DNA of 64,000 nt from Persephonella sp. GTDB taxonomy: Bacteria; Aquificota; Aquificia; Aquificales; Hydrogenothermaceae. Shown here piece after piece: positions 1 through 64,000 of the stretch (its first letter is position 1; each line of letters starts with the position of its first letter). The stretch spans positions 124,001 to 188,000 of the forward strand of contig NZ_JALVTW010000033.1 of NCBI RefSeq assembly GCF_027023985.1. Reading direction: 5' to 3'. Both the position numbers and the translations under genes were made by a program. The notes under the pieces are model-generated. The model ran no database searches. It saw only the letters and a program-made list of their open reading frames with translations, and was not told the DNA's origin.

Positions 1-19
1 TCGGTGAAAGGCAATACTA

Positions 20-1291
20 ATGAAAAAGTTTTTCTTTGTATTTCTTATCTTAATAGGCTTCTCTTATGGTCAGGTTGTTATCGGAGAATGGAATAAACCT
101 GTAACACCTGTTATGGCAGATTATGTCAAAAGACTTATAAACAAAGCACAACAAGAAAACGCAAAAGTCGTTATTCTACAGCTGGACACCCCCGGTGGTC
201 TCGGAAGTGCAATGAGGGATGTTATTAAAACAATGATAAACTCGCCAATTCCTGTGGTTGTTTATGTTTATCCTCCCGGAGCACAGGCAGCATCAGCAGG
301 GGCAATAATCACAATATCGGCAGATATAGCAGCAATGGCTCCATCCACAAATATTGGTTCTGCATCGCCGGTAAACATGACTGGTAAAGATATAGACAAA
401 ACCATGAAGAAAAAAGTAATTAATGATATGCTGGCCTTTGTTAGAGCCATTGCAAAGGAAAAAGGGAGAAATATTAAAGTTATAGAAAAGATGATAACAG
501 AGGCAAAAAATCTATCTGCCGAAGAAGCCTTAAAGCAAAAAGTTATTGACGTTATAGCAACAGACCTAAATGATTTACTAAAAAAGATTAACGGTAGAAA
601 AATTAAAAAGGCTAGTTTTACCAAAACAATAAAACTTTCTCCTGACGAAAAAATTATTTATGTTAAGCAAAATTTCAAAGAAACCCTTCTCAGTATCCTT
701 ACAAATCCGGTTGTTGCATACTTGCTTCTTATGATTGGTTTTTACGGAATATTCTTTGAACTTTACCATCCGGGAAGCGTAATTCCCGGTGTTGTCGGTG
801 CAATATCTATATTACTTGCCCTTTATGCCCTTAACACAATATCTGTCAACTGGCTTGGAGTTCTACTGATATTACTGGGTATTCTGTTTTTTGTTCTGGA
901 AATAATAACCCCTACATTTGGAGCCCTTGCGGTAAGCGGTGTGATAGCTTTAATATTTGGTTCAATAATACTTATAAGTCCTGATTCACCTTACGGGGAT
1001 ATTCCTGTGAAAATTATACTTCCTGTAGCATTGTTCAGTGCTGCATTTTTCCTGACAATTGCATATCTTGGTATTAAGGCACAGATTAGAAAACCTGTAA
1101 CCGGCAAAGAGGGAATGATTGGTAAGATTGGAGTTGCAGAAACAGATATAAACCCGAAAGGAAAGGTATTTGTAGAAGGCGAAATATGGGATGCTTACTC
1201 TGAAGTTCCTATTAAAAAGGGCGAAGAAGTAAAAATATTATCAGTGGAGGGATTGAGATTAAAGGTCACAAGAGCCCACAGGAAACATTAA
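20..1291 (+). CDS. NfeD-family membrane-bound serine protease (ClpP class)
   Basis: A 423-residue membrane protease of the long NfeD (NfeD1b) type. Residues 1-17 form a signal peptide. A ClpP/crotonase-like protease domain follows (about 20-200), with the AASAG motif holding the likely nucleophile Ser92 and a Lys cluster at 130-132 where the family's Ser/Lys dyad expects its base. Several hydrophobic helices follow (about 225-355). The C-terminal 60-70 residues form the small beta-barrel NfeD domain (GKEGMIGKIGVAETD onward). Family members cleave hydrophobic segments of membrane proteins such as stomatins; no stomatin/slipin gene is visible here, though one could lie upstream of the window. 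The 3' end overlaps the next gene if that gene starts at the ATT proposed below. Confidence 0.9.
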   Translation: MKKFFFVFLILIGFSYGQVVIGEWNKPVTPVMADYVKRLINKAQQENAKVVILQLDTPGGLGSAMRDVIKTMINSPIPVVVYVYPPGAQAASAGAIITISADIAAMAPSTNIGSASPVNMTGKDIDKTMKKKVINDMLAFVRAIAKEKGRNIKVIEKMITEAKNLSAEEALKQKVIDVIATDLNDLLKKINGRKIKKASFTKTIKLSPDEKIIYVKQNFKETLLSILTNPVVAYLLLMIGFYGIFFELYHPGSVIPGVVGAISILLALYALNTISVNWLGVLLILLGILFFVLEIITPTFGALAVSGVIALIFGSIILISPDSPYGDIPVKIILPVALFSAAFFLTIAYLGIKAQIRKPVTGKEGMIGKIGVAETDINPKGKVFVEGEIWDAYSEVPIKKGEEVKILSVEGLRLKVTRAHRKH

Positions 1292-2373
1292 ACTTTAAAA
1301 ATTCTAAACCATTTACCGTAGGGGCAGAATTAGAGGTTCAGCTTGTAAATAGGGAAGATTTTTCTTTATCTGATAGTGCAGATATTATTTTTAAAAATCT
1401 GCCTGAGGATTTGAAAGATATAGTCCAACCTGAAGTTCTTACATCAATGGTCGAGATTGTTTCCCCTGTATGTGAAAAACCAGAAGAAGTTGTTTATTAT
1501 CTTAGAAAAGCTCTTAAAGAGATAAATCAGATAGGTAAAGATTATGGTTTCATCATTTCTGCCCTTGGAACCCATACATTTGCCAGAAAAGAAGAAACCC
1601 ATATCACAGCAAAGGAAAGGTATCTTAGGTTATTAAAAGAACTTCAGATAGTCCTTAGACAGTTTTTGATATATGGACTTCATATACATGTAGGCTTTCC
1701 AGACAAAGAAAGTGCAGTCAGAGCATACAACCTGACAATAAACTATCTACCTGTTTTTCTTGGAATATCAACAAGCTCCCCATTTTTCTATGGAGAATTT
1801 ACAGGACTTCATTCATACAGGACAAAAATATTTGAACAGCTACCAAGAGCAGGTATTCCTGAATATTTTAAGGATTTTTCCCAGTTTGAAGAACTATTTT
1901 TCATTTTAAAAGATGAGGGTTTTATTGAAAGCATAAAGGATATATGGTGGGATGTCCGCATTCATCCAGACCTTGGGACTGTCGAGCTAAGGGTATGTGA
2001 TTCAAATCCGGAACTTGACAGAATTGAACTGCTTATCACTCTTTTTCAGGGAATATCAATGCTGGCACAAGAAATAAGAGTTCCCGAATTTTATTATCAG
2101 ATTTTAAAACAGAACAAATGGAATGCAACAAGACATTCAATCTATGGAAAATTCATAGATGTAAATAAGACATCAACCATAAAAGAAAAAGCTTTTGAAC
2201 TACTTGAAGACATACAAAAGAAAGGAATATTTGAGAAACTAAAAATAGAAAACCGTATAGAACAGCTTAAAAACGTGTTGAAAAAGAAGCCTGTTTCTGA
2301 AAAAATGATACTGGTTTACAAAAAGACAAATGATATCAGAATACTGGAAAGTCTGGGTTTTATCGAAGAATGA
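1258..2373 (+). CDS. YbdK-type carboxylate-amine ligase (glutamate-cysteine ligase 2 family), probable ATT start
   Basis: An ATP-grasp-like ligase of the GCS2/YbdK family, which joins glutamate to an amine such as cysteine. The first ordinary start codon in frame is TTG at 1411, but the frame is open further upstream and encodes FTVGAELEVQLVNRED, the family's N-terminal ATP/metal-binding GxELE motif. No ATG, GTG or TTG lies between the upstream stop (1213) and 1411. An ATT at 1258 sits 7 bases after a GGAGGG (1246-1251). From there the protein is 371 residues, the normal YbdK length, against 320 from the TTG. HIHVGFPD (about 1681-1704) and the WWDVRIHPDLGTVELRVCD stretch (about 1951-2007) are also typical. 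The gene would overlap nfeD by 34 bases. The stop overlaps the ggt start (ATGA). Family confidence is high; the exact start is inferred. Confidence 0.85.
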   Translation: MKGHKSPQETLNFKNSKPFTVGAELEVQLVNREDFSLSDSADIIFKNLPEDLKDIVQPEVLTSMVEIVSPVCEKPEEVVYYLRKALKEINQIGKDYGFIISALGTHTFARKEETHITAKERYLRLLKELQIVLRQFLIYGLHIHVGFPDKESAVRAYNLTINYLPVFLGISTSSPFFYGEFTGLHSYRTKIFEQLPRAGIPEYFKDFSQFEELFFILKDEGFIESIKDIWWDVRIHPDLGTVELRVCDSNPELDRIELLITLFQGISMLAQEIRVPEFYYQILKQNKWNATRHSIYGKFIDVNKTSTIKEKAFELLEDIQKKGIFEKLKIENRIEQLKNVLKKKPVSEKMILVYKKTNDIRILESLGFIEE

Positions 2374-3887
2374 AAGGTGTTATAGCAGCAGGAGATAGAC
2401 TAACAGCCGAAGCAGGAGCTGAGGTTCTCAAAAAAGGTGGAAATGCTTTTGATGCAGCCATAGCGGCACTACTTGCAGCTCCTCTTGCAGAACCTGCACT
2501 TACAAGTTTAGGTGGTGGTGGTTTTCTCCTTGCAATCGAAAAAAATTCCCTTCCAACAATTTATGACTTTTTTGTTGATGTTCCTCCAAGAAGAGCAGAA
2601 AATCCGGATTTTTTCCCTGTTTATGTGGATTTTGGCTCTACTGTTCAGGAGTTTCATATAGGTTGTGGCTCTGTGGCTATCCCCGGTATGATTGCCGGTA
2701 TATATCAGATATATAAAGAAAAAGCTTCAATGCCCCTTACAGAGCTTATAAAACCTGCATTAAAGTATGCAACCGAAGGAATTTATCTTTCAAAAATGCA
2801 GGCATCATTTGTCCAGCTCCTTGAACCTATTTTTACAGCAACAGAAGAATCAAGAAAAATCTATGCTCCCAATGGAAAGCTTATTGATGAAAACACTCTT
2901 TATAAAAATCCTGATTATGCAGAATTTTTACAAAGATTTGCAGAAGAGGGAGCATGGCTATTCTATGAAGGAGAAATAGCAGACCGGATAGACGCCCTAT
3001 GCAAAAAACATAATGGATTAATCAGAAAAGAAGATTTACGCAGATATACCGTTGCAGAAAAAGACCCTGTTTATTTCAGGTTCAGGGATTATGACATTTT
3101 CATAAACTCTCCACCTTCTCCCGGAGGAGTATTAATAGCATTTACGCTGAAACTTCTTGAAAAAGAGGATTTAGGAGATTTTGGAAGCATACAGCATATA
3201 TCAAAACTTATTGAAGCAATGCATACTACATATCTGTTTAGAAGGGAACACATTGACAAAAATATACATAAAACCGGCATAGAACTAATCATAGAGGACG
3301 AAAATCTGATCAAAACTTATCACAACTTTTTCAAAAAAAGGATTAATCTGTGGGGAAATACAACCCATATATCTATAATTGATGGATATGGAAACGCAGT
3401 TAGCACAACTACAACTAACGGGGAAGGTTCAGGGTATATAATCCCAGAAACAGGGATAATGCTAAATAATATGCTTGGAGAAGAAGACCTTAATCCTGAA
3501 GGATTTTTCAAATGGCCTGAGTATGTCCGACTTCCATCTATGATGTCCCCAACTGCAGTTTTAAAGGAAAACCAGATAAAACTAATTTTAGGAAGTGCAG
3601 GAAGTAACAGAATTAGGAGTGCCATTATACAAACTATTTTGAATAACATAGTTTTTAATAAAAATGTAAAAGAAGCGGTAGAACTACCAAGAATACATTA
3701 TGAAAACCATGTGGTTTTTATTGAGCCTGGATATTCTGAAGAAATCATTAAAAAGGCAGAAAAAATATATGAAACAGTAGTGTTTCAAGAAAAAAGCCTT
3801 TTTTTCGGTGGTGTTCAGGCTGTTACAGGTGATTTTGAGGGGGCAGGAGACCCCCGTAGAGGCGGATACGTTATAAAAGTAGATTAA
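2370..3887 (+). CDS. ggt: Gamma-glutamyltransferase
   Basis: An Ntn-hydrolase that transfers or hydrolyses gamma-glutamyl groups and is made as a precursor that cleaves itself. The N-terminal part (AAGDRLTAEAGAEVLKKGGN, then GGGGFLL) matches the large subunit. NTTHISIIDGYGNAVSTTTT contains the processing site, with Thr331 the predicted new N-terminus and nucleophile of the small subunit. At 505 residues it is shorter than the roughly 580 of E. coli Ggt. It starts directly with the catalytic fold and shows no signal peptide, so a cytoplasmic location is possible. It overlaps the upstream ligase by 4 bases, so one gene makes and the other breaks gamma-glutamyl bonds. It converges on ftsY with a 4-base overlap. 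Confidence 0.92.
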   Translation: MKGVIAAGDRLTAEAGAEVLKKGGNAFDAAIAALLAAPLAEPALTSLGGGGFLLAIEKNSLPTIYDFFVDVPPRRAENPDFFPVYVDFGSTVQEFHIGCGSVAIPGMIAGIYQIYKEKASMPLTELIKPALKYATEGIYLSKMQASFVQLLEPIFTATEESRKIYAPNGKLIDENTLYKNPDYAEFLQRFAEEGAWLFYEGEIADRIDALCKKHNGLIRKEDLRRYTVAEKDPVYFRFRDYDIFINSPPSPGGVLIAFTLKLLEKEDLGDFGSIQHISKLIEAMHTTYLFRREHIDKNIHKTGIELIIEDENLIKTYHNFFKKRINLWGNTTHISIIDGYGNAVSTTTTNGEGSGYIIPETGIMLNNMLGEEDLNPEGFFKWPEYVRLPSMMSPTAVLKENQIKLILGSAGSNRIRSAIIQTILNNIVFNKNVKEAVELPRIHYENHVVFIEPGYSEEIIKKAEKIYETVVFQEKSLFFGGVQAVTGDFEGAGDPRRGGYVIKVD

Positions 3888-4798
3888 TCAAACAGGGCAT
3901 CAACAAAAGCCTTTGCATCAAACGGCTGTAGGTCTTCTATTCCTTCACCAACACCTATAAACTTAATAGGAATTTTAAGCTCTTTACATATTGGTATAAT
4001 TGCCCCGCCTTTTGCCGTTCCATCTAATTTTGTAATTACTATTCCTGTTATATCTGTTGCTTCTTTGAAGACTTTGGCCTGATTTATTGAGTTCTGTCCT
4101 ATTGTTCCATCAAGAACAAGTATAGTTTCAACAGGTTGATTTGGCATAAGTTTTTGTATTGTCCTTTTTATTTTTTGGAGTTCCTTTATAAGATGGTCTT
4201 TTGTGTGCAATCTACCTGCAGTATCAATTAGAACAATATCGTCACCTCTGCTTTTAGCTGAATTTACAGCATCATACACAACAGCTGCAGGGTCAGCTCC
4301 CGGAGAATGTTTAACAATTCTTGCCCCTGCCCTTTCTGCCCATACTTCAAGCTGGTCTATGGCTGCTGCCCTGAATGTATCTGCTGCGGCAAGAACAACA
4401 GACTTACCTTCTTTCACAAACTGGGCTGCTAACTTTCCAACGGTGGTTGTTTTACCGCTGCCGTTTATACCCAGGAACAAAATCACAGCAGGTTTCTCAT
4501 TTCCAAGGTTTAGAGGTTTTTCACATTCTTTTAAAATCTCGTAAAGCTTTTCCTTAAGAAGTTCTTTAAGCTCTTCTCCGTCCTTTAATCTTCTTTTTTT
4601 GCTTTCTTTTCTTAAAAAATCTAGAATTTCCTCTGTTTCCTTTACTCCAACATCTGCCTTAAGAAGAACCATCTCAATATCTTCAAAAAGTTCCTCATCT
4701 ATTTTTCTACCAAAAGATATGCTGCTAAAAGTATCAACAAATTGTTTTTTAGTTTTTTCAAGGCCGGATTTTAATCTGTCAAACATAGACTTGAACAT
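3884..4798 (-). CDS. ftsY: Signal recognition particle receptor FtsY
   Basis: The SRP receptor GTPase, which docks ribosome-SRP complexes at the membrane. It has a short helical N domain (about 1-85) and a G domain with P-loop GINGSGKTT, DTAGR and TKLDGTAKGG. The acidic A domain of E. coli FtsY is missing, as in most compact bacterial FtsY proteins. I chose ATG at 4798 (304 residues) because a GAGGTGG lies just upstream; the GTG at 4810 sits at the edge of that ribosome-binding site and is unlikely to be used. Its partner Ffh is encoded at 57692-59020. It is transcribed away from the gene at 4926. Confidence 0.96.
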   Translation of the reverse strand: MFKSMFDRLKSGLEKTKKQFVDTFSSISFGRKIDEELFEDIEMVLLKADVGVKETEEILDFLRKESKKRRLKDGEELKELLKEKLYEILKECEKPLNLGNEKPAVILFLGINGSGKTTTVGKLAAQFVKEGKSVVLAAADTFRAAAIDQLEVWAERAGARIVKHSPGADPAAVVYDAVNSAKSRGDDIVLIDTAGRLHTKDHLIKELQKIKRTIQKLMPNQPVETILVLDGTIGQNSINQAKVFKEATDITGIVITKLDGTAKGGAIIPICKELKIPIKFIGVGEGIEDLQPFDAKAFVDALFD

Positions 4799-4925
4799 TT
4801 TCCACCTCACGTGTATTTTTATTTAGTAAACTAATTAAGTTATACAGGTTATACATAAAATTTATTTTTACAAGCATTTAATTACCATAAAGTATAGCCG
4901 ATAATAGAAAAAAAAGGAGGGTAAT

Positions 4926-5213
4926 ATGAGGATTTTATACGGATTTATTTTATCATTTTTTATTATGCTTCCGTCAATAGCTGGGGAAACAACCACAAGT
5001 GAATTACTTGATGAAGCTCAAAACTCAATAAAAGCTGCTTTTGAAAGTGGATGTGCAAAACTTGCTCCTTACGAGTTTTCTAAAGCAGAAACTTACTACT
5101 ACATTGCCAGAGAAGAAACATCAAAACTAAACACAAAAGCTGGAGATGCTGCAGCTATGAAAGCAATAGAATGGGCTCTTAAAGCAATGTCAAAAAGGTA
5201 TGGGGAGGAATAA
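4926..5213 (+). CDS. Small secreted helical protein, DUF4398-like
   Basis: A 95-residue protein that I do not recognise by name. It starts after a strong ribosome-binding site (AAAAGGAGGGTAAT). Residues 1-20 are a cleavable signal peptide ending near SIAG. The remainder is predicted helical, with the segment CAKLAPYEFSKAETYYYIA (43-61). A similar segment, CAPEEIGKAEAYIDAI, occurs in the OmpA-family lipoprotein encoded 3 bases downstream, so the two are likely a co-expressed periplasmic pair. APxEFxKAE-type helices are typical of DUF4398-like envelope proteins. It is more likely structural than enzymatic. Confidence 0.7.
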   Translation: MRILYGFILSFFIMLPSIAGETTTSELLDEAQNSIKAAFESGCAKLAPYEFSKAETYYYIAREETSKLNTKAGDAAAMKAIEWALKAMSKRYGEE

Positions 5214-5216
5214 AAG

Positions 5217-6044
5217 ATGATTAAGAAAATTACCGGAACAGTTGTAATAGCAGGATTATTAATATCTGGTTGTGCCACTAAGAAATCCAGCGATACAAAT
5301 CTTTTTCAAAAAAATATAAATCAAGAAATTCAAGCACTCAATCAAGAAATTGAAAAATTATACAAACTTCATGTAAAAGAGTGTGCTCCTGAAGAAATTG
5401 GAAAGGCAGAGGCTTATATTGATGCTATAGATGGTCTTGCATACATTGACCCAGATACAGGACAGATAGTAAAAACCCAAATAAAGACAATAGACAAAAT
5501 TCTGTATAAAAATAAAGCTCAAAAGTATGTAGCCCTTGCAAGAAATAAGGTTTACAGTGATGTAGATGGTGATGGTATTCCTTGTTATCAAGAGATAGAA
5601 CAGGGGACTAATCCATTTGAAGCGGAAAACAAAAAAGTATCACAACAGACAACTGAAAAACCGAAAAAACTCCCTGAAATTAAAGCCGGCTATAGACCTT
5701 TAAAACTCCATGCAAGAATTCACTTTGATTTTGATAAATACACAATCAAAAAAGATTACCTCCCATATCTGAATGTTATTACCAGATATCTAAAAGCCCA
5801 CGATGAACTCAAAATTAAAATTGTTGGCTACACAGACAGTATAGGAAGTAAAGCTTACAATGACAGGCTTGCAAGAAAAAGAGCAGAAGCAATTAAAAGA
5901 TATCTTGTGAAACACGGAATATCCCCTGAAAGAATTGAAATCATAGGGAAAGGTAAAGAAGATTATCTGTTTGACAATAAAACTCCTCTGAACAGATTTA
6001 CAAACAGAAGAGCTGAATTTTTCGTAATGGAACCTACCCAATAA
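5217..6044 (+). CDS. OmpA-family peptidoglycan-binding lipoprotein
   Basis: A 275-residue outer-membrane lipoprotein. The signal peptide ends in lipobox LISGC, with Cys19 the lipid-modified residue. A helical region (about 30-110) contains the CAPEEIGKAEAY motif shared with the preceding gene. DVDGDGIPCYQEIEQGTNPF (116-135) is a thrombospondin type 3-like calcium-binding repeat. A low-complexity linker follows. Residues about 165-272 are an OmpA C-terminal domain (IHFDFDKYTI, then GYTDSIGSKAYNDRLARKRA, then NRFTNRRAEFF), which binds diaminopimelate in peptidoglycan. It resembles Pal, but the calcium-binding linker and N-terminal helices are extra. It forms an operon with 4926-5213. Confidence 0.88.
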   Translation: MIKKITGTVVIAGLLISGCATKKSSDTNLFQKNINQEIQALNQEIEKLYKLHVKECAPEEIGKAEAYIDAIDGLAYIDPDTGQIVKTQIKTIDKILYKNKAQKYVALARNKVYSDVDGDGIPCYQEIEQGTNPFEAENKKVSQQTTEKPKKLPEIKAGYRPLKLHARIHFDFDKYTIKKDYLPYLNVITRYLKAHDELKIKIVGYTDSIGSKAYNDRLARKRAEAIKRYLVKHGISPERIEIIGKGKEDYLFDNKTPLNRFTNRRAEFFVMEPTQ

Positions 6045-6056
6045 AGGTGAATAAAT

Positions 6057-6545
6057 GTGGCTGCAGGGAGAACGCACGATTTAATAAATCTGTCTGTTCT
6101 TCCTGTGGCTGTTTATTATCTTCAGCCTGACAGTCCACTGGGTTTTATAGGTGGATACTTTATAGGAACTTTTTTCCTATCCCCTGATAACGATATTTTC
6201 CACTCAAAACCTAACAAACGCTGGAAAACTTTTAGATTTCTCTGGTATCCATACACAAAGCTTTTCTCCCATAGGGGAATATCCCATATTCCTGTTCTGG
6301 GAATGCTAACTAAATTGTTATATCTTACTGTTATATTTTCTATAATATCTGCAATTATCCTTATACCTATTTATTTTTACAGACCTGATTTATTTTCACA
6401 GGTTGATATAAATCCCCGAATAATAAAAGGATACCTTTTACATCCTTTCACAGTTTCTTTCTTTTTTGGTCTTATACTATCAGAGATAGTTCATATAATT
6501 ACTGATATCATATATTCAGCAATGAAAAAATTGAAGGTGCTATAG
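6057..6545 (+). CDS. Predicted membrane metal-binding hydrolase (DUF2227 type)
   Basis: A 162-residue membrane protein starting at GTG 6057, with AAGGTGA six bases upstream. The frame beginning at ATG 6055 does not give this protein. The N-terminus AAGRTHDLIN, then SPDNDIF, a Lys/Arg-rich stretch, and SHRGISHIPVLG are the conserved His/Asp motifs of the DUF2227/COG2389 putative metal-binding family. Hydrophobic segments lie at about 75-100 and 120-150. The substrate is unknown. It sits between the OmpA-like lipoprotein and the site-2 protease, with gaps of about 10 bases, so it is probably in the same transcript. Confidence 0.72.
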   Translation: MAAGRTHDLINLSVLPVAVYYLQPDSPLGFIGGYFIGTFFLSPDNDIFHSKPNKRWKTFRFLWYPYTKLFSHRGISHIPVLGMLTKLLYLTVIFSIISAIILIPIYFYRPDLFSQVDINPRIIKGYLLHPFTVSFFFGLILSEIVHIITDIIYSAMKKLKVL

Positions 6546-6554
6546 AAGGGAAAT

Positions 6555-7670
6555 ATGAATTTTAAATCAATTCCGCTGTTTAAAGTTTTCGGCATTCAGG
6601 TAAACCTTGATTTTAGCTGGTTTATTGTATTTTTCTTAATTACATTTACTCTGGCAGAAGCTTTTTATCCTTATTATTATCCTGGGCACAGCTTTCTGGT
6701 CTATTTATTTGTAGGTGCCATATCTGCAATACTGCTATTTGCTTCTGTTCTGCTACATGAGTTATCCCATTCAATTGTGGCAATAAAGCATGGTATTCCT
6801 GTAAGAGAGATAGACCTTTTTATATTCGGTGGAGTGGCTATGATAGAAGAAGAAGCCCCTTCTCCGAAAGTAGAATTTTTGGTTGCCATTGCAGGTCCTC
6901 TATGTAGCTTTGCACTGGCATTTTTATTTTTTATACTGGCTTATTTTTACCCTCAAAATGACTTACTAAACGGGATAATAAACTATCTTATGTATGTTAA
7001 TCTTGCCCTTGGTCTATTTAACCTTGTTCCTGCTTTTCCACTGGATGGAGGGAGAATTCTAAGGTCAATAATCTGGGCTAAAAAAGATATTATTACAGCT
7101 ACTAAGGTAAGCAGCTGGACAGGGACAATGTTTGCTTATTTCCTCATGCTTCTGGGACTGTTATCCTTAATACAAGGAAGTTTTATTAATGCCTTGTGGT
7201 ATGGATTTTTAGGACTATTTTTGAAAAATGCTGCCAAGGTAAGTTTTGAACAGACTAAACTATCTGTAATTCTCTCACAATACAAAGTCGAACAATTTAT
7301 GCATACTATAAAGCCCGTCTTACCGGATGAAACCATATCGGAGTTTATGCTTCACCATTATCCTATGTATAACACAAGAATATTTCCGGTTATTGGGAAA
7401 GATGGGAAAATTTATGTTGTGGATATTTTTGATATTAAATCTATTCCACAAACCCAGTGGGATACAATTAAGGTGGCTGATATAGCAAAACCACTTGTAG
7501 CCTACGTAAGCCCTTACGATACGTTAATGAAAGCCTTAAAATTAATGAATAGATACCAGCTTAATGAACTACCTGTGATTTATGGAAATACAGTTTTGGG
7601 AATAATAAAACGGGATGTTATAGAAAGTTTATTAGAAAGATATATGTTACAGGAAAAATTTGGAAGGTGA
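6555..7670 (+). CDS. Site-2 family zinc metalloprotease with CBS domains (M50B)
   Basis: A 371-residue polytopic intramembrane protease. The HExxH-type zinc motif is HELSH (about residues 68-72), and the third ligand motif is NLVPAFPLDGGR (about 155-166), both inside hydrophobic helices. The C-terminal third, after about residue 235, is soluble and resembles a tandem CBS domain pair (DTLMKALKLMNRYQLNELPVI), the arrangement of archaeal and SpoIVFB-like S2P proteases in which adenine nucleotides modulate activity. The substrate is unknown. It starts 10 bases after the preceding gene, and its stop lies 5 bases before the cinA start. Confidence 0.9.
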   Translation: MNFKSIPLFKVFGIQVNLDFSWFIVFFLITFTLAEAFYPYYYPGHSFLVYLFVGAISAILLFASVLLHELSHSIVAIKHGIPVREIDLFIFGGVAMIEEEAPSPKVEFLVAIAGPLCSFALAFLFFILAYFYPQNDLLNGIINYLMYVNLALGLFNLVPAFPLDGGRILRSIIWAKKDIITATKVSSWTGTMFAYFLMLLGLLSLIQGSFINALWYGFLGLFLKNAAKVSFEQTKLSVILSQYKVEQFMHTIKPVLPDETISEFMLHHYPMYNTRIFPVIGKDGKIYVVDIFDIKSIPQTQWDTIKVADIAKPLVAYVSPYDTLMKALKLMNRYQLNELPVIYGNTVLGIIKRDVIESLLERYMLQEKFGR

Positions 7671-7674
7671 AAAA

Positions 7675-8868
7675 ATGAGAATATTTATTCTTATAACTGG
7701 CTCCGAGTTTACATATGGTCTAAAACAGGAAAAAAATTCTCTTTTTATAGCAAAAGAAGCCCTTAAAAGAGGTGCAGATGTTGTTGGAACAGCAATAGCC
7801 CCTGATGATATCTATACAATCCAATATTTTCTAAAAATGGGGCTGGACAAATCTGATGTGGTAATTGTATCAGGGGGACTAGGACCCACTGAAGATGATG
7901 TAACCCGGGAAGCTGTATCAGAAGCCATCGGAGTTCCTCTTATATATGATGAACAGTGGCTAAAAAGGATCAAAGAAACACTTAAACAGCAAGGTAGGGA
8001 AATTACAGATGATATTAAGAAAATGGCAAGGCTCCCTTATGGCGCTAAAAAAATAGAAAATCCGGTAGGAAAAGCCCTTGGATTTATAAAAGTCCTTGAT
8101 GATGTCCAAAAGGCTGTTGTATGTGTTCCAGGTGTCCCTTCAGAAATGAAGCCAATGGTTTTAAAAGCCTTTGAATTACTTGGTTTAAATGAAACTAAAG
8201 GATTTATTCATCTGTTCAGAACATTTGGCAAGCCTGAAGCAGAAATTAATTATATGCTGAAGGATATAGAAAATCTTGTTTTAAATAGTTCACCTAAAGG
8301 TGTTGATATATACGTTGTAGAAAAAGAAAGCTTTTTTCTTGAAAACAAAGTAAAAGTAATCAGAGAAAGACTTGGAGAATTAATTTATACAGAAGAAGAA
8401 AAGGAAATGGAAGAAGTTGTGGGGAATTTACTCAAGGAAAAAAGTAAAACCATCTCCACTGCAGAGTCTTCAACAGGAGGATTAATAGCTGCCAGAATAG
8501 TAAATGTCTCCGGTGCTTCTGAATATTTTATGGGTAGTATTGTTTCTTACTCAAATCAAGTAAAGATTAATCAACTTGGAGTAAACAAAAAAGATATTGA
8601 AAAATACGGTGCTGTTAGCGAAACCGTTGGCAGACAGATGGTTGAAGGGATAAAAAAACTTCTTAAAACAGATATAGCTTTATCTGACACAGGAATTGCA
8701 GGTCCAACAGGTGGAACACCTGAAAAACCGGTAGGTTTACATTATGTAGGTTATTCAGATGAAAATAAAACGGAAGTTCATAGGGTAGTATTTAAAGGAG
8801 AAAGAAATGATGTTCGCCTTGCTGTATCCCAGTTTGCACTAAACCTTGTCCGGTTAAACCTCAGGTAG
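7675..8868 (+). CDS. cinA: CinA-like protein (nicotinamide nucleotide amidohydrolase family)
   Basis: A two-domain CinA protein of 397 residues. The N-terminal MoCF/COG1058 domain has VVSGGLGPTEDD. The C-terminal CinA domain (from about residue 245) has TAESSTGGLIAARI and SDTGIAGPTGG, the active-site signature of NMN deamidase/amidohydrolase. The family works in pyridine nucleotide repair and salvage. I chose ATG 7675 because GGAAGGTGA lies just before it; the in-frame TTG at 7660 precedes that site. The 3' end overlaps the convergent diguanylate cyclase gene by 15 bases. Confidence 0.9.
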   Translation: MRIFILITGSEFTYGLKQEKNSLFIAKEALKRGADVVGTAIAPDDIYTIQYFLKMGLDKSDVVIVSGGLGPTEDDVTREAVSEAIGVPLIYDEQWLKRIKETLKQQGREITDDIKKMARLPYGAKKIENPVGKALGFIKVLDDVQKAVVCVPGVPSEMKPMVLKAFELLGLNETKGFIHLFRTFGKPEAEINYMLKDIENLVLNSSPKGVDIYVVEKESFFLENKVKVIRERLGELIYTEEEKEMEEVVGNLLKEKSKTISTAESSTGGLIAARIVNVSGASEYFMGSIVSYSNQVKINQLGVNKKDIEKYGAVSETVGRQMVEGIKKLLKTDIALSDTGIAGPTGGTPEKPVGLHYVGYSDENKTEVHRVVFKGERNDVRLAVSQFALNLVRLNLR

Positions 8869-10365
8869 TATAACCTCAACCCTGTTTCTACCTTTTTCTT
8901 TGGCCAGATAAAGTGCTTGGTCTGCTCTTTGGACAATACTATCAGGAGTATCTTCCGGAGTTGCTTCTGTAACTCCGAAACTTGATGTTACTTTTCCTAC
9001 TTTATCAAAGTTATACTCTTCAATTTTCTTTCTTAATTTCTCTGCTAAAATTCTTGTTCCGCTTATATCAGTTTCAGGGGCAATAATAACAAATTCCTCA
9101 CCACCCCATCTGGCAAATATATCTGTGTCCCGAATATTCTCTTTTACTATTTTTGCTATTGTTTTCAGGACATAATCTCCTACCTGATGACCATAGGTAT
9201 CATTAATTTTCTTGAAATGGTCTATATCAAATATTATAAGTCCAAGGGGGCGGTTATATCTTTTAACTTTCTTCAGTTCATTTTCAAGTAAATGGTTAAA
9301 TTTACCTTTGTTGTATATTCCTGTTAAAGCATCTGTTTCAGAAAGTGTTTTAAATTTCTCACTTCTTTTGATTATATTTATTAATAGTGCAAACACAGCT
9401 AAAATAGACAGTTCTACAGAAGCATACATTATGATAAATGCTTCGTTAAATATGGAAATAGTATTGTCTTTTTCATAATAAACCAGATAACCAACTTTTT
9501 TTCCGGTGATATTTTTAATTACGATAAAAGAAACTACATAGTAATTTCCATTTATTTTTATATCAACAGCAAAGTTAGAAAACTTTTCAAGCCTATTTTT
9601 TATTTTTTCCTTCAGAGATAGATTAATCTGAGCAAATATTTCAGGAGGTATTACATAACTTTTTAAATCAGAAGATTCGTAGTAGAAATTTTTATCAAAC
9701 TCACTTTGGATATATGTTTTTCTAATTTCCTTTGATAAAACACTAAATAAGACATCTTTGTAAATAAGAAATATATATTCTCCTTTAAATATTTTTCTAA
9801 GTTCATCTTTTAAGGCTTCATAAGGGAGAATAATCTCAACTGTTCCTAAAAACTTATCTTTGTAGTAAAGTTCATAAGGAAATTTAAAACCTCCTGTAAA
9901 CTTTTCTTTTTTTTCTTTTGCAAAAATAATATCTATTTTTTTGCTCTTTTTCTGGGAATCTCCAAATTTTTCTGGTCTATGAAATCTTAAAAAAACAGTT
10001 CCATCAGGCAATCTAATCTGGATGAACTTTATCCCATACTTCTGCATATCTTTGTATAGGCTTTCATATCTGTCTAATAATATCTTTCTTAATTTTTCCT
10101 TTTGAACTGATTGGGCATTTTCAATTGAATACAAAAGTCTCAGGAAATTTTCATCATTAAAATATCTTTTTTGAACAAAATCTATAACCATTTTGTAACC
10201 ATTAAGAGTAGCTTTGAATTCGGCAGCTGCTTTTACAATTTTTTGATTTAAATAAATCTGCTTATTTTGTTCCTTTTTCTGAGAAAAAAGAAAAAAGATA
10301 GCTATAGACAAAATAAGAAAAATTGATATATATATAAGCACCGATTTTTTTATTTTGGCTTCCAT
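8854..10365 (-). CDS. Membrane diguanylate cyclase with periplasmic Cache-like sensor
   Basis: A 503-residue protein that probably makes cyclic di-GMP. A membrane helix at about 8-28 is followed by a large periplasmic region to about 305 (FIQIRLPDGTVFLRFHRPEKFGD resembles Cache-type ligand sensors), a second membrane helix at about 309-333, then a GGDEF domain. The active site reads GGEEF (421-425), a functional variant. RDTD at 412-415, five residues upstream, is an intact inhibitory I-site, so product feedback is likely. DALTGIYNKGKF marks the domain start. It lies alone on the minus strand between cinA and argH. The extracellular signal is unknown; type IV pili (26854-31222) are a plausible c-di-GMP-controlled output. 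Confidence 0.93.
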   Translation of the reverse strand: MEAKIKKSVLIYISIFLILSIAIFFLFSQKKEQNKQIYLNQKIVKAAAEFKATLNGYKMVIDFVQKRYFNDENFLRLLYSIENAQSVQKEKLRKILLDRYESLYKDMQKYGIKFIQIRLPDGTVFLRFHRPEKFGDSQKKSKKIDIIFAKEKKEKFTGGFKFPYELYYKDKFLGTVEIILPYEALKDELRKIFKGEYIFLIYKDVLFSVLSKEIRKTYIQSEFDKNFYYESSDLKSYVIPPEIFAQINLSLKEKIKNRLEKFSNFAVDIKINGNYYVVSFIVIKNITGKKVGYLVYYEKDNTISIFNEAFIIMYASVELSILAVFALLINIIKRSEKFKTLSETDALTGIYNKGKFNHLLENELKKVKRYNRPLGLIIFDIDHFKKINDTYGHQVGDYVLKTIAKIVKENIRDTDIFARWGGEEFVIIAPETDISGTRILAEKLRKKIEEYNFDKVGKVTSSFGVTEATPEDTPDSIVQRADQALYLAKEKGRNRVEVILPEV

Positions 10366-10419
10366 ACTCTTTAAGTTATAGTATTTATATGCATTTAGTC
10401 AAACAAAAGAGGTGAGATA

Positions 10420-11793
10420 ATGGCAGAAAAATTATGGGGCGGTAGATTTTCAGAAGGAACTGATGAATTTGTTGAGGAGTTTACCGAAAGTGTTTCTTTT
10501 GATAAGGAACTGGCTTTATATGATATAAAAGGAAGTATAGCCCATGCCAGAATGCTGGGAAAACAGGGAATTATTCCACAGGAAGATGCAGAAAAAATAA
10601 TAAAAGGTCTTGAAGAAATCAAAAAAGAGATAGAAGAAGGCAAATTCCAGTGGAAGAAAGAGCTTGAAGATGTTCACATGAATATTGAAAAGGCATTAAT
10701 TGAAAAAATTGGTGATGTAGGAGGAAAACTCCACACAGGAAGAAGCCGAAACGACCAGGTAATAACAGCCTTCAGGCTGTATCTCAAAGAAGAAACAAAC
10801 AATATAATCCAGCTTTTACGACAGCTAAAAAAAGCACTTTTAGAAAAAGCAAAAGAAACTGTTGATATAGTAATGCCTGCCTATACTCATTTGCAAAGGG
10901 CACAGCCAATAAGAATGGCACATTATTTTTTAGCTTATCTGGAAATGTATAACAGGGATGAGAAAAGATTTTCAGATACATTAAAACGTATAGACCAGAT
11001 GCCTCTTGGAAGTGGAGCACTGGCAGGAGTTGATTTCCCAATAGATAGAGAGATGACTGCAAAAGAATTAGGATTTTCTCAAATCATGAGAAACTCCCTT
11101 GATGCTACAGCTTCAAGGGATGCAATAATTGAATTTTTATCTGATGCAGCGATTTGTATGTCTAACCTATCAAGACAATCAGAAGACCTAATAATATGGA
11201 ATTCCACAGAATTCTCCTTTGTTGAACTTCCTGATAAGCTAACAACAGGCTCTTCAATAATGCCCCAGAAAAAAAATCCTGACGTTTTAGAGCTTATACG
11301 TGGAAAAACCGGAAGGGTCTATGGTGACTTAGTTGCACTCCTTACTATAGTAAAAGGTCTTCCAATGGCTTATAACAGAGACCTGCAGGAAGATAAAGAA
11401 CCGGTTTTTGATGCAGTTAGAACCCTGAAAGGTTCAATAATAGGAATGACAAAGATAATAGAAGGTCTAAAACCAAGAAAAGAAGTTATGGAAAAAGCTG
11501 CAGGTGGATTTGCTTTGGCTACTGATCTTGCTAACTACCTTGTTAGAAAGGGAATGCCTTTTAGACAGGCACACCACGTTGTTGGACAGATAGTCGGTTA
11601 TCTAACACAGCAAAACAGAGAACTGGAAAGTATTACACTGGACGAGCTTAAAAAGTTTTCGCCGCTTTTTGATGAAGATGCCCTTAATATCCTCAACCCT
11701 TATTATGTTGCAGATGCCAGAAAATCTTATGGCGGAACAGCGAAAGAAAGGATTTTAGAGCAGATTAAATACTGGGAAGAAAAATTACAATGA
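10420..11793 (+). CDS. argH: Argininosuccinate lyase
   Basis: The last step of arginine synthesis: argininosuccinate to arginine plus fumarate. At 457 residues it is full length for the family. The fumarase/aspartase-superfamily signature GSSIMPQKKNPD, the substrate-binding TGRSRNDQV and the catalytic-His stretch PAYTHLQRAQP are all present. GAGGTGAGATA precedes the ATG. It heads a tightly overlapping operon: its stop overlaps the start of the nucleotidyltransferase gene (ATGA), followed by HEPN, HAD and cmk. Confidence 0.97.
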   Translation: MAEKLWGGRFSEGTDEFVEEFTESVSFDKELALYDIKGSIAHARMLGKQGIIPQEDAEKIIKGLEEIKKEIEEGKFQWKKELEDVHMNIEKALIEKIGDVGGKLHTGRSRNDQVITAFRLYLKEETNNIIQLLRQLKKALLEKAKETVDIVMPAYTHLQRAQPIRMAHYFLAYLEMYNRDEKRFSDTLKRIDQMPLGSGALAGVDFPIDREMTAKELGFSQIMRNSLDATASRDAIIEFLSDAAICMSNLSRQSEDLIIWNSTEFSFVELPDKLTTGSSIMPQKKNPDVLELIRGKTGRVYGDLVALLTIVKGLPMAYNRDLQEDKEPVFDAVRTLKGSIIGMTKIIEGLKPRKEVMEKAAGGFALATDLANYLVRKGMPFRQAHHVVGQIVGYLTQQNRELESITLDELKKFSPLFDEDALNILNPYYVADARKSYGGTAKERILEQIKYWEEKLQ

Positions 11794-12086
11794 ACGTCAG
11801 GCTTTTAGACTGGCAGATAAAAGCTATAAAAGAAGCTGTCCAGCAGGTTTTTGGCAATGAAGCAAAAGTGTATGTATTTGGAAGCAGAGCAAATCCTGAG
11901 CAAAAAGGCGGAGATATAGATATTCTGGTGCTTGTTCCAGATTTGGAGGACAAATATAAGAAAAAAAATAAACTCTTAGCCCAGCTTTACAAAAGGCTTG
12001 GAGAAAGAAAAATAGATCTGATTATTACAGATAGCATTAAAAATGATATAGAAAAGGAGGCTGTAGAAAAAGGAGTTTTACTGTGA
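11790..12086 (+). CDS. MNT-type minimal nucleotidyltransferase (candidate antitoxin)
   Basis: A 98-residue minimal nucleotidyltransferase. VYVFGSRANPEQKGGDIDILV holds the GSR motif (31-33) and the metal-binding Asp42/Asp44 pair of the DNA polymerase beta superfamily. It starts inside the argH stop, and its own stop overlaps the GTG start of a HEPN protein. In characterised MNT/HEPN modules the nucleotidyltransferase AMPylates and silences the HEPN ribonuclease. Antitoxin function is inferred from pairing and motifs; a substrate-binding partner role is the alternative. Confidence 0.85.
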   Translation: MNVRLLDWQIKAIKEAVQQVFGNEAKVYVFGSRANPEQKGGDIDILVLVPDLEDKYKKKNKLLAQLYKRLGERKIDLIITDSIKNDIEKEAVEKGVLL

Positions 12087-12541
12087 ACATAGAAACAATT
12101 CAAAAAAGATTTAATCAATATCTAAATGAAGAAGAAAAACACTTACAAATCTTAAAAGAAGACATTAAAACATTACAGCAGTTTTATCCTTTTAAAGCAG
12201 ACACAATAGAAAAACTTTTGACAGATAAAGAATATCTAAGGATTTTAGACCAGCTGACATATAGATTTATGAAATTTCAGGATACACTTGCAAAACTGAT
12301 AAGATATTACCTTCTTTTGAAAGGTGAGAATGTGGAAAATATGTCTGTTATAGACATTGTAAATCTTGCAGAGAAATTAGGAATAAGTATAAATGAAGAA
12401 CTATGGTTTGAGATGAGAGCCTTAAGAAACAGCCTTACACATAAATACGCACAGGATTATCAGCAGATGGCAGAGGCTTTAAACCATCTTGTAGATTTTA
12501 TTGATATATTTGAAAAAATTCTTAATGAGGTGAGGCAGTGA
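12083..12541 (+). CDS. HEPN-domain protein (candidate RNase toxin paired with MNT)
   Basis: A 152-residue all-helical HEPN protein. RALRNSLTHKYAQD provides the R-x4-H motif (Arg115-His120) associated with HEPN ribonuclease active sites. Starts at GTG, overlapping the MNT gene by 4 bases. The 3' end overlaps the GTG start of the HAD gene. Together with the preceding gene it is a HepT/MntA-like toxin-antitoxin candidate. The conserved motif argues the toxin could be active; the placement inside a biosynthetic operon is unusual for a selfish module. Confidence 0.83.
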   Translation: MNIETIQKRFNQYLNEEEKHLQILKEDIKTLQQFYPFKADTIEKLLTDKEYLRILDQLTYRFMKFQDTLAKLIRYYLLLKGENVENMSVIDIVNLAEKLGISINEELWFEMRALRNSLTHKYAQDYQQMAEALNHLVDFIDIFEKILNEVRQ

Positions 12542-13305
12542 TAGTAATATTTGACGTTGATGGTGTTTTGATAGATGTTACAAAATCTTACCATTACTCA
12601 ATTTATGACACTGTTAAATATTTTGCAGAGGAAAAACCAAGGGAAGAACTACTTGATATAAAGTTTTCATTTAATATAAACAACGACTGGGATGCCTCAA
12701 TAGCAGGAATACTTTATGCAAAATCAGGATTATCCCTTTCCCAGTTCAAAAAAGAGTTTGCCCCATTTAGCCAGTCCCTTGATGATATGTTCAGATACGC
12801 ACAGGAAAAAGGAATTGAGCTGCCTGATTATAAAGAGCTTGTTCAGGTATTTGAGGATTTTTATCACCAGCATAGAGAAAGGGAGGAGACGATTTTCCCC
12901 CATGATGTTTTAGAAAGGGTCAGAAAAAAAGCAGATATATTAGGAGTTATCACCGGAAGACCATTTTCAGACCTTGACTATTCCTTCAAAAAATTTGACC
13001 TGTATAAATATTTTGATTACATAATCACAGAAGATGATATTCCCCAGCCGGAGCTAAGAAAACCATCCTCTTATCCTTTGAAACTATTTTTTGAAAAAGT
13101 TGAGTTTGATAATCCTGTTTTTTATATAGGGGACACAAAGGCTGACAAAAAAATGGTAGAAAGCTTCAACAAGGAAGAAAACAAAAATGTCAGATTTATC
13201 CTTTACCAAAATGAACATAATAAAGATTTAGAGGCAGAATACAAAATAAAAGCTCCAGACGAAATATGTGAAATACTAAACAGCTATGATTATGCGCAGG
13301 AGTGA
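12538..13305 (+). CDS. HAD-superfamily hydrolase, subfamily IA
   Basis: A 255-residue putative phosphatase. Motif I is VIFDVDGVLIDV at the N-terminus, with nucleophile and acid/base Asp. GVITGRPFSD supplies motif II (Thr), and YIGDTKADKKM the C-terminal motif IV acidic residues. A helical cap lies between (about 20-120). It resembles the uncharacterised IA subfamily related to phosphoglycolate phosphatases; the substrate cannot be told from sequence. The GTG start lies in the HEPN stop region, and cmk begins 3 bases after its stop. Confidence 0.82.
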   Translation: MIVIFDVDGVLIDVTKSYHYSIYDTVKYFAEEKPREELLDIKFSFNINNDWDASIAGILYAKSGLSLSQFKKEFAPFSQSLDDMFRYAQEKGIELPDYKELVQVFEDFYHQHREREETIFPHDVLERVRKKADILGVITGRPFSDLDYSFKKFDLYKYFDYIITEDDIPQPELRKPSSYPLKLFFEKVEFDNPVFYIGDTKADKKMVESFNKEENKNVRFILYQNEHNKDLEAEYKIKAPDEICEILNSYDYAQE

Positions 13306-13308
13306 GAG

Positions 13309-13983
13309 ATGATAATCACAATTGATGGTCCTGCAGGTTCAGGGAAATCAACAATTGCTAAGATGCTGGCAAAAGAGCTTGGATTTACCTATATAGATAC
13401 AGGGGCTATGTATAGGGCAGTTGCCCTTATGGTAAAAAGAGAAGGAATAGATCCTGATAATGCCAATGCTGTTGTTGAGCTTATGAAAAAAATTCAGATA
13501 GATCTTAAGCCTGCAGAAAATGGGGTGCAGGTTTTCCTTAATGGTGAAGATGTATCAAGAGAAATTAGAACAGAAGAGATAGGGAAAATAGCCTCAAAAA
13601 TAGCAAGACACTCAGAAGTCAGAAAAATACTGGTTCAGATGCAAAGAGAGTTAGGGCTAAGAGCAAAAAATGTAGTGATAGAAGGTAGAGATACAGGAAC
13701 GGTCATATTTCCTGATGCAGATATCAAGTTCTTTTTTACAGCCTCACCTGAAGTTAGAGCAGAAAGAAGATACAAGGAACTAAAGGAAAAAGGATTAAAT
13801 ATAAGCTATGAGGAAATCTTAAAAGAAATAAAAGAAAGAGACCATTTAGATGAAACCAGAAAAGATAGTCCCCTCAGACCTGCTGAAGATGCAATTATAA
13901 TTGATACCACTGATAAATCTTTGTCTGATGTTTTTCAAAATGTTTTGAAAATTATTAAAGATAGATTAAAAAATTCAGGTTAA
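13309..13983 (+). CDS. cmk: Cytidylate kinase
   Basis: A 224-residue kinase phosphorylating CMP/dCMP with ATP. It has P-loop GPAGSGKST (about 6-14), the family's YIDTGAMYRAVAL substrate motif and EGRDTGTVIFPDAD in the nucleotide-binding core, at the normal bacterial length. It is the last gene of the argH-MNT-HEPN-HAD-cmk operon and is followed by the CRISPR leader. Confidence 0.96.
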   Translation: MIITIDGPAGSGKSTIAKMLAKELGFTYIDTGAMYRAVALMVKREGIDPDNANAVVELMKKIQIDLKPAENGVQVFLNGEDVSREIRTEEIGKIASKIARHSEVRKILVQMQRELGLRAKNVVIEGRDTGTVIFPDADIKFFFTASPEVRAERRYKELKEKGLNISYEEILKEIKERDHLDETRKDSPLRPAEDAIIIDTTDKSLSDVFQNVLKIIKDRLKNSG

Positions 13984-14227
13984 AATTTGAGTCTGTCAAT
14001 CGCAGATTTTCGACCTTTAATTGAGACAAAATCTCACGAGAAATTTGGCTAAAATTTAAATCTCGGCTTTGTGTATCAATAATTTGTCGATCTCCAGGGA
14101 TTTTTGCGGGATTAGAGGTCGACTGAAAATTAACTCAATTTGACAAGGACTATAATTTTTCGTATATTTAATTTCAACCAGATATATCAATGGCTATTTG
14201 ACAATAGAATATGAAATCAATTTCAGG
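13984..14227 (+). promoter_or_regulatory. CRISPR leader region
   Basis: AT-rich, non-coding, directly upstream of the first repeat. It contains two inverted repeats: TGAGA/TCTCA (14022-14026 and 14032-14036), and a 9-bp stem GTCGATCTC/GAGGTCGAC (14086-14094 and 14115-14123, with one G-T pair). A consensus-like promoter pointing into the array follows. No ORF was seen in it. The orientation is supported by the repeats ending in GAAAC and by the decayed last repeat at the far end. Confidence 0.75.
14140..14168 (+). promoter_or_regulatory. Promoter of the CRISPR array
   Basis: TTGACA at 14140-14145, 17 bases, then TATATT at 14163-14168. This is close to the sigma-70 consensus with ideal spacing. 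Transcription would start near 14175, about 50 bases before the first repeat. Confidence 0.7.
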
Positions 14228-14520
14228 GTTTTTAGAGTGCCTATGAGGAATTGAAACCTCCTTCAGCCCAAATACTGTCAATTCCGTTCGTGTGTTTTTA
14301 GCGTGCCTATGAGGAATTGAAACTAGGGATTTTTCTTTTAATAGCTATTTGTTTTGCAAGGTTTTTAGCGTGCCTATGAGGAATTGAAACTCCTCATCGG
14401 TTATCTGCATCTTCCCTTTTTTGCCTACGTTTTTAGCGTGCCTATGAGGAATTGAAACACTCCCTTTTAATATATCGGTAATCTGTGAACTACGCAGTTT
14501 TTAGCGTGCCTATGAGGAAT
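14228..14520 (+). CRISPR. CRISPR array, 5 repeats and 4 spacers, no cas genes in the window
   Basis: Repeats of 30 bases begin GTTTTTAGCGTGCC and end TGAGGAATTGAAAC. They lie at 14228-14257, 14294-14323, 14361-14390, 14429-14458 and 14497-14520 (the last is intact for 24 bases, then decays). Repeat 1 differs by one base (AGAGTGC instead of AGCGTGC). Spacers are 36, 37, 38 and 38 bases: 14258-14293, 14324-14360, 14391-14428 and 14459-14496. The GAAAC 3' end fits type I-B or III repeats of thermophiles. Transcription is to the right, away from the leader. No adaptation, Cas6 or interference gene is present in the window. Confidence 0.96.
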
Positions 14521-14632
14521 TTTCAACTTAAAGGTTTATCAGCCTAAAACTTTTTAAATCCCTATATTCTGTATAATCAAAACAGGTTCTATTATAATAG
14601 TCATTCATAAAATCATAGTTTAAGGAGTTTAT

Positions 14633-15337
14633 TTGAAAAGCCTTATAAAGTTTTCATTTTCCAGATTTTCTGAGATTTACGATAAGGAGGCTGTTCTGCA
14701 AAAGGAAGCAGCCAAAATTTTGATAGACTTTGCACAAATAGAAGACGGAAAAGGTTTAGACCTTGGATGCGGCACAGGATTTTTATACAGATTTTCAAAC
14801 TGGCAGGATTTGACGGGCATAGATATAGCCCTTGATATGCTAAAGTTTTATAAAAAATTCAATAATAGCTGTCTTCAGGCAGACATGGAATATCTCCCTT
14901 TCAAAAAAAACACCTTTGATTTCGTTGTTTCTAACTTCTCAATCCACTGGGCAGACCTGAAAAAAACCATAAAGGAAGTCCAGAGAGTCTTAAAACCAAA
15001 AGGAGATTTTATTTTTAATATTCCAGTGCAGGGAAGCCTTGAAGCAGTAGAACAAATGCTGGGGAATACCCAGTTTGATTTTTTATGTGTTCCTGAAATT
15101 CTAAAAACCCTAAAAGAAAATAATTTTGGAATAGAGAATTTCTTCATAAAAAATTTAGAAATGGAATTTCAGGACGGATACTATCTGCTTATGCATCTAC
15201 ACAAAACAGGGGTTGCCATTAACACAAAAAGCCAATCTTTAGGGGAGAAAAGAAAAATAGTTCAAAAATTCAAATCTTATCAAAAACCTGTAAAACTCAA
15301 CTACAAACTACTCTTTGTAAAGGCATACACTACTTAA
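14633..15337 (+). CDS. BioC-like SAM-dependent methyltransferase
   Basis: A 234-residue class I methyltransferase starting at TTG, with AAGGAG upstream. SFSRFSEIYDKEAVLQKEAA matches the N-terminus of malonyl-ACP O-methyltransferase BioC (biotin synthesis). LDLGCGTGFLY is the SAM-binding motif I, with acidic GID in motif II and ADMEYLPFKKNTFD after it. BioC is the best guess, but no other bio gene is adjacent, and the family is easily confused with other small-molecule methyltransferases. Two TATAAT boxes (14572 and 14593) lie upstream. The 3' end overlaps the convergent hypothetical gene by 8 bases. Confidence 0.75.
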   Translation: MKSLIKFSFSRFSEIYDKEAVLQKEAAKILIDFAQIEDGKGLDLGCGTGFLYRFSNWQDLTGIDIALDMLKFYKKFNNSCLQADMEYLPFKKNTFDFVVSNFSIHWADLKKTIKEVQRVLKPKGDFIFNIPVQGSLEAVEQMLGNTQFDFLCVPEILKTLKENNFGIENFFIKNLEMEFQDGYYLLMHLHKTGVAINTKSQSLGEKRKIVQKFKSYQKPVKLNYKLLFVKAYTT

Positions 15338-15617
15338 AAATTTTTGTCCTGAAAACCCTCATCTGCTTTCCATCAACAACTTCAAATTCAGGAGGAAGAA
15401 TTTCTTCTATTGTATGAAGTTCTTTTATTCCATACTGGCTGCACAGGACATTTATTGATTTTATAATTTCATCTTTTTCCATAACAGCTGTTTCCCAGTA
15501 AGTAGCAAAAACAAGATTGCCATCCTTATCATGAATTGCCAGTCTTAGTTCGTCTACGACCTCTTGTTGAGGGTCACCATACATTGTTAATGTCCCGTAA
15601 AGCTCTTTTTCTTCCAC
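15330..15617 (-). CDS. Conserved-looking hypothetical protein
   Basis: A 95-residue soluble protein starting at GTG, with AAGGAG seven bases upstream. Not recognised. It has no signal peptide or membrane helix. It reads as mixed alpha/beta, with an acidic N-terminal half containing GDPQQEVVDELRLAIHDKDG and a basic C-terminus. It overlaps the BioC-like gene tail to tail and is divergent from mtnB. Coding is supported by the ribosome-binding site, the good length and the lack of a better frame. Confidence 0.6.
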   Translation of the reverse strand: MEEKELYGTLTMYGDPQQEVVDELRLAIHDKDGNLVFATYWETAVMEKDEIIKSINVLCSQYGIKELHTIEEILPPEFEVVDGKQMRVFRTKIFK

Positions 15618-15711
15618 AACTTACTCCTTGAAAAATTTTTAAGCAGGAAAAAATTTTAACACCAAATTTGATAAAATTAATGAAATTAATCTCAATTTTT
15701 CCGGAGGTTAT

Positions 15712-16353
15712 ATGCCTTACAGACTTTATCAAGAAGAAAAGCAGAAAGCTGTAAATATTCTTAATGATATAAAAGTAAAGCTTTATAACAAAGGCTGGTT
15801 TCCTGCAACAAGCGGAAATCTTTCTTATAAACTCCATGATGACCCTCTTTATTTTGCGATAACCAGCAGTGGAAAGGATAAAGGCACTGTTACCCATGAA
15901 GATGTTATTTTTGTGGACAAAGATGCAAAACCTATAGAAAAAACAAGACTAAAACCATCAGCAGAAACAAAAATCCACTCCCAGATATACCAGAAAACAG
16001 ACGCAGGCTGCGTTATTCATATTCATACGGTAAATAACAATTTTGTGTCTCAGGTCTATTTTGAGGATAGATTTGTTCCACTAAAAGATATGGAAATGAT
16101 AAAAGCACTGGATATCTGGAAAGAAGATGCCTTTGTTAAAGTTCCTATAATAGAAAACTGGTTTGATTTAGACAAACTGGCAGAAGAAGCAGGCAAAGCA
16201 ATCAATCCGGAAGTTCCCGGATTACTAATTAGAAATCATGGAATTTATGCATGGGGTAGAAATGAGTTTGAGGCAAAAAGACATATAGAAGCATTTGAAT
16301 TTATGTTTGAATACATGAAAGATATGATGCTTTTTACCGGTAAAAAATTTTAG
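15712..16353 (+). CDS. mtnB: Methylthioribulose-1-phosphate dehydratase
   Basis: A class II aldolase/adducin-fold enzyme of 213 residues in the methionine salvage pathway. It dehydrates 5-methylthioribulose 1-phosphate. ATSGNLSYK near the N-terminus is the phosphate-binding loop. CVIHIHTVNNNF and a later NHGIYAWG supply the zinc-binding His residues. GGAGG precedes the ATG. The next gene, mtnD, acts later in the same pathway, which fixes the assignment over L-fuculose-phosphate aldolase. The pathway recycles methylthioadenosine released by speE and bpsA (54367-56289). Confidence 0.93.
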   Translation: MPYRLYQEEKQKAVNILNDIKVKLYNKGWFPATSGNLSYKLHDDPLYFAITSSGKDKGTVTHEDVIFVDKDAKPIEKTRLKPSAETKIHSQIYQKTDAGCVIHIHTVNNNFVSQVYFEDRFVPLKDMEMIKALDIWKEDAFVKVPIIENWFDLDKLAEEAGKAINPEVPGLLIRNHGIYAWGRNEFEAKRHIEAFEFMFEYMKDMMLFTGKKF

Positions 16354-16365
16354 GAGGTGGGTCCA

Positions 16366-16905
16366 ATGCCAAAAATAGTTTTTAGAGATACAGGAGAAAC
16401 AATAGAAGGTGTAGAAGCTGTAAAAGAATTCCTTGACAAATACGGAATTACTTATGAAAGATGGGGAGTAGAAAGATTATCACCAGAGCTTAGAGAAAAT
16501 TATGAACTAACACCTGAACAACAGCAGGAAATCATAGACGCTTACAAAGAAGAACTTGAGAAACTCAAAAAAGAAAAAGGATACATAACAGAGGATATAG
16601 TTGTCCTTTCTGAAAAAACCCCAAATCTTGATGATTTGATGGCAAAATTCAAAAGGGAACACCACCATGTTGATGATGAAGTCAGATTCGTTGTCGATGG
16701 AAGCGGAATATTTCCTGTAAAAATTGAGGGAAGAGTTGTTGATATTCACGTAGGCCCCGGGGATTTAATTGTTGTTCCTGCAGGTGCAAGACACTGGTTT
16801 GAACTTGATGAACAAAGAAAAATCAAATGTATTAGGGTGTTCAAAACACCGGCAGGATGGGAAGCAATATACAACGAAAATGAAAAAGCAACAATGAATG
16901 ATTAG
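16366..16905 (+). CDS. mtnD: Acireductone dioxygenase
   Basis: A cupin dioxygenase of 179 residues in methionine salvage, converting acireductone to formate and 4-methylthio-2-oxobutanoate. HHHVDDEVRFVVDGSG carries the metal-binding His-x-His and Glu, and PAGARHWFEL the last His. ATG 16366 is preferred over the in-frame GTG at 16357, because AGGAGGTGG overlaps the latter. It lies 12 bases after mtnB and 9 before fabI. Confidence 0.95.
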   Translation: MPKIVFRDTGETIEGVEAVKEFLDKYGITYERWGVERLSPELRENYELTPEQQQEIIDAYKEELEKLKKEKGYITEDIVVLSEKTPNLDDLMAKFKREHHHVDDEVRFVVDGSGIFPVKIEGRVVDIHVGPGDLIVVPAGARHWFELDEQRKIKCIRVFKTPAGWEAIYNENEKATMND

Positions 16906-16914
16906 GAGGGATAA

Positions 16915-17685
16915 ATGGGATTATTAGAAGGGAAAAAAGCTCTCATTCTGGGAGTAGCAAACAACAAAAGTATCGCCTACGGAATTGCAAAGGCATTTCA
17001 CAGGGAGGGGGCAATCTTAGGGTTTAATTATCTGAACGAAAAAATTGAAAAAAGGGTAAGACCTATAGCAGAAGAGTTTGGAGCTGAAATTATTACAAAA
17101 TGTGATGTTTCCTCAGATGAAGATATCAAAAATCTTGCTGAAACCGTTAGAGAAAAATGGGGAACAATTGATATTATTGTCCACTCAATAGCCTATGCAA
17201 ACAAAGAATTTTTAAAGGATTATTACTACAAAGTAGATAGAAAATCATTCCTTGAGGCTATGGATATAAGCGTTTACTCTTTTACTACAATTGCAAGGGA
17301 ATTTATGGATATGTTTAATGAAGGGGGTAATCTCCTTACACTCTCCTATTATGGAGCAGAAAAAGTAGTTTATAACTACAATGTTATGGGTGTTGCAAAA
17401 GCAGCATTAGAAGCTTCTGTAAAGTATCTTGCAAGGGATTTAGGTAAATTAAAAAATATCAGGGTAAACGCTATTTCTGCAGGTCCAATTAAAACCTTAG
17501 CAGCCTCAGGAATTTCCCAATTTTCTGAAATACAAAAAATAGCAGCAGAAAGAGCTCCTCTCCAGAGAACTGTTACAATTGATGAGGTAGGAAATGCAGC
17601 ACTTTTCCTGTGTAGCGACCTTGCTTCAGGTATAACAGGGGAAATTCTTTATGTGGATGCAGGATATAATGTAATTGGAATGTGA
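16915..17685 (+). CDS. fabI: Enoyl-[acyl-carrier-protein] reductase (NADH)
   Basis: The last reduction step of fatty-acid elongation. A 256-residue divergent short-chain dehydrogenase: LILGVANNKSIAYGIA is the FabI-type NAD-binding motif, YYGAEKVVYNYNVMGVAKAA contains the Tyr-x6-Lys catalytic pair, and ISAGPIKTLAASGI is the substrate-binding loop near the triclosan site. GGAGGGATAA precedes the ATG. It follows mtnD closely, so it is co-transcribed with an unrelated pathway. Confidence 0.96.
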   Translation: MGLLEGKKALILGVANNKSIAYGIAKAFHREGAILGFNYLNEKIEKRVRPIAEEFGAEIITKCDVSSDEDIKNLAETVREKWGTIDIIVHSIAYANKEFLKDYYYKVDRKSFLEAMDISVYSFTTIAREFMDMFNEGGNLLTLSYYGAEKVVYNYNVMGVAKAALEASVKYLARDLGKLKNIRVNAISAGPIKTLAASGISQFSEIQKIAAERAPLQRTVTIDEVGNAALFLCSDLASGITGEILYVDAGYNVIGM

Positions 17686-18498
17686 TTAAAGACTTTTTAT
17701 AAAATTAAGTGCCGTTCTACCGCTGAGGCTTCCTGCCTCAGTGGCATATTCCATTGCAAGTTTATGTAGTTTTTCTTTTTCAATATTAATCCCAAACTTT
17801 TCAGCATAAAACTCAACAATACTTAGATATGTTCTTTTATCAAACTTGTAAAACCCAAGTCTTAGACCAAATCTATCAATTAGGGATAGCTTTTCTTCAA
17901 GGATATCCGATGTTCTGGAATACTCATCAGCTCTGTCAGAAAATTTAATAGGAATAAGGTTCTTCTTGTTAGATGTTACATAAAAAAGCAGATTATCAGG
18001 AATTTCGTATATTCCACCGTCTATTATTGTTTTGAATTCTTTGTAATCCTTTTCCTGTTCTTCAAAAGAAAGGTCATCTATGAAAATAATAAATCTAAAT
18101 TCTGGATTTTCATGAATTAGATTATAAAGCTTAAAGATATTCAGGATATCTTCTTTTAGAACCTGTATTAGTTTTAGACCTTTGTTTGCAAATATTGGAA
18201 GCATTGCCTTCACAATGGAAGACTTACCTGTTCCCCTTTCTCCCCATAAAACTGCGTGGTTTGCGGGATTGCCTTTAACAAACTTTTGTGTATTTTTCAA
18301 AAGCTTTTCTTTCTGATAATCAATGCCAATAAGGGAGTTTATATCTATTTTTGAGTAGTTTTTTATAGGAGTTAAAGAGTTGTTATGAAAAAGGAAGGCA
18401 TCCGCCTCCCTGAAATCTGCTTTTAAATCCTCTGAGCCAATTAGTTTATCAATTTTTGATAAAACTCTATTTAATAGTTGACTATCTATCTTATCCAT
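17686..18498 (-). CDS. DUF815-family AAA ATPase
   Basis: A 270-residue P-loop ATPase: [19 protein letters not shown] is Walker [21 protein letters not shown] contains Walker B, and [10 protein letters not shown] a late sensor region. The arrangement matches the DUF815 family, whose role is unknown. The start overlaps the end of gatB by 8 bases, so it is translated from the same message. It converges on fabI with no gap. Confidence 0.85.
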
Positions 18499-19921
18499 TT
18501 AACAGCTGGGATAGTATTTTATTTACAATTTTTGGATTTGCTTTACCTTTTGTTGCTTTCATTACCTGTCCAACGAAAAATCCCATAAGCTTTGTATTTC
18601 CGGATTTATATTTCTCAACTTCTGCAGGGTGATTTGCAAGCACTTCCTCAACAATTTTTCTTATTTCTCCTTCATCAGATACCTGTTTAAGTCCTTTTTC
18701 CTCAACAATCTGTTTTGGTTCTTTGCCTGTTTTGAATACTTCTTCAAAAACTTCTTTTGCAATCTTAGATGATATTGCTCCGCTGTCTATAAGTTCAACA
18801 ATCTGGGCTATATGCTCTGGCTTTACAGGACTTTCTGTTATATCAAGTCCTTCCTCATTTAGCTTTCCTAAAAGCTCATTGATAATCCAGTTTGCTATCG
18901 CCTTTGGATTTTTTGAATAGGCTTCAACTGCTTTTTCAAAGAAAATCGCTCTGTCTTTATCTGCGACCAGAACCTCTGCATCATATTCAGTCAGCTTAAG
19001 CTCCTGAACATATCTTTTTTCTTTTTCATCCGGTAGTTCCGGAAGGCTTTCTTTAATCTGATTTATAAAAGCTGCTGTTATTCTTACAGGTATAAGGTCT
19101 GGGTCAGGAAAGTATCTGTAGTCATGGGCTTCTTCTTTTGTTCTCATTGTGAATGTTTTGCCTGTTTTTTCATCAAAAAGTCTTGTTTCCTGAACTATTT
19201 CACCGCCTTTTTTCAAGATTTTTGCCTGTCTTTCTATCTCATACTCAATAGCTTTCTGAACAAATCTAAAGGAGTTTATATTTTTAATCTCAACCTTTGT
19301 TCCAAATTTTTCTTCACCTTTAGGCCTGAGAGAAATATTTACATCACATCTAAGCTGCCCCTTTTCCATATCTGCATCAGATACGCCAATATATCTCATT
19401 ATGTTTCTCAATTTTTCAAGATAAAGTCTTGCTCCTACAGCAGAACGGATATCAGGCTCAGAAACAATTTCCATAAGAGGTGTTCCAGCCCTGTTTAAAT
19501 CTACGTAAGAGTATTTCCCTTCATGTATTGTTTTTCCGGCATCTTCTTCCATGTGGAGCCTATGAATTCTTATTCTTTCTGTTTTTCCATCAACTTTTAT
19601 GTCTATATATCCATCTGTTGCAAGTGGTTTATCATACTGGGAAATCTGGTATCCTTTTGGCAGGTCTGGGTAGAAATAGTTTTTCCTTGCAAATACAGAA
19701 AGCTCATGAACTTTGCAGTTTAAAGCAAGGGACGCTTTTATTGCATACTCAAGGGCTCTTTTATTTAAAACAGGTAAGCTACCGGGCATTCCTAAACATA
19801 CCGGACATACGTTTGTGTTAGGCTCAGCTCCATACTCAACTTTACAGGAGCAAAAACATTTGGTCTGGGTTGCCATCTGAACGTGGACTTCAAGACCAAT
19901 TACAGGTTCAAACTCTCCCAT
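18491..19921 (-). CDS. gatB: Aspartyl/glutamyl-tRNA amidotransferase subunit B
   Basis: A 476-residue GatB, which transamidates Glu-tRNAGln or Asp-tRNAAsn. [24 protein letters not shown] and [19 protein letters not shown] are signature stretches, and the C-terminal helical tail (GatB/Yqey domain) runs to the end. Cys residues near the N-terminus ([10 protein letters not shown], then CPVC) form the zinc site. gatA and gatC are not nearby, so the subunits are scattered. ATG with GGGAGA upstream. Divergent from ahcY. Confidence 0.97.
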
Positions 19922-19953
19922 TATATTCTCCCTGTTTTTATTATTGTCTATAG

Positions 19954-21282
<1,329 letters not shown>

Positions 21283-21283
21283 T

Positions 21284-21637
21284 ATGAATGTAAAACCTGA
21301 GATAAAACAGCAGATTTTAGATGAGATATTTAAACTTTTAGATAAGGATAAAGTATGTGTTATATTGTTCGGTTCTTCTGCTTTAGATAAAGGCTCCAGA
21401 TATTCTGATATTGATATTGGACTTTTTTATACTGAAGAAATAGAAGATGAGATTTTTTTAAATCTGAAAGAAAATCTAAATTACTGGGTTGATACAGCAC
21501 GGATTATAGATTTAGTTGATTTCCAGAGAGTTAATTTAGATTTTTTAGAGTTTGCCCTTAAAGGAGCTATTATATGGCATGCGGGGAAAGAGTTCTTAGA
21601 AAACTTACTCAATCAGAAAAGGCTTTTGAAAAGTTGA
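21284..21637 (+). CDS. MNT-type nucleotidyltransferase, second copy
   Basis: A 117-residue minimal nucleotidyltransferase, distinct from the one at 11790. VILFGSSALDKGSRYSDIDI has GSS (30-32) in place of GSR and the Asp42/Asp44 pair. The C-terminal half (RIIDLVDFQRVNLDFLEFAL) is longer than in the first copy. It starts one base after the ahcY stop, and its 3' end overlaps the HEPN gene by 64 bases. Candidate antitoxin of an MNT/HEPN pair. Confidence 0.82.
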   Translation: MNVKPEIKQQILDEIFKLLDKDKVCVILFGSSALDKGSRYSDIDIGLFYTEEIEDEIFLNLKENLNYWVDTARIIDLVDFQRVNLDFLEFALKGAIIWHAGKEFLENLLNQKRLLKS

Positions 21638-21999
21638 AAGAAATAGAATCTTTAGCAGACGAATTAGAAAAGGAAATTTTATATGAAGTTTCTGCAAAAA
21701 GATTTGAGTATACATTTGAAAGTTTATGGAAAACTATAAAAGTTTTTTTAGAAGAAGAAAAAGGAATTGGGTGTAATTCTCCAATGGATTGTTTTAAACA
21801 ATTTTATAAAACCATGAATTTAGATGAACAATATGAAGATAAAATTCCTAAAACAGTAAGATTTAGAAATGAGATTGTGCATATTTATGATTATGAAACA
21901 GCTGAGTTTATATACCACAACCTTGAAGATATAGTGGTTCCTTTATTTGGGGAAATAATTGATAAAATAAGAAACTATTGTCAAAATAAAGGAGGATAA
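21574..21999 (+). CDS. HEPN-domain protein (HI0074-like), second copy
   Basis: A 141-residue helical protein of the nucleotidyltransferase-substrate-binding (HI0074) HEPN type. RFRNEIVHIYDYETAEFIY carries R-x4-H (Arg98-His103) followed by YxY, the motif linked to RNase activity and to AMPylation on tyrosine. ATG 21574 gives a 64-base overlap with the MNT gene. A later TTG at 21634 would remove nearly all the overlap, but no good ribosome-binding site precedes it. It is followed 2 bases later by the coiled-coil gene. Confidence 0.8.
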   Translation: MACGERVLRKLTQSEKAFEKLKEIESLADELEKEILYEVSAKRFEYTFESLWKTIKVFLEEEKGIGCNSPMDCFKQFYKTMNLDEQYEDKIPKTVRFRNEIVHIYDYETAEFIYHNLEDIVVPLFGEIIDKIRNYCQNKGG

Positions 22000-22001
22000 A
22001 T

Positions 22002-22226
22002 ATGACAAGGGAAGAAGCTATCAAAATCTTACTTGAAACTGATGAAGAGTTTAGAAAATGGCATGAAGAAAGAGAGGAATTAAAATGGAAAATTCATAAA
22101 TTAGAAAAACATTATCCCCCTGACCCTGAACTTGAAGCAGAAGAAGAAAGACTTAAAAGAAGAAAACTTTATTTAAAAGACCTTATGGAACAAAGGATAA
22201 AAGAATTTTTAGAAAAAAATCAGTAG
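22002..22226 (+). CDS. Small coiled-coil protein, YdcH/DUF465-like
   Basis: A 74-residue, highly charged helical protein with GGAGGATAAAT before the ATG. The pattern EEFRKWHEEREELKWKIHKL, then DPELEAEEERLKRRKLYLKD resembles YdcH/DUF465 proteins (a short helical hairpin with DPELE at the turn). Function unknown in the family. It sits between the second MNT/HEPN pair and ilvD. Confidence 0.68.
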   Translation: MTREEAIKILLETDEEFRKWHEEREELKWKIHKLEKHYPPDPELEAEEERLKRRKLYLKDLMEQRIKEFLEKNQ

Positions 22227-22235
22227 AGGTAAAAA

Positions 22236-23909
22236 ATGAGAAGTGATATTGTTAAAAAAGGCTTTGAAAGAGCGCCACACAGAAGTTTATTAAGAGCCTG
22301 TGGCCTTACAGAAGAAGACTTTAACAAGCCTTTTATCGGGGTCGCAAACTCCTATATAGATATTATTCCCGGACATGTTCATCTAAGGGAATTTGCACAG
22401 ATTGTTAAAGATGCAATAAGAGAAGCCGGTGGTGTCCCATTTGAATTTAATGTGATTGGTGTTGACGATGGTATTGCAATGGGACACTCAGGAATGCATT
22501 ATTCCTTGCCAAGTAGAGAAATCATAGCTGACGCAATAGAAACTGTTGTAGAAGCACATAAACTTGATGCACTGGTATGTATACCAAACTGTGATAAGAT
22601 TGTCCCTGGTATGATGATGGCTGCTGCCAGATTAAACATTCCGGTAATATTTGTTAGCGGTGGTCCTATGGCAGCAGGTCATTTGCCGGATGGTAGGCCA
22701 ATAGACCTTGCAACTGCCTTTGAAGCTGTCGGTGCCGTAGCTCAGGGACAGATGACAGAAGCAGAACTTAAAGTTATAGAAGAAAATGCCTGTCCTTCAT
22801 GTGGTTCCTGCTCCGGTATGTTTACGGCAAACTCTATGAATTGCCTGGCAGAAGCTCTTGGAGTAGCACTTCCAGGGAACGGTTCAATCCTTGCAATTGA
22901 CCCGAGAAGACAAGAACTTGCCAGACAGGCAGGAAGACAGATTATTGAACTTGTTAAAGCAGACCTTAAGTTCAGGGATATAGTAAATGAACAAACAATA
23001 GAAAATGCTTTTACCCTTGATATAGCAATGGGCGGTTCTTCAAACACAGTCCTACACCTTCTTGCGATAGCTTATGAAGCAGGAATTGAGTTCCCACTGG
23101 AAAAAATAGATGAAATATCAAGAAGAACGCCAACACTATGTAAACTTGCACCTGCAAGCCAGTATCATATGGAGGATTTAGACAGAGCAGGTGGTATATC
23201 GGCGATTTTAAAAGAATTATCCAAAAAAGGATTATTACATCTTGACAGACCTACCGTAAGTTTAAAAACACTTGGAGAAGTTATTGAAGATGCTGAAATA
23301 AAAGACCCTAATGTAATAAGACCAATAACAAACCCTTACAGTGAAACAGGTGGTCTTGCAATACTGTTTGGTAATATTGCCCCAGATGGAAGCGTTGTAA
23401 AAGCTGCTGCTGTGGACCCATCGATGCAAGTCTTCAAAGGCACAGCAGTATGTTTTGACAGTGAAGAAGAAGCTATTTCAGGAATATTTGGTGGAAAAGT
23501 CCAAGAAGGCAATGTTGTTGTAATTAGATATGAAGGTCCAAAAGGTAGCCCAGGAATGAGGGAAATGCTTTCCCCAACCTCAGCAATAATGGGTATGGGG
23601 CTTGGAGATAAAGTTTCCCTCATCACAGATGGAAGATTTTCAGGAGCTACAAGAGGAGCTTGTATAGGACATATTTCTCCTGAAGCTGCAGCAGGAGGAC
23701 CGATAGGGATAATTCAGGATGGAGATGAAATTTTAATTGATATACCAAACAGAAAACTGGAGTTGTTAATTTCCGAAGAAGAGTTTGAAAAAAGGATGAA
23801 AGAATTTAAACCAAAACAAAAAGAAATCAAAAGCAGATGGCTCAGAAGATATGCAAAACATGTGGCATCTGCCAATAAAGGTGCAATATTAGAGGATGAA
23901 TGTTTTTGA
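22236..23909 (+). CDS. ilvD: Dihydroxy-acid dehydratase
   Basis: An iron-sulfur dehydratase of branched-chain amino-acid synthesis, forming the 2-oxo acids of valine and isoleucine. A full-length 557 residues. [20 protein letters not shown] and [18 protein letters not shown] hold the cluster cysteines. [20 protein letters not shown] appears here as [16 protein letters not shown] near the C-terminus. It is followed 9 bases later by metK. Confidence 0.97.
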
Positions 23910-23918
23910 GGCTAAAAA

Positions 23919-25049
23919 ATGAAGGTTATTAAAAGTGCGGAATCTGTCTGTCAGGGACATCCTGATAAGACAGCAGATATTATATCAGATGCAATATTGG
24001 ACGAGCTCTTAATTAAAGACCCTTATACAAGGGCTTCTATTGAGGTTCTTATAACAACAGGACTCGTTCATGTGTCCGGAGAGTTATCAACAGATGCTTA
24101 TGTTGATATTCCTAATATTGCACGGGCTGCACTTATAGAAATAGGTTATACCAAGCCAGAATATGGTTTTGACGGTTATACAGCCGGAGTTATCTCAACA
24201 ATAAGTGACCAAAGTCCAGAAATAGCTCTTGGTGTTCCATCAGAAGGAGCAGGTGATACCTGCATAGTAGTAGGATACGCAACGGCAGAGACAGAAAACT
24301 ATATGCCACTTGCCTGCAATATTGCAAATAGTATTACAAAAACCATAGATGAGCTTAGGAAAGACGATATAGTTCCATTTTTTAGACCTGATGGTAAAGC
24401 AGTAGTTGTAGTTGAATATGAAAATGGAAAACCTATCCGGATAGATTCAATAACTGTCCTTGTTCAGCATGAGCCCTATGTTTCAGAGTTAGAAATAAGA
24501 GAAGCCATAGAAGAAAAAGTATTAAAACAGGTTATTCCTCAACAATACATAGATGATAAAACAAAAATTGTGATTAACCCCCTTGGTAGATTTATTATTG
24601 GGGGCCCTATGGCAGATACAGGATTAACAGGCAGAAAAATCATAGCGGATGCTTACGGAACAGCAGCAGCCTCAGGTGGTAGTGCATTTTCCGGCAAAGA
24701 TCCCACAAAAATTGACCGTTCAGCATCATATATGGCAAGAAGTATTGCAAAACATATAGTTGCTTCAGGTATTGCCAATGAATGTAATGTGGAAATGGTT
24801 TATGTGATAGGGGGAGATTATCCTGTTTCTTTTAATATAAAAACAGATACAAACTTAGATACTGAAAAGCTGAACCGAAAGATAAAAGAACTTTTTGATC
24901 TTTCTCCGGCAGGAATCATAGAAAAACTTGATTTAAGGAAGCCTATTTATAAGACAACCGCATCTTACGGACATTTTGGAAGGAAAGGGGATGAATTTAC
25001 ATGGGAAATATTAGACAAAAAAATAATGGAGGAATTACGTAATGTCTGA
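23919..25049 (+). CDS. metK: S-adenosylmethionine synthetase
   Basis: Makes SAM from methionine and ATP. 376 residues, near the family norm of about 385. SAESVCQGHPDKTADIISDA is the N-terminal ATP/methionine motif, GPMADTGLTGRKIIADAYGT the P-loop-like signature, and GGSAFSGKDPTKIDRSASYM the substrate loop with KD/KxDRS. SAM made here feeds speE/bpsA after decarboxylation, and the methyltransferases and radical SAM RlmN elsewhere in the window. The 3' end overlaps the next gene by 8 bases. Confidence 0.97.
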   Translation: MKVIKSAESVCQGHPDKTADIISDAILDELLIKDPYTRASIEVLITTGLVHVSGELSTDAYVDIPNIARAALIEIGYTKPEYGFDGYTAGVISTISDQSPEIALGVPSEGAGDTCIVVGYATAETENYMPLACNIANSITKTIDELRKDDIVPFFRPDGKAVVVVEYENGKPIRIDSITVLVQHEPYVSELEIREAIEEKVLKQVIPQQYIDDKTKIVINPLGRFIIGGPMADTGLTGRKIIADAYGTAAASGGSAFSGKDPTKIDRSASYMARSIAKHIVASGIANECNVEMVYVIGGDYPVSFNIKTDTNLDTEKLNRKIKELFDLSPAGIIEKLDLRKPIYKTTASYGHFGRKGDEFTWEILDKKIMEELRNV

Positions 25050-25476
25050 CAATAACCATATTTATGATTTTGATGTATTCAAGGCTCTTGTAGAGCTTGA
25101 GATTAGAAGAATTGCCAGATACGGCAAAGATTCAAAATTTTCTATAGCATTTTTATATGCACCAGACCTTGCAACTAAATTTCAAAAAAATAAAGATAAG
25201 TTAAAAGAAACAGATATAGCCTTTATACTCAGAGATAACATTAGAGCAGTAGATGTTATCTCCCCTGTAGAAGAAGACTTTGTATTTTTATTTTTTCCGG
25301 AAACCGGAAAAGAAGAGGTAGAACAAGCTATTAAAAGAATAAAAAAAGTAATCGATGAAAATATAATTCATGGAATAGCCAGCTATCCTGAAGATGGGAA
25401 AGATAAAGACTTTTTATTTACACATCTTGTTGAAATTATGAATAAAGAGCTTATTCCTGTGATTGAATTAAAATAA
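25042..25476 (+). CDS. Degenerate, stand-alone GGDEF-like protein
   Basis: A 144-residue soluble protein that aligns along its length with a GGDEF domain: FKALVELEIRRIARYGKDSK corresponds to the first helix (FxxLLxxELxRARRYGRP), AFILRDNIRAVDVISPVEED to the region before the active loop, and FVFLFFPETGKEEVEQAIKR to the strand and helix after it. The GG(D/E)EF signature itself is replaced by PVEED, and the metal-binding DxxxFKxxND motif is missing, so it should not make c-di-GMP. It overlaps metK by 8 bases. It may be a c-di-GMP or protein-binding relic. The identification rests on pattern alone. Confidence 0.6.
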   Translation: MSDNNHIYDFDVFKALVELEIRRIARYGKDSKFSIAFLYAPDLATKFQKNKDKLKETDIAFILRDNIRAVDVISPVEEDFVFLFFPETGKEEVEQAIKRIKKVIDENIIHGIASYPEDGKDKDFLFTHLVEIMNKELIPVIELK

Positions 25477-26847
25477 TTTTCCTATCACAATATCATAAGT
25501 GGCATAAAGGAAAATTTCACTGAGGGAGGGATGGAAATATATAAAATCGTGGATTTCCTCTGCAGTCATTTCGTTCCTTATAGCATAAGCCATAACGTGA
25601 ATTAGCTCTGAAGCTTCTATTCCAACTATTGTTGCACCAATAACATGCTTTGTTTTTTTATCAAAAACAAGTCTGACAAAACCATCTGATTCAAGCTCAT
25701 CAACTGCCTTTTCATTATAAGTAAATGGATAATATCCGGAAATAGCTTCTATTCCTTTTTCTTTAGCTTGTTGTTCACTTAATCCCACATGTGCTATCTC
25801 ATAAGCTGTAAAAATAGACCATGGAACAAGGGAATAATCAACTTCTATCTTTTTCTCATCAAACATATTCTTTAAGGCAACCCTAGCTTCATAAGAAGCC
25901 ACATGGGCCAGCATAGGTGAGTTCACAACATCTCCACAGGCATAAATATTTTCAAAATTTGTCTGTAGATAGGAATTGGTTTTTATAAATCCTCTCTCAT
26001 CCTTTTCTATTCCAATATTATCTATATCAGATGTATTTGGTTTTCTTCCTACAGAAAGTAAAATCTTGTCAACTTTTAGCTGTGAACCATCCGAAAGGTT
26101 GACAACTATTTTATCTCCAGAGACTTTATAGTCTTTTACGGAAGTTTCCAGTTTAAATTCTATTCCAAGTTTTTTGAACTTTCTCTGAAGTAGTCTTGAT
26201 ATATCCGGAGAAATAATATCTGAGGACAAAAGTCTATCTTTAATCTCTACTACTGTAACTTTGCTTCCATATTGGGCAGAGATATATGCTAGCTCACAAC
26301 CGGCAACACCACCACCAACGATTAAAAGATTTTCAGGAAGTTGTTCCATATTTTCCAGATAATCTTCGGTTGTAATCACGTATTTTCCATCCGGAACTAT
26401 ACCACCGATAGAAACTGGAATGGAACCGGTAGCTACTAGAATATACTTACCTTCTATAGTTTCTGTCTTCCCATCTTCATAGGTTATTTGAACTTGATTT
26501 TGACCTACTATTTTACCTGTCCCCTTATAAACAGGAACCTTTTTGGCTTTTAAAAGCTGTGAAAGAGATTTTCTTAAGAAACCTATAGCCTCATCTTTAC
26601 CTTTTTTCGCCTGTAAAAAGTCAATTGAATTGGATGACAGATTAATTCCATATTTATTGAGTAGAGGAAGTTTTTCTATCTGATGGGCTCCTGCTCGATA
26701 GTATTTTGTAGGAATACAGGCTCTGTTAAGACAGTTCCCTCCTATTTTACTCTTCTCAACTATTGCAATATTTAGTTTTTTTCTAAGAGCCGTGAGGGTT
26801 GCTTCATAACCCCCAGGCCCCATTCCGATGATTATCAGGTCATACAT
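25468..26847 (-). CDS. Dihydrolipoamide dehydrogenase-like flavoprotein
   Basis: A 459-residue pyridine nucleotide-disulfide oxidoreductase. DLIIIGMGPGGYEATLTAL is the FAD-binding site, GGNCLNRACIPTK the redox disulfide (Cys39/Cys44), NLLIVGGGVAGCELAYISAQ the NAD site, and YFHPSLSEIF the C-terminal catalytic His. All key Lpd residues are in place. It lies 6 bases after pilQ, so it appears to be the last gene of the pilus operon. No pyruvate or 2-oxoacid dehydrogenase, lipoyl carrier or glycine cleavage gene lies nearby, so the partner is unknown. Confidence 0.88.
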   Translation of the reverse strand: MYDLIIIGMGPGGYEATLTALRKKLNIAIVEKSKIGGNCLNRACIPTKYYRAGAHQIEKLPLLNKYGINLSSNSIDFLQAKKGKDEAIGFLRKSLSQLLKAKKVPVYKGTGKIVGQNQVQITYEDGKTETIEGKYILVATGSIPVSIGGIVPDGKYVITTEDYLENMEQLPENLLIVGGGVAGCELAYISAQYGSKVTVVEIKDRLLSSDIISPDISRLLQRKFKKLGIEFKLETSVKDYKVSGDKIVVNLSDGSQLKVDKILLSVGRKPNTSDIDNIGIEKDERGFIKTNSYLQTNFENIYACGDVVNSPMLAHVASYEARVALKNMFDEKKIEVDYSLVPWSIFTAYEIAHVGLSEQQAKEKGIEAISGYYPFTYNEKAVDELESDGFVRLVFDKKTKHVIGATIVGIEASELIHVMAYAIRNEMTAEEIHDFIYFHPSLSEIFLYATYDIVIGKLF

Positions 26848-26853
26848 TTTAAA

Positions 26854-28683
26854 TTACTCATATATTATTTTTGGTGTTATGAATATAAGAAGTTCTTTGT
26901 TTTCATAGTTTTTATAGTTATTTTTAAATAACCAACCTAACAGTGGAATTCTCATTAATCCTGGAACTCCTTTTTCTCCAACTTCTTCTGTTTTCTCAAG
27001 AATTCCACCAATAACTATAGTCTGTCCATCTTTGGCAACAACTTTACTTGTTACACTTTTAGTTTGGATAGGTGGTTGTCCAGCAACAGATTTAGAGAAG
27101 TCAGGGATATCTTGTGTTAGATCTATTGTCATAATTATATTTCCGTCTGCCGTAGTCCTTGGTATAACGTTAAGTTTTAAAACAGCTTCTTTAAATTGAA
27201 CGTTGGCAACTGCAGCCCCACCTGTAGAACCAAATGTTGTATAAGGCACTTCAAAACCTTGAGCTATTTCTGCTCCTTCTCCGTCTATTGTTATAATCTT
27301 AGGTCTTGATAGTATTTTGGTTTTTCCAATTTGTTCAAGTGCTGATAATCTCATATCTATGAAATTGTTAACTGTTCCATATAAAAGACCTACAGCAGCA
27401 CCTGAACCTCCTGTAACACTCGCACCAGGGAAATCAAACGCATATGAAGTTCCTGACATATAACTTGGTGTAAGACCTGTTCCTCTTGTTGTAAAGTTTC
27501 CACTTTGAGCCTGACCTCCCCACTGGATACCAAGGTCTCTTTTAAATGAAGATTGTATTTGAACAATTCTTGCTTCTATAGCAATCTGATAAGGTCTCTT
27601 AAGCAGTATATTTGAGAAATTCTTATAAATTTTATCAACTACAGATGGTATATCTGTGATACATATTTTAGGAAGAGAAGTTATTATACTTTTTTCTTTT
27701 TCAGCTGCAGTTGAAGTGATAGTTTCTCCAGAAGTTCCACCAACCTGAAGGCTTTTTTCAACTCCTATAGCTTTTGTTGTTTCTTTTGATTTGAAAATTA
27801 CAGAACCATATTTTGTTAAATAGTTTTCACTTATTGTTGTCAGAAGCTCAGCAGGCTCAAGCGCCCTTACATAATAACACTTTGTAACAATATCTATTTT
27901 TTGTGCTTTAGCCAATATCTTACTTATTTTTCCAAAATTATTTCTTACTTCTACTACAGTAAGCTTATGTGTTTTTGGATCATAGGAATATTTTCCATAA
28001 GGTGAAAGTTTTTCGATAAGTTCATCTTCTATAGCTTTAAACTCTTCCGGAGCAACTGTAAGTTCTTTTTTAACAAGCATTGATTCAGCTTTTGCTTTTG
28101 CTAAAGCTGCCTCCCTCATTCTTTGTTCTTTTTCTTCTTCTATTTTGGCAAGTTTATTTGCTTCTTTTTCAAGAGGTTTTAAAAATTCAGCAACGACTTT
28201 CTTAATATTTTCAACATTTTCTTTAGAATCTCTTATATAAACTGCGTTACTTGCTTTGTAGATTTTGATTTCGGCGGTAGGTGAGGCGTTATCTTTTACT
28301 ATACTGACAAATGATTCAAATACATCTTTACCAAGATATTTAACAACATCAGGTGGCACCGTAATAAGCGCATCTTCTGCCACTTTTATTTTATAGATTC
28401 CGTTTTCCTTGATATAGGTTAGACCATATTCTTTTAATGCTAATCTAAATAGAGTTTCTATTGATACTGGTCTTCTAATAGATAAGTATACAGGCATTGA
28501 AGAGTTTTTAGCTGCCTCTCTATCCCAGATAATATTTTTGTTTGAAAGCTGGGACACAACATCTATAACTGTACTAAGTTTTGCTCCATAAAACTCTGCG
28601 GATACTCTTGGTTGTGCTTTTACTCCAACCATCGACACGAAGAACATTGCCATTATTGCTATTAAAACTACTTTAATTCTCAT
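26854..28683 (-). CDS. pilQ: Type IV pilus secretin PilQ-like
   Basis: The outer-membrane channel of type IV pili, 609 residues. A signal peptide (1-23) is followed by an STN/N0-type domain (KLSTVIDVVSQLSNKNIIWD), a helical, charged linker (about 165-205), N1-type modules, and the C-terminal secretin domain. That domain has LSRPKIITIDGEGAEIAQG and ends with VPGLMRIPLLGWLFKNN and ELLIFITPKII, the standard secretin signature. Last of the pil genes on the minus strand. AGGAGTGAGGTGAGG precedes the ATG. Confidence 0.92.
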   Translation of the reverse strand: MRIKVVLIAIMAMFFVSMVGVKAQPRVSAEFYGAKLSTVIDVVSQLSNKNIIWDREAAKNSSMPVYLSIRRPVSIETLFRLALKEYGLTYIKENGIYKIKVAEDALITVPPDVVKYLGKDVFESFVSIVKDNASPTAEIKIYKASNAVYIRDSKENVENIKKVVAEFLKPLEKEANKLAKIEEEKEQRMREAALAKAKAESMLVKKELTVAPEEFKAIEDELIEKLSPYGKYSYDPKTHKLTVVEVRNNFGKISKILAKAQKIDIVTKCYYVRALEPAELLTTISENYLTKYGSVIFKSKETTKAIGVEKSLQVGGTSGETITSTAAEKEKSIITSLPKICITDIPSVVDKIYKNFSNILLKRPYQIAIEARIVQIQSSFKRDLGIQWGGQAQSGNFTTRGTGLTPSYMSGTSYAFDFPGASVTGGSGAAVGLLYGTVNNFIDMRLSALEQIGKTKILSRPKIITIDGEGAEIAQGFEVPYTTFGSTGGAAVANVQFKEAVLKLNVIPRTTADGNIIMTIDLTQDIPDFSKSVAGQPPIQTKSVTSKVVAKDGQTIVIGGILEKTEEVGEKGVPGLMRIPLLGWLFKNNYKNYENKELLIFITPKIIYE

Positions 28684-28698
28684 GACCTCACCTCACTC

Positions 28699-28950
28699 CT
28701 ACCTGATTTGAAAATCTTTGTTTGATATTCCATAGCTACCCTGAAGTATTTCTTCAGGATTCTTTTTTGTTTTAATCAACTTCGCCCTTCCATCCGGTGT
28801 TTCAATCACAATATACTTATTCCCATTTGTATCTTTGATATACCCAACAGCATTTTCTCCTTCATAAAATGGCTCAGATTCCTGTGCATTTGCTATCCAT
28901 AATGAACCTATAAGAACAAAAGATACAGATAAAATTTTAATAATATTCAT
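28699..28950 (-). CDS. Small periplasmic protein at the pilP position
   Basis: An 83-residue protein with a signal peptide (1-22, ending near ANAQ) and a short beta-rich mature part (ENAVGYIKDTNGNKYIVIET). It lies between pilO and pilQ, exactly where pilP sits in other genomes, but is much shorter than PilP and has no lipobox. It may be a reduced PilP carrying only the HR domain that binds PilQ. That function is inferred from position. Confidence 0.65.
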   Translation of the reverse strand: MNIIKILSVSFVLIGSLWIANAQESEPFYEGENAVGYIKDTNGNKYIVIETPDGRAKLIKTKKNPEEILQGSYGISNKDFQIR

Positions 28951-28963
28951 TTGCTCCTCCCGA

Positions 28964-29626
28964 TTACATAAAATAAGTTGAAACTACAACTTTTATTTTA
29001 TAAGCGTTAAATTGCTTTCCGGTTGCTTTCTCAATAGAGATATTATCCAGACTAAAGAATCTGTTACTTTGCCCAAGTCTTCTTAAAAACATTATTAAAC
29101 TAGCTATATTCCTACTATTCATATCAAGCTGGACTTTAACTCTGTTTATTTTTATAAATGATTTATCTTTTTTCTTTGCTTTATCTGTAACTATTTCTAC
29201 TCTGTCCCTTGATTTGTTATATCTCATATAAACTTCTTCAGGATTTGATACTTTAAATTCATTCATTGCCATATCTGAACGCATTGCGGCATCAGATATA
29301 AAACGGAGAATTTCCTGAGTTTGTTCTTCTGTTGGGATAACAGATTTTATTTCTTGAAGTTGTTTGTTTAAACTGTGTATTTCGGCCTTTACCTGTGCAA
29401 GTTTGTCTTCTAATTTTTTTCTAATTTCTGGACGGGCAAATCTTTTTAATCTATCTACCTGAATTTGAAGATTATTAACTTCTTCTTTTAATCTTTTTTC
29501 TTCAACTTGTTTTGGCTCGATATATAAAACATAAATACCATATAAGACAAGCACTGTTAAGATTCCAACTAATAAAATTTTTTGCCACTCAGGAAGCTCT
29601 TCCCACTGTTCTTTTATAGCATCCAA
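28964..29626 (-). CDS. pilO: Type IV pilus inner-membrane protein PilO
   Basis: A 220-residue single-pass protein. Cytoplasmic N-terminus, membrane helix at about 17-32 (ILLVGILTVLVLYGIYVLYI), then a coiled coil (about 35-95) and a ferredoxin-like C-terminal domain. The layout matches PilO, which dimerises with PilN and links the PilM ring to PilQ. It begins 2 bases after pilN. Confidence 0.86.
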   Translation of the reverse strand: MDAIKEQWEELPEWQKILLVGILTVLVLYGIYVLYIEPKQVEEKRLKEEVNNLQIQVDRLKRFARPEIRKKLEDKLAQVKAEIHSLNKQLQEIKSVIPTEEQTQEILRFISDAAMRSDMAMNEFKVSNPEEVYMRYNKSRDRVEIVTDKAKKKDKSFIKINRVKVQLDMNSRNIASLIMFLRRLGQSNRFFSLDNISIEKATGKQFNAYKIKVVVSTYFM

Positions 29627-29628
29627 AG

Positions 29629-30285
29629 TTATTTCCTCCCAACTTGGTTATTTGGAGTATTTTTATTTTCCTGCGTTTTTTCTTCCTTCTTATGTTTTTT
29701 CCAGTTATTCAATCTGAAATTAAAAGCATAGTATTGAACACTTTTGTTTTTAGAAACATGTTTTTTAACTGACCTGAATTTAATTTCTGTATAGTATTGT
29801 GAAAGATTATCGTAAAAATTAGATATATATTTTGGATTAAATGAGAATCCGTTTAAATTTCCATTGGAGCGGCCAATTTCCATTTTCTTAAGCCATACAC
29901 CATCTGGAAGGCTAAGTGCTATTGCTTTAATCATAGGAATAAAATCTGTTTTTGAGGATGCAAGTTTGTTAAATACAGCAATTTTCAGTTTTGTTGTTTC
30001 TTTTAGCCTTTCAGCTTCAACAACAGCTTTTTTGAGCCTGTTTATCTGTCTTTCAACATCTTTATATTTAGCTCTTTCTTGTATAAAAGCTTGTTTCTTA
30101 TCTGTAAGATTGGATATATGGCTATTTAAATACACTATATAAACAATTTCTGCAGCCACTAAAAGTGCCGGAATTCCTATATAAAGAAGGCCTTTATTCG
30201 CTTTAACTGAAGGAGCAGATATACCTTTCTTTGCTACTTTAGGCTTTCTTTTTTCCGGGTTTAAATTAACTTTAATCATCCTCAA
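29629..30285 (-). CDS. pilN: Type IV pilus inner-membrane protein PilN
   Basis: A 218-residue protein. The N-terminus MRMIKVNLNPEKRKPK is the conserved INLLP-like peptide that fits into PilM. One membrane helix (about 33-52), a coiled coil (about 55-100) and a C-terminal alpha/beta domain follow. The basic, disordered tail (KKHKKEEKTQENKNTPNNQ) is unusual. Overlaps pilM by 14 bases, so expression is coupled. Confidence 0.87.
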   Translation of the reverse strand: MRMIKVNLNPEKRKPKVAKKGISAPSVKANKGLLYIGIPALLVAAEIVYIVYLNSHISNLTDKKQAFIQERAKYKDVERQINRLKKAVVEAERLKETTKLKIAVFNKLASSKTDFIPMIKAIALSLPDGVWLKKMEIGRSNGNLNGFSFNPKYISNFYDNLSQYYTEIKFRSVKKHVSKNKSVQYYAFNFRLNNWKKHKKEEKTQENKNTPNNQVGRK

Positions 30286-31222
30286 ATCTCCTATAAGCTA
30301 ATCCAAATGGAATGTTATATATACTTAACGGAATATTTCCCTGAAAATCTATATTTAGAGCTTTTACAGGGTCTAATTCAACAAGCGTAAATCTAGTAGA
30401 AAATTTAAGCTGCATATAAGCCTGAATTTCCGGATATTTGGCAAAAAGACCAGATGTATAAATAACTTTCGGTTCATTTATGGTAAGGAAAAAGTAATTA
30501 ATCTCATTAATTAACTTATCAACAGCTTTTTCCCTCTCGTCAGGGTCTAATTCTTCATAGTTTTTTGCATCAAAGTTTAAAGATTGAACTATAACATGTT
30601 CATGGAAAAATATAAGATAAGAATCATTAATATCTAAATGAATAATACATATATTTGTTTCTTCTCTGAGTTCAGGATTATTTTTCCTTTCTGCCTCTGC
30701 CAAATTAATCAGTGCAACACCTTCTGAATCTATAATATCCGGTTCTAATCCTGCATATTTCATTATTTCTCTTATATTCTCTATATCCTCTATCTTTGAA
30801 ATAACAACAAAAATAATAAACGTATCGTCTTCTTCACCTATTATGTCGTAGTCATAAATTGTATTTCCTTTTATGCTTTTTATATCTTCTCTGATATTCC
30901 ATTCAACAGCTTCTTCTATTTCTTTAGGTGACATTTTTGGAATTTTTAGTGTTTTATATAATGTTGAAGCTGTTGGAATACTGACAACAGCATTTTTAAT
31001 ATGTAAATTTCTTTTTTCCAGCTCTTCTTTAATTAAAAGACCTGCCTGTTCTTTATTCTCAACTAATGATATTTCAAAAGGCATAATAGGAATTTCAAAA
31101 TGCCCTTTTTCTTTTGAAAGAACAGCAATTCTTGCAAATCCTTTATCAAGCTGAATACCAAGAGAAGTTTTTTCCTTCTGGAGGATACTTGAAACAGGTT
31201 TTATTTTTTCCAGCACACTCAT
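30272..31222 (-). CDS. pilM: Type IV pilus assembly ATPase-like protein PilM
   Basis: A 316-residue, actin-like cytoplasmic protein. SLGIQLDKGFARIAVLSKE is the first phosphate-binding loop. NAVVSIPTASTLYKTLKIPK and NICIIHLDINDSYLIFF are the other actin-fold stretches found in PilM. PilM binds the N-terminal peptide of PilN, which is the next gene. First gene of the pilM-N-O-P-Q cluster, preceded by an inverted repeat (31244-31268). Confidence 0.88.
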   Translation of the reverse strand: MSVLEKIKPVSSILQKEKTSLGIQLDKGFARIAVLSKEKGHFEIPIMPFEISLVENKEQAGLLIKEELEKRNLHIKNAVVSIPTASTLYKTLKIPKMSPKEIEEAVEWNIREDIKSIKGNTIYDYDIIGEEDDTFIIFVVISKIEDIENIREIMKYAGLEPDIIDSEGVALINLAEAERKNNPELREETNICIIHLDINDSYLIFFHEHVIVQSLNFDAKNYEELDPDEREKAVDKLINEINYFFLTINEPKVIYTSGLFAKYPEIQAYMQLKFSTRFTLVELDPVKALNIDFQGNIPLSIYNIPFGLAYRRFEDD

Positions 31223-31243
31223 TATTTCTCTCCCCTTAAGATT

Positions 31244-31268
31244 AGAGGAAACGAACAGGAATTCCTCT
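31244..31268 (-). promoter_or_regulatory. Inverted repeat upstream of the pil operon
   Basis: AGAGGAA and TTCCTCT (7 bp each, 31244-31250 and 31262-31268) enclose 11 bases, with the palindrome GGAATTCC at 31258-31265 overlapping the right arm. It lies about 22 bases before the pilM start and after the ppsA terminator, so it is in the pil mRNA leader or promoter. It could be an operator or a leader hairpin. Confidence 0.4.
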
Positions 31269-31296
31269 TTACTTAATATACATTATCGGAAAAAAA

Positions 31297-31318
31297 GGGA
31301 AGGCTTTAAATCCCTCCC
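31297..31318 (-). terminator. Terminator after ppsA
   Basis: On the minus strand, GGGAGGG, 8 bases, CCTTCCC, then a run of seven T (31290-31296). It lies 30 bases after the ppsA stop and separates ppsA from the pil operon. Confidence 0.85.
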
Positions 31319-31348
31319 CACAACCATTATTATATAATTATAACATGT

Positions 31349-33781
31349 TTAATGTAATCCTAATTTCTTTTCTATTTCATATATTGCTTTTGTTGTTTTT
31401 AGAACTGCATCTGGGTTTATTGAAATTGTATCAATTCCCTGCTCAACAAGGAATTGGGCAAAATCCGGATAGTCTGAAGGTCCTTGTCCGCATATTCCAA
31501 TTTTTCTTCCGTGTGCTTTTGCCGTTTTTATGACCTGTGCTATTAATCTTTTTACGGCTTCATTTCTTTCATCATATAGGTGAGCCACCAGTGAAGAATC
31601 CCTGTCTAAACCAAGAGTAAGTTGTGTAAGGTCGTTTGAACCAATTGAAAATCCATCAAAATGTTGTGAAAATTGGTCTGCAAGAACAACGTTAGATGGA
31701 AGTTCACACATCACATAAACTTCAAGACCATTCTCTCCTTTTTTGAGGCCGAATTCTTCCATAACTTTGAGGACTTTTTCACCTTCTTCTGGAGTTCTAC
31801 AGAATGGAACCATCACTTTTACGTTGGTAAGTCCCATTTTGTTTCTAACTCTTAAGATAGCCTTACACTCAAGGCCAAAAGCTTCTTTAAATTGCGGAGA
31901 GTAATATCTGGAAGCTCCTCTCCATCCAATCATTGGGTTTTCTTCAATAGGTTCAAAATATTTACCACCAATAAGGTTTGCATATTCATTTGATTTGAAG
32001 TCTGAAAATCTAACTATGACTGGCTTTGGATAAAATGCAGCTGCAATTCTCGCTATACCATAGGACAGTTTTTTTATGTAATACTCTTCTTTATTGTCAT
32101 ATCCAAATGTTTTGTCTTCAATTATTTTTGCAAGTTCTGAGTCTTTCTCTTTGATTTCTTCAAATTTAATAAGTGCAAGAGGGTGAATACCAATATAGTT
32201 GTTTATAATAAACTCTTCCCTTGCAAGTCCTACCCCTGCGTTTGGAAGGAAAGAGAAATCAAATGCTCCTTCGGGAGAAGCCACGTTCATCATAATAGGA
32301 GTTTTCGTTTTTGGCAGTGAATTAATATCAACTTCTTCTACTTCATAATCTATTTTTCCATCATAAACATAACCTACATCCCCTTCAGCACAAGATACCG
32401 TTACGAGCTGACCATCTTTTAGAACTTCTGTTGCATTTCCTGTTCCAACGACAGCTGGAACTCCAAGTTCTCTTGCAACAATAGCTGCGTGACAAGTTCT
32501 ACCGCCTCTATTAGTTACAATAGCAGAAGCTTGTTTCATAATTGGTTCCCAGTCTGGATCTGTCATATCTGTAACAAGGACATCACCGGCTTTGAAATCT
32601 TTTGCATCTTCAAGGGAATACATAAGTTTTACATTTCCGGTGGCAACTTTATCACCGACAGCGATACCTGTTACCAGGACTTTCTTTTGTCTCTCTTCAT
32701 AAGGTTCGGTAATTTTATAAACAGTTATTTTTGAATGATCTTTTCTAGAGTGAATAGTTTCCGGTCTTGCCTGAACAATAAATAATTCATTTATTTCACC
32801 ATCTTTAGCCCATTCAACATCCATAGGAGTCCATTTGTTGTATTTGTTTGAGTAATACTCTTCTATTTTTATAATCCAGTCTGCAAGCTTTAGCACTTCC
32901 TCATCAGTAAGACAGAACTGTTTTTGCTTTTCTTCAGGAACAGGAACAACTTTAACCCTTTCATCTTCAGTTGTTCCGTAAACCATTTTTTTATCTTTTT
33001 TCCCTAACTTTTTCTCTATAATTGCCTCATATCCCTGCTTAAATGTTGGCTTAAACACAAGCCACTCATCAGGAGTAACAGCTCCCTGAACAACCATTTC
33101 TCCTAATCCATAAGATCCATTAATAAGAACTACATCTCTAAATCCACTCTCTGTATCAAGTGAAAAACCTACCCCTGCTGCTGCAAGGTCAGAACGAACC
33201 ATTTTTTGAATTCCAACTGCAAGTCCGATTGAAAAATGATCAAATCCAAAAGCTTCCCTATAGGAAATTGCTCTATCTGTAAATAAGGATGCAAAACAGC
33301 TTCTAACTGCATTTAAAAGAGATTCATCACCTTTTATATTAAGGTAAGTATCTTGCTGTCCTGCAAATGATGCATCAGGTAAGTCTTCAGCTGTTGCAGA
33401 AGAACGAACAGCAACGTCAACATAATGTTGATCATACATATGGCTAAGTTGATGGTAATAATCTATTATTTGTTGTTTAAGGTCTTCAGGAAATTCTCCT
33501 CCTTTAATCATTTCCCTAACTTCAAGACCTCTTTTTGCCAGGTCTTCAACATTATTAGGGTCAAGTCCTTTTAGGGCTTCTGTGATTTTTTCTTTTAATT
33601 GGTTATACTCAATAAAATATCTGTAAGCATCTGCAGTAACTACATAACCCATCGGAATTTTTATTCCCATAGGGGATAATCCTTTAATCATCTCCCCAAG
33701 GGATGCATTTTTACCTCCAACAAGCTCTACATCCTCAATTCCTACCTCATTAAGCCAGACTACTAATTTTCTGTCGGACAT
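31349..33781 (-). CDS. ppsA: Phosphoenolpyruvate synthase
   Basis: Converts pyruvate, ATP and water to PEP, AMP and phosphate. A full-length 810 residues. The N-terminal ATP-binding domain starts GGKNASLGEMI and includes AVRSSATAEDLPDASFAGQQ. The swivelling domain has the phosphohistidine motif GGRTCHAAIVARELGVPAVV. The C-terminal PEP/pyruvate barrel includes FSIGSNDLTQLTLG. In autotrophs using the reductive TCA cycle this enzyme draws pyruvate into gluconeogenesis, fitting the two aconitases here. Followed by its own terminator. Confidence 0.97.
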   Translation of the reverse strand: MSDRKLVVWLNEVGIEDVELVGGKNASLGEMIKGLSPMGIKIPMGYVVTADAYRYFIEYNQLKEKITEALKGLDPNNVEDLAKRGLEVREMIKGGEFPEDLKQQIIDYYHQLSHMYDQHYVDVAVRSSATAEDLPDASFAGQQDTYLNIKGDESLLNAVRSCFASLFTDRAISYREAFGFDHFSIGLAVGIQKMVRSDLAAAGVGFSLDTESGFRDVVLINGSYGLGEMVVQGAVTPDEWLVFKPTFKQGYEAIIEKKLGKKDKKMVYGTTEDERVKVVPVPEEKQKQFCLTDEEVLKLADWIIKIEEYYSNKYNKWTPMDVEWAKDGEINELFIVQARPETIHSRKDHSKITVYKITEPYEERQKKVLVTGIAVGDKVATGNVKLMYSLEDAKDFKAGDVLVTDMTDPDWEPIMKQASAIVTNRGGRTCHAAIVARELGVPAVVGTGNATEVLKDGQLVTVSCAEGDVGYVYDGKIDYEVEEVDINSLPKTKTPIMMNVASPEGAFDFSFLPNAGVGLAREEFIINNYIGIHPLALIKFEEIKEKDSELAKIIEDKTFGYDNKEEYYIKKLSYGIARIAAAFYPKPVIVRFSDFKSNEYANLIGGKYFEPIEENPMIGWRGASRYYSPQFKEAFGLECKAILRVRNKMGLTNVKVMVPFCRTPEEGEKVLKVMEEFGLKKGENGLEVYVMCELPSNVVLADQFSQHFDGFSIGSNDLTQLTLGLDRDSSLVAHLYDERNEAVKRLIAQVIKTAKAHGRKIGICGQGPSDYPDFAQFLVEQGIDTISINPDAVLKTTKAIYEIEKKLGLH

Positions 33782-33809
33782 AATATATCCTCCTGATTAT
33801 TCCTGTTAT

Positions 33810-35933
33810 TTAATTCGCTGTTATTTTTGTAAAATCTGCTATTTTTTGGAACATTTTATTAATTAGTTTCATTAGGGAAAGTCTATTTTCTCTAAGTTTT
33901 TTATCTTCTACCATAACCATAACGTTATCAAAGAATCGGTCAATATATGGTTTTAGTTTAAGTAAATCTTCCAATGCTTCTGTATACTTTTTACTTTCTA
34001 TATTCTGAATAAACTCTTTTTCTACTTCTTGAACTTTAGCGTATAACTCTTTTTCTTCTTCCTGTTGTAAAAGTTCCGGTTCAAACTGACCGCTAAATCC
34101 TTCAGGGATTATTTTCCCAACCCTTTTGAAAACAGTCATTATATTTTCAAATTCTGGATTTTGTTTAAGTTGCTGAATACTATTGATTTTTAAATAATTC
34201 CTATAAAGATTAAATTCTGTATCAGCTGCAACAACAGAATTTATTATATCTGTGTCGTATCCTTTCTCTTTCATATAGGCAACGAACCTTCCTTTAATGA
34301 AATCAAGGACTTCAGGAATTATTTCCTGCTGGTAAACAGTTTTCCAGTTTTTATTTATTTCAGCAAATTTAAGTATTTTTGCTTTTGCGGCTTCTTTTTG
34401 TATATCCTCAAGTATTTCCCTAAGAGAAATGTCAAGAGGCTTTTCAACAAGTATTCTAACTATTCCTATAGCATTTCTTCTTATTCCATAAGGGTCTGCT
34501 GTTGCTTTTGGTTTTTCTCCGATAGATAAGAAAGAAAGCACTGTATCCAGTTTATCTGATAAAGCGAGTATTGTTCCTATATCTGTCTGTGGTAGTTCGT
34601 CATCAGAGGTTTTTGGAAGGTAATGGTCATATATAGCCCTTGCAACTTCAGGTTTTTCGCCTTGTTTTTCTGCATAATGCATTCCCATTATGCCCTGTAA
34701 TTCATCAAACTCTTTGACCATTTCTGTAAGGAGATCACATTTTGAAAGTTTGTTTGCCCTTTCTAAGTCTTGAAGATTTTCATAAGAAACTTTTTCTGCT
34801 ATGAGCTTTGCTATCTCTCCGTTTCTCTGGACTTTTTCAAGCATTGAACCAAGTTTCTGGTGAAACTGTATGCCTTCCAGTTTTGGATAAAAGTCTTCAA
34901 GATTGTGTTTCAGGTCTTCTTCATAGAAAAACAGGGCATCTTCAAGTCTTGCCTTCAGGACTTTTTCGTATCCGTGCTGGACTACAGACCTGTCAGGAAC
35001 GGCAGTATTAGAAATAGCAAGAAATTTTGGTATTAGTTGCCCATTTTTTTCAAAATTAAAATATCTTTGGTGAACTTTGCATACAGTTATTATTACTTCT
35101 TTAGGAAGGACAAGATACTCAGGGGAAAAGTCCCCTAAAATTCCAACGGGAAACTCCGTAAGATTTACAACCTCATCAAGCAGTTCTTCATCTATAATAG
35201 GTTGTGCGTCTAACGTTCTTGCAAAACCTTCTATCTGTGTTCTTATTGATTTTTCTCTTTCTTCATATTTAGCAAGAACATAGCCCAGTTTTGTTATTTC
35301 TGTATAAAGGGATGGGTCTGGAATTTCCTTTCTTTCCCCTCTACCAACAGGCTGGGTCATAAATCTATGAAGGTGTGTATATCTGTCTGCTTTTACTCCT
35401 GCTATTTCTATAGGGATTATCTCATTGTCCAGAAGAGATACTATCCATCTTATTGGCCTTGAAAATCTGTATTCTGTGCTATTCCATTTCATTGTTTTAG
35501 GAAATGGAATAGATGAAATAAGTGAAGGGATAATCTCTGTTATATGCTCAGAAACAGCTTTTCCCTGTATTAAAACCTTTGCTCCGATGTATCTACCTTT
35601 TTCATTTTCTATTATCTGGAGCTCTTCAATCGGAATATTGTTTTTAGATGCAAAAGCAAGGGCTGCTTTTGTATATTTTCCCTCATTATTAATGGCTACC
35701 TTTGCAGGGGGACCAATAAGAACTTTTTCCTGATCAGGTTCTTTTTCATTAAGATTTTTCAGTATAAATCCTATTCTGCGGGGTGTTCCAAATACTTCTA
35801 TATTTTCAGGTGTGTTATAAGTAAAAAATTTTTCAAAAAGTTCAGGTAATTTTTCTTTAAAATACTTTATTGCAGCATTAACAGCTTTAGGTGGAAGTTC
35901 TTCTGTTCCTATTTCAAGCAAATAGTTTTTCAT
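33810..35933 (-). CDS. glyS: Glycyl-tRNA synthetase beta subunit
   Basis: The beta chain of the tetrameric bacterial GlyRS, 707 residues. It starts YLLEIGTEELPPKAV (the family's LLEIGTEELP signature), has GPPAKVAINNEGKYTKAALA and TVCKVHQRYF in the body, and ends in the anticodon-binding helical region with FFDNVMVMVED. Directly abuts glyQ: the glyQ TAA is followed at once by the glyS ATG. Confidence 0.97.
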   Translation of the reverse strand: MKNYLLEIGTEELPPKAVNAAIKYFKEKLPELFEKFFTYNTPENIEVFGTPRRIGFILKNLNEKEPDQEKVLIGPPAKVAINNEGKYTKAALAFASKNNIPIEELQIIENEKGRYIGAKVLIQGKAVSEHITEIIPSLISSIPFPKTMKWNSTEYRFSRPIRWIVSLLDNEIIPIEIAGVKADRYTHLHRFMTQPVGRGERKEIPDPSLYTEITKLGYVLAKYEEREKSIRTQIEGFARTLDAQPIIDEELLDEVVNLTEFPVGILGDFSPEYLVLPKEVIITVCKVHQRYFNFEKNGQLIPKFLAISNTAVPDRSVVQHGYEKVLKARLEDALFFYEEDLKHNLEDFYPKLEGIQFHQKLGSMLEKVQRNGEIAKLIAEKVSYENLQDLERANKLSKCDLLTEMVKEFDELQGIMGMHYAEKQGEKPEVARAIYDHYLPKTSDDELPQTDIGTILALSDKLDTVLSFLSIGEKPKATADPYGIRRNAIGIVRILVEKPLDISLREILEDIQKEAAKAKILKFAEINKNWKTVYQQEIIPEVLDFIKGRFVAYMKEKGYDTDIINSVVAADTEFNLYRNYLKINSIQQLKQNPEFENIMTVFKRVGKIIPEGFSGQFEPELLQQEEEKELYAKVQEVEKEFIQNIESKKYTEALEDLLKLKPYIDRFFDNVMVMVEDKKLRENRLSLMKLINKMFQKIADFTKITAN

Positions 35934-36833
35934 TTATACTTCCCTGCTCCTTTTTAAAAGTGGATAACCAAGTTCTTCTCTGTGCTTTACAAAGGCTTTG
36001 GCACATTCCCTTGCAAGATTTCTCACACGGGTTATAAATCTTGCCCTTTCATTTACAGACAAAGCTCCTCTTGCATCTAACAGGTTAAATATATGTGAGC
36101 ATTTAAGGGCGTAATCGTATGCAGGTATAGGAAGATTATGTTCTATTAGCTTAAAGCCTTCTTTTTCATACATATCAAAAGTTTTAAATAGCATATCAAC
36201 ATCTGCAAGCTCAAAATTGTATATAGACCATTGTCGTTCTGCTTCTTTATAAATATCACCGTATTTAAGACCCTGTCCCCAAAGTATATCGTAAACACTA
36301 TCAACATTCTGGAGATACATTGCTATTCTTTCAAGTCCATAGGTTATTTCAACACTGACAACAGGAAGGTCAAGACTACCTACCTGCTGGAAATAGGTAA
36401 ACTGGGTTATTTCCATTCCATCAAGCCACACTTCCCAGCCAAGCCCCCATGCTCCAAGAGTTGGACTTTCCCAGTCATCCTCAACAAAACGAACATCATG
36501 TTTGGTAAGGTCAATTCCAAGAGCTTCAAGGCTTTTTAGATATAGTTCCTGTGGATTTTCAGGAGCTGGCTTTAAGATAACCTGAAACTGATAGTAATGC
36601 TGAAGTCTATTAGGGTTTTCTCCATATCTGCCATCTTTAGGCCTTCTGGATGGTTCAACATAACAGACATTCCAGTCCTCTGGCCCTAATGACCTTAAAA
36701 ATGTTGCAGGGTTCATAGTCCCTGCACCAACTTCTATATCATAAGGTTGCCATAAAATACATCCGTGCTCAGTCCAGAATTTCTCTAATGTATGTATAAT
36801 ATCCTGAAAAGTTATTATCTCCTGCGCCGCCAT
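35934..36833 (-). CDS. glyQ: Glycyl-tRNA synthetase alpha subunit
   Basis: The catalytic alpha chain, 299 residues. [39 protein letters not shown] and [20 protein letters not shown] are family signatures including class II motif 2. Its activity needs GlyS, encoded immediately downstream. Transcribed away from PBP1A. Confidence 0.97.
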
Positions 36834-36909
36834 TAATTCTCCATATATAAAAATTAAACCCTTTCTATTTTACAGCATTTTTCCGTGTTTTAACAATATA
36901 ACGTAGCTC

Positions 36910-36937
36910 TTTACAATTTTTTCACAGGGTATAAAAT
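36910..36937 (+). promoter_or_regulatory. Probable promoter for the PBP1A operon
   Basis: TTTACA (36910-36915), 16 bases, TAAAAT (36932-36937), ending 33 bases before the PBP1A start codon, in the divergent glyQ/PBP1A gap. Confidence 0.5.
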
Positions 36938-36970
36938 AAATTCTTCAAAAAACTTATTTTTTAGGGGAGA

Positions 36971-39235
36971 ATGTTGTTCAAAATTCTTAAATATACATTA
37001 ATATTTCTGGTAATTTTATTTGTTGCAGGTGCTATCACCGCAGGTTCAATTATTTATATATACTCAAGAAATCTTCCGGATATAAAACAACTTGAGAACT
37101 GGAAGCCAAGTCAAGTAACACAAGTCTATGCAGCAGATGGTTCACTGCTCACAGAATTTTATCTCCAGAGAAGACAGTATGTAACAATTGATAAAATTCC
37201 GGATTATGTAAAAAAGGCTTTTATAGCAACAGAAGATAGGACTTTTTATACAAATCCGGGAATTGATATATGGGGAATTCTCAGGGCTGCATTTATAAAT
37301 ATCACTTCAGGAAGAATAGTTGCCGGTGGTAGCACAATTTCACAGCAGCTTATTAAAAATCTCTTTTTAACCCCTGAAAGAAGTTTCAGAAGGAAAATAA
37401 AAGAAATGATTCTCGCTATAAAACTAAATCAAACCTATCCAAAAGATAAAATCTTAGAAATGTATCTTAACCAGATATATCTGGGACATGGTGCCTATGG
37501 GGTTGAAGCTGCTTCTCAGGTGTATTTTGGAAAACATGTATGGCAGCTTGATATATGCGAAGCAGCAGTCTTAGCAGGTTTACCAAAAGCACCAAGTAAA
37601 TATGACCCTTACAAAAACGAAAAATTAGCGGAAAATAGAAGAAATGCTGTCCTACAGGCAATGGTAGAAGAAGGTTATCTGGATATTGAAACTGCAAAGA
37701 AATGTTCCCAGCAGCCAATAAAACTAAAAACAACCGAAGCAGACGAGGAGAATATCCATGATTACTTTACTGAAACAGTTAGATTATGGTTTATAAATCA
37801 TTTTGGTAGTGATGCCCTTTATAAAGGTGGATATAAGATTTACACAACAGCAGACCCAGACCTTCTTAGAGATATGCATTTTATAGTCAAAGATCACCTT
37901 GAAGAACTACAGTATCGTGTAGGTTTTCCAAAACTCACAAAAGAAGAAATTAAATTTATGACAGACAAATATAATCAGCAGGATATTAAATCATTAGATG
38001 ATTTAAAGACAGAGGGAATATACATAGGAATAATTGAAAAAATTAAAAGACATACGATTTACTTTAAGCTTGGGGATATTAACGGAGAAGTCCAGTTTTT
38101 TGGTTCACTTAAAAAGGCCAAAAAAGGTTATCCTATTTATGTCAGATATATAGGTAATGGGCAGTTTGAATTTGTTCCGTATCTAGAAACAGCAGCAATA
38201 TCCGTTGACCCTAAAACCGGAGCAATAAGGGCACTTGTAGGTGGATACGATTTTGAAAAATCTAAATTTAACAGAGCTGTTCAGGCAAAAAGACAACCTG
38301 GTTCATCATTTAAGCCGATAGTTTATACAGCAGCAATTTTAAATGGATATACAGAAATATCTATAGTCAAAGATGAACCTGTATCTATCTGGGATCCACA
38401 GAAAGGTGAAGAATGGACTCCAAGAAATTATGAAAAAGAATACAACGGTGAAGTTACAGTCCGAGAAGCACTTACCCGAAGCTTAAATGCTGCAGCAGTT
38501 AATACATTACTGGAAGTGGGATATAATCCTGTTATTTCTCTGGCATACAAAATGGGTATAAAAACTAAGCTTATGAAAGTTCCATCCCTTGCGTTAGGAA
38601 GTATTGATGTATCTCCTATTGAAATGGCGACAGTCTATTCAACATTTGCAAATAATGGAGTTAGATGTAATCCTTATTTTATAGAAAAAGTAGTTGATTC
38701 TAACGGTAATGTGGTATATCAGCATACCTCTCAATGTCAGAAGGTTATTCCAGAAGATGAAAACTCAATAATGGTTGATTTACTCCAGGCTGTTGTTCAG
38801 GAAGGAACAGGAGTCAGAGCAAAAGTTCTGGGATTTCCTGTAGCTGGAAAAACAGGAACTACCAACGATTATACAGATGCGTGGTTTGCAGGTTTCTCAA
38901 CAAAACTTACAACTGTGGTATGGGTAGGATATGACTATAAAAAAACTATAGGAAGAAAAATGACCGGAGCTAAAGCAGCATTGCCTATATGGATAGATAT
39001 TATGGCAACAGCCCACACAGATAAAGAAGTTCCAGGATTTAGCCATTCTCCTAACACACATTATCTTCCTATTGATTTATCAACCAGAGCGATTGCCACA
39101 GAAAACTGTCCTGCTGAAAAAATTCTGTTTATCAAAGGAACAGAACCTATGATAGACTGTGAGGGTAATATAATAGTAGGTAGCCAGCAAAACAATAATG
39201 ACAACAATTTCCTATATGATATAAAAGGAGAATAG
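36971..39235 (+). CDS. Class A penicillin-binding protein 1A
   Basis: A 754-residue bifunctional peptidoglycan synthase. N-terminal membrane anchor (about 7-31). The GT51 glycosyltransferase domain has [14 protein letters not shown] with catalytic Glu88 (the usual His of the EDxxFxxHxG motif is Asn here), then [12 protein letters not shown] and [20 protein letters not shown]. The transpeptidase domain has the SxxK nucleophile in PGSSFKP (Ser445/Lys448), the SxN motif SLN, and KTGT (Lys627). An inserted OB-like segment (about 320-400) lies between the domains, as in other PBP1A proteins. It starts an operon with trpB, a lipoprotein and rlmN. Confidence 0.94.
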
Positions 39236-39237
39236 TA

Positions 39238-40485
39238 ATGAAATATAAGCTACCAGATAATAGAGGATATTTTGGAGAATTTGGTGGTAAGTTTTTACCT
39301 GAGACATTAATACCCGCATTAGAAGAACTTGAAAGAGAGTATGAAAAAATAAAAAATGATGGAGATTTTCAAAGGGAGCTTGTTTATTACCTTCAGGAAT
39401 ACGCAGGCAGACCGACAATCTTATATTTTGCCCGTAGATTAACAGAGGCTGTAGGTGGTGCAAAAATATATCTTAAAAGGGAAGACCTATTACATACAGG
39501 TGCCCACAAAATTAATAACACTTTAGGCCAGGTTTTACTTACAAAAAAATTAGGTAAAAAAAGAATAATCGCAGAAACAGGTGCAGGTCAGCATGGAGTA
39601 TCAACAGCAACAGCAGCTTCACTATTTGGCCTTGAATGTGTTGTTTATATGGGAGAGGAAGACGCAGAAAGGCAGGCCTTAAATGTTTTCAGAATGAGAT
39701 TATTAGGTGCAAAAGTTGAAATTGTAAAAGCCGGAAGCAGGACACTAAAAGATGCTGTAAACGAAGCCTTAAGAGACTGGGTTACCAATGTCAAAACAAC
39801 CCATTATGTTATAGGTTCAGCACTTGGACCCCATCCATTCCCTGTTATAGTTAGAGATTTTCAGTCTGTTATCGGAAGGGAAACCAAAGAACAAATTATG
39901 GAAATAGAAGGAAGACTCCCTGATGCAGTTGTTGCATGTGTGGGTGGTGGTAGCAATGCAATAGGAATGTTTTACCCATTTATAGAAGATGAAAATGTTC
40001 GTCTTATCGGTGTTGAAGCAGCTGGATATGGACTTGAAACAGGCCAGCATGCAGCAAGCATAAACGGTGGTTCAGTTGGTGTTCTACATGGAATGAAAAG
40101 TTATTTCTTACAAAATGAATGGGGACAGATTGAACATACACACTCAATATCAGCAGGGCTTGACTATCCAGGAGTTGGACCTGAACATGCATATCTAAAA
40201 GAATCAGGTAGAGCAGAATATATAACAGCAACTGATGAAGAGGCATTGGAAGGATTTTTACTTTTATCAAGGACAGAAGGAATTATCCCTGCCCTTGAAA
40301 GTTCTCATGCAGTAATAAAAGGTGTGGAAATAGCAAGAGAATTAGGGAAAGATGGAATCGTAGTTATAAATCTTTCAGGTAGAGGGGATAAAGACGTTCA
40401 GCAAGTTAAAAACTTTTTGGATACAAATCCTGACGTATTTGAAAGACTTGAGGATAATTTAAAAACAAAATACAGAGGACTTTAA
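39238..40485 (+). CDS. trpB: Tryptophan synthase beta chain
   Basis: Condenses indole and serine to tryptophan. 415 residues of the TrpB1 type. [20 protein letters not shown] has the PLP lysine (Lys91), [17 protein letters not shown] the substrate loop, and [15 protein letters not shown] the phosphate-binding loop. No trpA or other trp gene is adjacent. It sits 2 bases after PBP1A, and its stop shares a base with the next start (TAATG). Confidence 0.97.
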
Positions 40486-40862
40486 TGAAGAAAATAGTTT
40501 ATGGATTTCTTTTAATATTTTTCCTCATTTTAACAGGCTGTGAAGATAAACCTTCAGATGAGATTATAAAAAAGCAGTTAGAAAGTCTCAATCTTATCGG
40601 AGATGTAAAAAACTACAAAAGAATAAATGGATACAGAGATGGAAACTACTATATAGTTGAATATCAGTATGACTTTTATATAAATGAAGAAAAAATAAAA
40701 AACTTAAAATCAAAATTCCAAAACAGCCCTTTATCAGCTATACAACTGGCAGCTGTTATCACGGCAATAAAACTTAAATGCGGTAATCAAAACCCTTGCA
40801 CTCTCCACGAAAAGCTTAAATTTGTTAAAGGAGAAAAAGGCTGGAGTGTGGTGGAAGAATGA
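40485..40862 (+). CDS. Small lipoprotein of unknown function
   Basis: A 125-residue protein with signal peptide and lipobox LTGC (Cys19, followed by Glu-Asp). The mature part is mixed alpha/beta: KKQLESLNLIGDVKNYKRIN, a Tyr-rich strand (GNYYIVEYQYDF), then a helix and a CGNQNPC pair that may form a disulfide. Not recognised. It is translationally coupled to trpB and to rlmN (ATGA overlap). Confidence 0.75.
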   Translation: MKKIVYGFLLIFFLILTGCEDKPSDEIIKKQLESLNLIGDVKNYKRINGYRDGNYYIVEYQYDFYINEEKIKNLKSKFQNSPLSAIQLAAVITAIKLKCGNQNPCTLHEKLKFVKGEKGWSVVEE

Positions 40863-41944
40863 TAAATCTAAAAGATTTTAACTACGGTGAGCTTGAAAGA
40901 TGGGTAAGGCAGCAAGGCTGGAAAAAGTTTAGAGCAAAACAGCTTGCCAAATGGATTTATAACAAAAAGGCCGGTTCCTATGATGAGATGACAGACCTTT
41001 CAAAAGAAATCAGGAACTACCTCAAAGAAAATACAAAATTAAATGCCCTAGAGCTGATTACTTATGAAGAGTCAAAAGAAGACGGTAGTATAAAGTTTTT
41101 ATGGAGACTGGAAGACGGACATACAGTAGAAACTGTTTTTATTCCTGAGAAAAACCACTATACCCTTTGTGTATCAACACAGGTTGGTTGTGCTGTAGGC
41201 TGCACCTTTTGTTATACAACAAAAGACGGCCTTATCAGAAACCTTACAACAGCAGAAATAATAGACCAGTATATCCAATCCCAGAGATTTGTTGGACTGG
41301 ACAGAAGAATATCTAATGTAGTTTTTATGGGAATGGGAGAACCACTTGCAAATTATGACAATGTAAAAAAAGCTGTTCAAATTATGACAGATGAAAGAAT
41401 GCTTGGCCTTTCAAATAGAAAAATAACAATATCTTCCAGCGGTATAATTCACCAGATTAAAAGAATGTATGAAGACAAATCCTTTCCTCAGGTTAGACTT
41501 GCTGTGTCATTAAATGCCGCAGACCAGGAGACAAGAACCAAAATAATGCCTATTTCGGAAACAAACACACTTGAAGACCTTATGAAAACTTTGAACTCAC
41601 TGCCTGTTAAAAATGGCTATAGAATTATGCTGGAGTATGTTCTTATCAAAGATATAAATGACAGACCTGAAGATGCCCATAAACTTGCCAGATTAATAGG
41701 AAAAAATAAGAAAAGATACAAAGTCAATCTTATACCATTTAATCCTCATCCAGGTTCACCATTTGAAAGGCCTGATGAGGAAAGGGTCAATAAGTTCCAC
41801 CAGATACTATGGCAGTATAATATTGGTGCATTTGTTAGATGGAGTAAGGGAAAGGATATATCCGCAGCCTGCGGACAGCTTAGAAAGAAAAATATAGAAG
41901 GAAAGAAAATAACTTTTATATCTCCAAAAAGTTTAAAGGTTTAA
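40859..41944 (+). CDS. rlmN: Dual-specificity 23S rRNA/tRNA adenine C2-methyltransferase
   Basis: A radical SAM enzyme methylating A2503 of 23S rRNA and A37 of some tRNAs. 361 residues. CAVGCTFCYTTKDG holds the cluster-binding Cys111, Cys115 and Cys118. GMGEPLANYDNV and the C-terminal KGKDISAACGQLR (with the methyl-carrying Cys) are RlmN signatures. Last gene of the PBP1A operon. Confidence 0.96.
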   Translation: MINLKDFNYGELERWVRQQGWKKFRAKQLAKWIYNKKAGSYDEMTDLSKEIRNYLKENTKLNALELITYEESKEDGSIKFLWRLEDGHTVETVFIPEKNHYTLCVSTQVGCAVGCTFCYTTKDGLIRNLTTAEIIDQYIQSQRFVGLDRRISNVVFMGMGEPLANYDNVKKAVQIMTDERMLGLSNRKITISSSGIIHQIKRMYEDKSFPQVRLAVSLNAADQETRTKIMPISETNTLEDLMKTLNSLPVKNGYRIMLEYVLIKDINDRPEDAHKLARLIGKNKKRYKVNLIPFNPHPGSPFERPDEERVNKFHQILWQYNIGAFVRWSKGKDISAACGQLRKKNIEGKKITFISPKSLKV

Positions 41945-42213
41945 GAATGGATTTTAGTTTTATAAATTCAAATAAGTTTTTGTTCCAGACATAAAAATAT
42001 TTATAGCTATAAAATTCTCAAATTTTTCTTTTATACAAAAACCAAAAAATAAATATTTATAGAAATCCTTGAAGATAAATATTTAAGCCCAAAATTTTAA
42101 TTTTTCTTGAGAATAAACATTATAGCTCTCAAAATTTATAAAACAGTGTTTGATTTTTTATAACTGCCTCAATTATAATAATCTGTCTAAAATCAAAAAC
42201 TTACAGGAGAGGT
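41945..42213 (+). promoter_or_regulatory. AT-rich acnB upstream region with repeated AAATATTT palindromes
   Basis: No ORF seen. Three AAATATTTAT/AAATATTTAA elements lie at 41995-42004, 42051-42060 and 42077-42086; the central one is part of the perfect palindrome ATAAATATTTAT (42049-42060). An inverted pair ATTCTCAA/TTGAGAAT (42014-42021 and 42107-42114) encloses two of them. They lie upstream of the acnB promoter and may be operator or UP-like elements, but AT-richness makes chance matches likely. Confidence 0.35.
42150..42179 (+). promoter_or_regulatory. Promoter of acnB
   Basis: TTGATT (42150-42155), 18 bases, TATAAT (42174-42179). Transcription would begin near 42186, leaving a leader of about 34 bases with a CAGGAGAGG ribosome-binding site. 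Confidence 0.65.
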
Positions 42214-42219
42214 GTGTGC

Positions 42220-44811
42220 ATGAGCTTTTTAGAAGAATACAGGAAACACGTTGAAGAAAGAGCCAAACTTGGAATTCCTCCACTTCCACTTAACAAAAAA
42301 CAGGTTGAGGAACTTGTAGAGCTTCTTCAGCAGGTTCCAATAGTTGAAGAAGAGTATCTTATGGATTTATTCCTTAACAGAGTTCCCCCAGGGGTTGATG
42401 ACGCAGCGTTTGTAAAGGCTAAATTCCTTGCTGATATCATTGAAGGAAAAGCAAAATCCCTTGCTATAACACCTGTTCATGCGGTTCAGATACTTGGAAC
42501 AATGCTTGGTGGTTATAATGTTGAACCACTTGTAAAAGCACTCTCCCATAAAGATGAAGAAATTGCGAAAGAGGCTGCAAAGGCTTTAAAAAATACACTT
42601 TTAGTATATGACTACTTTAATGATGTTGTTGAGCTTGCAAAAGAAGGAAATAAATATGCACAGGAAGTTTTAGAAAGCTGGGCAAATGCAGAATGGTTCA
42701 CATCAAAAGAACCACTCCCAGAAAAAATAACTGTTACAGTTTTCAAAGTCCCAGGGGAAACTAACACAGATGATCTTTCTCCTGCAAGGGAAGCTTCAAC
42801 AAGAAGTGATATTCCACTACACGCACTTTCAATGCTTCAGGCAAAAATGCCAGATGCAATACAAAAAATACAGGAGCTTAAGAAAAAAGGCCATCCTGTT
42901 GCATTTGTCGGTGATGTTGTTGGAACAGGTTCTTCAAGGAAATCTGCAACAAACTCTCTTATGTGGTGGATAGGTGAGGATATCCCTTACGTTCCAAACA
43001 AAAGAAGAGGGGGCATTGTAATAGGTGGAGTTATAGCTCCTATCTTCTTCAACACATGGGAAGATTCTGGTGGACTTCCAATAATAGCTGATGTTTCTAA
43101 GCTTGAAACAGGAGATGTTATAGATATTTATCCATACGAAGGAAAAATTGTTAAAAATGGTGAAGTTGTTGCAACTTTTGAGCTTAAGCCAAATACACTT
43201 CCAGACGAAGTTAGAGCAGGTGGAAGAATTCCTTTAATCATCGGAAGAAATCTTACAAGAAAAGCAAGAGAAGTTCTTGGAATGCCTGAAGAAAATATCT
43301 TTATCAGACCACAGCAGCCACCTGAAAAAGAAGGCGTCGGATACACACTTGCCCAGAAAATAGTCGGTAGAGCCTGTGGAATGAAAGGTGTAAGACCTGG
43401 AATGTATGTTGAGCCTCAGGTTCTTACAGTAGGTTCTCAGGATACAACAGGAGCAATGACAAGGGATGAGATTAAAGAGCTTGCTGCTTTATCTTTTGGT
43501 GCTGACCTTGTAATGCAGTCTTTCTGCCACACAGCAGCATATCCAAAGCCAGCTGACGTTAAATTACAGCTTACACTTCCTCAATTCATAATAAAAAGAG
43601 GTGGTGTATCCCTAAGACCTGGTGATGGTGTTATCCACTCATGGCTTAACAGAATGGTTCTTCCTGATACTGTTGGAACAGGTGGAGACTCCCACACAAG
43701 ATTTCCAATTGGAATATCTTTCCCGGCAGGTTCAGGACTTGTTGCTTTTGCAGCTGTTACCGGAACAATGCCTCTTAATATGCCTGAATCTGTATTGGTT
43801 AGATTCAAAGGTGAAATACAACCGGGTATCACAGTTAGAGACCTTGTTAATGCAATTCCATACTTTGCTATCAAACAAGGACTTTTAACTGTTGAAAAGC
43901 AAGGTAAGAAAAATATCTTTGCAGGAAGAATACTTGAGATAGAAGGACTTGAAAATCTCAAGGTTGAACAGGCTTTTGAGCTTTCTGATGCATCTGCAGA
44001 AAGAAGTGCTGCAGCGTGCACGGTAAAACTAAACAAAGAACCGGTTATTGAATACATCCAGTCAAACATTGCTCTTCTTGAGAAAATGATAGAAGCTGGA
44101 TATCAGGATGCAAGAACACTCCAAAGAAGAATAGACAAGATGAAAGCATGGCTTGATAACCCTGAACTTCTTGAAGCAGATGAAAACGCTGAATACGCAG
44201 CTGTTATAGAAATTGACCTTAATGAGATTAAAGAGCCTATCCTCGCATGTCCAAACGACCCAGATGATGTTGCCACCCTCTCAGAAGTTCTTGCAGATGA
44301 AAGAAGACCTAAAAATATAGATGAAGTATTCGTTGGTTCTTGTATGACAAATATAGGACACTTTAGAGCTGTTGGTGAAATTCTCAGAGGAGAAGGACAG
44401 GTTCCAACAAGACTGTGGATTGTTCCACCAACTAAGATGGATGAAAGAAGACTTGTTGAGGAAGGATATTACAACATCTACGGTATAGCAGGAGCGAGAA
44501 CTGAAGTCCCAGGATGTTCTCTCTGTATGGGTAATCAGGCAAGGGTTAAAGATGGCGCTGTGGTAATGTCAACATCCACAAGAAACTTTGATAACAGAAT
44601 GGGTAAAGATGCTAAAGTCTACCTTGGTTCTGCAGAGATAGCGGCTATCTGTTCTATACTTGGAAGATTACCAACTGTGGAGGAATACCACAAATTTATG
44701 GCAGAGAAGATCGCAGGCAAAGAAGATAAAGTTTATAAATTCCTTAACTTCCATGAACTTCCAGAAGAAGAACTGGATATTCTTGTAGCAGACGCTTTAT
44801 ACACTTTCTAA
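42220..44811 (+). CDS. acnB: Aconitate hydratase B
   Basis: Interconverts citrate and isocitrate. 863 residues from ATG 42220 (GGAGAGG upstream; the in-frame GTG at 42214 is too close to it). The AcnB-type domain order is clear: N-terminal HEAT-like region (about 1-160), then the swivel domain with [16 protein letters not shown], then the catalytic domains with [36 protein letters not shown] and CSLCMGNQ binding the 4Fe-4S cluster. A second, unrelated-order aconitase (AcnA) is encoded 1.3 kb downstream. Confidence 0.96.
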
Positions 44812-44817
44812 TAGAAA

Positions 44818-44831
44818 GGGGCTTTTGCCCC
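44818..44831. terminator. Bidirectional terminator between acnB and the SQR-like gene
   Basis: GGGGC-TTTT-GCCCC-type hairpin with TTCTTTTTA on the plus side and TTTCTA on the minus side. The same hairpin recurs at 59572-59585 and 60392-60407. Confidence 0.88.
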
Positions 44832-44837
44832 TTCTTT

Positions 44838-46004
44838 TTATATCAATCTTGGAATTTTCCCCAATTTGTAGAGTTTATAATATACTCCCCAAGCTTTTTT
44901 CATCAAATGTCCAACAATTGGCATAGGAACAAGCATAGCTTTTTTATCACTCCTGTATGCAAGGGCTCCACCATTTCCAGTATCCATCAGACACATAATA
45001 TTGATATGTTCCTTATATCCTTCAGGCTTTCCTGTTTTTAGACCTTCTTTAATGGCGATATTGTGTGCAGTTGCCCTTGCCATAACTTCTGCCAGATGTC
45101 CTTGTTTAGCTCTCCAGTCCGGCCCTTCAATAGATGCACTATCTCCTATTGCGTATATATTTTCAAATCCCTTTACCTGACAGGTATCTTCTATTTTCAA
45201 AAATCCCGTTTCTGTCTGTGGCAGGTCTGAGTTTTTAATTACAGGATGACCATCTCCTGCAGGAGTGAAAACAATAAGATCTGCCTCAATAATGCTATCA
45301 TCTTCTAAAATAACAGAGCTAGGGGTAAATTCCTTTATCTTTTTACCGGTAATTTTCTTTATGTTCATATTTTTAAACATCATATCCATCATCTTCAGGG
45401 CTTTCTCACCGAGTCTAGCTCCCGGTTTAGGCATCGGAGCAAAAAATGTAATTTCAAATTTATCTCTGACACCTAATTTTTTTAAATGGTTATGAATGTT
45501 AAACATAACTTCAAAGACTGGACCTCCTCTAACAGCTTCAGGGGCTTTAGGATTACCTCCAAATCCGAAGGCTATTTTGCCACTGCCTTGATTTATTAAA
45601 TTTTCCAGTCTATTTTTAATCTCTATGATTTCCTTAGGGCTTCCACATACAGAGAGGGTATTTTCAATACCTTTGTGCTTTAATTTTGTTTGTCCCAGAG
45701 CAATAACCATATAATCAAAATCTGTCTGTTTTCCTTTTTTTTCCGTTTCATAATAAAACTCTTTTCCCGAAATAGATACAACTTTATCAATCTCAACTTC
45801 AAATCCGTGTGCATCAGCTATATTTTTCAGGGGAATTTGGACATCTTCCGGTGATTTTTCTCCTGTTGGTATCCAGATAGATATTGGGTATACAAATAAA
45901 GAGTCCCTATCTGAAACAAGTTTTACCTGAAAACCTTCTTTCCTTAAAGCTATCGCTGCCTCAGCCCCTGCTATCCCACCACCTAATACAACAACTTTTT
46001 TCAT
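44838..46004 (-). CDS. Sulfide:quinone oxidoreductase-like flavoprotein
   Basis: A 388-residue FAD oxidoreductase. VVVLGGGIAGAEAAIALRKE is the FAD-binding site; the fold and the C-terminal amphipathic helices (IVGHLMKKAWGVYYKLYKL) resemble membrane-associated SQR and type II NADH dehydrogenases. Cys residues occur at about 121 (SVCGSP), 280 (DTCQVKG) and 341 (IMCLMDTGNG), compatible with but not proof of the SQR active-site pattern. I chose ATG 46004 because AGGAGGGCTAAA precedes it; the longer ORF starts with an implausible MLINRRAK tail. Sulfide oxidation would fit a chemolithotroph. Alternatives are flavocytochrome c-type dehydrogenase or NDH-2. Confidence 0.75.
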   Translation of the reverse strand: MKKVVVLGGGIAGAEAAIALRKEGFQVKLVSDRDSLFVYPISIWIPTGEKSPEDVQIPLKNIADAHGFEVEIDKVVSISGKEFYYETEKKGKQTDFDYMVIALGQTKLKHKGIENTLSVCGSPKEIIEIKNRLENLINQGSGKIAFGFGGNPKAPEAVRGGPVFEVMFNIHNHLKKLGVRDKFEITFFAPMPKPGARLGEKALKMMDMMFKNMNIKKITGKKIKEFTPSSVILEDDSIIEADLIVFTPAGDGHPVIKNSDLPQTETGFLKIEDTCQVKGFENIYAIGDSASIEGPDWRAKQGHLAEVMARATAHNIAIKEGLKTGKPEGYKEHINIMCLMDTGNGGALAYRSDKKAMLVPMPIVGHLMKKAWGVYYKLYKLGKIPRLI

Positions 46005-46133
46005 TTTAGCCCTCCTGTTTATTAGCATATAATAATATCATAATATCTGCTTTTCTAAAATAAATGTTGTAAATCATCTTTTTTATAGATAATTTGTAAT
46101 ATAGATTTTAAAAAACTACCAAGGAGATGAGCC

Positions 46134-48872
46134 ATGGGAGAATTTGCAAAAAATATCACTGTAAACGGAAATAGCTACAAAATCTACAGCCTTGAAAAGC
46201 TTAATCAATTACATCCTGGGGTGGAGACACTTCCATTTTCAATCAGAGTTCTTGCAGAAAACCTTATCAGAAAATTTGATGGAAGGGTTGTTACTGAGAA
46301 GCATATAGAAGAAATAGCAACATGGAAGAAACGTTATGAAACTCCAGTAGAAATTCCTTTCCATCCTGCAAGGGTTATAATGCAGGACTTTACAGGAGTT
46401 CCGGGGGTTGTTGACCTTGCAGCTATGAGAGATGCAGCAAAAGAACTGGGAATTGACCCGAAAAAAGTTAATCCCCTCGTTCCTGTTGACCTTGTTATAG
46501 ACCACTCTATCCAGATTGATTTCTTCGGAACAGAAGAGGCTTTAAAGAAAAATCTTGAGATGGAATACAAAAGAAATAAAGAAAGATACCAGCTTCTTAA
46601 ATGGGCTCAGAATGCATTTGATAACCTGAGAATATTCCCTCCAGGAAGCGGTATTATTCATCAGGTAAACCTTGAGTATATAGCACAGGTTGTTATGAAA
46701 GGACAGGAAAATGGGGAAACTGTAGCATATCCGGACACCCTTGTAGGAACAGATTCACACACAACAATGATAAACGGTCTTGGGGTTCTCGGATGGGGTG
46801 TTGGTGGAATTGAAGCTGAAGCAGTTATGCTTGGACAACCTTACTATATGAAAATTCCTGAGGTTATCGGAGTTAAACTTACAGGAGAACTTCCTGAAGG
46901 GGCAACGACAACAGACCTTGTCCTGACAATAACTCAAAAACTCAGGGAGTATGGCGTTGTTGAAAAATTTGTTGAGTTCTTCGGTGAAGGTGTTAAGAAA
47001 CTCTCCCTTCCAGACAGAGCAACTATAGCAAATATGGCTCCGGAATACGGTGCAACAATGGGATTCTTCCCTGTAGATGAAGAAACAGTAAACTTCCTCA
47101 GGCTAACAAATAGAAAAGAAGCAGCTGAGCTTGTTGAGGCTTATACAAAAGAAAATATGCTGTTCTACGATGGCAAAAATGACCCTGATTATACTGATGT
47201 CATAGAAATAGACATGTCTCAGGTTGAACCTTCTCTGGCAGGTCCTTCAAGACCTCAAGATAGGGTAAATCTTAGAGATATGAAAAAAACATTTATAGAC
47301 CTTCTGAACTGTAATTACAACAGAGAGATTGATATAAAAGAGATAACAGCATTTGAGGATGAAGCCGGTAAAGATATGGAAATCGGCGAATGTAGAATAC
47401 ACAAAGGTAAGAAAATAGCTAAAATCAATCTTGATGGTGAAGAAGTTGTTATCGGAGATGGTTCCGTTGTAATTGCATCAATAACTTCCTGCACAAACAC
47501 TTCTAACCCATCTGTGTTAATAGGAGCAGGTTTACTTGCCAAAAAAGCTGTTGAAAAAGGCTTATCTGTTAAACCTTATGTAAAAACATCTCTTGCTCCC
47601 GGTTCCCGTGTTGTTGAAGGATACTTGAAAAAAGCCGGATTACTTCCTTATCTGGAAGCTTTAAGATTTCATATTGTTGGATTTGGTTGCACAACTTGTA
47701 TTGGAAACAGTGGTCCTCTCCATCCTGAAATAGAAAAGGCGATTAAAGAAAATGACCTTATTGTATCTGCAGTTCTATCAGGAAACAGGAACTTTGAGGC
47801 AAGGATACATCCTGATGTAAAGGCTAACTGGCTTGCTTCTCCATTACTTGTTGTAGCTTATGCAATCGCAGGTAGAACTGATATAGACCTGACAACAGAG
47901 CCTATAGGAAAAGACCCTAATGGAAATCCTATATACCTGAAGGATATCTGGCCTTCCCAGGAAGAAATTAAACAGATTATGAATCAGGTCCTTGATGAAA
48001 AAGTATTTGAAGAGAAGTATAAAGATATCCTCCTTGGAGATGAATACTGGCAGGCCCTTGAAGCCCCTACAGGAGAAACATTTGAATGGGATCCTGCATC
48101 AACATATATTAGAAAACCTCCTTACTTTGATAACTTTACAGTTGAGGTTGATCCTCCAACAGATATTAAAGGTGCAAGGGTTCTTGAACTACTTGGAGAT
48201 TCGGTAACAACAGACCATATCTCACCTGCAGGTAAAATTCCTCCAGAATATCCGGCAGGTAAATATCTCCTTGAACATGGTGTTCCTGTTGAGGAGTTTA
48301 ACTCTTATGGTGCAAGAAGAGGAAATCATGAAGTTATGGTAAGGGGAACATTTGCCAATGTTCGTATCAAAAACAAACTGGTTGCACCTAAAGAAGGTGG
48401 ATATACTCTGAAATTCCCAGAGAAAAAAGAGATGTTTGTTTATTACGCAGCAGTTGAATATGCAAGAGAAGGAACTCCCCTTATTGTTTTAGGCGGAAAA
48501 GAATACGGAACAGGTTCATCAAGGGACTGGGCAGCAAAGGGAACACAGCTTTTAGGAGTTAAAGCGGTAATTGTAAAATCCTTTGAAAGAATACACAGGT
48601 CTAACCTTGTCGGAATGGGAGTCCTGCCTCTCGTGTTCAAAGAAGGAGAGGGTTGGGAAGAACTGGGACTTGATGGTTCAGAAACTTATGAGATAATCGG
48701 TATAGAAGATATGAAACCAGGGAAAGAGTTAACTGTAAAGGCGACAAAGGAAAACGGTGAAGTTGTAGAGTTCAATGTAATCTCCAGACTTGATACGGTG
48801 GTCGACGTTGAGTATTTCCAAAATGGTGGAATACTACCAATGGTTCTGAGAAAAATAATCAGGGAAAGTTAA
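46134..48872 (+). CDS. acnA: Aconitate hydratase A
   Basis: 912 residues, AcnA/IRP type. SIRVLAENLIRKFDG, GTDSHTTMINGLGVLGWGVG, SCTNTSNPSVLIGAG, GCTTCIGNSGPL (cluster cysteines) and the C-terminal swivel GSSRDWAAKGTQLLGVKAV are present in AcnA order. AAGGAGATGAGCC precedes the ATG. Having AcnA and AcnB so close is unusual; one may serve the oxidative or reductive TCA direction, and the other stress or a homologous (methyl)citrate role. Confidence 0.96.
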   Translation: MGEFAKNITVNGNSYKIYSLEKLNQLHPGVETLPFSIRVLAENLIRKFDGRVVTEKHIEEIATWKKRYETPVEIPFHPARVIMQDFTGVPGVVDLAAMRDAAKELGIDPKKVNPLVPVDLVIDHSIQIDFFGTEEALKKNLEMEYKRNKERYQLLKWAQNAFDNLRIFPPGSGIIHQVNLEYIAQVVMKGQENGETVAYPDTLVGTDSHTTMINGLGVLGWGVGGIEAEAVMLGQPYYMKIPEVIGVKLTGELPEGATTTDLVLTITQKLREYGVVEKFVEFFGEGVKKLSLPDRATIANMAPEYGATMGFFPVDEETVNFLRLTNRKEAAELVEAYTKENMLFYDGKNDPDYTDVIEIDMSQVEPSLAGPSRPQDRVNLRDMKKTFIDLLNCNYNREIDIKEITAFEDEAGKDMEIGECRIHKGKKIAKINLDGEEVVIGDGSVVIASITSCTNTSNPSVLIGAGLLAKKAVEKGLSVKPYVKTSLAPGSRVVEGYLKKAGLLPYLEALRFHIVGFGCTTCIGNSGPLHPEIEKAIKENDLIVSAVLSGNRNFEARIHPDVKANWLASPLLVVAYAIAGRTDIDLTTEPIGKDPNGNPIYLKDIWPSQEEIKQIMNQVLDEKVFEEKYKDILLGDEYWQALEAPTGETFEWDPASTYIRKPPYFDNFTVEVDPPTDIKGARVLELLGDSVTTDHISPAGKIPPEYPAGKYLLEHGVPVEEFNSYGARRGNHEVMVRGTFANVRIKNKLVAPKEGGYTLKFPEKKEMFVYYAAVEYAREGTPLIVLGGKEYGTGSSRDWAAKGTQLLGVKAVIVKSFERIHRSNLVGMGVLPLVFKEGEGWEELGLDGSETYEIIGIEDMKPGKELTVKATKENGEVVEFNVISRLDTVVDVEYFQNGGILPMVLRKIIRES

Positions 48873-49960
48873 TCTTCAGGGTGGCTCTGTCCACCCTTTT
48901 TAAAATAAAGTCTAACAATAAAACTGTTATCTGTTGTTTTAATCATTATTCTGTATCCAAGTTCATCAACAAGCTTTTTAACTATTGTAAGTCCAAGTCC
49001 TAAACCCCTTGGAGATTCCCTGTAATATCTTTCAAATAATCTATCAGGATTTTTAATGGGTCTACTACTGTTTTCTATTTCAAGATAATCATCAGTAAGG
49101 GTGATATAAATATGCCCATTTTTTACGTTGTGTTTAAAAGCATTCATAAGAAGGTTTGATATTATTCTTTTTAATGCAGATTCGTCAGCTTTTATTTTTT
49201 TATCTTCAAGATAAAGGGCTATTTTGATATCAGGATAATTGCTTTTGAAAACTTCTACCTCTTCCGTAATAAGTTTTTTTAAATCAACCTCTTTTTGTAT
49301 TTTTTCCCTTTCTTTAGAAAGAATAAGCATATTCTCATATAAAGAACCTATTTGCTTTGCAGCGGTTTCAATTCTTGATATTTCTTCATCATCATATTTT
49401 TTCTTCAGAATTTTCAGATTAATTAGAATTGAAGATAAAGGAGTGTTTATATCATGGATAAGCTCTGTAACAAAATTGTCTATGATTTGAATAGATTTTC
49501 TTATAGGATTTAACGAATAAGATGCAAAGACTATAGAAACAAATGCAATAATAAGAGTAGACATCACATAAATGATTAATACCTGCTTTTTAATCTTAGA
49601 AATTTCTTTATCAACTTTTTCTGCAGGATAAATTATTTTCAGTGCCTCATCCTTTATAGAAGGTATCGGGACATATATATAGAACTCTTTATCTGAGTTG
49701 TATAGCTGATAAAACTTTATATCAGGTGAGTTTGAAACAATATCAACTTTGAAATCCTTACCTTTTAATGTATAGCTGTAATTTTTCAGCTCTAAAAATA
49801 TCTCATTTTTTAGCCTTATCACTTGATTTTGATAATAAAGATATAAAATAATAATCAACAGAACTTCTAAAGAGATAAAAAGGAGAAGGAAAGCCTTAAG
49901 CAAGGCCTCCTTCTCATAGCGTGTTGCGGGGGAGAGTAGGGGGGACTTAATCCACGACAT
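48869..49960 (-). CDS. Two-component sensor histidine kinase
   Basis: A membrane kinase of 363 residues from ATG 49960. Two helices (about 23-45 and 126-149) enclose a periplasmic sensor of about 80 residues. FVTELIHDINTPLSSILINL carries the phospho-accepting His169. A HATPase domain follows, with N-box LLMNAFKHN and G-box RGLGLGLTIVKKL. The start is uncertain: TTG 49966 and GTG/TTG codons downstream are alternatives, and there is no strong ribosome-binding site, but the gene overlaps the response regulator, so translation is coupled. Its last codons overlap the acnA stop and contain the acnA terminator. Confidence 0.9.
   Translation of the reverse strand: MSWIKSPLLSPATRYEKEALLKAFLLLFISLEVLLIIILYLYYQNQVIRLKNEIFLELKNYSYTLKGKDFKVDIVSNSPDIKFYQLYNSDKEFYIYVPIPSIKDEALKIIYPAEKVDKEISKIKKQVLIIYVMSTLIIAFVSIVFASYSLNPIRKSIQIIDNFVTELIHDINTPLSSILINLKILKKKYDDEEISRIETAAKQIGSLYENMLILSKEREKIQKEVDLKKLITEEVEVFKSNYPDIKIALYLEDKKIKADESALKRIISNLLMNAFKHNVKNGHIYITLTDDYLEIENSSRPIKNPDRLFERYYRESPRGLGLGLTIVKKLVDELGYRIMIKTTDNSFIVRLYFKKGGQSHPED
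48879..48896 (+). terminator. Terminator of acnA, inside the 3' end of the kinase gene
   Basis: GGGTGG, 6 bases, CCACCC, followed by TTTTT. It starts 7 bases after the acnA stop and lies within the last codons of the convergent histidine kinase gene. Confidence 0.8.
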
Positions 49961-50576
49961 AACCAAGTCCCCGAACTGACTTTATTTCAATGTCTGTTTT
50001 CTTTTTCAGCCTGTTGATTAACACCCTTAAAGCCGTCGGAGAAGGATTTATCATAAGATCGTAAAGGGTTTCCTTTGGAACCACTTTTCCCTTATTCTCA
50101 AGAAGTATTAATAATATATTCCTCATAACCTCCCCAAGTTCTATCTCTTTTCCATTTTTAAAAAATCTTCCATCTTTATAAATCAAATCTTTGTATCTTA
50201 ATTCCTTAGGAGAGTTTTTCTTTACTCTGCTTTTTATTCTTATAACAAGTTCATCAGGGTCAAATGGCTTTTTAATATAATCTTCCGCTCCAACTTCAAA
50301 CCCTTTTGCGATTGTTCCTAAATCAGTTAAAGCACTTATAAAAATAACGGGAGTGTGGTCTTCTGAAAGCTTTAGTGCTTCCACAAGTTCTATCCCATTT
50401 CCATCCTGAAGGTTAATATCCACCAGATAGACATCATATCTGGTATCAAGCGTTTTCTGTGAAGCATCCTCATAAGTATATGCAGTATCCACCTCAATCC
50501 CGCTTAATTTTAAATATTTTTTTAAACTATCTGCCAAAGTTCTATCATCCTCAACAAGCAGCACTTTAATACTCAA
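49947..50576 (-). CDS. OmpR/PhoB-type response regulator
   Basis: 209 residues. The receiver domain has Asp10/Asp11, phospho-acceptor Asp53 (YLVDINLQDG) and Lys103 in YIKKPF. The short C-terminal winged helix (ELGEVMRNILLILLENKGKV to VRGLGYVVD) is the OmpR type. It overlaps the barrel gene upstream by 4 bases (ATGA) and the kinase downstream. A likely target is its own operon, which begins with the His-rich secreted protein. Confidence 0.93.
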   Translation of the reverse strand: MSIKVLLVEDDRTLADSLKKYLKLSGIEVDTAYTYEDASQKTLDTRYDVYLVDINLQDGNGIELVEALKLSEDHTPVIFISALTDLGTIAKGFEVGAEDYIKKPFDPDELVIRIKSRVKKNSPKELRYKDLIYKDGRFFKNGKEIELGEVMRNILLILLENKGKVVPKETLYDLMINPSPTALRVLINRLKKKTDIEIKSVRGLGYVVD

Positions 50577-51334
50577 AATCTAACCCCAATCTGTGAGGAA
50601 AAATAATTATCAATTGCTTTTTTATTAAGTCCGTAGCTATAACTAACAGTTAAGAAATATTTATTTGTTATATCAAAAACTCCAAAGGTAGAAAGATATT
50701 TGCTATTATCTTCTTCAAAATCATAGGAACCGCTTAAATATAATCTGTCATTTAATTGGTAACCGGCACCTATAGATGCGGAATACTGATTATCGCTGGA
50801 TTTTCCCCTAAAGATCAAACCGTAATATGCAAAAATATCAAAATCTCCTATATAAAAATCAGCATCTATCGAAGGTAAAACATCAATATTTTTGCTTCCA
50901 AACTCTTTCTTGGCAGTAGGAACTTTAATAGTTAATCCCGGCGTAATATCAAGATTTTTAGTGGAGAATGTATAACTACCGGAAATATAAGAACTTCCCA
51001 TACCTCCTTTTTTATAAAAAGAATCATATATGTAATAATTTGAACTTAATGAGAAATACCAGGCTTTATATCCATAAGATATAGATGCTGAAACATAGGA
51101 AGTCTCATATCCTTCATTTGTGTAGTAGCTTCCGCCTATTTTTGCAGAAAACCAGCCGGCTTCCTCTTTTACCTGCTCAACAGGACAGCCATACTGGTTT
51201 ACCAGCACATCAAAAGGGGTATTAGGACATTTATCTATGCTATCCTCCACCCCGTCAAAATCAGTATCTGTAAAAGCAATTGCAGATTTTAATAACATCC
51301 CCAGCAACACCAAAAATATTATTCTGTGTAACAA
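50573..51334 (-). CDS. Outer-membrane beta-barrel protein with calcium-binding repeat
   Basis: 253 residues, TTG start. Signal peptide (1-20). DTDFDGVEDSIDKCPNTPFD is a thrombospondin type 3-type calcium-binding repeat, followed by a Cys pair. The remainder is a series of amphipathic strands rich in Tyr and Ser ending in Phe (SSQIGVRF), typical of an outer-membrane barrel. The family is not recognised. Its place between a His-rich secreted protein and a two-component system suggests it takes part in sensing or transport of a ligand seen by the kinase. Confidence 0.75.
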   Translation of the reverse strand: MLHRIIFLVLLGMLLKSAIAFTDTDFDGVEDSIDKCPNTPFDVLVNQYGCPVEQVKEEAGWFSAKIGGSYYTNEGYETSYVSASISYGYKAWYFSLSSNYYIYDSFYKKGGMGSSYISGSYTFSTKNLDITPGLTIKVPTAKKEFGSKNIDVLPSIDADFYIGDFDIFAYYGLIFRGKSSDNQYSASIGAGYQLNDRLYLSGSYDFEEDNSKYLSTFGVFDITNKYFLTVSYSYGLNKKAIDNYFSSQIGVRF

Positions 51335-51358
51335 GAAAAACTACCCCTTTCATATAAA

Positions 51359-52099
51359 CTACCATCTCATAACATTATCTATTTTTTTATAATTTCTGTA
51401 TTTTTTCAATAACTTATCTTTATATTTTTTAATATCCCTATTGAAGTCTCTGAAGTCTTTATTTTTTCTTTCTTTTTCCCTATGAAAATTTTTATGTTTA
51501 TATTCATGCTTTCTTTCTTTTTTATTTATATGCCCTTTAAACTTTCTATTTTCCCTGTTTTTTTCTTTATTAAAATTCTTATGCCCTATATTTCTACACT
51601 GATAACTATGATTATCAAAATTCTTCATAAAACCCTTAAAGTTTATATTTCTTAACACAGGTTTTGTAAAGTCTTTATCAAAATTTTTAAATCTGTTTAT
51701 ATTTTCATGGTGATTTTCAACTGATTTATGATTTTGATGCTCTCTATTTTTGTTTGGTTTATTTTCGTTAGAATGCTTTGTCCTATTATTATGTTCCCTG
51801 TTTGTATTGTTGTTATCTCTGTAATTTTCGTGTCTCTCAGGTATTTCTCTGTTTTGATTCCTCTGATTTTCTTTTATTTGATGTATTACCTGTTGCAAAA
51901 TTTTTTGTCTCTTTTCTGCTTCCAGTTGGCGAATAAGAAGTTTAATTTTGTTCATGTATATATATTTCTTGTCTGCAGGGGCATTTTTGAACTGGTATAT
52001 CAGTTCCCGGAGTTTAAGGGTATAATCTCCGGTTCCGTTATCCTGTGCTATGGCTAAAGACACAAAAAAACCCATCAAAAGAATCAGGAGTTTTTTCAA
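51359..52099 (-). CDS. Secreted His/Asn/Lys-rich low-complexity protein
   Basis: A 246-residue protein unlike any family I recognise. The frame extends to TTG 52120, but the ribosome-binding site (GAGGAGGG) lies inside that extension; TTG 52099 gives a clean signal peptide (MKKLLILLMGFFVSLAIA). Residues about 20-80 are helical (LRELIYQFKNAPADKKYIY). From 80 the protein is highly charged and disordered-looking, with 14 His in total, many Asn, Lys, Arg and one Cys, in patterns such as HENYRDNNNTNREHNN. This composition fits metal or polyanion binding. First gene of the operon with the barrel and the two-component pair. Confidence 0.65.
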   Translation of the reverse strand: MKKLLILLMGFFVSLAIAQDNGTGDYTLKLRELIYQFKNAPADKKYIYMNKIKLLIRQLEAEKRQKILQQVIHQIKENQRNQNREIPERHENYRDNNNTNREHNNRTKHSNENKPNKNREHQNHKSVENHHENINRFKNFDKDFTKPVLRNINFKGFMKNFDNHSYQCRNIGHKNFNKEKNRENRKFKGHINKKERKHEYKHKNFHREKERKNKDFRDFNRDIKKYKDKLLKKYRNYKKIDNVMRW

Positions 52100-52171
52100 C
52101 TTTATATTAACCCTCCTCAACCTCTGTTAATAATTAATAATAAGATAAAAATGTTACATTTTCATTACATC

Positions 52172-54244
52172 TTAATGGACAGGGATGATTTTAACCTTGA
52201 TAGCTTTAAATCTTGCCGTTTTTACAAAGGAATCTGATTCATCTCCAAACAGAAAATTAATCTTACTCTTTGCGAAGTGAAATGTGGTATATAGGGTTCC
52301 TTTTTTTAACCAGGGAACATACTCAATACTTAAAACTTCCGATTCTCCGTATTTGGATTTAAGTATTGCTTTTTGAGTATTATTAAGTCTTTCCCTATCT
52401 TCTTCACTTACAAATAACTTATCCTCATTCATTTTTGATATTAAAGATATACACTCTTTTGTTTGGACAGCATTGTTGTAGTGAATTAATGCTCTTCCGG
52501 TGGTCAGATAAAAGTCAGAAAATTCATTTTCCTCCAGCAATTCAGCAACCATTCCCCGTTTTTCCCATTGCTTATAATGAAACTTCCCATATCCATCTGG
52601 AGTCCTGAATTTGTCTATATGCAGGATAGGAGTATCTTCTTCTTTAACTGGCCATTGTAAGCCCCTTAGTCTATTTTGTTTGAGTTTTTCATAAGAAGCT
52701 CCTGAAAACCTTTCCGGTGCTTCTTTCCTAACTTCATTCCATACATCCTCAGAGTTTTTATAAGATGTATTTATTCCCATTCTTTTGGCTATCTCATCTA
52801 AAACCTGCCAATCATCTGGCAGGTCTGAATATACAACAGGCTGGGATAGATGAAGTCTCCTTTCTGCATTCACATAAACACCTTCTTTTTCATAGGCACT
52901 TTTTACACCAAAAATGATATCTGCATATTCTGTAATCTCATTTGGAAATAACTCATTAACAACAAGGAGTTCAAGCTGTTTTAAAGCTTTATGAATTTTA
53001 TTCTGGTTAGGATGTATATGAGCAATATCCTCACCTATGTTATAAATGGCTTTTATTTTCCCTTCTAAAATTGCATCTATAATATCAGGGGTCATCAAGC
53101 CTATTTCTTGTGGTGTTTTGTAATCCGGGTCGTAGTATGGCAAACATCCCATATCACAGGCACCCTGAACATTATTCTGTCCCCTGAGTGGCATCAGTCC
53201 TGCACCTTTTTTCCCTATATTGCCTGTTAAAAGGGCAAGATGTGTAATCGCCATTACAGTATAACTACCGTCTATATGTTCGGTAACTCCGAGCCCCCAG
53301 AGTATCATGGATTTCCTTGTGGCATACAGCCTTGCAACCTGCCGTATTTTTTCCGGTAGATCTTCATATCCTTTTATTTTTAGGAACAAATCAGGGTCTG
53401 TATAAGGGTCATTAAGTATTTTTTCTTTGTATTCTTCAAATCCTTTGACCCTCTCATTTAAAAACCGTTCATTATAAAGATTTTCTTCTATAATAACCCT
53501 TGCCATCATATTCAGGACAAGGAGATTGGTCTCAAAAGGAATGGTAAGCTGATAGGTGGCAAATTTTGATAGGGGAATTTCCCTGACATCTATTACTGCA
53601 AGGGGAATTCCTTCCCTGACAACATCTAAAATTCTATTAGCCACAATTGGATGTGCCTCTGTTGTGTTTGAACCAATCACAATTAAAAATTCTGTGTTGT
53701 AAATATCATTAAAAGGATTTGTTGCAGCACCTTCCCCGATGGTTGTTCTCATTCCTTTCAGGGATGGAGAATGGCATACACGGGCACAGTTGTCAATATG
53801 TGGAGAACCTATATACTTTCTAATAAATTTCTGGAAGTAATAGGCACTTTCACAGTTTGTTCTTGCTCCACCTATACCTGCTATTGCATAGGGGGAATAT
53901 TTTTCTTTTATCTGATTTAATTTCCATGCGGCTATATCACAGGCAAGGTCAAAATCTGCTTCATAAAATTTTTCATCAAAATCAATTAGTGTGTTTAATC
54001 TGTCTTTTATATAAGATGGGAAAAGTTCTTTATTTTTTTGTATAAACTCTTTTTTTATTCTAGGTTTTTTTATTCGATAAGGAGAATATAGATATTCCCA
54101 GCCTTTACGGCCTTTGATACATAGTTTTCCGAGGGATACTTCCCCTTCCTTTTTAGCAAAGGCTTTTATAATCTGACCATCATCAAGGCTGAAGGATATA
54201 TCACAGCCTACACCGCAATAGGTGCATACTGTATCTATAATCAA
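52172..54244 (-). CDS. Formate dehydrogenase alpha subunit (molybdopterin, Cys type)
   Basis: A 690-residue molybdopterin oxidoreductase. An N-terminal 4Fe-4S site (Cys7, Cys10, Cys14, Cys42). CARVCHSPSLKG carries Cys157-His158, the metal ligand and proton acceptor of formate dehydrogenases, encoded by TGC and not TGA, so no selenocysteine. GNIGKKGAGLMPLRGQNNVQ and the C-terminal molybdopterin-binding domain follow. TTG start with GAGGAG upstream. No beta/gamma subunit, accessory protein or extra ferredoxin domain is nearby, so it resembles a stand-alone or FdhF-like enzyme; CO2 reduction or formate oxidation is possible. Confidence 0.85.
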   Translation of the reverse strand: MIIDTVCTYCGVGCDISFSLDDGQIIKAFAKKEGEVSLGKLCIKGRKGWEYLYSPYRIKKPRIKKEFIQKNKELFPSYIKDRLNTLIDFDEKFYEADFDLACDIAAWKLNQIKEKYSPYAIAGIGGARTNCESAYYFQKFIRKYIGSPHIDNCARVCHSPSLKGMRTTIGEGAATNPFNDIYNTEFLIVIGSNTTEAHPIVANRILDVVREGIPLAVIDVREIPLSKFATYQLTIPFETNLLVLNMMARVIIEENLYNERFLNERVKGFEEYKEKILNDPYTDPDLFLKIKGYEDLPEKIRQVARLYATRKSMILWGLGVTEHIDGSYTVMAITHLALLTGNIGKKGAGLMPLRGQNNVQGACDMGCLPYYDPDYKTPQEIGLMTPDIIDAILEGKIKAIYNIGEDIAHIHPNQNKIHKALKQLELLVVNELFPNEITEYADIIFGVKSAYEKEGVYVNAERRLHLSQPVVYSDLPDDWQVLDEIAKRMGINTSYKNSEDVWNEVRKEAPERFSGASYEKLKQNRLRGLQWPVKEEDTPILHIDKFRTPDGYGKFHYKQWEKRGMVAELLEENEFSDFYLTTGRALIHYNNAVQTKECISLISKMNEDKLFVSEEDRERLNNTQKAILKSKYGESEVLSIEYVPWLKKGTLYTTFHFAKSKINFLFGDESDSFVKTARFKAIKVKIIPVH

Positions 54245-54343
54245 GATTTTTTCTCCTCTGGGAAAGATGATTAGAAAATATTATATTGGAAGAATGGAGA
54301 TAAAATATGATTTTTCTGATTGAAATGAAAAGAAAATAAAAAA

Positions 54344-54359
54344 GGAGCTTTAAAGCCCC
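54344..54359 (-). terminator. Terminator after bpsA
   Basis: On the minus strand, GGGGCTTT/AAAGCTCC, an 8-bp stem with one G-T pair, followed by TTTTTT (54338-54343). It lies 7 bases after the bpsA stop. Confidence 0.88.
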
Positions 54360-54366
54360 TTATGAT

Positions 54367-55443
54367 TTATGTTGTTGAGCCTTCCTCGTCTAAGTAAAGC
54401 TCTCTGAATACTTCATCTTTGATTTGTTCGTTTTCGCCTTTGAATCCTGGCATAGCCTCAATTCTATACCATGCAGAACGATACCATATATCAGATGGTC
54501 CTTTGTTTACAGGTGCTACTTTTTGTGCTCTTGTTTCTTCGTGATATTCCCAATTCATATATGCGTTAAAGTCCTGAACAATGTCTGTGATAACCATTCC
54601 GTAATCATTTAATAAAGCCTTCTGGAACTGCTGCCATCTGTTTAAAGAAGAGTCTCTGAGTGTTAATCCAAAGTATCCAGCTGAACCCTCTCCCTTAAGT
54701 GCAGCAATTCCCCTTGCGATAAATGCTTTGAATGCTTTTACTGTTTCAGGAGGATCTGTTATAAATACATCAAAGGCACCAATCCATTCTTCTGGGAATG
54801 GATTTCTAAGGTCAAATCTGATTGCCTCAGCGTTGTCTATTCCAAGCTCTTTGAATATTCTGTTATCAAAATCAATTGACCTTTCATCAATATCAAGTAT
54901 AAGAACTCTTCTTGCAAGACCTGTTAAAGCAACTGCGAGACCTGTAAGGTCGTCCTCTGCTCCCATAACAAGGATATCTCTGTTTCTTAAATCCTCCCTT
55001 GAATCAAGGAAAAGGATTCTTGAGATTGTTGTTTCAGGGGTAACAGAACCCTGGTCATACTCTTGAATAGCTTTTGGTCTGTCTTTTGCCAGTTCAACAA
55101 ATGTTCTATACCATTCTTTGTTTGCATAGAAAGGAATTCCCCTTCCTTCACAAGCCTGACATGTGTAGTCCACATAAGGTGGAATGTTTAATTCCTTTAT
55201 AAGATTAAATCCTTTTTCTGTGATATAAAGCTCATCATTTTCGACTTTAACAAAACCTTCTTCAATAAGACCTTTTACTATTTCTGAAGCTGCTGGAACT
55301 GGAAGGTCTGAGTAATCAACAACTTTCCAGAAGTCTGATGTTACTTGCAGTGCAGCAAGAACCCTTTCAACATTTCTAAGAATAAGTTTGATATTTGTTT
55401 TTTCTGTTGCTCTGTCAGCAATCTTTTTCAAAATTTCTGCCAA
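54367..55443 (-). CDS. bpsA: N4-bis(aminopropyl)spermidine synthase (branched polyamine synthase)
   Basis: A 358-residue aminopropyltransferase (DUF43). It adds two aminopropyl groups from decarboxylated SAM to spermidine to give branched polyamines that protect nucleic acids at high temperature. The N-terminal winged-helix part (about 1-90) is followed by a zinc-like CQACEG pair and a Rossmann domain with VMGAEDDLTGLAVALTGLAR and FITDPPET, the active-site loop. TTG start with AAGGAGG upstream. speE is 12 bases upstream, which supplies its substrate spermidine. Confidence 0.9.
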   Translation of the reverse strand: MAEILKKIADRATEKTNIKLILRNVERVLAALQVTSDFWKVVDYSDLPVPAASEIVKGLIEEGFVKVENDELYITEKGFNLIKELNIPPYVDYTCQACEGRGIPFYANKEWYRTFVELAKDRPKAIQEYDQGSVTPETTISRILFLDSREDLRNRDILVMGAEDDLTGLAVALTGLARRVLILDIDERSIDFDNRIFKELGIDNAEAIRFDLRNPFPEEWIGAFDVFITDPPETVKAFKAFIARGIAALKGEGSAGYFGLTLRDSSLNRWQQFQKALLNDYGMVITDIVQDFNAYMNWEYHEETRAQKVAPVNKGPSDIWYRSAWYRIEAMPGFKGENEQIKDEVFRELYLDEEGSTT

Positions 55444-55455
55444 TTGTTTACCTCC

Positions 55456-56289
55456 TTAAGATTTTTTTATCATATCCTGAACAAATTTAGGCAGTGCAAA
55501 AAGACAAGCATATATGCTATCACAAAAGTATTTAGTTTTCAATTCCTTAACCCTTTCTGCATTTTGCGAAGTATCGGTTATATCAATAACATCAGAAGCG
55601 ATGGTAAAACTCCACATACCAGAAGGATATGTAGGCACATAAGCCAGATAGATACCAACATTTTTAAATACTTTTTTTATCTGGGAAACTGCATTTTTAA
55701 AGTATTCCTCTTGAAGCATTGGAGATTCAGTCTGGGCAACCATTATTCCGTTATCTTTTAGGGATGCTTTTACTTTTTTATAAAATTCTTCGCTGAAAAG
55801 CACCTCAGAAGCTCCTACAGGGTCCGAAGAATCCATTATTATTACATCATAGTAATTTTTCTTTTCCTCTAAAAATGCATTTCCATCTTCTATAAAGATT
55901 TTTACTTTAGGGTCTTTTAATTTTTCTGATATGGTTGGAAAATATTTTTCTGAAACAATTATCACTTCTTCATCTATTTCACATAGGTGGACTTCCTCAA
56001 CAGATGGGTGTTTTAGAACTTCTCTGACTGTTCCACCATCTCCACCACCGATAACAAGCACTTTTTTAGGCTCTGGATGCATAACCATAGCAGGATGTGC
56101 CAGCATCTCATGGTAAATAAACTCATCTTTTTCTGTTGTCTGAACCAGTCCATCAAGTATAAGCACTTTCCCAAACTGTGGCGTGTCTAAAATAACGATT
56201 TCCTGATACTTTGATTTAATTTTTTTAACTTCATCTGCTTTAAGTGTAAGACCAACACCATCTGTCCAGTATTCAGTGAACCATATCAA
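55456..56289 (-). CDS. speE: Spermidine synthase
   Basis: 277 residues. Transfers an aminopropyl group from decarboxylated SAM to putrescine (or, in thermophiles, agmatine). VLVIGGGDGGTVREVLKHPS binds the nucleoside, EIDEEVI and MDSSDPVGASEVLFSEEFY form the active site, and YHEMLAHPAMVMHP is the N-terminal family motif. TTG start, eight bases after GGAGG. Both this enzyme and BpsA release methylthioadenosine, whose salvage uses mtnB/mtnD. Confidence 0.95.
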   Translation of the reverse strand: MIWFTEYWTDGVGLTLKADEVKKIKSKYQEIVILDTPQFGKVLILDGLVQTTEKDEFIYHEMLAHPAMVMHPEPKKVLVIGGGDGGTVREVLKHPSVEEVHLCEIDEEVIIVSEKYFPTISEKLKDPKVKIFIEDGNAFLEEKKNYYDVIIMDSSDPVGASEVLFSEEFYKKVKASLKDNGIMVAQTESPMLQEEYFKNAVSQIKKVFKNVGIYLAYVPTYPSGMWSFTIASDVIDITDTSQNAERVKELKTKYFCDSIYACLFALPKFVQDMIKKS

Positions 56290-56302
56290 TATTCTAAACC
56301 TC

Positions 56303-57577
56303 CTATGGTTTTACAATTACACATCTGTATCCTGAAGGAATATATTTTTTCCATGTTTCTATTATCTGGTCTTTTGTTACCTTATTAATTCTTTGTGGAT
56401 ACTCTTTATCCATCTGATAACCTAATCCCATAGTCTCAAACCAGCCTATATACCATGATTGTTTAGCTCTTGTTTGATGTTCCATAAGGAAATGACCTAC
56501 AATTTTTTCCTTTGCTGTTTTTATCTCATCATCGGTTATCCCATTTTTTATACTTTCTACAACCTCTTCTATTCCTTTTACAGACTCTTCCGTTTTTTGT
56601 GGTGCTGTTCCAATATAAGCTATCAGTCTGCCCATATTCCTCCTTGTTGGGAAAAATGAACCCACAGCATAAGCAAGTCCTCTTTTTTCTCTAAGTTCCT
56701 GAAACAGCCTTGATGTAAATCCGTCCCCTAAAATTCCGTTTAAAACCTTCATCGCAAAATATTCTTTATCCGTTGCTGTTGGGGCTTCATAGGCAAATAG
56801 GATTGTTGATTGGGCACCTTCTCTTTTCAGGGTTTTACATTTTTTTCCTTTTAGTTTGTAGTCATAATGGGGGAATTTATACTCTTTTGCAGGTAGTTTA
56901 GCAAAAACATCCTTTATATACTTTTCCGCTTCAGTATAAGGCATATCTCCAACTATAGAAACCACAAATCTCTTACCATTTAAAAGCTGTTTCCATCTTT
57001 TTTGGATATCTTTAATAGTAATTTTTGAAACATCTTCCTCTGTCCCAAGGGGAGAATACTGGTATGGGGTTCCCTTATACATTTCTTTTCTGAGGGCATC
57101 GAAGGCATAAGAAAATCCTTCTTCTTTCTTAGCTCTTATCTGGGCAATAACATTTCTTTTTTCCATCTGAAGTTTATCTTCAGGGAAAAGAGGGTTATAA
57201 ATCATATCTTTTATAACTTCCATGCCTTTTTGAAAATCCTTTACCCTTAAAGCAAACTCTATTGTTGAGTATTCCTCTCCAACAGAAGTTGAGATATATC
57301 CTCCGCTATCTTCAAAAACTTTGTTTATCTGATAAGCAGAGAAATTTTTACTACCTTTAAGGAGAAGTGCTAACGTTAAATTTGTAAGACCTTTTTTTCC
57401 TTTAGGGTCTTCAAGGGAACCACCCTTGATAAAAACCGTCCCGGCAATAATACCTTCTCCTTCTGTCTGTTTAAACAAAATAGTTACGCTGTTTGGCAAA
57501 ATATTCTTAATCACCTTTTCCTCCCCAAAAACCGGAAGTATTAATAAAAGAAAAAACAGAAAAATTCTATATAACAT
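56303..57577 (-). CDS. Periplasmic M16-family peptidase-like protein without zinc motif
   Basis: A 424-residue protein with a signal peptide (1-18, ending PVFG) and two M16 halves. Where active M16 enzymes have GLAHFLEHMLFKGT, this protein has GLTNLTLALLLKGS (63-76): both His and the Glu of HxxEH are replaced (Asn66, Leu69, Ala70). The C-terminal half keeps LFQELREKRGLAYAVGS, the R/Y-type motif of the non-zinc partner subunit. So it should be inactive alone and pair with a catalytic M16 subunit not in this window. ATG 57577 is preferred, since GAGGTGG ends just before the TTG at 57580. Confidence 0.86.
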   Translation of the reverse strand: MLYRIFLFFLLLILPVFGEEKVIKNILPNSVTILFKQTEGEGIIAGTVFIKGGSLEDPKGKKGLTNLTLALLLKGSKNFSAYQINKVFEDSGGYISTSVGEEYSTIEFALRVKDFQKGMEVIKDMIYNPLFPEDKLQMEKRNVIAQIRAKKEEGFSYAFDALRKEMYKGTPYQYSPLGTEEDVSKITIKDIQKRWKQLLNGKRFVVSIVGDMPYTEAEKYIKDVFAKLPAKEYKFPHYDYKLKGKKCKTLKREGAQSTILFAYEAPTATDKEYFAMKVLNGILGDGFTSRLFQELREKRGLAYAVGSFFPTRRNMGRLIAYIGTAPQKTEESVKGIEEVVESIKNGITDDEIKTAKEKIVGHFLMEHQTRAKQSWYIGWFETMGLGYQMDKEYPQRINKVTKDQIIETWKKYIPSGYRCVIVKP

Positions 57578-57691
57578 CAATCCACCTCAAAACTTGAAAA
57601 ATCCTAATTTCCAACAATATTTAATCAATTAAACCACAGTTATGTGATAATATTTATTTTAAATCATTAAATCTGAAAAGGGGTGTGAAAG

Positions 57692-59020
57692 TTGTTTGAG
57701 CTTCTAACAGAAAAATTTAGTAATGTTGTTGAAAAATTAAAAAGGGTAAAAAAACTTGATGAAAAAACAATAGATGAAGCTCTTAAAGACATAAGAAGAG
57801 CATTATTAGAAGCTGATGTAAATATAGACGTTGTAAAACAATTTTTAAATGATGTTAAACAAAAATTAGTAGGTCAGGAAGTAATAAAAGGGCTTAATGC
57901 CGGTGAAACAGTAATAAAACTTATCTATGATGAACTACTGAATATATTAGGTGAAGAAGCTCCTCTTAATAAATCGGAAAAACCTCCTACAGTTATAATG
58001 CTTGTAGGTCTTCAGGGAACAGGTAAAACAACTACAGCAGGTAAACTTGCAAGATGGCTTAAATCAAAAGGATATGCAGTAGGAGTTGTATCAACAGACG
58101 TTAGAAGACCTGCAGCCGGAAGACAGTTATGCACACTTGCAGAAACTATTGGTGTTCCATGCTTTATAGATGAAGAAGAAAAAGACGCCGTCCGACTTAC
58201 AGAAAAGGTAATCCAAAAAGCTAAAGACGCAGGTTTATCACATATAATCCTTGATACAGCCGGTCGTCTTCATATTGATGAAGAATTAATGGATGAACTT
58301 GTCAAAATAAAAGAAAAAGTTAACCCTGCAGAAATCCTGTATGTTGCAGATGCAATGCAGGGTCAGGATGCAATAAACACAGCAGAGGAATTCCACAAAA
58401 GACTGGGATTAACAGGGGTAATCCTTACAAAACTGGATGGTGATGCAAAAGGTGGTATAGCCCTTTCTGTCAGAAAAGTTTTAGGAGTTCCTATTAAATT
58501 CATCGGTGTCGGTGAAAAAATAGAAGATTTTGAGCCTTTCCATCCTGACAGAATAGCTCAGAGAATCCTGGGACTTGGTGATATTCAAACCTTAATGGAA
58601 AAAATGCAGGCTGCTATAGATGAAGAAAAAGCTCAAGAAATGGCAAAAAGGGTAATGAACGCCGAATTTACCCTTGATGACCTGAGGGAACAACTCCAGA
58701 TGATTAGAAACTTAGGACCCCTTGAAAATGTATTAAAAATGATTCCAGGAATAGGTTCAAAAATAAAAGACCTTAAAGTTGACGAAAAACAGTTTATCAA
58801 AATAGAGGCTATAATTAACTCAATGACCCCTGAAGAAAGGGCAAATCCCCACATAATCAATGGAAGTAGAAAAAGGAGAATAGCAAGGGGTAGTGGAACA
58901 ACAATAATGGATGTAAACAGAGTGCTAAAACAATATAAAGAAATGAAGAAAATGATGAAAAAATTCAAAAAATCTGGTAAAATGAAACTTCCGTTCAATA
59001 TGCCTAATTTACCATTTTAA
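57692..59020 (+). CDS. ffh: Signal recognition particle protein Ffh
   Basis: SRP54 homologue, 442 residues. N domain (about 1-90), G domain (GLQGTGKTTTAGKLA, DTAGR, TKLDGDAKGG), then a methionine-rich M domain that binds SRP RNA and signal peptides (GSRKRRIARGSGTTIMDVNR). TTG start with AAGGGG upstream. Works with FtsY (3884-4798). Heads an operon with rpsP and khpA, the standard bacterial order. Confidence 0.97.
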   Translation: MFELLTEKFSNVVEKLKRVKKLDEKTIDEALKDIRRALLEADVNIDVVKQFLNDVKQKLVGQEVIKGLNAGETVIKLIYDELLNILGEEAPLNKSEKPPTVIMLVGLQGTGKTTTAGKLARWLKSKGYAVGVVSTDVRRPAAGRQLCTLAETIGVPCFIDEEEKDAVRLTEKVIQKAKDAGLSHIILDTAGRLHIDEELMDELVKIKEKVNPAEILYVADAMQGQDAINTAEEFHKRLGLTGVILTKLDGDAKGGIALSVRKVLGVPIKFIGVGEKIEDFEPFHPDRIAQRILGLGDIQTLMEKMQAAIDEEKAQEMAKRVMNAEFTLDDLREQLQMIRNLGPLENVLKMIPGIGSKIKDLKVDEKQFIKIEAIINSMTPEERANPHIINGSRKRRIARGSGTTIMDVNRVLKQYKEMKKMMKKFKKSGKMKLPFNMPNLPF

Positions 59021-59040
59021 TAACAGGAGGTAGTGAAAAC

Positions 59041-59289
59041 TTGGTAAGGATAAGACTTTCAAGAGCAGGAAGAAAGAAGCATCCAGTTTACAGAATGGTT
59101 GTAATGGATAGCAGAGCACCAAGAGAATCTAAGTATATTGACTATATTGGAACTTATGACCCAATATTAAAAACAGGAAATATTAATGTAGAAAAAGCAA
59201 AAGAATGGCTTGCAAAAGGTGCACAGCCTACAGAAAGAGCTTTAAAAATATTAAAACAGTTTGGATTGGAAGAGACAGCAAAACCTTAA
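59041..59289 (+). CDS. rpsP: 30S ribosomal protein S16
   Basis: 82 residues: VRIRLSRAGRKKHPVYRMVV and IGTYDP are the S16 signature. TTG start with AGGAGGTAGTGAAAAC upstream. Twenty bases after ffh. Confidence 0.98.
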   Translation: MVRIRLSRAGRKKHPVYRMVVMDSRAPRESKYIDYIGTYDPILKTGNINVEKAKEWLAKGAQPTERALKILKQFGLEETAKP

Positions 59290-59323
59290 TCTGAAACAGA
59301 AAATCTAAACGGAGGGAAGTTCA

Positions 59324-59563
59324 ATGAGCAAATTACAGGAACTGGTAGAGTTCGTGGCAAAATCACTGGTAGACCACCCGGACAAAGTGGAAGTTAAGGA
59401 AATTGAAGGTGAAAAAACAACTGTTATTGAATTAAAAGTTGCTCCTGAAGACCTTGGGAAAGTTATTGGAAGACAAGGAAGAACAGCAAGAGCTATCAGA
59501 ACTTTACTTGCTGCTGTTGCAAGAAAACAAAACAAAAGAGCAGTATTAGAGATTTTAGAATAA
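59324..59563 (+). CDS. khpA: KH-domain RNA-binding protein KhpA
   Basis: A 79-residue single KH domain. [16 protein letters not shown] carries the GxxG RNA-binding loop. Usual neighbour of rpsP; in many bacteria rimM and trmD follow, but here the operon ends with a terminator. GGAGGGAAGTTCA precedes the ATG. Confidence 0.94.
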
Positions 59564-59571
59564 TAAATACA

Positions 59572-59585
59572 GGGGCTTTTGCCCC
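59572..59585 (+). terminator. Terminator of the ffh-rpsP-khpA operon
   Basis: GGGGCTTTTGCCCC hairpin followed by TTTTTT, 8 bases after the khpA stop. Identical in sequence to the acnB terminator. Confidence 0.92.
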
Positions 59586-59591
59586 TTTTTT

Positions 59592-59911
59592 CAGTATTGT
59601 AAGCATAAATACGGGGGAGATTTCACTTCACCTTAAACACATTCTCTGTTAATCTCAGGGGAATTTTTAACCTTATATATCCTTGAATTAAGATTTCTTT
59701 CTGTTTCAAAAAGATTTTTAAGTCTATTCGCTCTTAAAACAGTTAGCTTTATGCTTTACAAAAGTTTTGCACTATTTACAGTCTTAATCCTTGTTCGCTG
59801 TATCCCTCAGGGAAGAATTTAAGAATATATGTTGCCTGTATCTCACTGATAAAGAGAAAAAGGTTTAGGCAGTTATTTTATCCTGAAATAATTTCCCTGT
59901 TTTGGTCTATT
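59592..59911. other. Unassigned intergenic stretch of about 320 bases
   Basis: Lies between the khpA terminator and the 3' end of tsaE. No gene, tRNA fold or repeat family is recognised. A 62-codon open frame (59637-59822) lacks start codon and ribosome-binding site. Small palindromes are present (CCCTCAGGG, and TTATTT/AAATAA near 59873-59892). It may hold a small RNA or decayed sequence. Confidence 0.4.
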
Positions 59912-60370
59912 TTAACTATAAAGCGTGGAAATACATTCTTTTAGATAGTCTGCATTGATAAAATCTATATCAAACAGCCGTATTTCATCATTTTCAACAT
60001 ATATTTTTATAAAAATAACCGGTAAGTTTGTATACTGGCTTAATTCATTTTTTAGCTTTTTTTCTGCCCATTCAACAATAACAATCCCATTTCCCAAAAC
60101 ATCTGTAAAATCAAAATCCTTCACTCTATATAGATCTATGTGATATATAGGGAACTTTGATGTTTCATACTCATTCATAATTGAAAAAGTAGGAGAGTTA
60201 ACCTCATCTTCTACAGATGGGTCAATAGAAGAGACAAGATAACGGGTAAAAGTGGTTTTTCCTGCAGCCAGATTTCCTTGCAGCAATATTATCTCATTTC
60301 CTTTAAGGCAGTTTGCAAGCCTGTTTGTAAGCTGTTTAAGTTCTTTTAAAGAGTTTATCTGGACTTTCAT
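59912..60370 (-). CDS. tsaE: tRNA threonylcarbamoyladenosine biosynthesis ATPase TsaE
   Basis: 152 residues. LLQGNLAAGKTTFTRYLVS is the P-loop and SPTFSIMNEYETSKFPIYHI with the YHIDLYR motif and the late VEWAEK stretch are TsaE signatures. It drives turnover of TsaB/TsaD in t6A formation at position 37 of tRNA. The ribosome-binding site is weak. It follows the peroxidase gene after a strong terminator, so it needs its own promoter. Confidence 0.92.
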   Translation of the reverse strand: MKVQINSLKELKQLTNRLANCLKGNEIILLQGNLAAGKTTFTRYLVSSIDPSVEDEVNSPTFSIMNEYETSKFPIYHIDLYRVKDFDFTDVLGNGIVIVEWAEKKLKNELSQYTNLPVIFIKIYVENDEIRLFDIDFINADYLKECISTLYS

Positions 60371-60391
60371 AAATAGTATTTTAAATCAAAA

Positions 60392-60407
60392 AGCCCCAAA
60401 AGGGGCT
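60392..60407 (-). terminator. Terminator after the cytochrome c peroxidase gene
   Basis: AGCCCC-AAAA-GGGGCT on the plus strand; on the minus strand AGCCCCTTTTGGGGCT followed by TTTTTGATTT. It lies 7 bases after the peroxidase stop. Confidence 0.9.
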
Positions 60408-60413
60408 TTTATT

Positions 60414-61451
60414 TTAATCATGTATTTTGAGTTTTGGTTTTGGTGTATAGTCTGAAGATGGTGGGAGAACAGGCATTGTTCTTGCTTCTTTTGGAACTTC
60501 TCCTGTAAGGGATTTCAGGAATGCAACAATTTTGTCAATCTCATCATTTGTAAGTTCAATACCAAGCTGTGTTTCACCCATTATTTTAACTGCTTTTTTC
60601 AAGTCCCAAACAGAACCGTCATGGAAGTATGGATATGTCATTTCTATATTTCTGAGGGATGGAACTTTAAATACATATTTGTCTGCTTCTTTTTTAGTAA
60701 CTTTGTATTTTCCAAGGTCTGGAGTTGGATATGGTCTTACAACACCGAATTTAGCAAACATTGTTCCACCAACGGCAACACCATTGTGACAACCTGCACA
60801 TCCTTTTTCCATAAATAGTTTGAGACCTTCTTTCTCTTTTTTAGTTAAGGCATTGGTATCACCTTTCAGGAACTTGTCAAATCTTGATGGGGTAACAAGT
60901 GTCCTTTCAAATGCAGCTATTGCTTTTGCAATGTTGTCATAGGTAATTGGATTCTTGTCGCCGAATACTTTTTTAAATTCTTTTACGTATCCGGGAATAG
61001 ATTGAACCTTTTGAACTACAAAATCAGGATTTGGCATTGCCATTTCAACATGGGCAAGTATTGGACCTTTTGCCTGGTCTTCAAGGGTTTTTGCCCTTCC
61101 ATCCCAGAATTGTGCAATATGGAATCCTGCATTTAAAACAGTAGGAGAGTTTCTTCCACCTGTTCTGAATTTGTGTCCAAGTGCTGTTGGAACACCATCA
61201 ACACCATAGGTTGCAAGGTTATGGCAGGTATTACAGCTTATAACTCCACTAAGGGATAATCTTGGGTCGTAATAAAGTTTCTTACCTAATTCTACTTTTT
61301 CAGGTGTTGTTGGATTGTCTTTAGGTGCTGGAATTTCTTTTGGTAATGGTTTGAAATAAGTTCTTGCCTGTTTAAGCAGGTCTGCATCAGATGCAAAAGC
61401 AGATACTGCAACAGCTCCGACCGCAGCTATTGCTAATTTCAGGCTCCTCAT
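60414..61451 (-). CDS. Di-haem cytochrome c peroxidase (CcpA/MauG family)
   Basis: A periplasmic peroxidase of 345 residues. Signal peptide (AIAAVGAVAVSAFASDAD). Two CxxCH haem sites: SCNTCHN (about 73-77) and GCAGCHNG (about 218-222), with NSPTVLNAGFHIAQFWDGRA and TYPYFHDGSVWDL as family stretches. It reduces hydrogen peroxide with electrons from a c-type cytochrome. ATG 61451 is chosen because AAGGAGG directly abuts the ATG at 61457. An AT-rich segment (ATGATAATTATTACTATTA, 61463-61481) upstream resembles a Fur/PerR-type box. Confidence 0.93.
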   Translation of the reverse strand: MRSLKLAIAAVGAVAVSAFASDADLLKQARTYFKPLPKEIPAPKDNPTTPEKVELGKKLYYDPRLSLSGVISCNTCHNLATYGVDGVPTALGHKFRTGGRNSPTVLNAGFHIAQFWDGRAKTLEDQAKGPILAHVEMAMPNPDFVVQKVQSIPGYVKEFKKVFGDKNPITYDNIAKAIAAFERTLVTPSRFDKFLKGDTNALTKKEKEGLKLFMEKGCAGCHNGVAVGGTMFAKFGVVRPYPTPDLGKYKVTKKEADKYVFKVPSLRNIEMTYPYFHDGSVWDLKKAVKIMGETQLGIELTNDEIDKIVAFLKSLTGEVPKEARTMPVLPPSSDYTPKPKLKIHD

Positions 61452-61462
61452 TTTCATCCTCC

Positions 61463-61481
61463 TTAATGATAATTATTACTA
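61463..61481 (-). promoter_or_regulatory. Possible Fur/PerR-like site upstream of the peroxidase gene
   Basis: ATGATAATTATTACTATTA resembles Fur (GATAAT repeats) or PerR (TTATAATNATTATAA) boxes. PerR/Fur control of a peroxidase would make sense, but the match is loose and the region is AT-rich. Confidence 0.25.
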
Positions 61482-61533
61482 TTAAGTATAAAAACAAAAA
61501 AGGAAACTGTCAAGAAATATAGGAGGATTTTAA

Positions 61534-61788
61534 TTATTGGCTTTCTGTCTGTTCTTCCTGTTCTTCGTATGTAAACTCTATTTCCTGTTTTGGAATAACT
61601 GTTGTGATTGCATGTTTATATACTAAAACTTGCCTTGGACCTTCTTTTAGTAAAATTGTAAATGGGTCAAAATATCTTATTTTTCCTTCTAATTTCACTC
61701 CATTTACTAGATAGATATTTACCCTAACTCTGTTTTTTCTGATTGCGTTCAAAAATTGTTCCTGCAGTCTTCCTTTTTTCTTTGCCAT
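61534..61788 (-). CDS. hfq: RNA chaperone Hfq
   Basis: 84 residues: [20 protein letters not shown] and [20 protein letters not shown] form the Sm1 motif and [10 protein letters not shown] the Sm2 (KH-type) motif. Short acidic C-terminal tail ([11 protein letters not shown]). It is 13 bases downstream of the ADP-ribosylglycohydrolase gene. Confidence 0.96.
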
Positions 61789-61801
61789 TTCTTCACCTCT
61801 T

Positions 61802-62749
61802 TTAGTGTTGTGCTACTTTATAAAGTCGGTCTGCCAGTTTTACTATATCTTTATATTTTACAAGTTTTGTTTTCCATATTGCAGGAATTGTTTCCTCCCC
61901 ATTATAAGCACCTGCGAAAGCACCTGCTATTAAGCCTATTGAATCTGTATCTCCACCATAATTTCCATATGAGTTAACAGCATGGATAATTACACTTTCG
62001 GTATTTTCCGGAGTCTTTAGAAATATGAATAGAGCCTGTGATACAGCTTCCAGTGCAAAGGAACCATTTCCCAGTTCATCAATAGCATCATCATAAGATG
62101 CATCTTTATCTAAAAGTGTTTTTACCCTATCCAGATAAAATTTTGTTTCTTTTTGCTTAACAAATGTTTTTAAAAGCTCTATAAAATAACCATATTCATC
62201 TTCAAGATAAAATCTTCCCTGTAAAAGCTCTCCGATAGCAACGGCAAGTATAGAAGCTGCATCAAGAGCTATCTCATTTCTATGTGTAAGCATAACTACT
62301 GCCTTCGTTCCTTCAACAGCGAGAATAGGATTTGTGTAATGATACATTCCTATAGGAATTGCCGGTAGTGTCCCTTCAACAGAACTTCCACCTCTCCCAA
62401 TATCCCTTCCTTCTTTGAGAGCTTCTATTGCGACAAGAAAAGAAGGGTCTACATAGCTATGGAGCTCTTCCTTTTCATACCAGTCTATATATCTTTCTAT
62501 AATATCCCTTATATCTAATCTACCTTTATCTGCAAGGGATTCTGCCACAATTTTTACCAGTTCAAATTCACTGGATGTTTCTCCAGGCTTTAGAAATGAC
62601 GCCGGGGATGCTGGATGAGGTTTGCATATCTCGGTTATTTTATCTCCATAATGTAATATAACTTCATCCATAGGGATTTCTTCAACACACATCCCCATGC
62701 TATCGCCAACTGCAGCACCTACAAGGGCTCCTCTAAATTTGTTTTTCAA
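61802..62749 (-). CDS. ADP-ribosylglycohydrolase family protein
   Basis: A 315-residue DraG/ARH-type hydrolase. [20 protein letters not shown] is the N-terminal metal-site signature and [20 protein letters not shown] the second, with the aspartates binding two magnesium ions. Family members remove ADP-ribose from arginine or other sites; DraG itself reactivates nitrogenase, but no nitrogenase or DraT gene lies here. Position between lysS and hfq gives no obvious target. Confidence 0.88.
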
Positions 62750-62802
62750 TTTCTTCCTCTGACTTTTTTTCTAAAATTTAAATTTAATGAGTTTGTAAGA
62801 GA

Positions 62803-62832
62803 AAGACCAGAGATTATTCTTTCTCCGGTCTT
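62803..62832 (-). terminator. Hairpin at the 3' end of lysS
   Basis: AAGACCAGAGA and TCTCCGGTCTT form an 11-bp stem with one G-T pair across the lysS stop codon. The tract after it on the minus strand (TCTCTTAC) is poor in T, so it may attenuate or protect the mRNA and not terminate. Confidence 0.4.
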
Positions 62833-63998
62833 AATGTTGGAAAGAGAATAACTTCTCTTATTGATGAACTATCTGTAAGCATCATAATAAGTCTATCTAT
62901 TCCGATACCTTCTCCACCTGTTGGAGGCAGACCATACTCCAGTGCCATAAGGAAGTTCTCATCTATATCCATTGCTTCTTCATCGCCTGCAGCCTTTTCT
63001 TTAAGCTGTTGCAGGAATCTCTCCCTTTGGTCTTCTGGGTCGTTTAACTCTGTGTATGCATTGGCAAGTTCTTGTTTATTAACGATTAATTCAAATCTTT
63101 CAACAAGGTCAGGGTCATTTCTATGGGTTTTTGCCAGTGGTGAAAGGATTTTTGGAAAATCTATAACAAATGTAGGTTGAATAAGTTCTTCTTCTATAAA
63201 GTGTTCAAACAGTTTGTCTAAAAGCTTAAGGTGTGTGAGTTCTTCTGCTCTTGGTATTCCAACTTCTTTTGCGAAAGTCCTTGCCTTTTCTTCATCAAGG
63301 AAAAATTCTTTATCTTTACCTGTTTTTTCTTTTAATGCATCAAAAAATGGTAATCTTCTAAACGGTTTTGAAAAGTCTAATTCTTGTCCCTCCCATGTTA
63401 TTTTCAGTGTTCCTACTGTATCCATAAGAATTTTTCTGAATAACTCTTCTGTCATATCCATAAGGTCATTATAATCAAGGTATGCTCCGTAAAATTCAAC
63501 CATTGTAAATTCAGGGTTATGGGTGGTATCAATACCTTCATTTCTGAAGTTTCTACCAATTTCATAAACCCTGTTAAATCCTCCAACAACAAGCATCTTT
63601 AGATACAGCTCAGGGGCTATTCTGAGATACATATCCATATCAAGTGCATTATGATGAGTTATGAATGGCTTTGCCATAGCCCCGGAAGCAACAGTTTGGA
63701 GAATAGGTGTTTCTACTTCCATAAAACCTTTGCTTTCCAGATATTCCCTTAGACTTTTTATAGCCTTTGACCTAATCTTAAAAATTTCCCTTGCTTTCGG
63801 ATTTGCTATAAGGTCAATATATCTATGCCTGTATCTAAGTTCTACATCCTTTAAACCGTGCCATTTTTCAGGTAAAGCCCTGAGTGATTTTGCCAGAAGT
63901 TGAAAATCTTTAATCTCAACTGTAAGCTCACCTGTCATAGTTCTGAAAAGCTCACCCTTAACTCCGATAATATCTCCAACATCAAGGATATTCATTGC
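62814..63998 (-). CDS. lysS: Lysyl-tRNA synthetase, class II (N-terminus beyond the window)
   Basis: Partial: the frame continues past the window edge, so the internal Met at 63995 is not the start. It covers the end of the OB anticodon-binding domain ([20 protein letters not shown]) and all of the class II catalytic domain: motif 1 region [18 protein letters not shown], motif 2 [20 protein letters not shown], and motif 3 [13 protein letters not shown]. The upstream part of the OB domain is missing from this window. Confidence 0.96.
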
Positions 63999-64000
63999 CT

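What the first reader, a model, noticed from the sequence alone, without database searches (positions are those of the whole stretch)
13984..14520. Cas-less CRISPR array with a structured leader and near-consensus promoter
Four spacers only, no cas gene in 64 kb, yet the promoter (TTGACA-N17-TATATT) is close to ideal and pointed into the array. A hairpin (GTCGATCTC/GAGGTCGAC, 14086-14123) lies upstream. The array is probably served in trans by a remote cas locus; the leader stem may be an adaptation or integration signal.
Basis: partly seen in the sequence, partly recalled or inferred. Interest (0 to 1): 0.5.

Follow-up and report, generated by a model that had tools for sequence, protein, structure and literature searches.

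The report
Orphan CRISPR array, widely shared leader
This is a small CRISPR memory bank, probably still in use, that sits far from its partner proteins; a 38-letter signal in front of it turns up before CRISPR arrays in several distant groups of bacteria and may tell the cell where to write new memories.

Summary
Window 14228-14521 is a CRISPR array (four 30-nt repeats, a 25-nt end repeat, four spacers) behind a 244-bp leader, with no cas gene seen in the window. The same leader and repeat occur at four other places in the genome, one inside a type I-B cas locus (cas3-[array]-cas4-cas1-cas2), so service in trans is well supported. It is not a relic: a sister species has arrays at all five sites, flanks mostly 87-91% identical, but shares 0 of 25 spacers. 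In 80 of 85 testable sites a CRISPR repeat lies within 260 nt, mostly 102-108 nt away, sometimes before unrelated repeats; 10 of 12 sites outside Aquificota are inverted. It lies upstream of the promoter, so a DNA dyad is likelier than an RNA hairpin. Best reading: a docking site for spacer integration; promoter control is the main rival; neither was tested. It is not universal: ten G037 leaders with the same repeat type lack it. Two leader-motif papers could not be read, so novelty is uncertain.

The parts
13984..14227 (+). leader, ~244 bp, sharply bounded, present in five copies in the genome
   Evidence: 89-92% identical to four other leaders with unrelated flanks
   Evidence: pattern and profile searches; geometry of 92 sites
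14140..14168 (+). promoter TTGACA-N17-TATATT reading into the array
   Evidence: same place in most Aquificota leaders held, -35 box 16 nt after the dyad
14198..14213 (+). leader-proximal element TTGACAATAGAATATG
   Evidence: variants of TTGRCAAYNGAATAWG seen by eye in Aquificota leaders incl. most of G037, not in G047; not tested statistically
14228..14257 (+). repeat 1
14258..14293 (+). spacer 1
14294..14323 (+). repeat 2
14324..14360 (+). spacer 2
14361..14390 (+). repeat 3
14391..14428 (+). spacer 3
14429..14458 (+). repeat 4
14459..14496 (+). spacer 4
14497..14521 (+). terminal repeat, first 25 nt only
   Evidence: same broken end at the orthologous site of G019

Best explanation
[quoted passage not shown] Shown by sequence: five leader-array units share one leader and one repeat family, and all five sites carry other spacers than the same sites in a sister species. 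Inferred: the 38-bp dyad at 14086-14123 is the leader-distal recognition site at which Cas1-Cas2 (perhaps with Cas4), or a dimeric host partner of it, docks as double-stranded DNA, so that the leader is bent or bridged and new spacers go in at the leader-repeat junction ~104 bp away. It would thus mark every array of the cell, near or far from the cas genes, as a legitimate target. The promoter between dyad and array makes the pre-crRNA, which the Cas6 encoded elsewhere would cut for the I-B effector complex.
For: Trans service: one Cas1 found in the genome, in cas3-[array with the same leader and repeat]-cas4-cas1-cas2; sister species G019 has the whole I-B operon, with cas8b, cas7b, cas5b, cas3, the array, cas4, cas1 and cas2 in that order; cas8b-cas7b and cas6 are in the window's genome too. 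Activity: five of five sites orthologous in G019, flanks 82-93%, mostly 87-91% identical, 0 of 25 spacers shared with 48 (longest shared stretch 13 nt). Dyad as a repeat-anchored signal: 80 of 85 testable sites have a CRISPR repeat within 260 nt, gap 102-108 in 60 of 70 direct sites; in 7 of 14 leaders compared the stretch between dyad and repeat is no more like the window's than shuffled sequence (0.60-0.68 against mean 0.62, max 0.69) yet 104-108 nt long; the -35 box lies 16 nt from the dyad in most Aquificota but 32 in G047 and 49-59 in Geobacillus and one Caloramator site; the same dyad precedes unrelated repeats. Symmetry: pair 4:35 occurs as G-C, A-T, T-A and C-G; 54 of 75 distinct sequences complementary against 42.7 permuted, p 0.0002, not corrected for relatedness. 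Co-occurrence with one Cas1 clade: dyad in 15 of 17 genomes with it, in 4 of 14 with other Cas1 only, Fisher p 0.001.
Against: No binding or acquisition data. G037 has 11 arrays with this repeat type; the 10 leaders read lack the dyad, as does the one G035 array. Two other Aquificota MAGs, one named Persephonella, had no match. G001 and G014 have the dyad with only the other Cas1 clade. Gaps of 78-83 and 124-157 occur, and helical phasing is not significant (Rayleigh p 0.13). RNA-style covariation within the family does not beat shuffles (37 of 500). Of the 28 distinct sequences that depart from G-C at pair 4:35 only 7 are complementary. In most Aquificota the dyad also keeps a fixed distance to the promoter, which fits a regulator. 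No protospacer was found for any of the four spacers.
Confidence: 0.6

Rival explanations
1. The dyad is an operator: a dimeric transcription regulator binds ~16 bp upstream of the -35 box and switches pre-crRNA transcription; spacing to the repeat is only a by-product.
For: In most Aquificota and in Deferribacter the -35 box starts 16-19 nt after the dyad, a usual place for an activator (recalled); Csa3a in Sulfolobus binds a leader-distal motif and activates arrays (PMC9456107, passages).
Against: The spacing to the promoter is 32 nt in G047 and 49-59 in Geobacillus and one Caloramator site while the dyad stays by the array; orientation is inverted in 10 of 80 sites.
Confidence: 0.25
2. Both at once, as for Csa3a in S. 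islandicus I-A: one factor binds the dyad, activates the array and hands Cas1 to the leader-repeat junction.
For: Very similar geometry: Csa3a distal motif -143 to -94 and Cas1 proximal motif -25 to +7 (PMC9456107, passages); here the dyad at -142 to -105 and the proximal element at -30 to -15.
Against: No such factor was looked for here; the sequences are not shown to be related.
Confidence: 0.12
3. The array is a decaying relic with only four spacers.
For: Short array, end repeat broken, no cas genes near by, first repeat differs by one base from the next three.
Against: All its spacers differ from those of the orthologous array of G019, which has 13; leader and promoter look intact; matching Cas1, Cas6 and Cas8b exist in the genome.
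Confidence: 0.03

Closest known systems
Type I-B CRISPR-Cas, orphan (distant) array
   Same: 30-nt repeats ending in ATTGAAAC, I-B cas operon with cas4-cas1-cas2, several arrays per genome served by one cas locus
   Different: nothing essential; the arrays share one long, sharply bounded leader
Sulfolobus islandicus I-A leader with Csa3a distal motif and Cas1 proximal motif (PMC9456107, passages)
   Same: two leader elements at almost the same distances from the first repeat; two loci with identical leaders
   Different: bacterial, mostly I-B, other sequences, no Csa3a shown; the distal element is a 38-bp dyad that can be inverted
IHF plus upstream motif of I-E and I-F leaders (recalled; Santiago-Frangos 2021 not held)
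   Same: a leader-distal motif at a set distance from the repeat
   Different: longer distance as far as recalled; IHF was not tested here; found before unrelated repeats and in several phyla
Catalogue of diverse CRISPR leader motifs (Buyukyoruk 2025, seen only as a reference in other papers)
   Same: may already list this motif
   Different: could not be checked
Dispersed long-leader/short-repeat units of Methanocaldococcus jannaschii (recalled)
   Same: many arrays scattered in one genome behind one long conserved leader
   Different: archaeal; sequences were not compared here

Membership tests
CRISPR array | regularly spaced near-identical repeats with unique spacers | tested here: met
CRISPR array | leader with promoter reading into the array | tested here: met
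   sequence and conservation only; transcription not tested
[quoted passage not shown]
   cas8b and most of cas7b at the end of C37, C-terminal half of cas3 at the start of C30; cas5b and the full order were only seen in G019
[quoted passage not shown]
Array acquiring spacers in trans | spacer turnover at the site since divergence | tested here: met
   0 of 25 spacers shared with 48 of G019 at five orthologous sites
Leader-distal adaptation motif (as in I-A, I-E, I-F) | conserved sequence at a set distance from the first repeat | tested here: met
   102-108 nt in 60 of 80 sites; other distances in 20
Leader-distal adaptation motif (as in I-A, I-E, I-F) | helical phasing with the repeat | tested here: inconclusive
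   Rayleigh p 0.13 over 12 lineage values chosen by hand
Leader-distal adaptation motif (as in I-A, I-E, I-F) | mutation lowers spacer acquisition; bound by Cas1-Cas2 or partner | not testable with these tools
   needs a bench assay
RNA hairpin in the leader transcript | stem covariation and location inside the transcript | tested here: not met
   upstream of the predicted promoter; covariation score reached by 37 of 500 shuffles

The most novel reading that the evidence does not exclude
A so far unrecognised, portable CRISPR docking element: a symmetric 38-bp DNA site that is recognised by a conserved adaptation factor in at least five bacterial phyla, works in either orientation and in front of unrelated repeats, and licenses scattered chromosomal and plasmid-borne arrays for spacer integration by a distant Cas1-Cas2.
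Probability: 0.3. Interest if true: 0.75.

Novelty: new member of a known kind. Interest (0 to 1): 0.48.

Why it matters
How Cas1-Cas2 finds the right array outside the IHF-dependent I-E and I-F systems is largely open (so PMC9456107, passages). A defined 38-bp element with a set distance to the junction, present on plasmids of strains such as Geobacillus, Aneurinibacillus and Deferribacter, gives a direct handle: bind, mutate, flip, count new spacers. It could also help to find and orient arrays that lie away from cas genes.

Tried and rejected
RNA hairpin: rejected for want of covariation within the family and because it lies upstream of the promoter. Intrinsic terminator of the upstream gene: no T-run follows the stem (read from the sequence). 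Mobile leader-array unit: the sharp borders and the end repeat cut after GGAATT at three of five sites suggested an insertion unit, but all five sites are shared with G019; I made no flank search for empty sites in other genomes and saw no target duplication by eye, so dispersal is left open. Helical phasing: not significant. Spacer targets: phages and plasmids gave only partial or weak matches, several of them to CRISPR repeats; 20-22-nt stretches of the four spacers gave 0 exact matches in viral contigs. Dyad in viral contigs: 0 for either half pattern; phages: none. E. coli genomes as outgroup control: none. The scan of named genomes with the gene before the array gave one near relative (Persephonella sp. 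M17, 76% identity); the 169 bases held from the end of that gene on show no array.

Caveats on counts: the 92 sites came from loci fetched because they matched the leader, the half pattern or the profile, and the score threshold of 20 is mine, so their number is not a census and many are close relatives. Twelve lack a repeat within 260 nt: 7 have at most 124 nt held on the array side, 5 are misses (two in G033 and one in G038 with other DNA behind the dyad; two in G047). The repeats of L268 and L271 rest on one repeat-like copy each, and the repeat list was partly read from the same loci. The G020 match looks like a chance hit, as does the Pseudomonas row. The fifth match (G150, L270) was far from the consensus and not followed; 45 of 50 genomes there had no match. 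For the Cas1 table, 10 of 41 genomes without Cas1 were dropped (one, G029, has the dyad), 50 Cas1 stretches were classified, and a few weaker hits (such as G004:C167, G010:C17 and G012:C2) were not. One search ran with stricter filters that lose weak matches. Output was cut.

Full report
What is there. The window lies in a 1.90-Mb, 38-contig genome of a Persephonella-like member of the Aquificota (inferred: the best named relative of the gene before the array, by recall a cytidylate kinase, is from Persephonella sp. M17, 76% identity). Between that gene (13309-13983) and a methyltransferase gene (14633-15337) lie a 244-bp leader and an array of four 30-nt repeats, four spacers of 36-38 nt and a 25-nt end repeat. 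Rfam CRISPR-DR2 matches, in the opposite orientation.

Cas genes in trans. No cas gene is seen in the window: tblastn with nine proteins of the cas loci gave nothing better than E 0.1. The genome has five arrays with this repeat, each behind the same leader, 89-92% identical to the window's, with unrelated flanks. One of them, at the start of contig C30, lies between the end of cas3 and cas4-cas1-cas2, and that cas1 is the only one found in the genome. Cas8b and most of cas7b end contig C37; cas6 is on C7, with no other cas model among the ten neighbouring proteins scanned. In the sister species G019 the operon is whole: cas8b-cas7b-x-cas5b-x-cas3-[array]-cas4-x-x-cas1-cas2, subtype I-B by PADLOC models.

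Alive, not a relic. All five array sites are present in G019 with flanks 82-93%, mostly 87-91% identical. None of 25 spacers of the window's genome matches any of 48 of G019; the longest shared stretch is 13 nt. The window's array has 4 spacers, its G019 counterpart 13. The sites are thus old and the contents new. The window's leader is nearer to three other leaders of its own genome (92%) than to its own counterpart in G019 (88%), which suggests exchange between leaders within a genome.

The hairpin is the best-conserved part of the leader. A BLAST search with the leader found it in 18 of 41 genomes of the family; in two of them (G033, G038) little more than positions 102-148 still aligns. 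The left half as a pattern gave 50 places in 19 of 41 genomes, none for the reversed control; one of them (G020) looks like chance. A sequence-only profile of the 38 bp found it in 27 of 136 Aquificota genomes at E at or below 1e-6, in two families (50 of 136 at E 0.05, many of these weak). Among 50 genomes reached through named loci (two of them Aquificota, both without a match) 5 had a match at E 0.01 or better, and four of these lie beside a CRISPR repeat: Caloramator (two sites), a Eubacteriales bacterium, an Atribacteria bacterium and Paenibacillus apiarius; in the Eubacteriales and Paenibacillus loci only one repeat-like copy is seen. BLAST against plasmids added Deferribacter desulfuricans (I-B), Aureibacter tunicatorum (I-D), four Geobacillus, [Bacillus] caldolyticus and Aneurinibacillus, and a weak Pseudomonas match that looks like chance. 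All six Bacillales plasmid loci have CRISPR repeats beside the dyad; no gene named cas is listed in the 3.7-5 kb fetched around each, but the gene tables are incomplete and the rest of these plasmids was not checked.

Geometry. Over the loci held, 92 distinct sites score 20 or more; 80 have a CRISPR repeat within 260 nt on one side, 7 are too near a contig end and 5 are misses. Of 70 sites in direct orientation 60 have a gap of 102-108 nt between dyad and first repeat and 10 a gap of 78-83 (G047 and Aureibacter). Ten sites are inverted, all in Bacillota and the Atribacteria bacterium, with gaps of 100-101, 124-128, 148 and 157; several have longer arms (TTTGTCGTCGAYC...GTCGACGACAAA in Caloramator), and one Caloramator copy is a strong inverted repeat (DNA z -6.9), while the window copy (z -1.1) and the Deferribacter copy (z -0.4) are not. 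In 7 of 14 leaders compared, among them those of other Aquificota genera and Deferribacter, the stretch between dyad and repeat is no more like the window's than shuffled sequence is, yet it is 104-108 nt long. The same dyad stands before unrelated repeats in G033, G047 and G066. The -35 box lies 16 nt after the dyad in most Aquificota leaders, but 32 nt in G047 and 49-59 nt in Geobacillus and one Caloramator site. Helical phasing over twelve lineage values is not significant (p 0.13).

Symmetry. Within the first family the stem shows no covariation beyond shuffles (37 of 500). Over 75 distinct sequences from all groups, pair 4:35 occurs as G-C, A-T, T-A and C-G; 54 are complementary against 42.7 by permutation, p 0.0002, not corrected for relatedness; of the 28 that depart from G-C, 7 are complementary. 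This fits a two-fold symmetric protein site, but the support rests mainly on one pair. The element lies upstream of the predicted promoter, so the array transcript should not contain it.

Limits. G037, in the same family, has 11 arrays of this repeat type; the 10 leaders read lack the dyad, as does the one G035 array; most of them keep a proximal element like TTGGCAATTGA. Cas1 in the family falls into two main clades and a more distant group: the dyad is found in 15 of 17 genomes with the clade of the window's genome and in 4 of 14 with other Cas1 only (Fisher p 0.001; 11 of 12 against 2 of 9 in cleaner genomes, p 0.002). G011 and G026 (clade present, no dyad) and G001, G004, G008 and G014 (dyad, no such Cas1 found) are exceptions; shared descent may explain part of this.

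How it likely works. The closest worked-out case I read is Sulfolobus islandicus I-A, where Csa3a binds a leader-distal motif at -143 to -94, Cas1 a proximal one at -25 to +7, and mutating the distal motif lowers acquisition (PMC9456107, passages). Here the dyad lies at -142 to -105 and a proximal element at -30 to -15. I infer that the dyad is the distal recognition site for the adaptation machinery or a partner of it. An operator is the main rival, and one factor may do both.

Novelty. Distant arrays served in trans are well known; Aquificales are described with one to thirteen CRISPR clusters, only some with cas genes (PMC4227106, passages), and a recent survey covers distant arrays (PMC12814883, passages). 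Ten full-text searches brought up no description of this dyad, but I saw only listings and passages (further passages), and the papers most likely to hold it (Buyukyoruk 2025; Santiago-Frangos 2021) are not held. It may well be catalogued there. I therefore file it as a new member of a known kind, leader-distal CRISPR motifs.

Noticed in passing
L164 (G033:C1:964000-971000) from 3578 on; also G033:C1:897105, G036:C61, G038:C11: DNA inserted between the dyad and the array; in L164 it is a ~1.1-kb insertion-sequence-like element with, by eye, a transposase-like gene, and the array resumes behind it. The other three show similar end sequences.
   Followed up: partly
L030 1290-1335 (G000:C30): A degenerate lone repeat lies just upstream of the leader inside the cas locus, also at the same site of G019 (L155 6553), as if an older array had stood there.
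   Followed up: no
L166 (G018:C1:101000-108000); L160 (G033): Array sites at possible rearrangement points: in G018 a neighbour of the C30 site and genes of the C8 site flank one array; in G033 an array lies by the same gene as the C7 array but apparently in the other orientation.
   Followed up: partly
G047 (same order): Thirteen strong dyad matches, with two unrelated repeat families behind the same leader type and a gap ~21 nt shorter than in other Aquificota.
   Followed up: partly
L155 2418-2711 and 8249-8842 (G019 cas locus): A small nucleotidyltransferase gene between cas7b and cas5b, and a weak DUF6036-like one between cas4 and cas1, interrupt the I-B operon.
   Followed up: no
L161 / G033:C1:789392-790190: The cas1 beside one G033 array appears in two pieces, as if broken, while a second, different cas1 (754 kb) is intact.
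   Followed up: no
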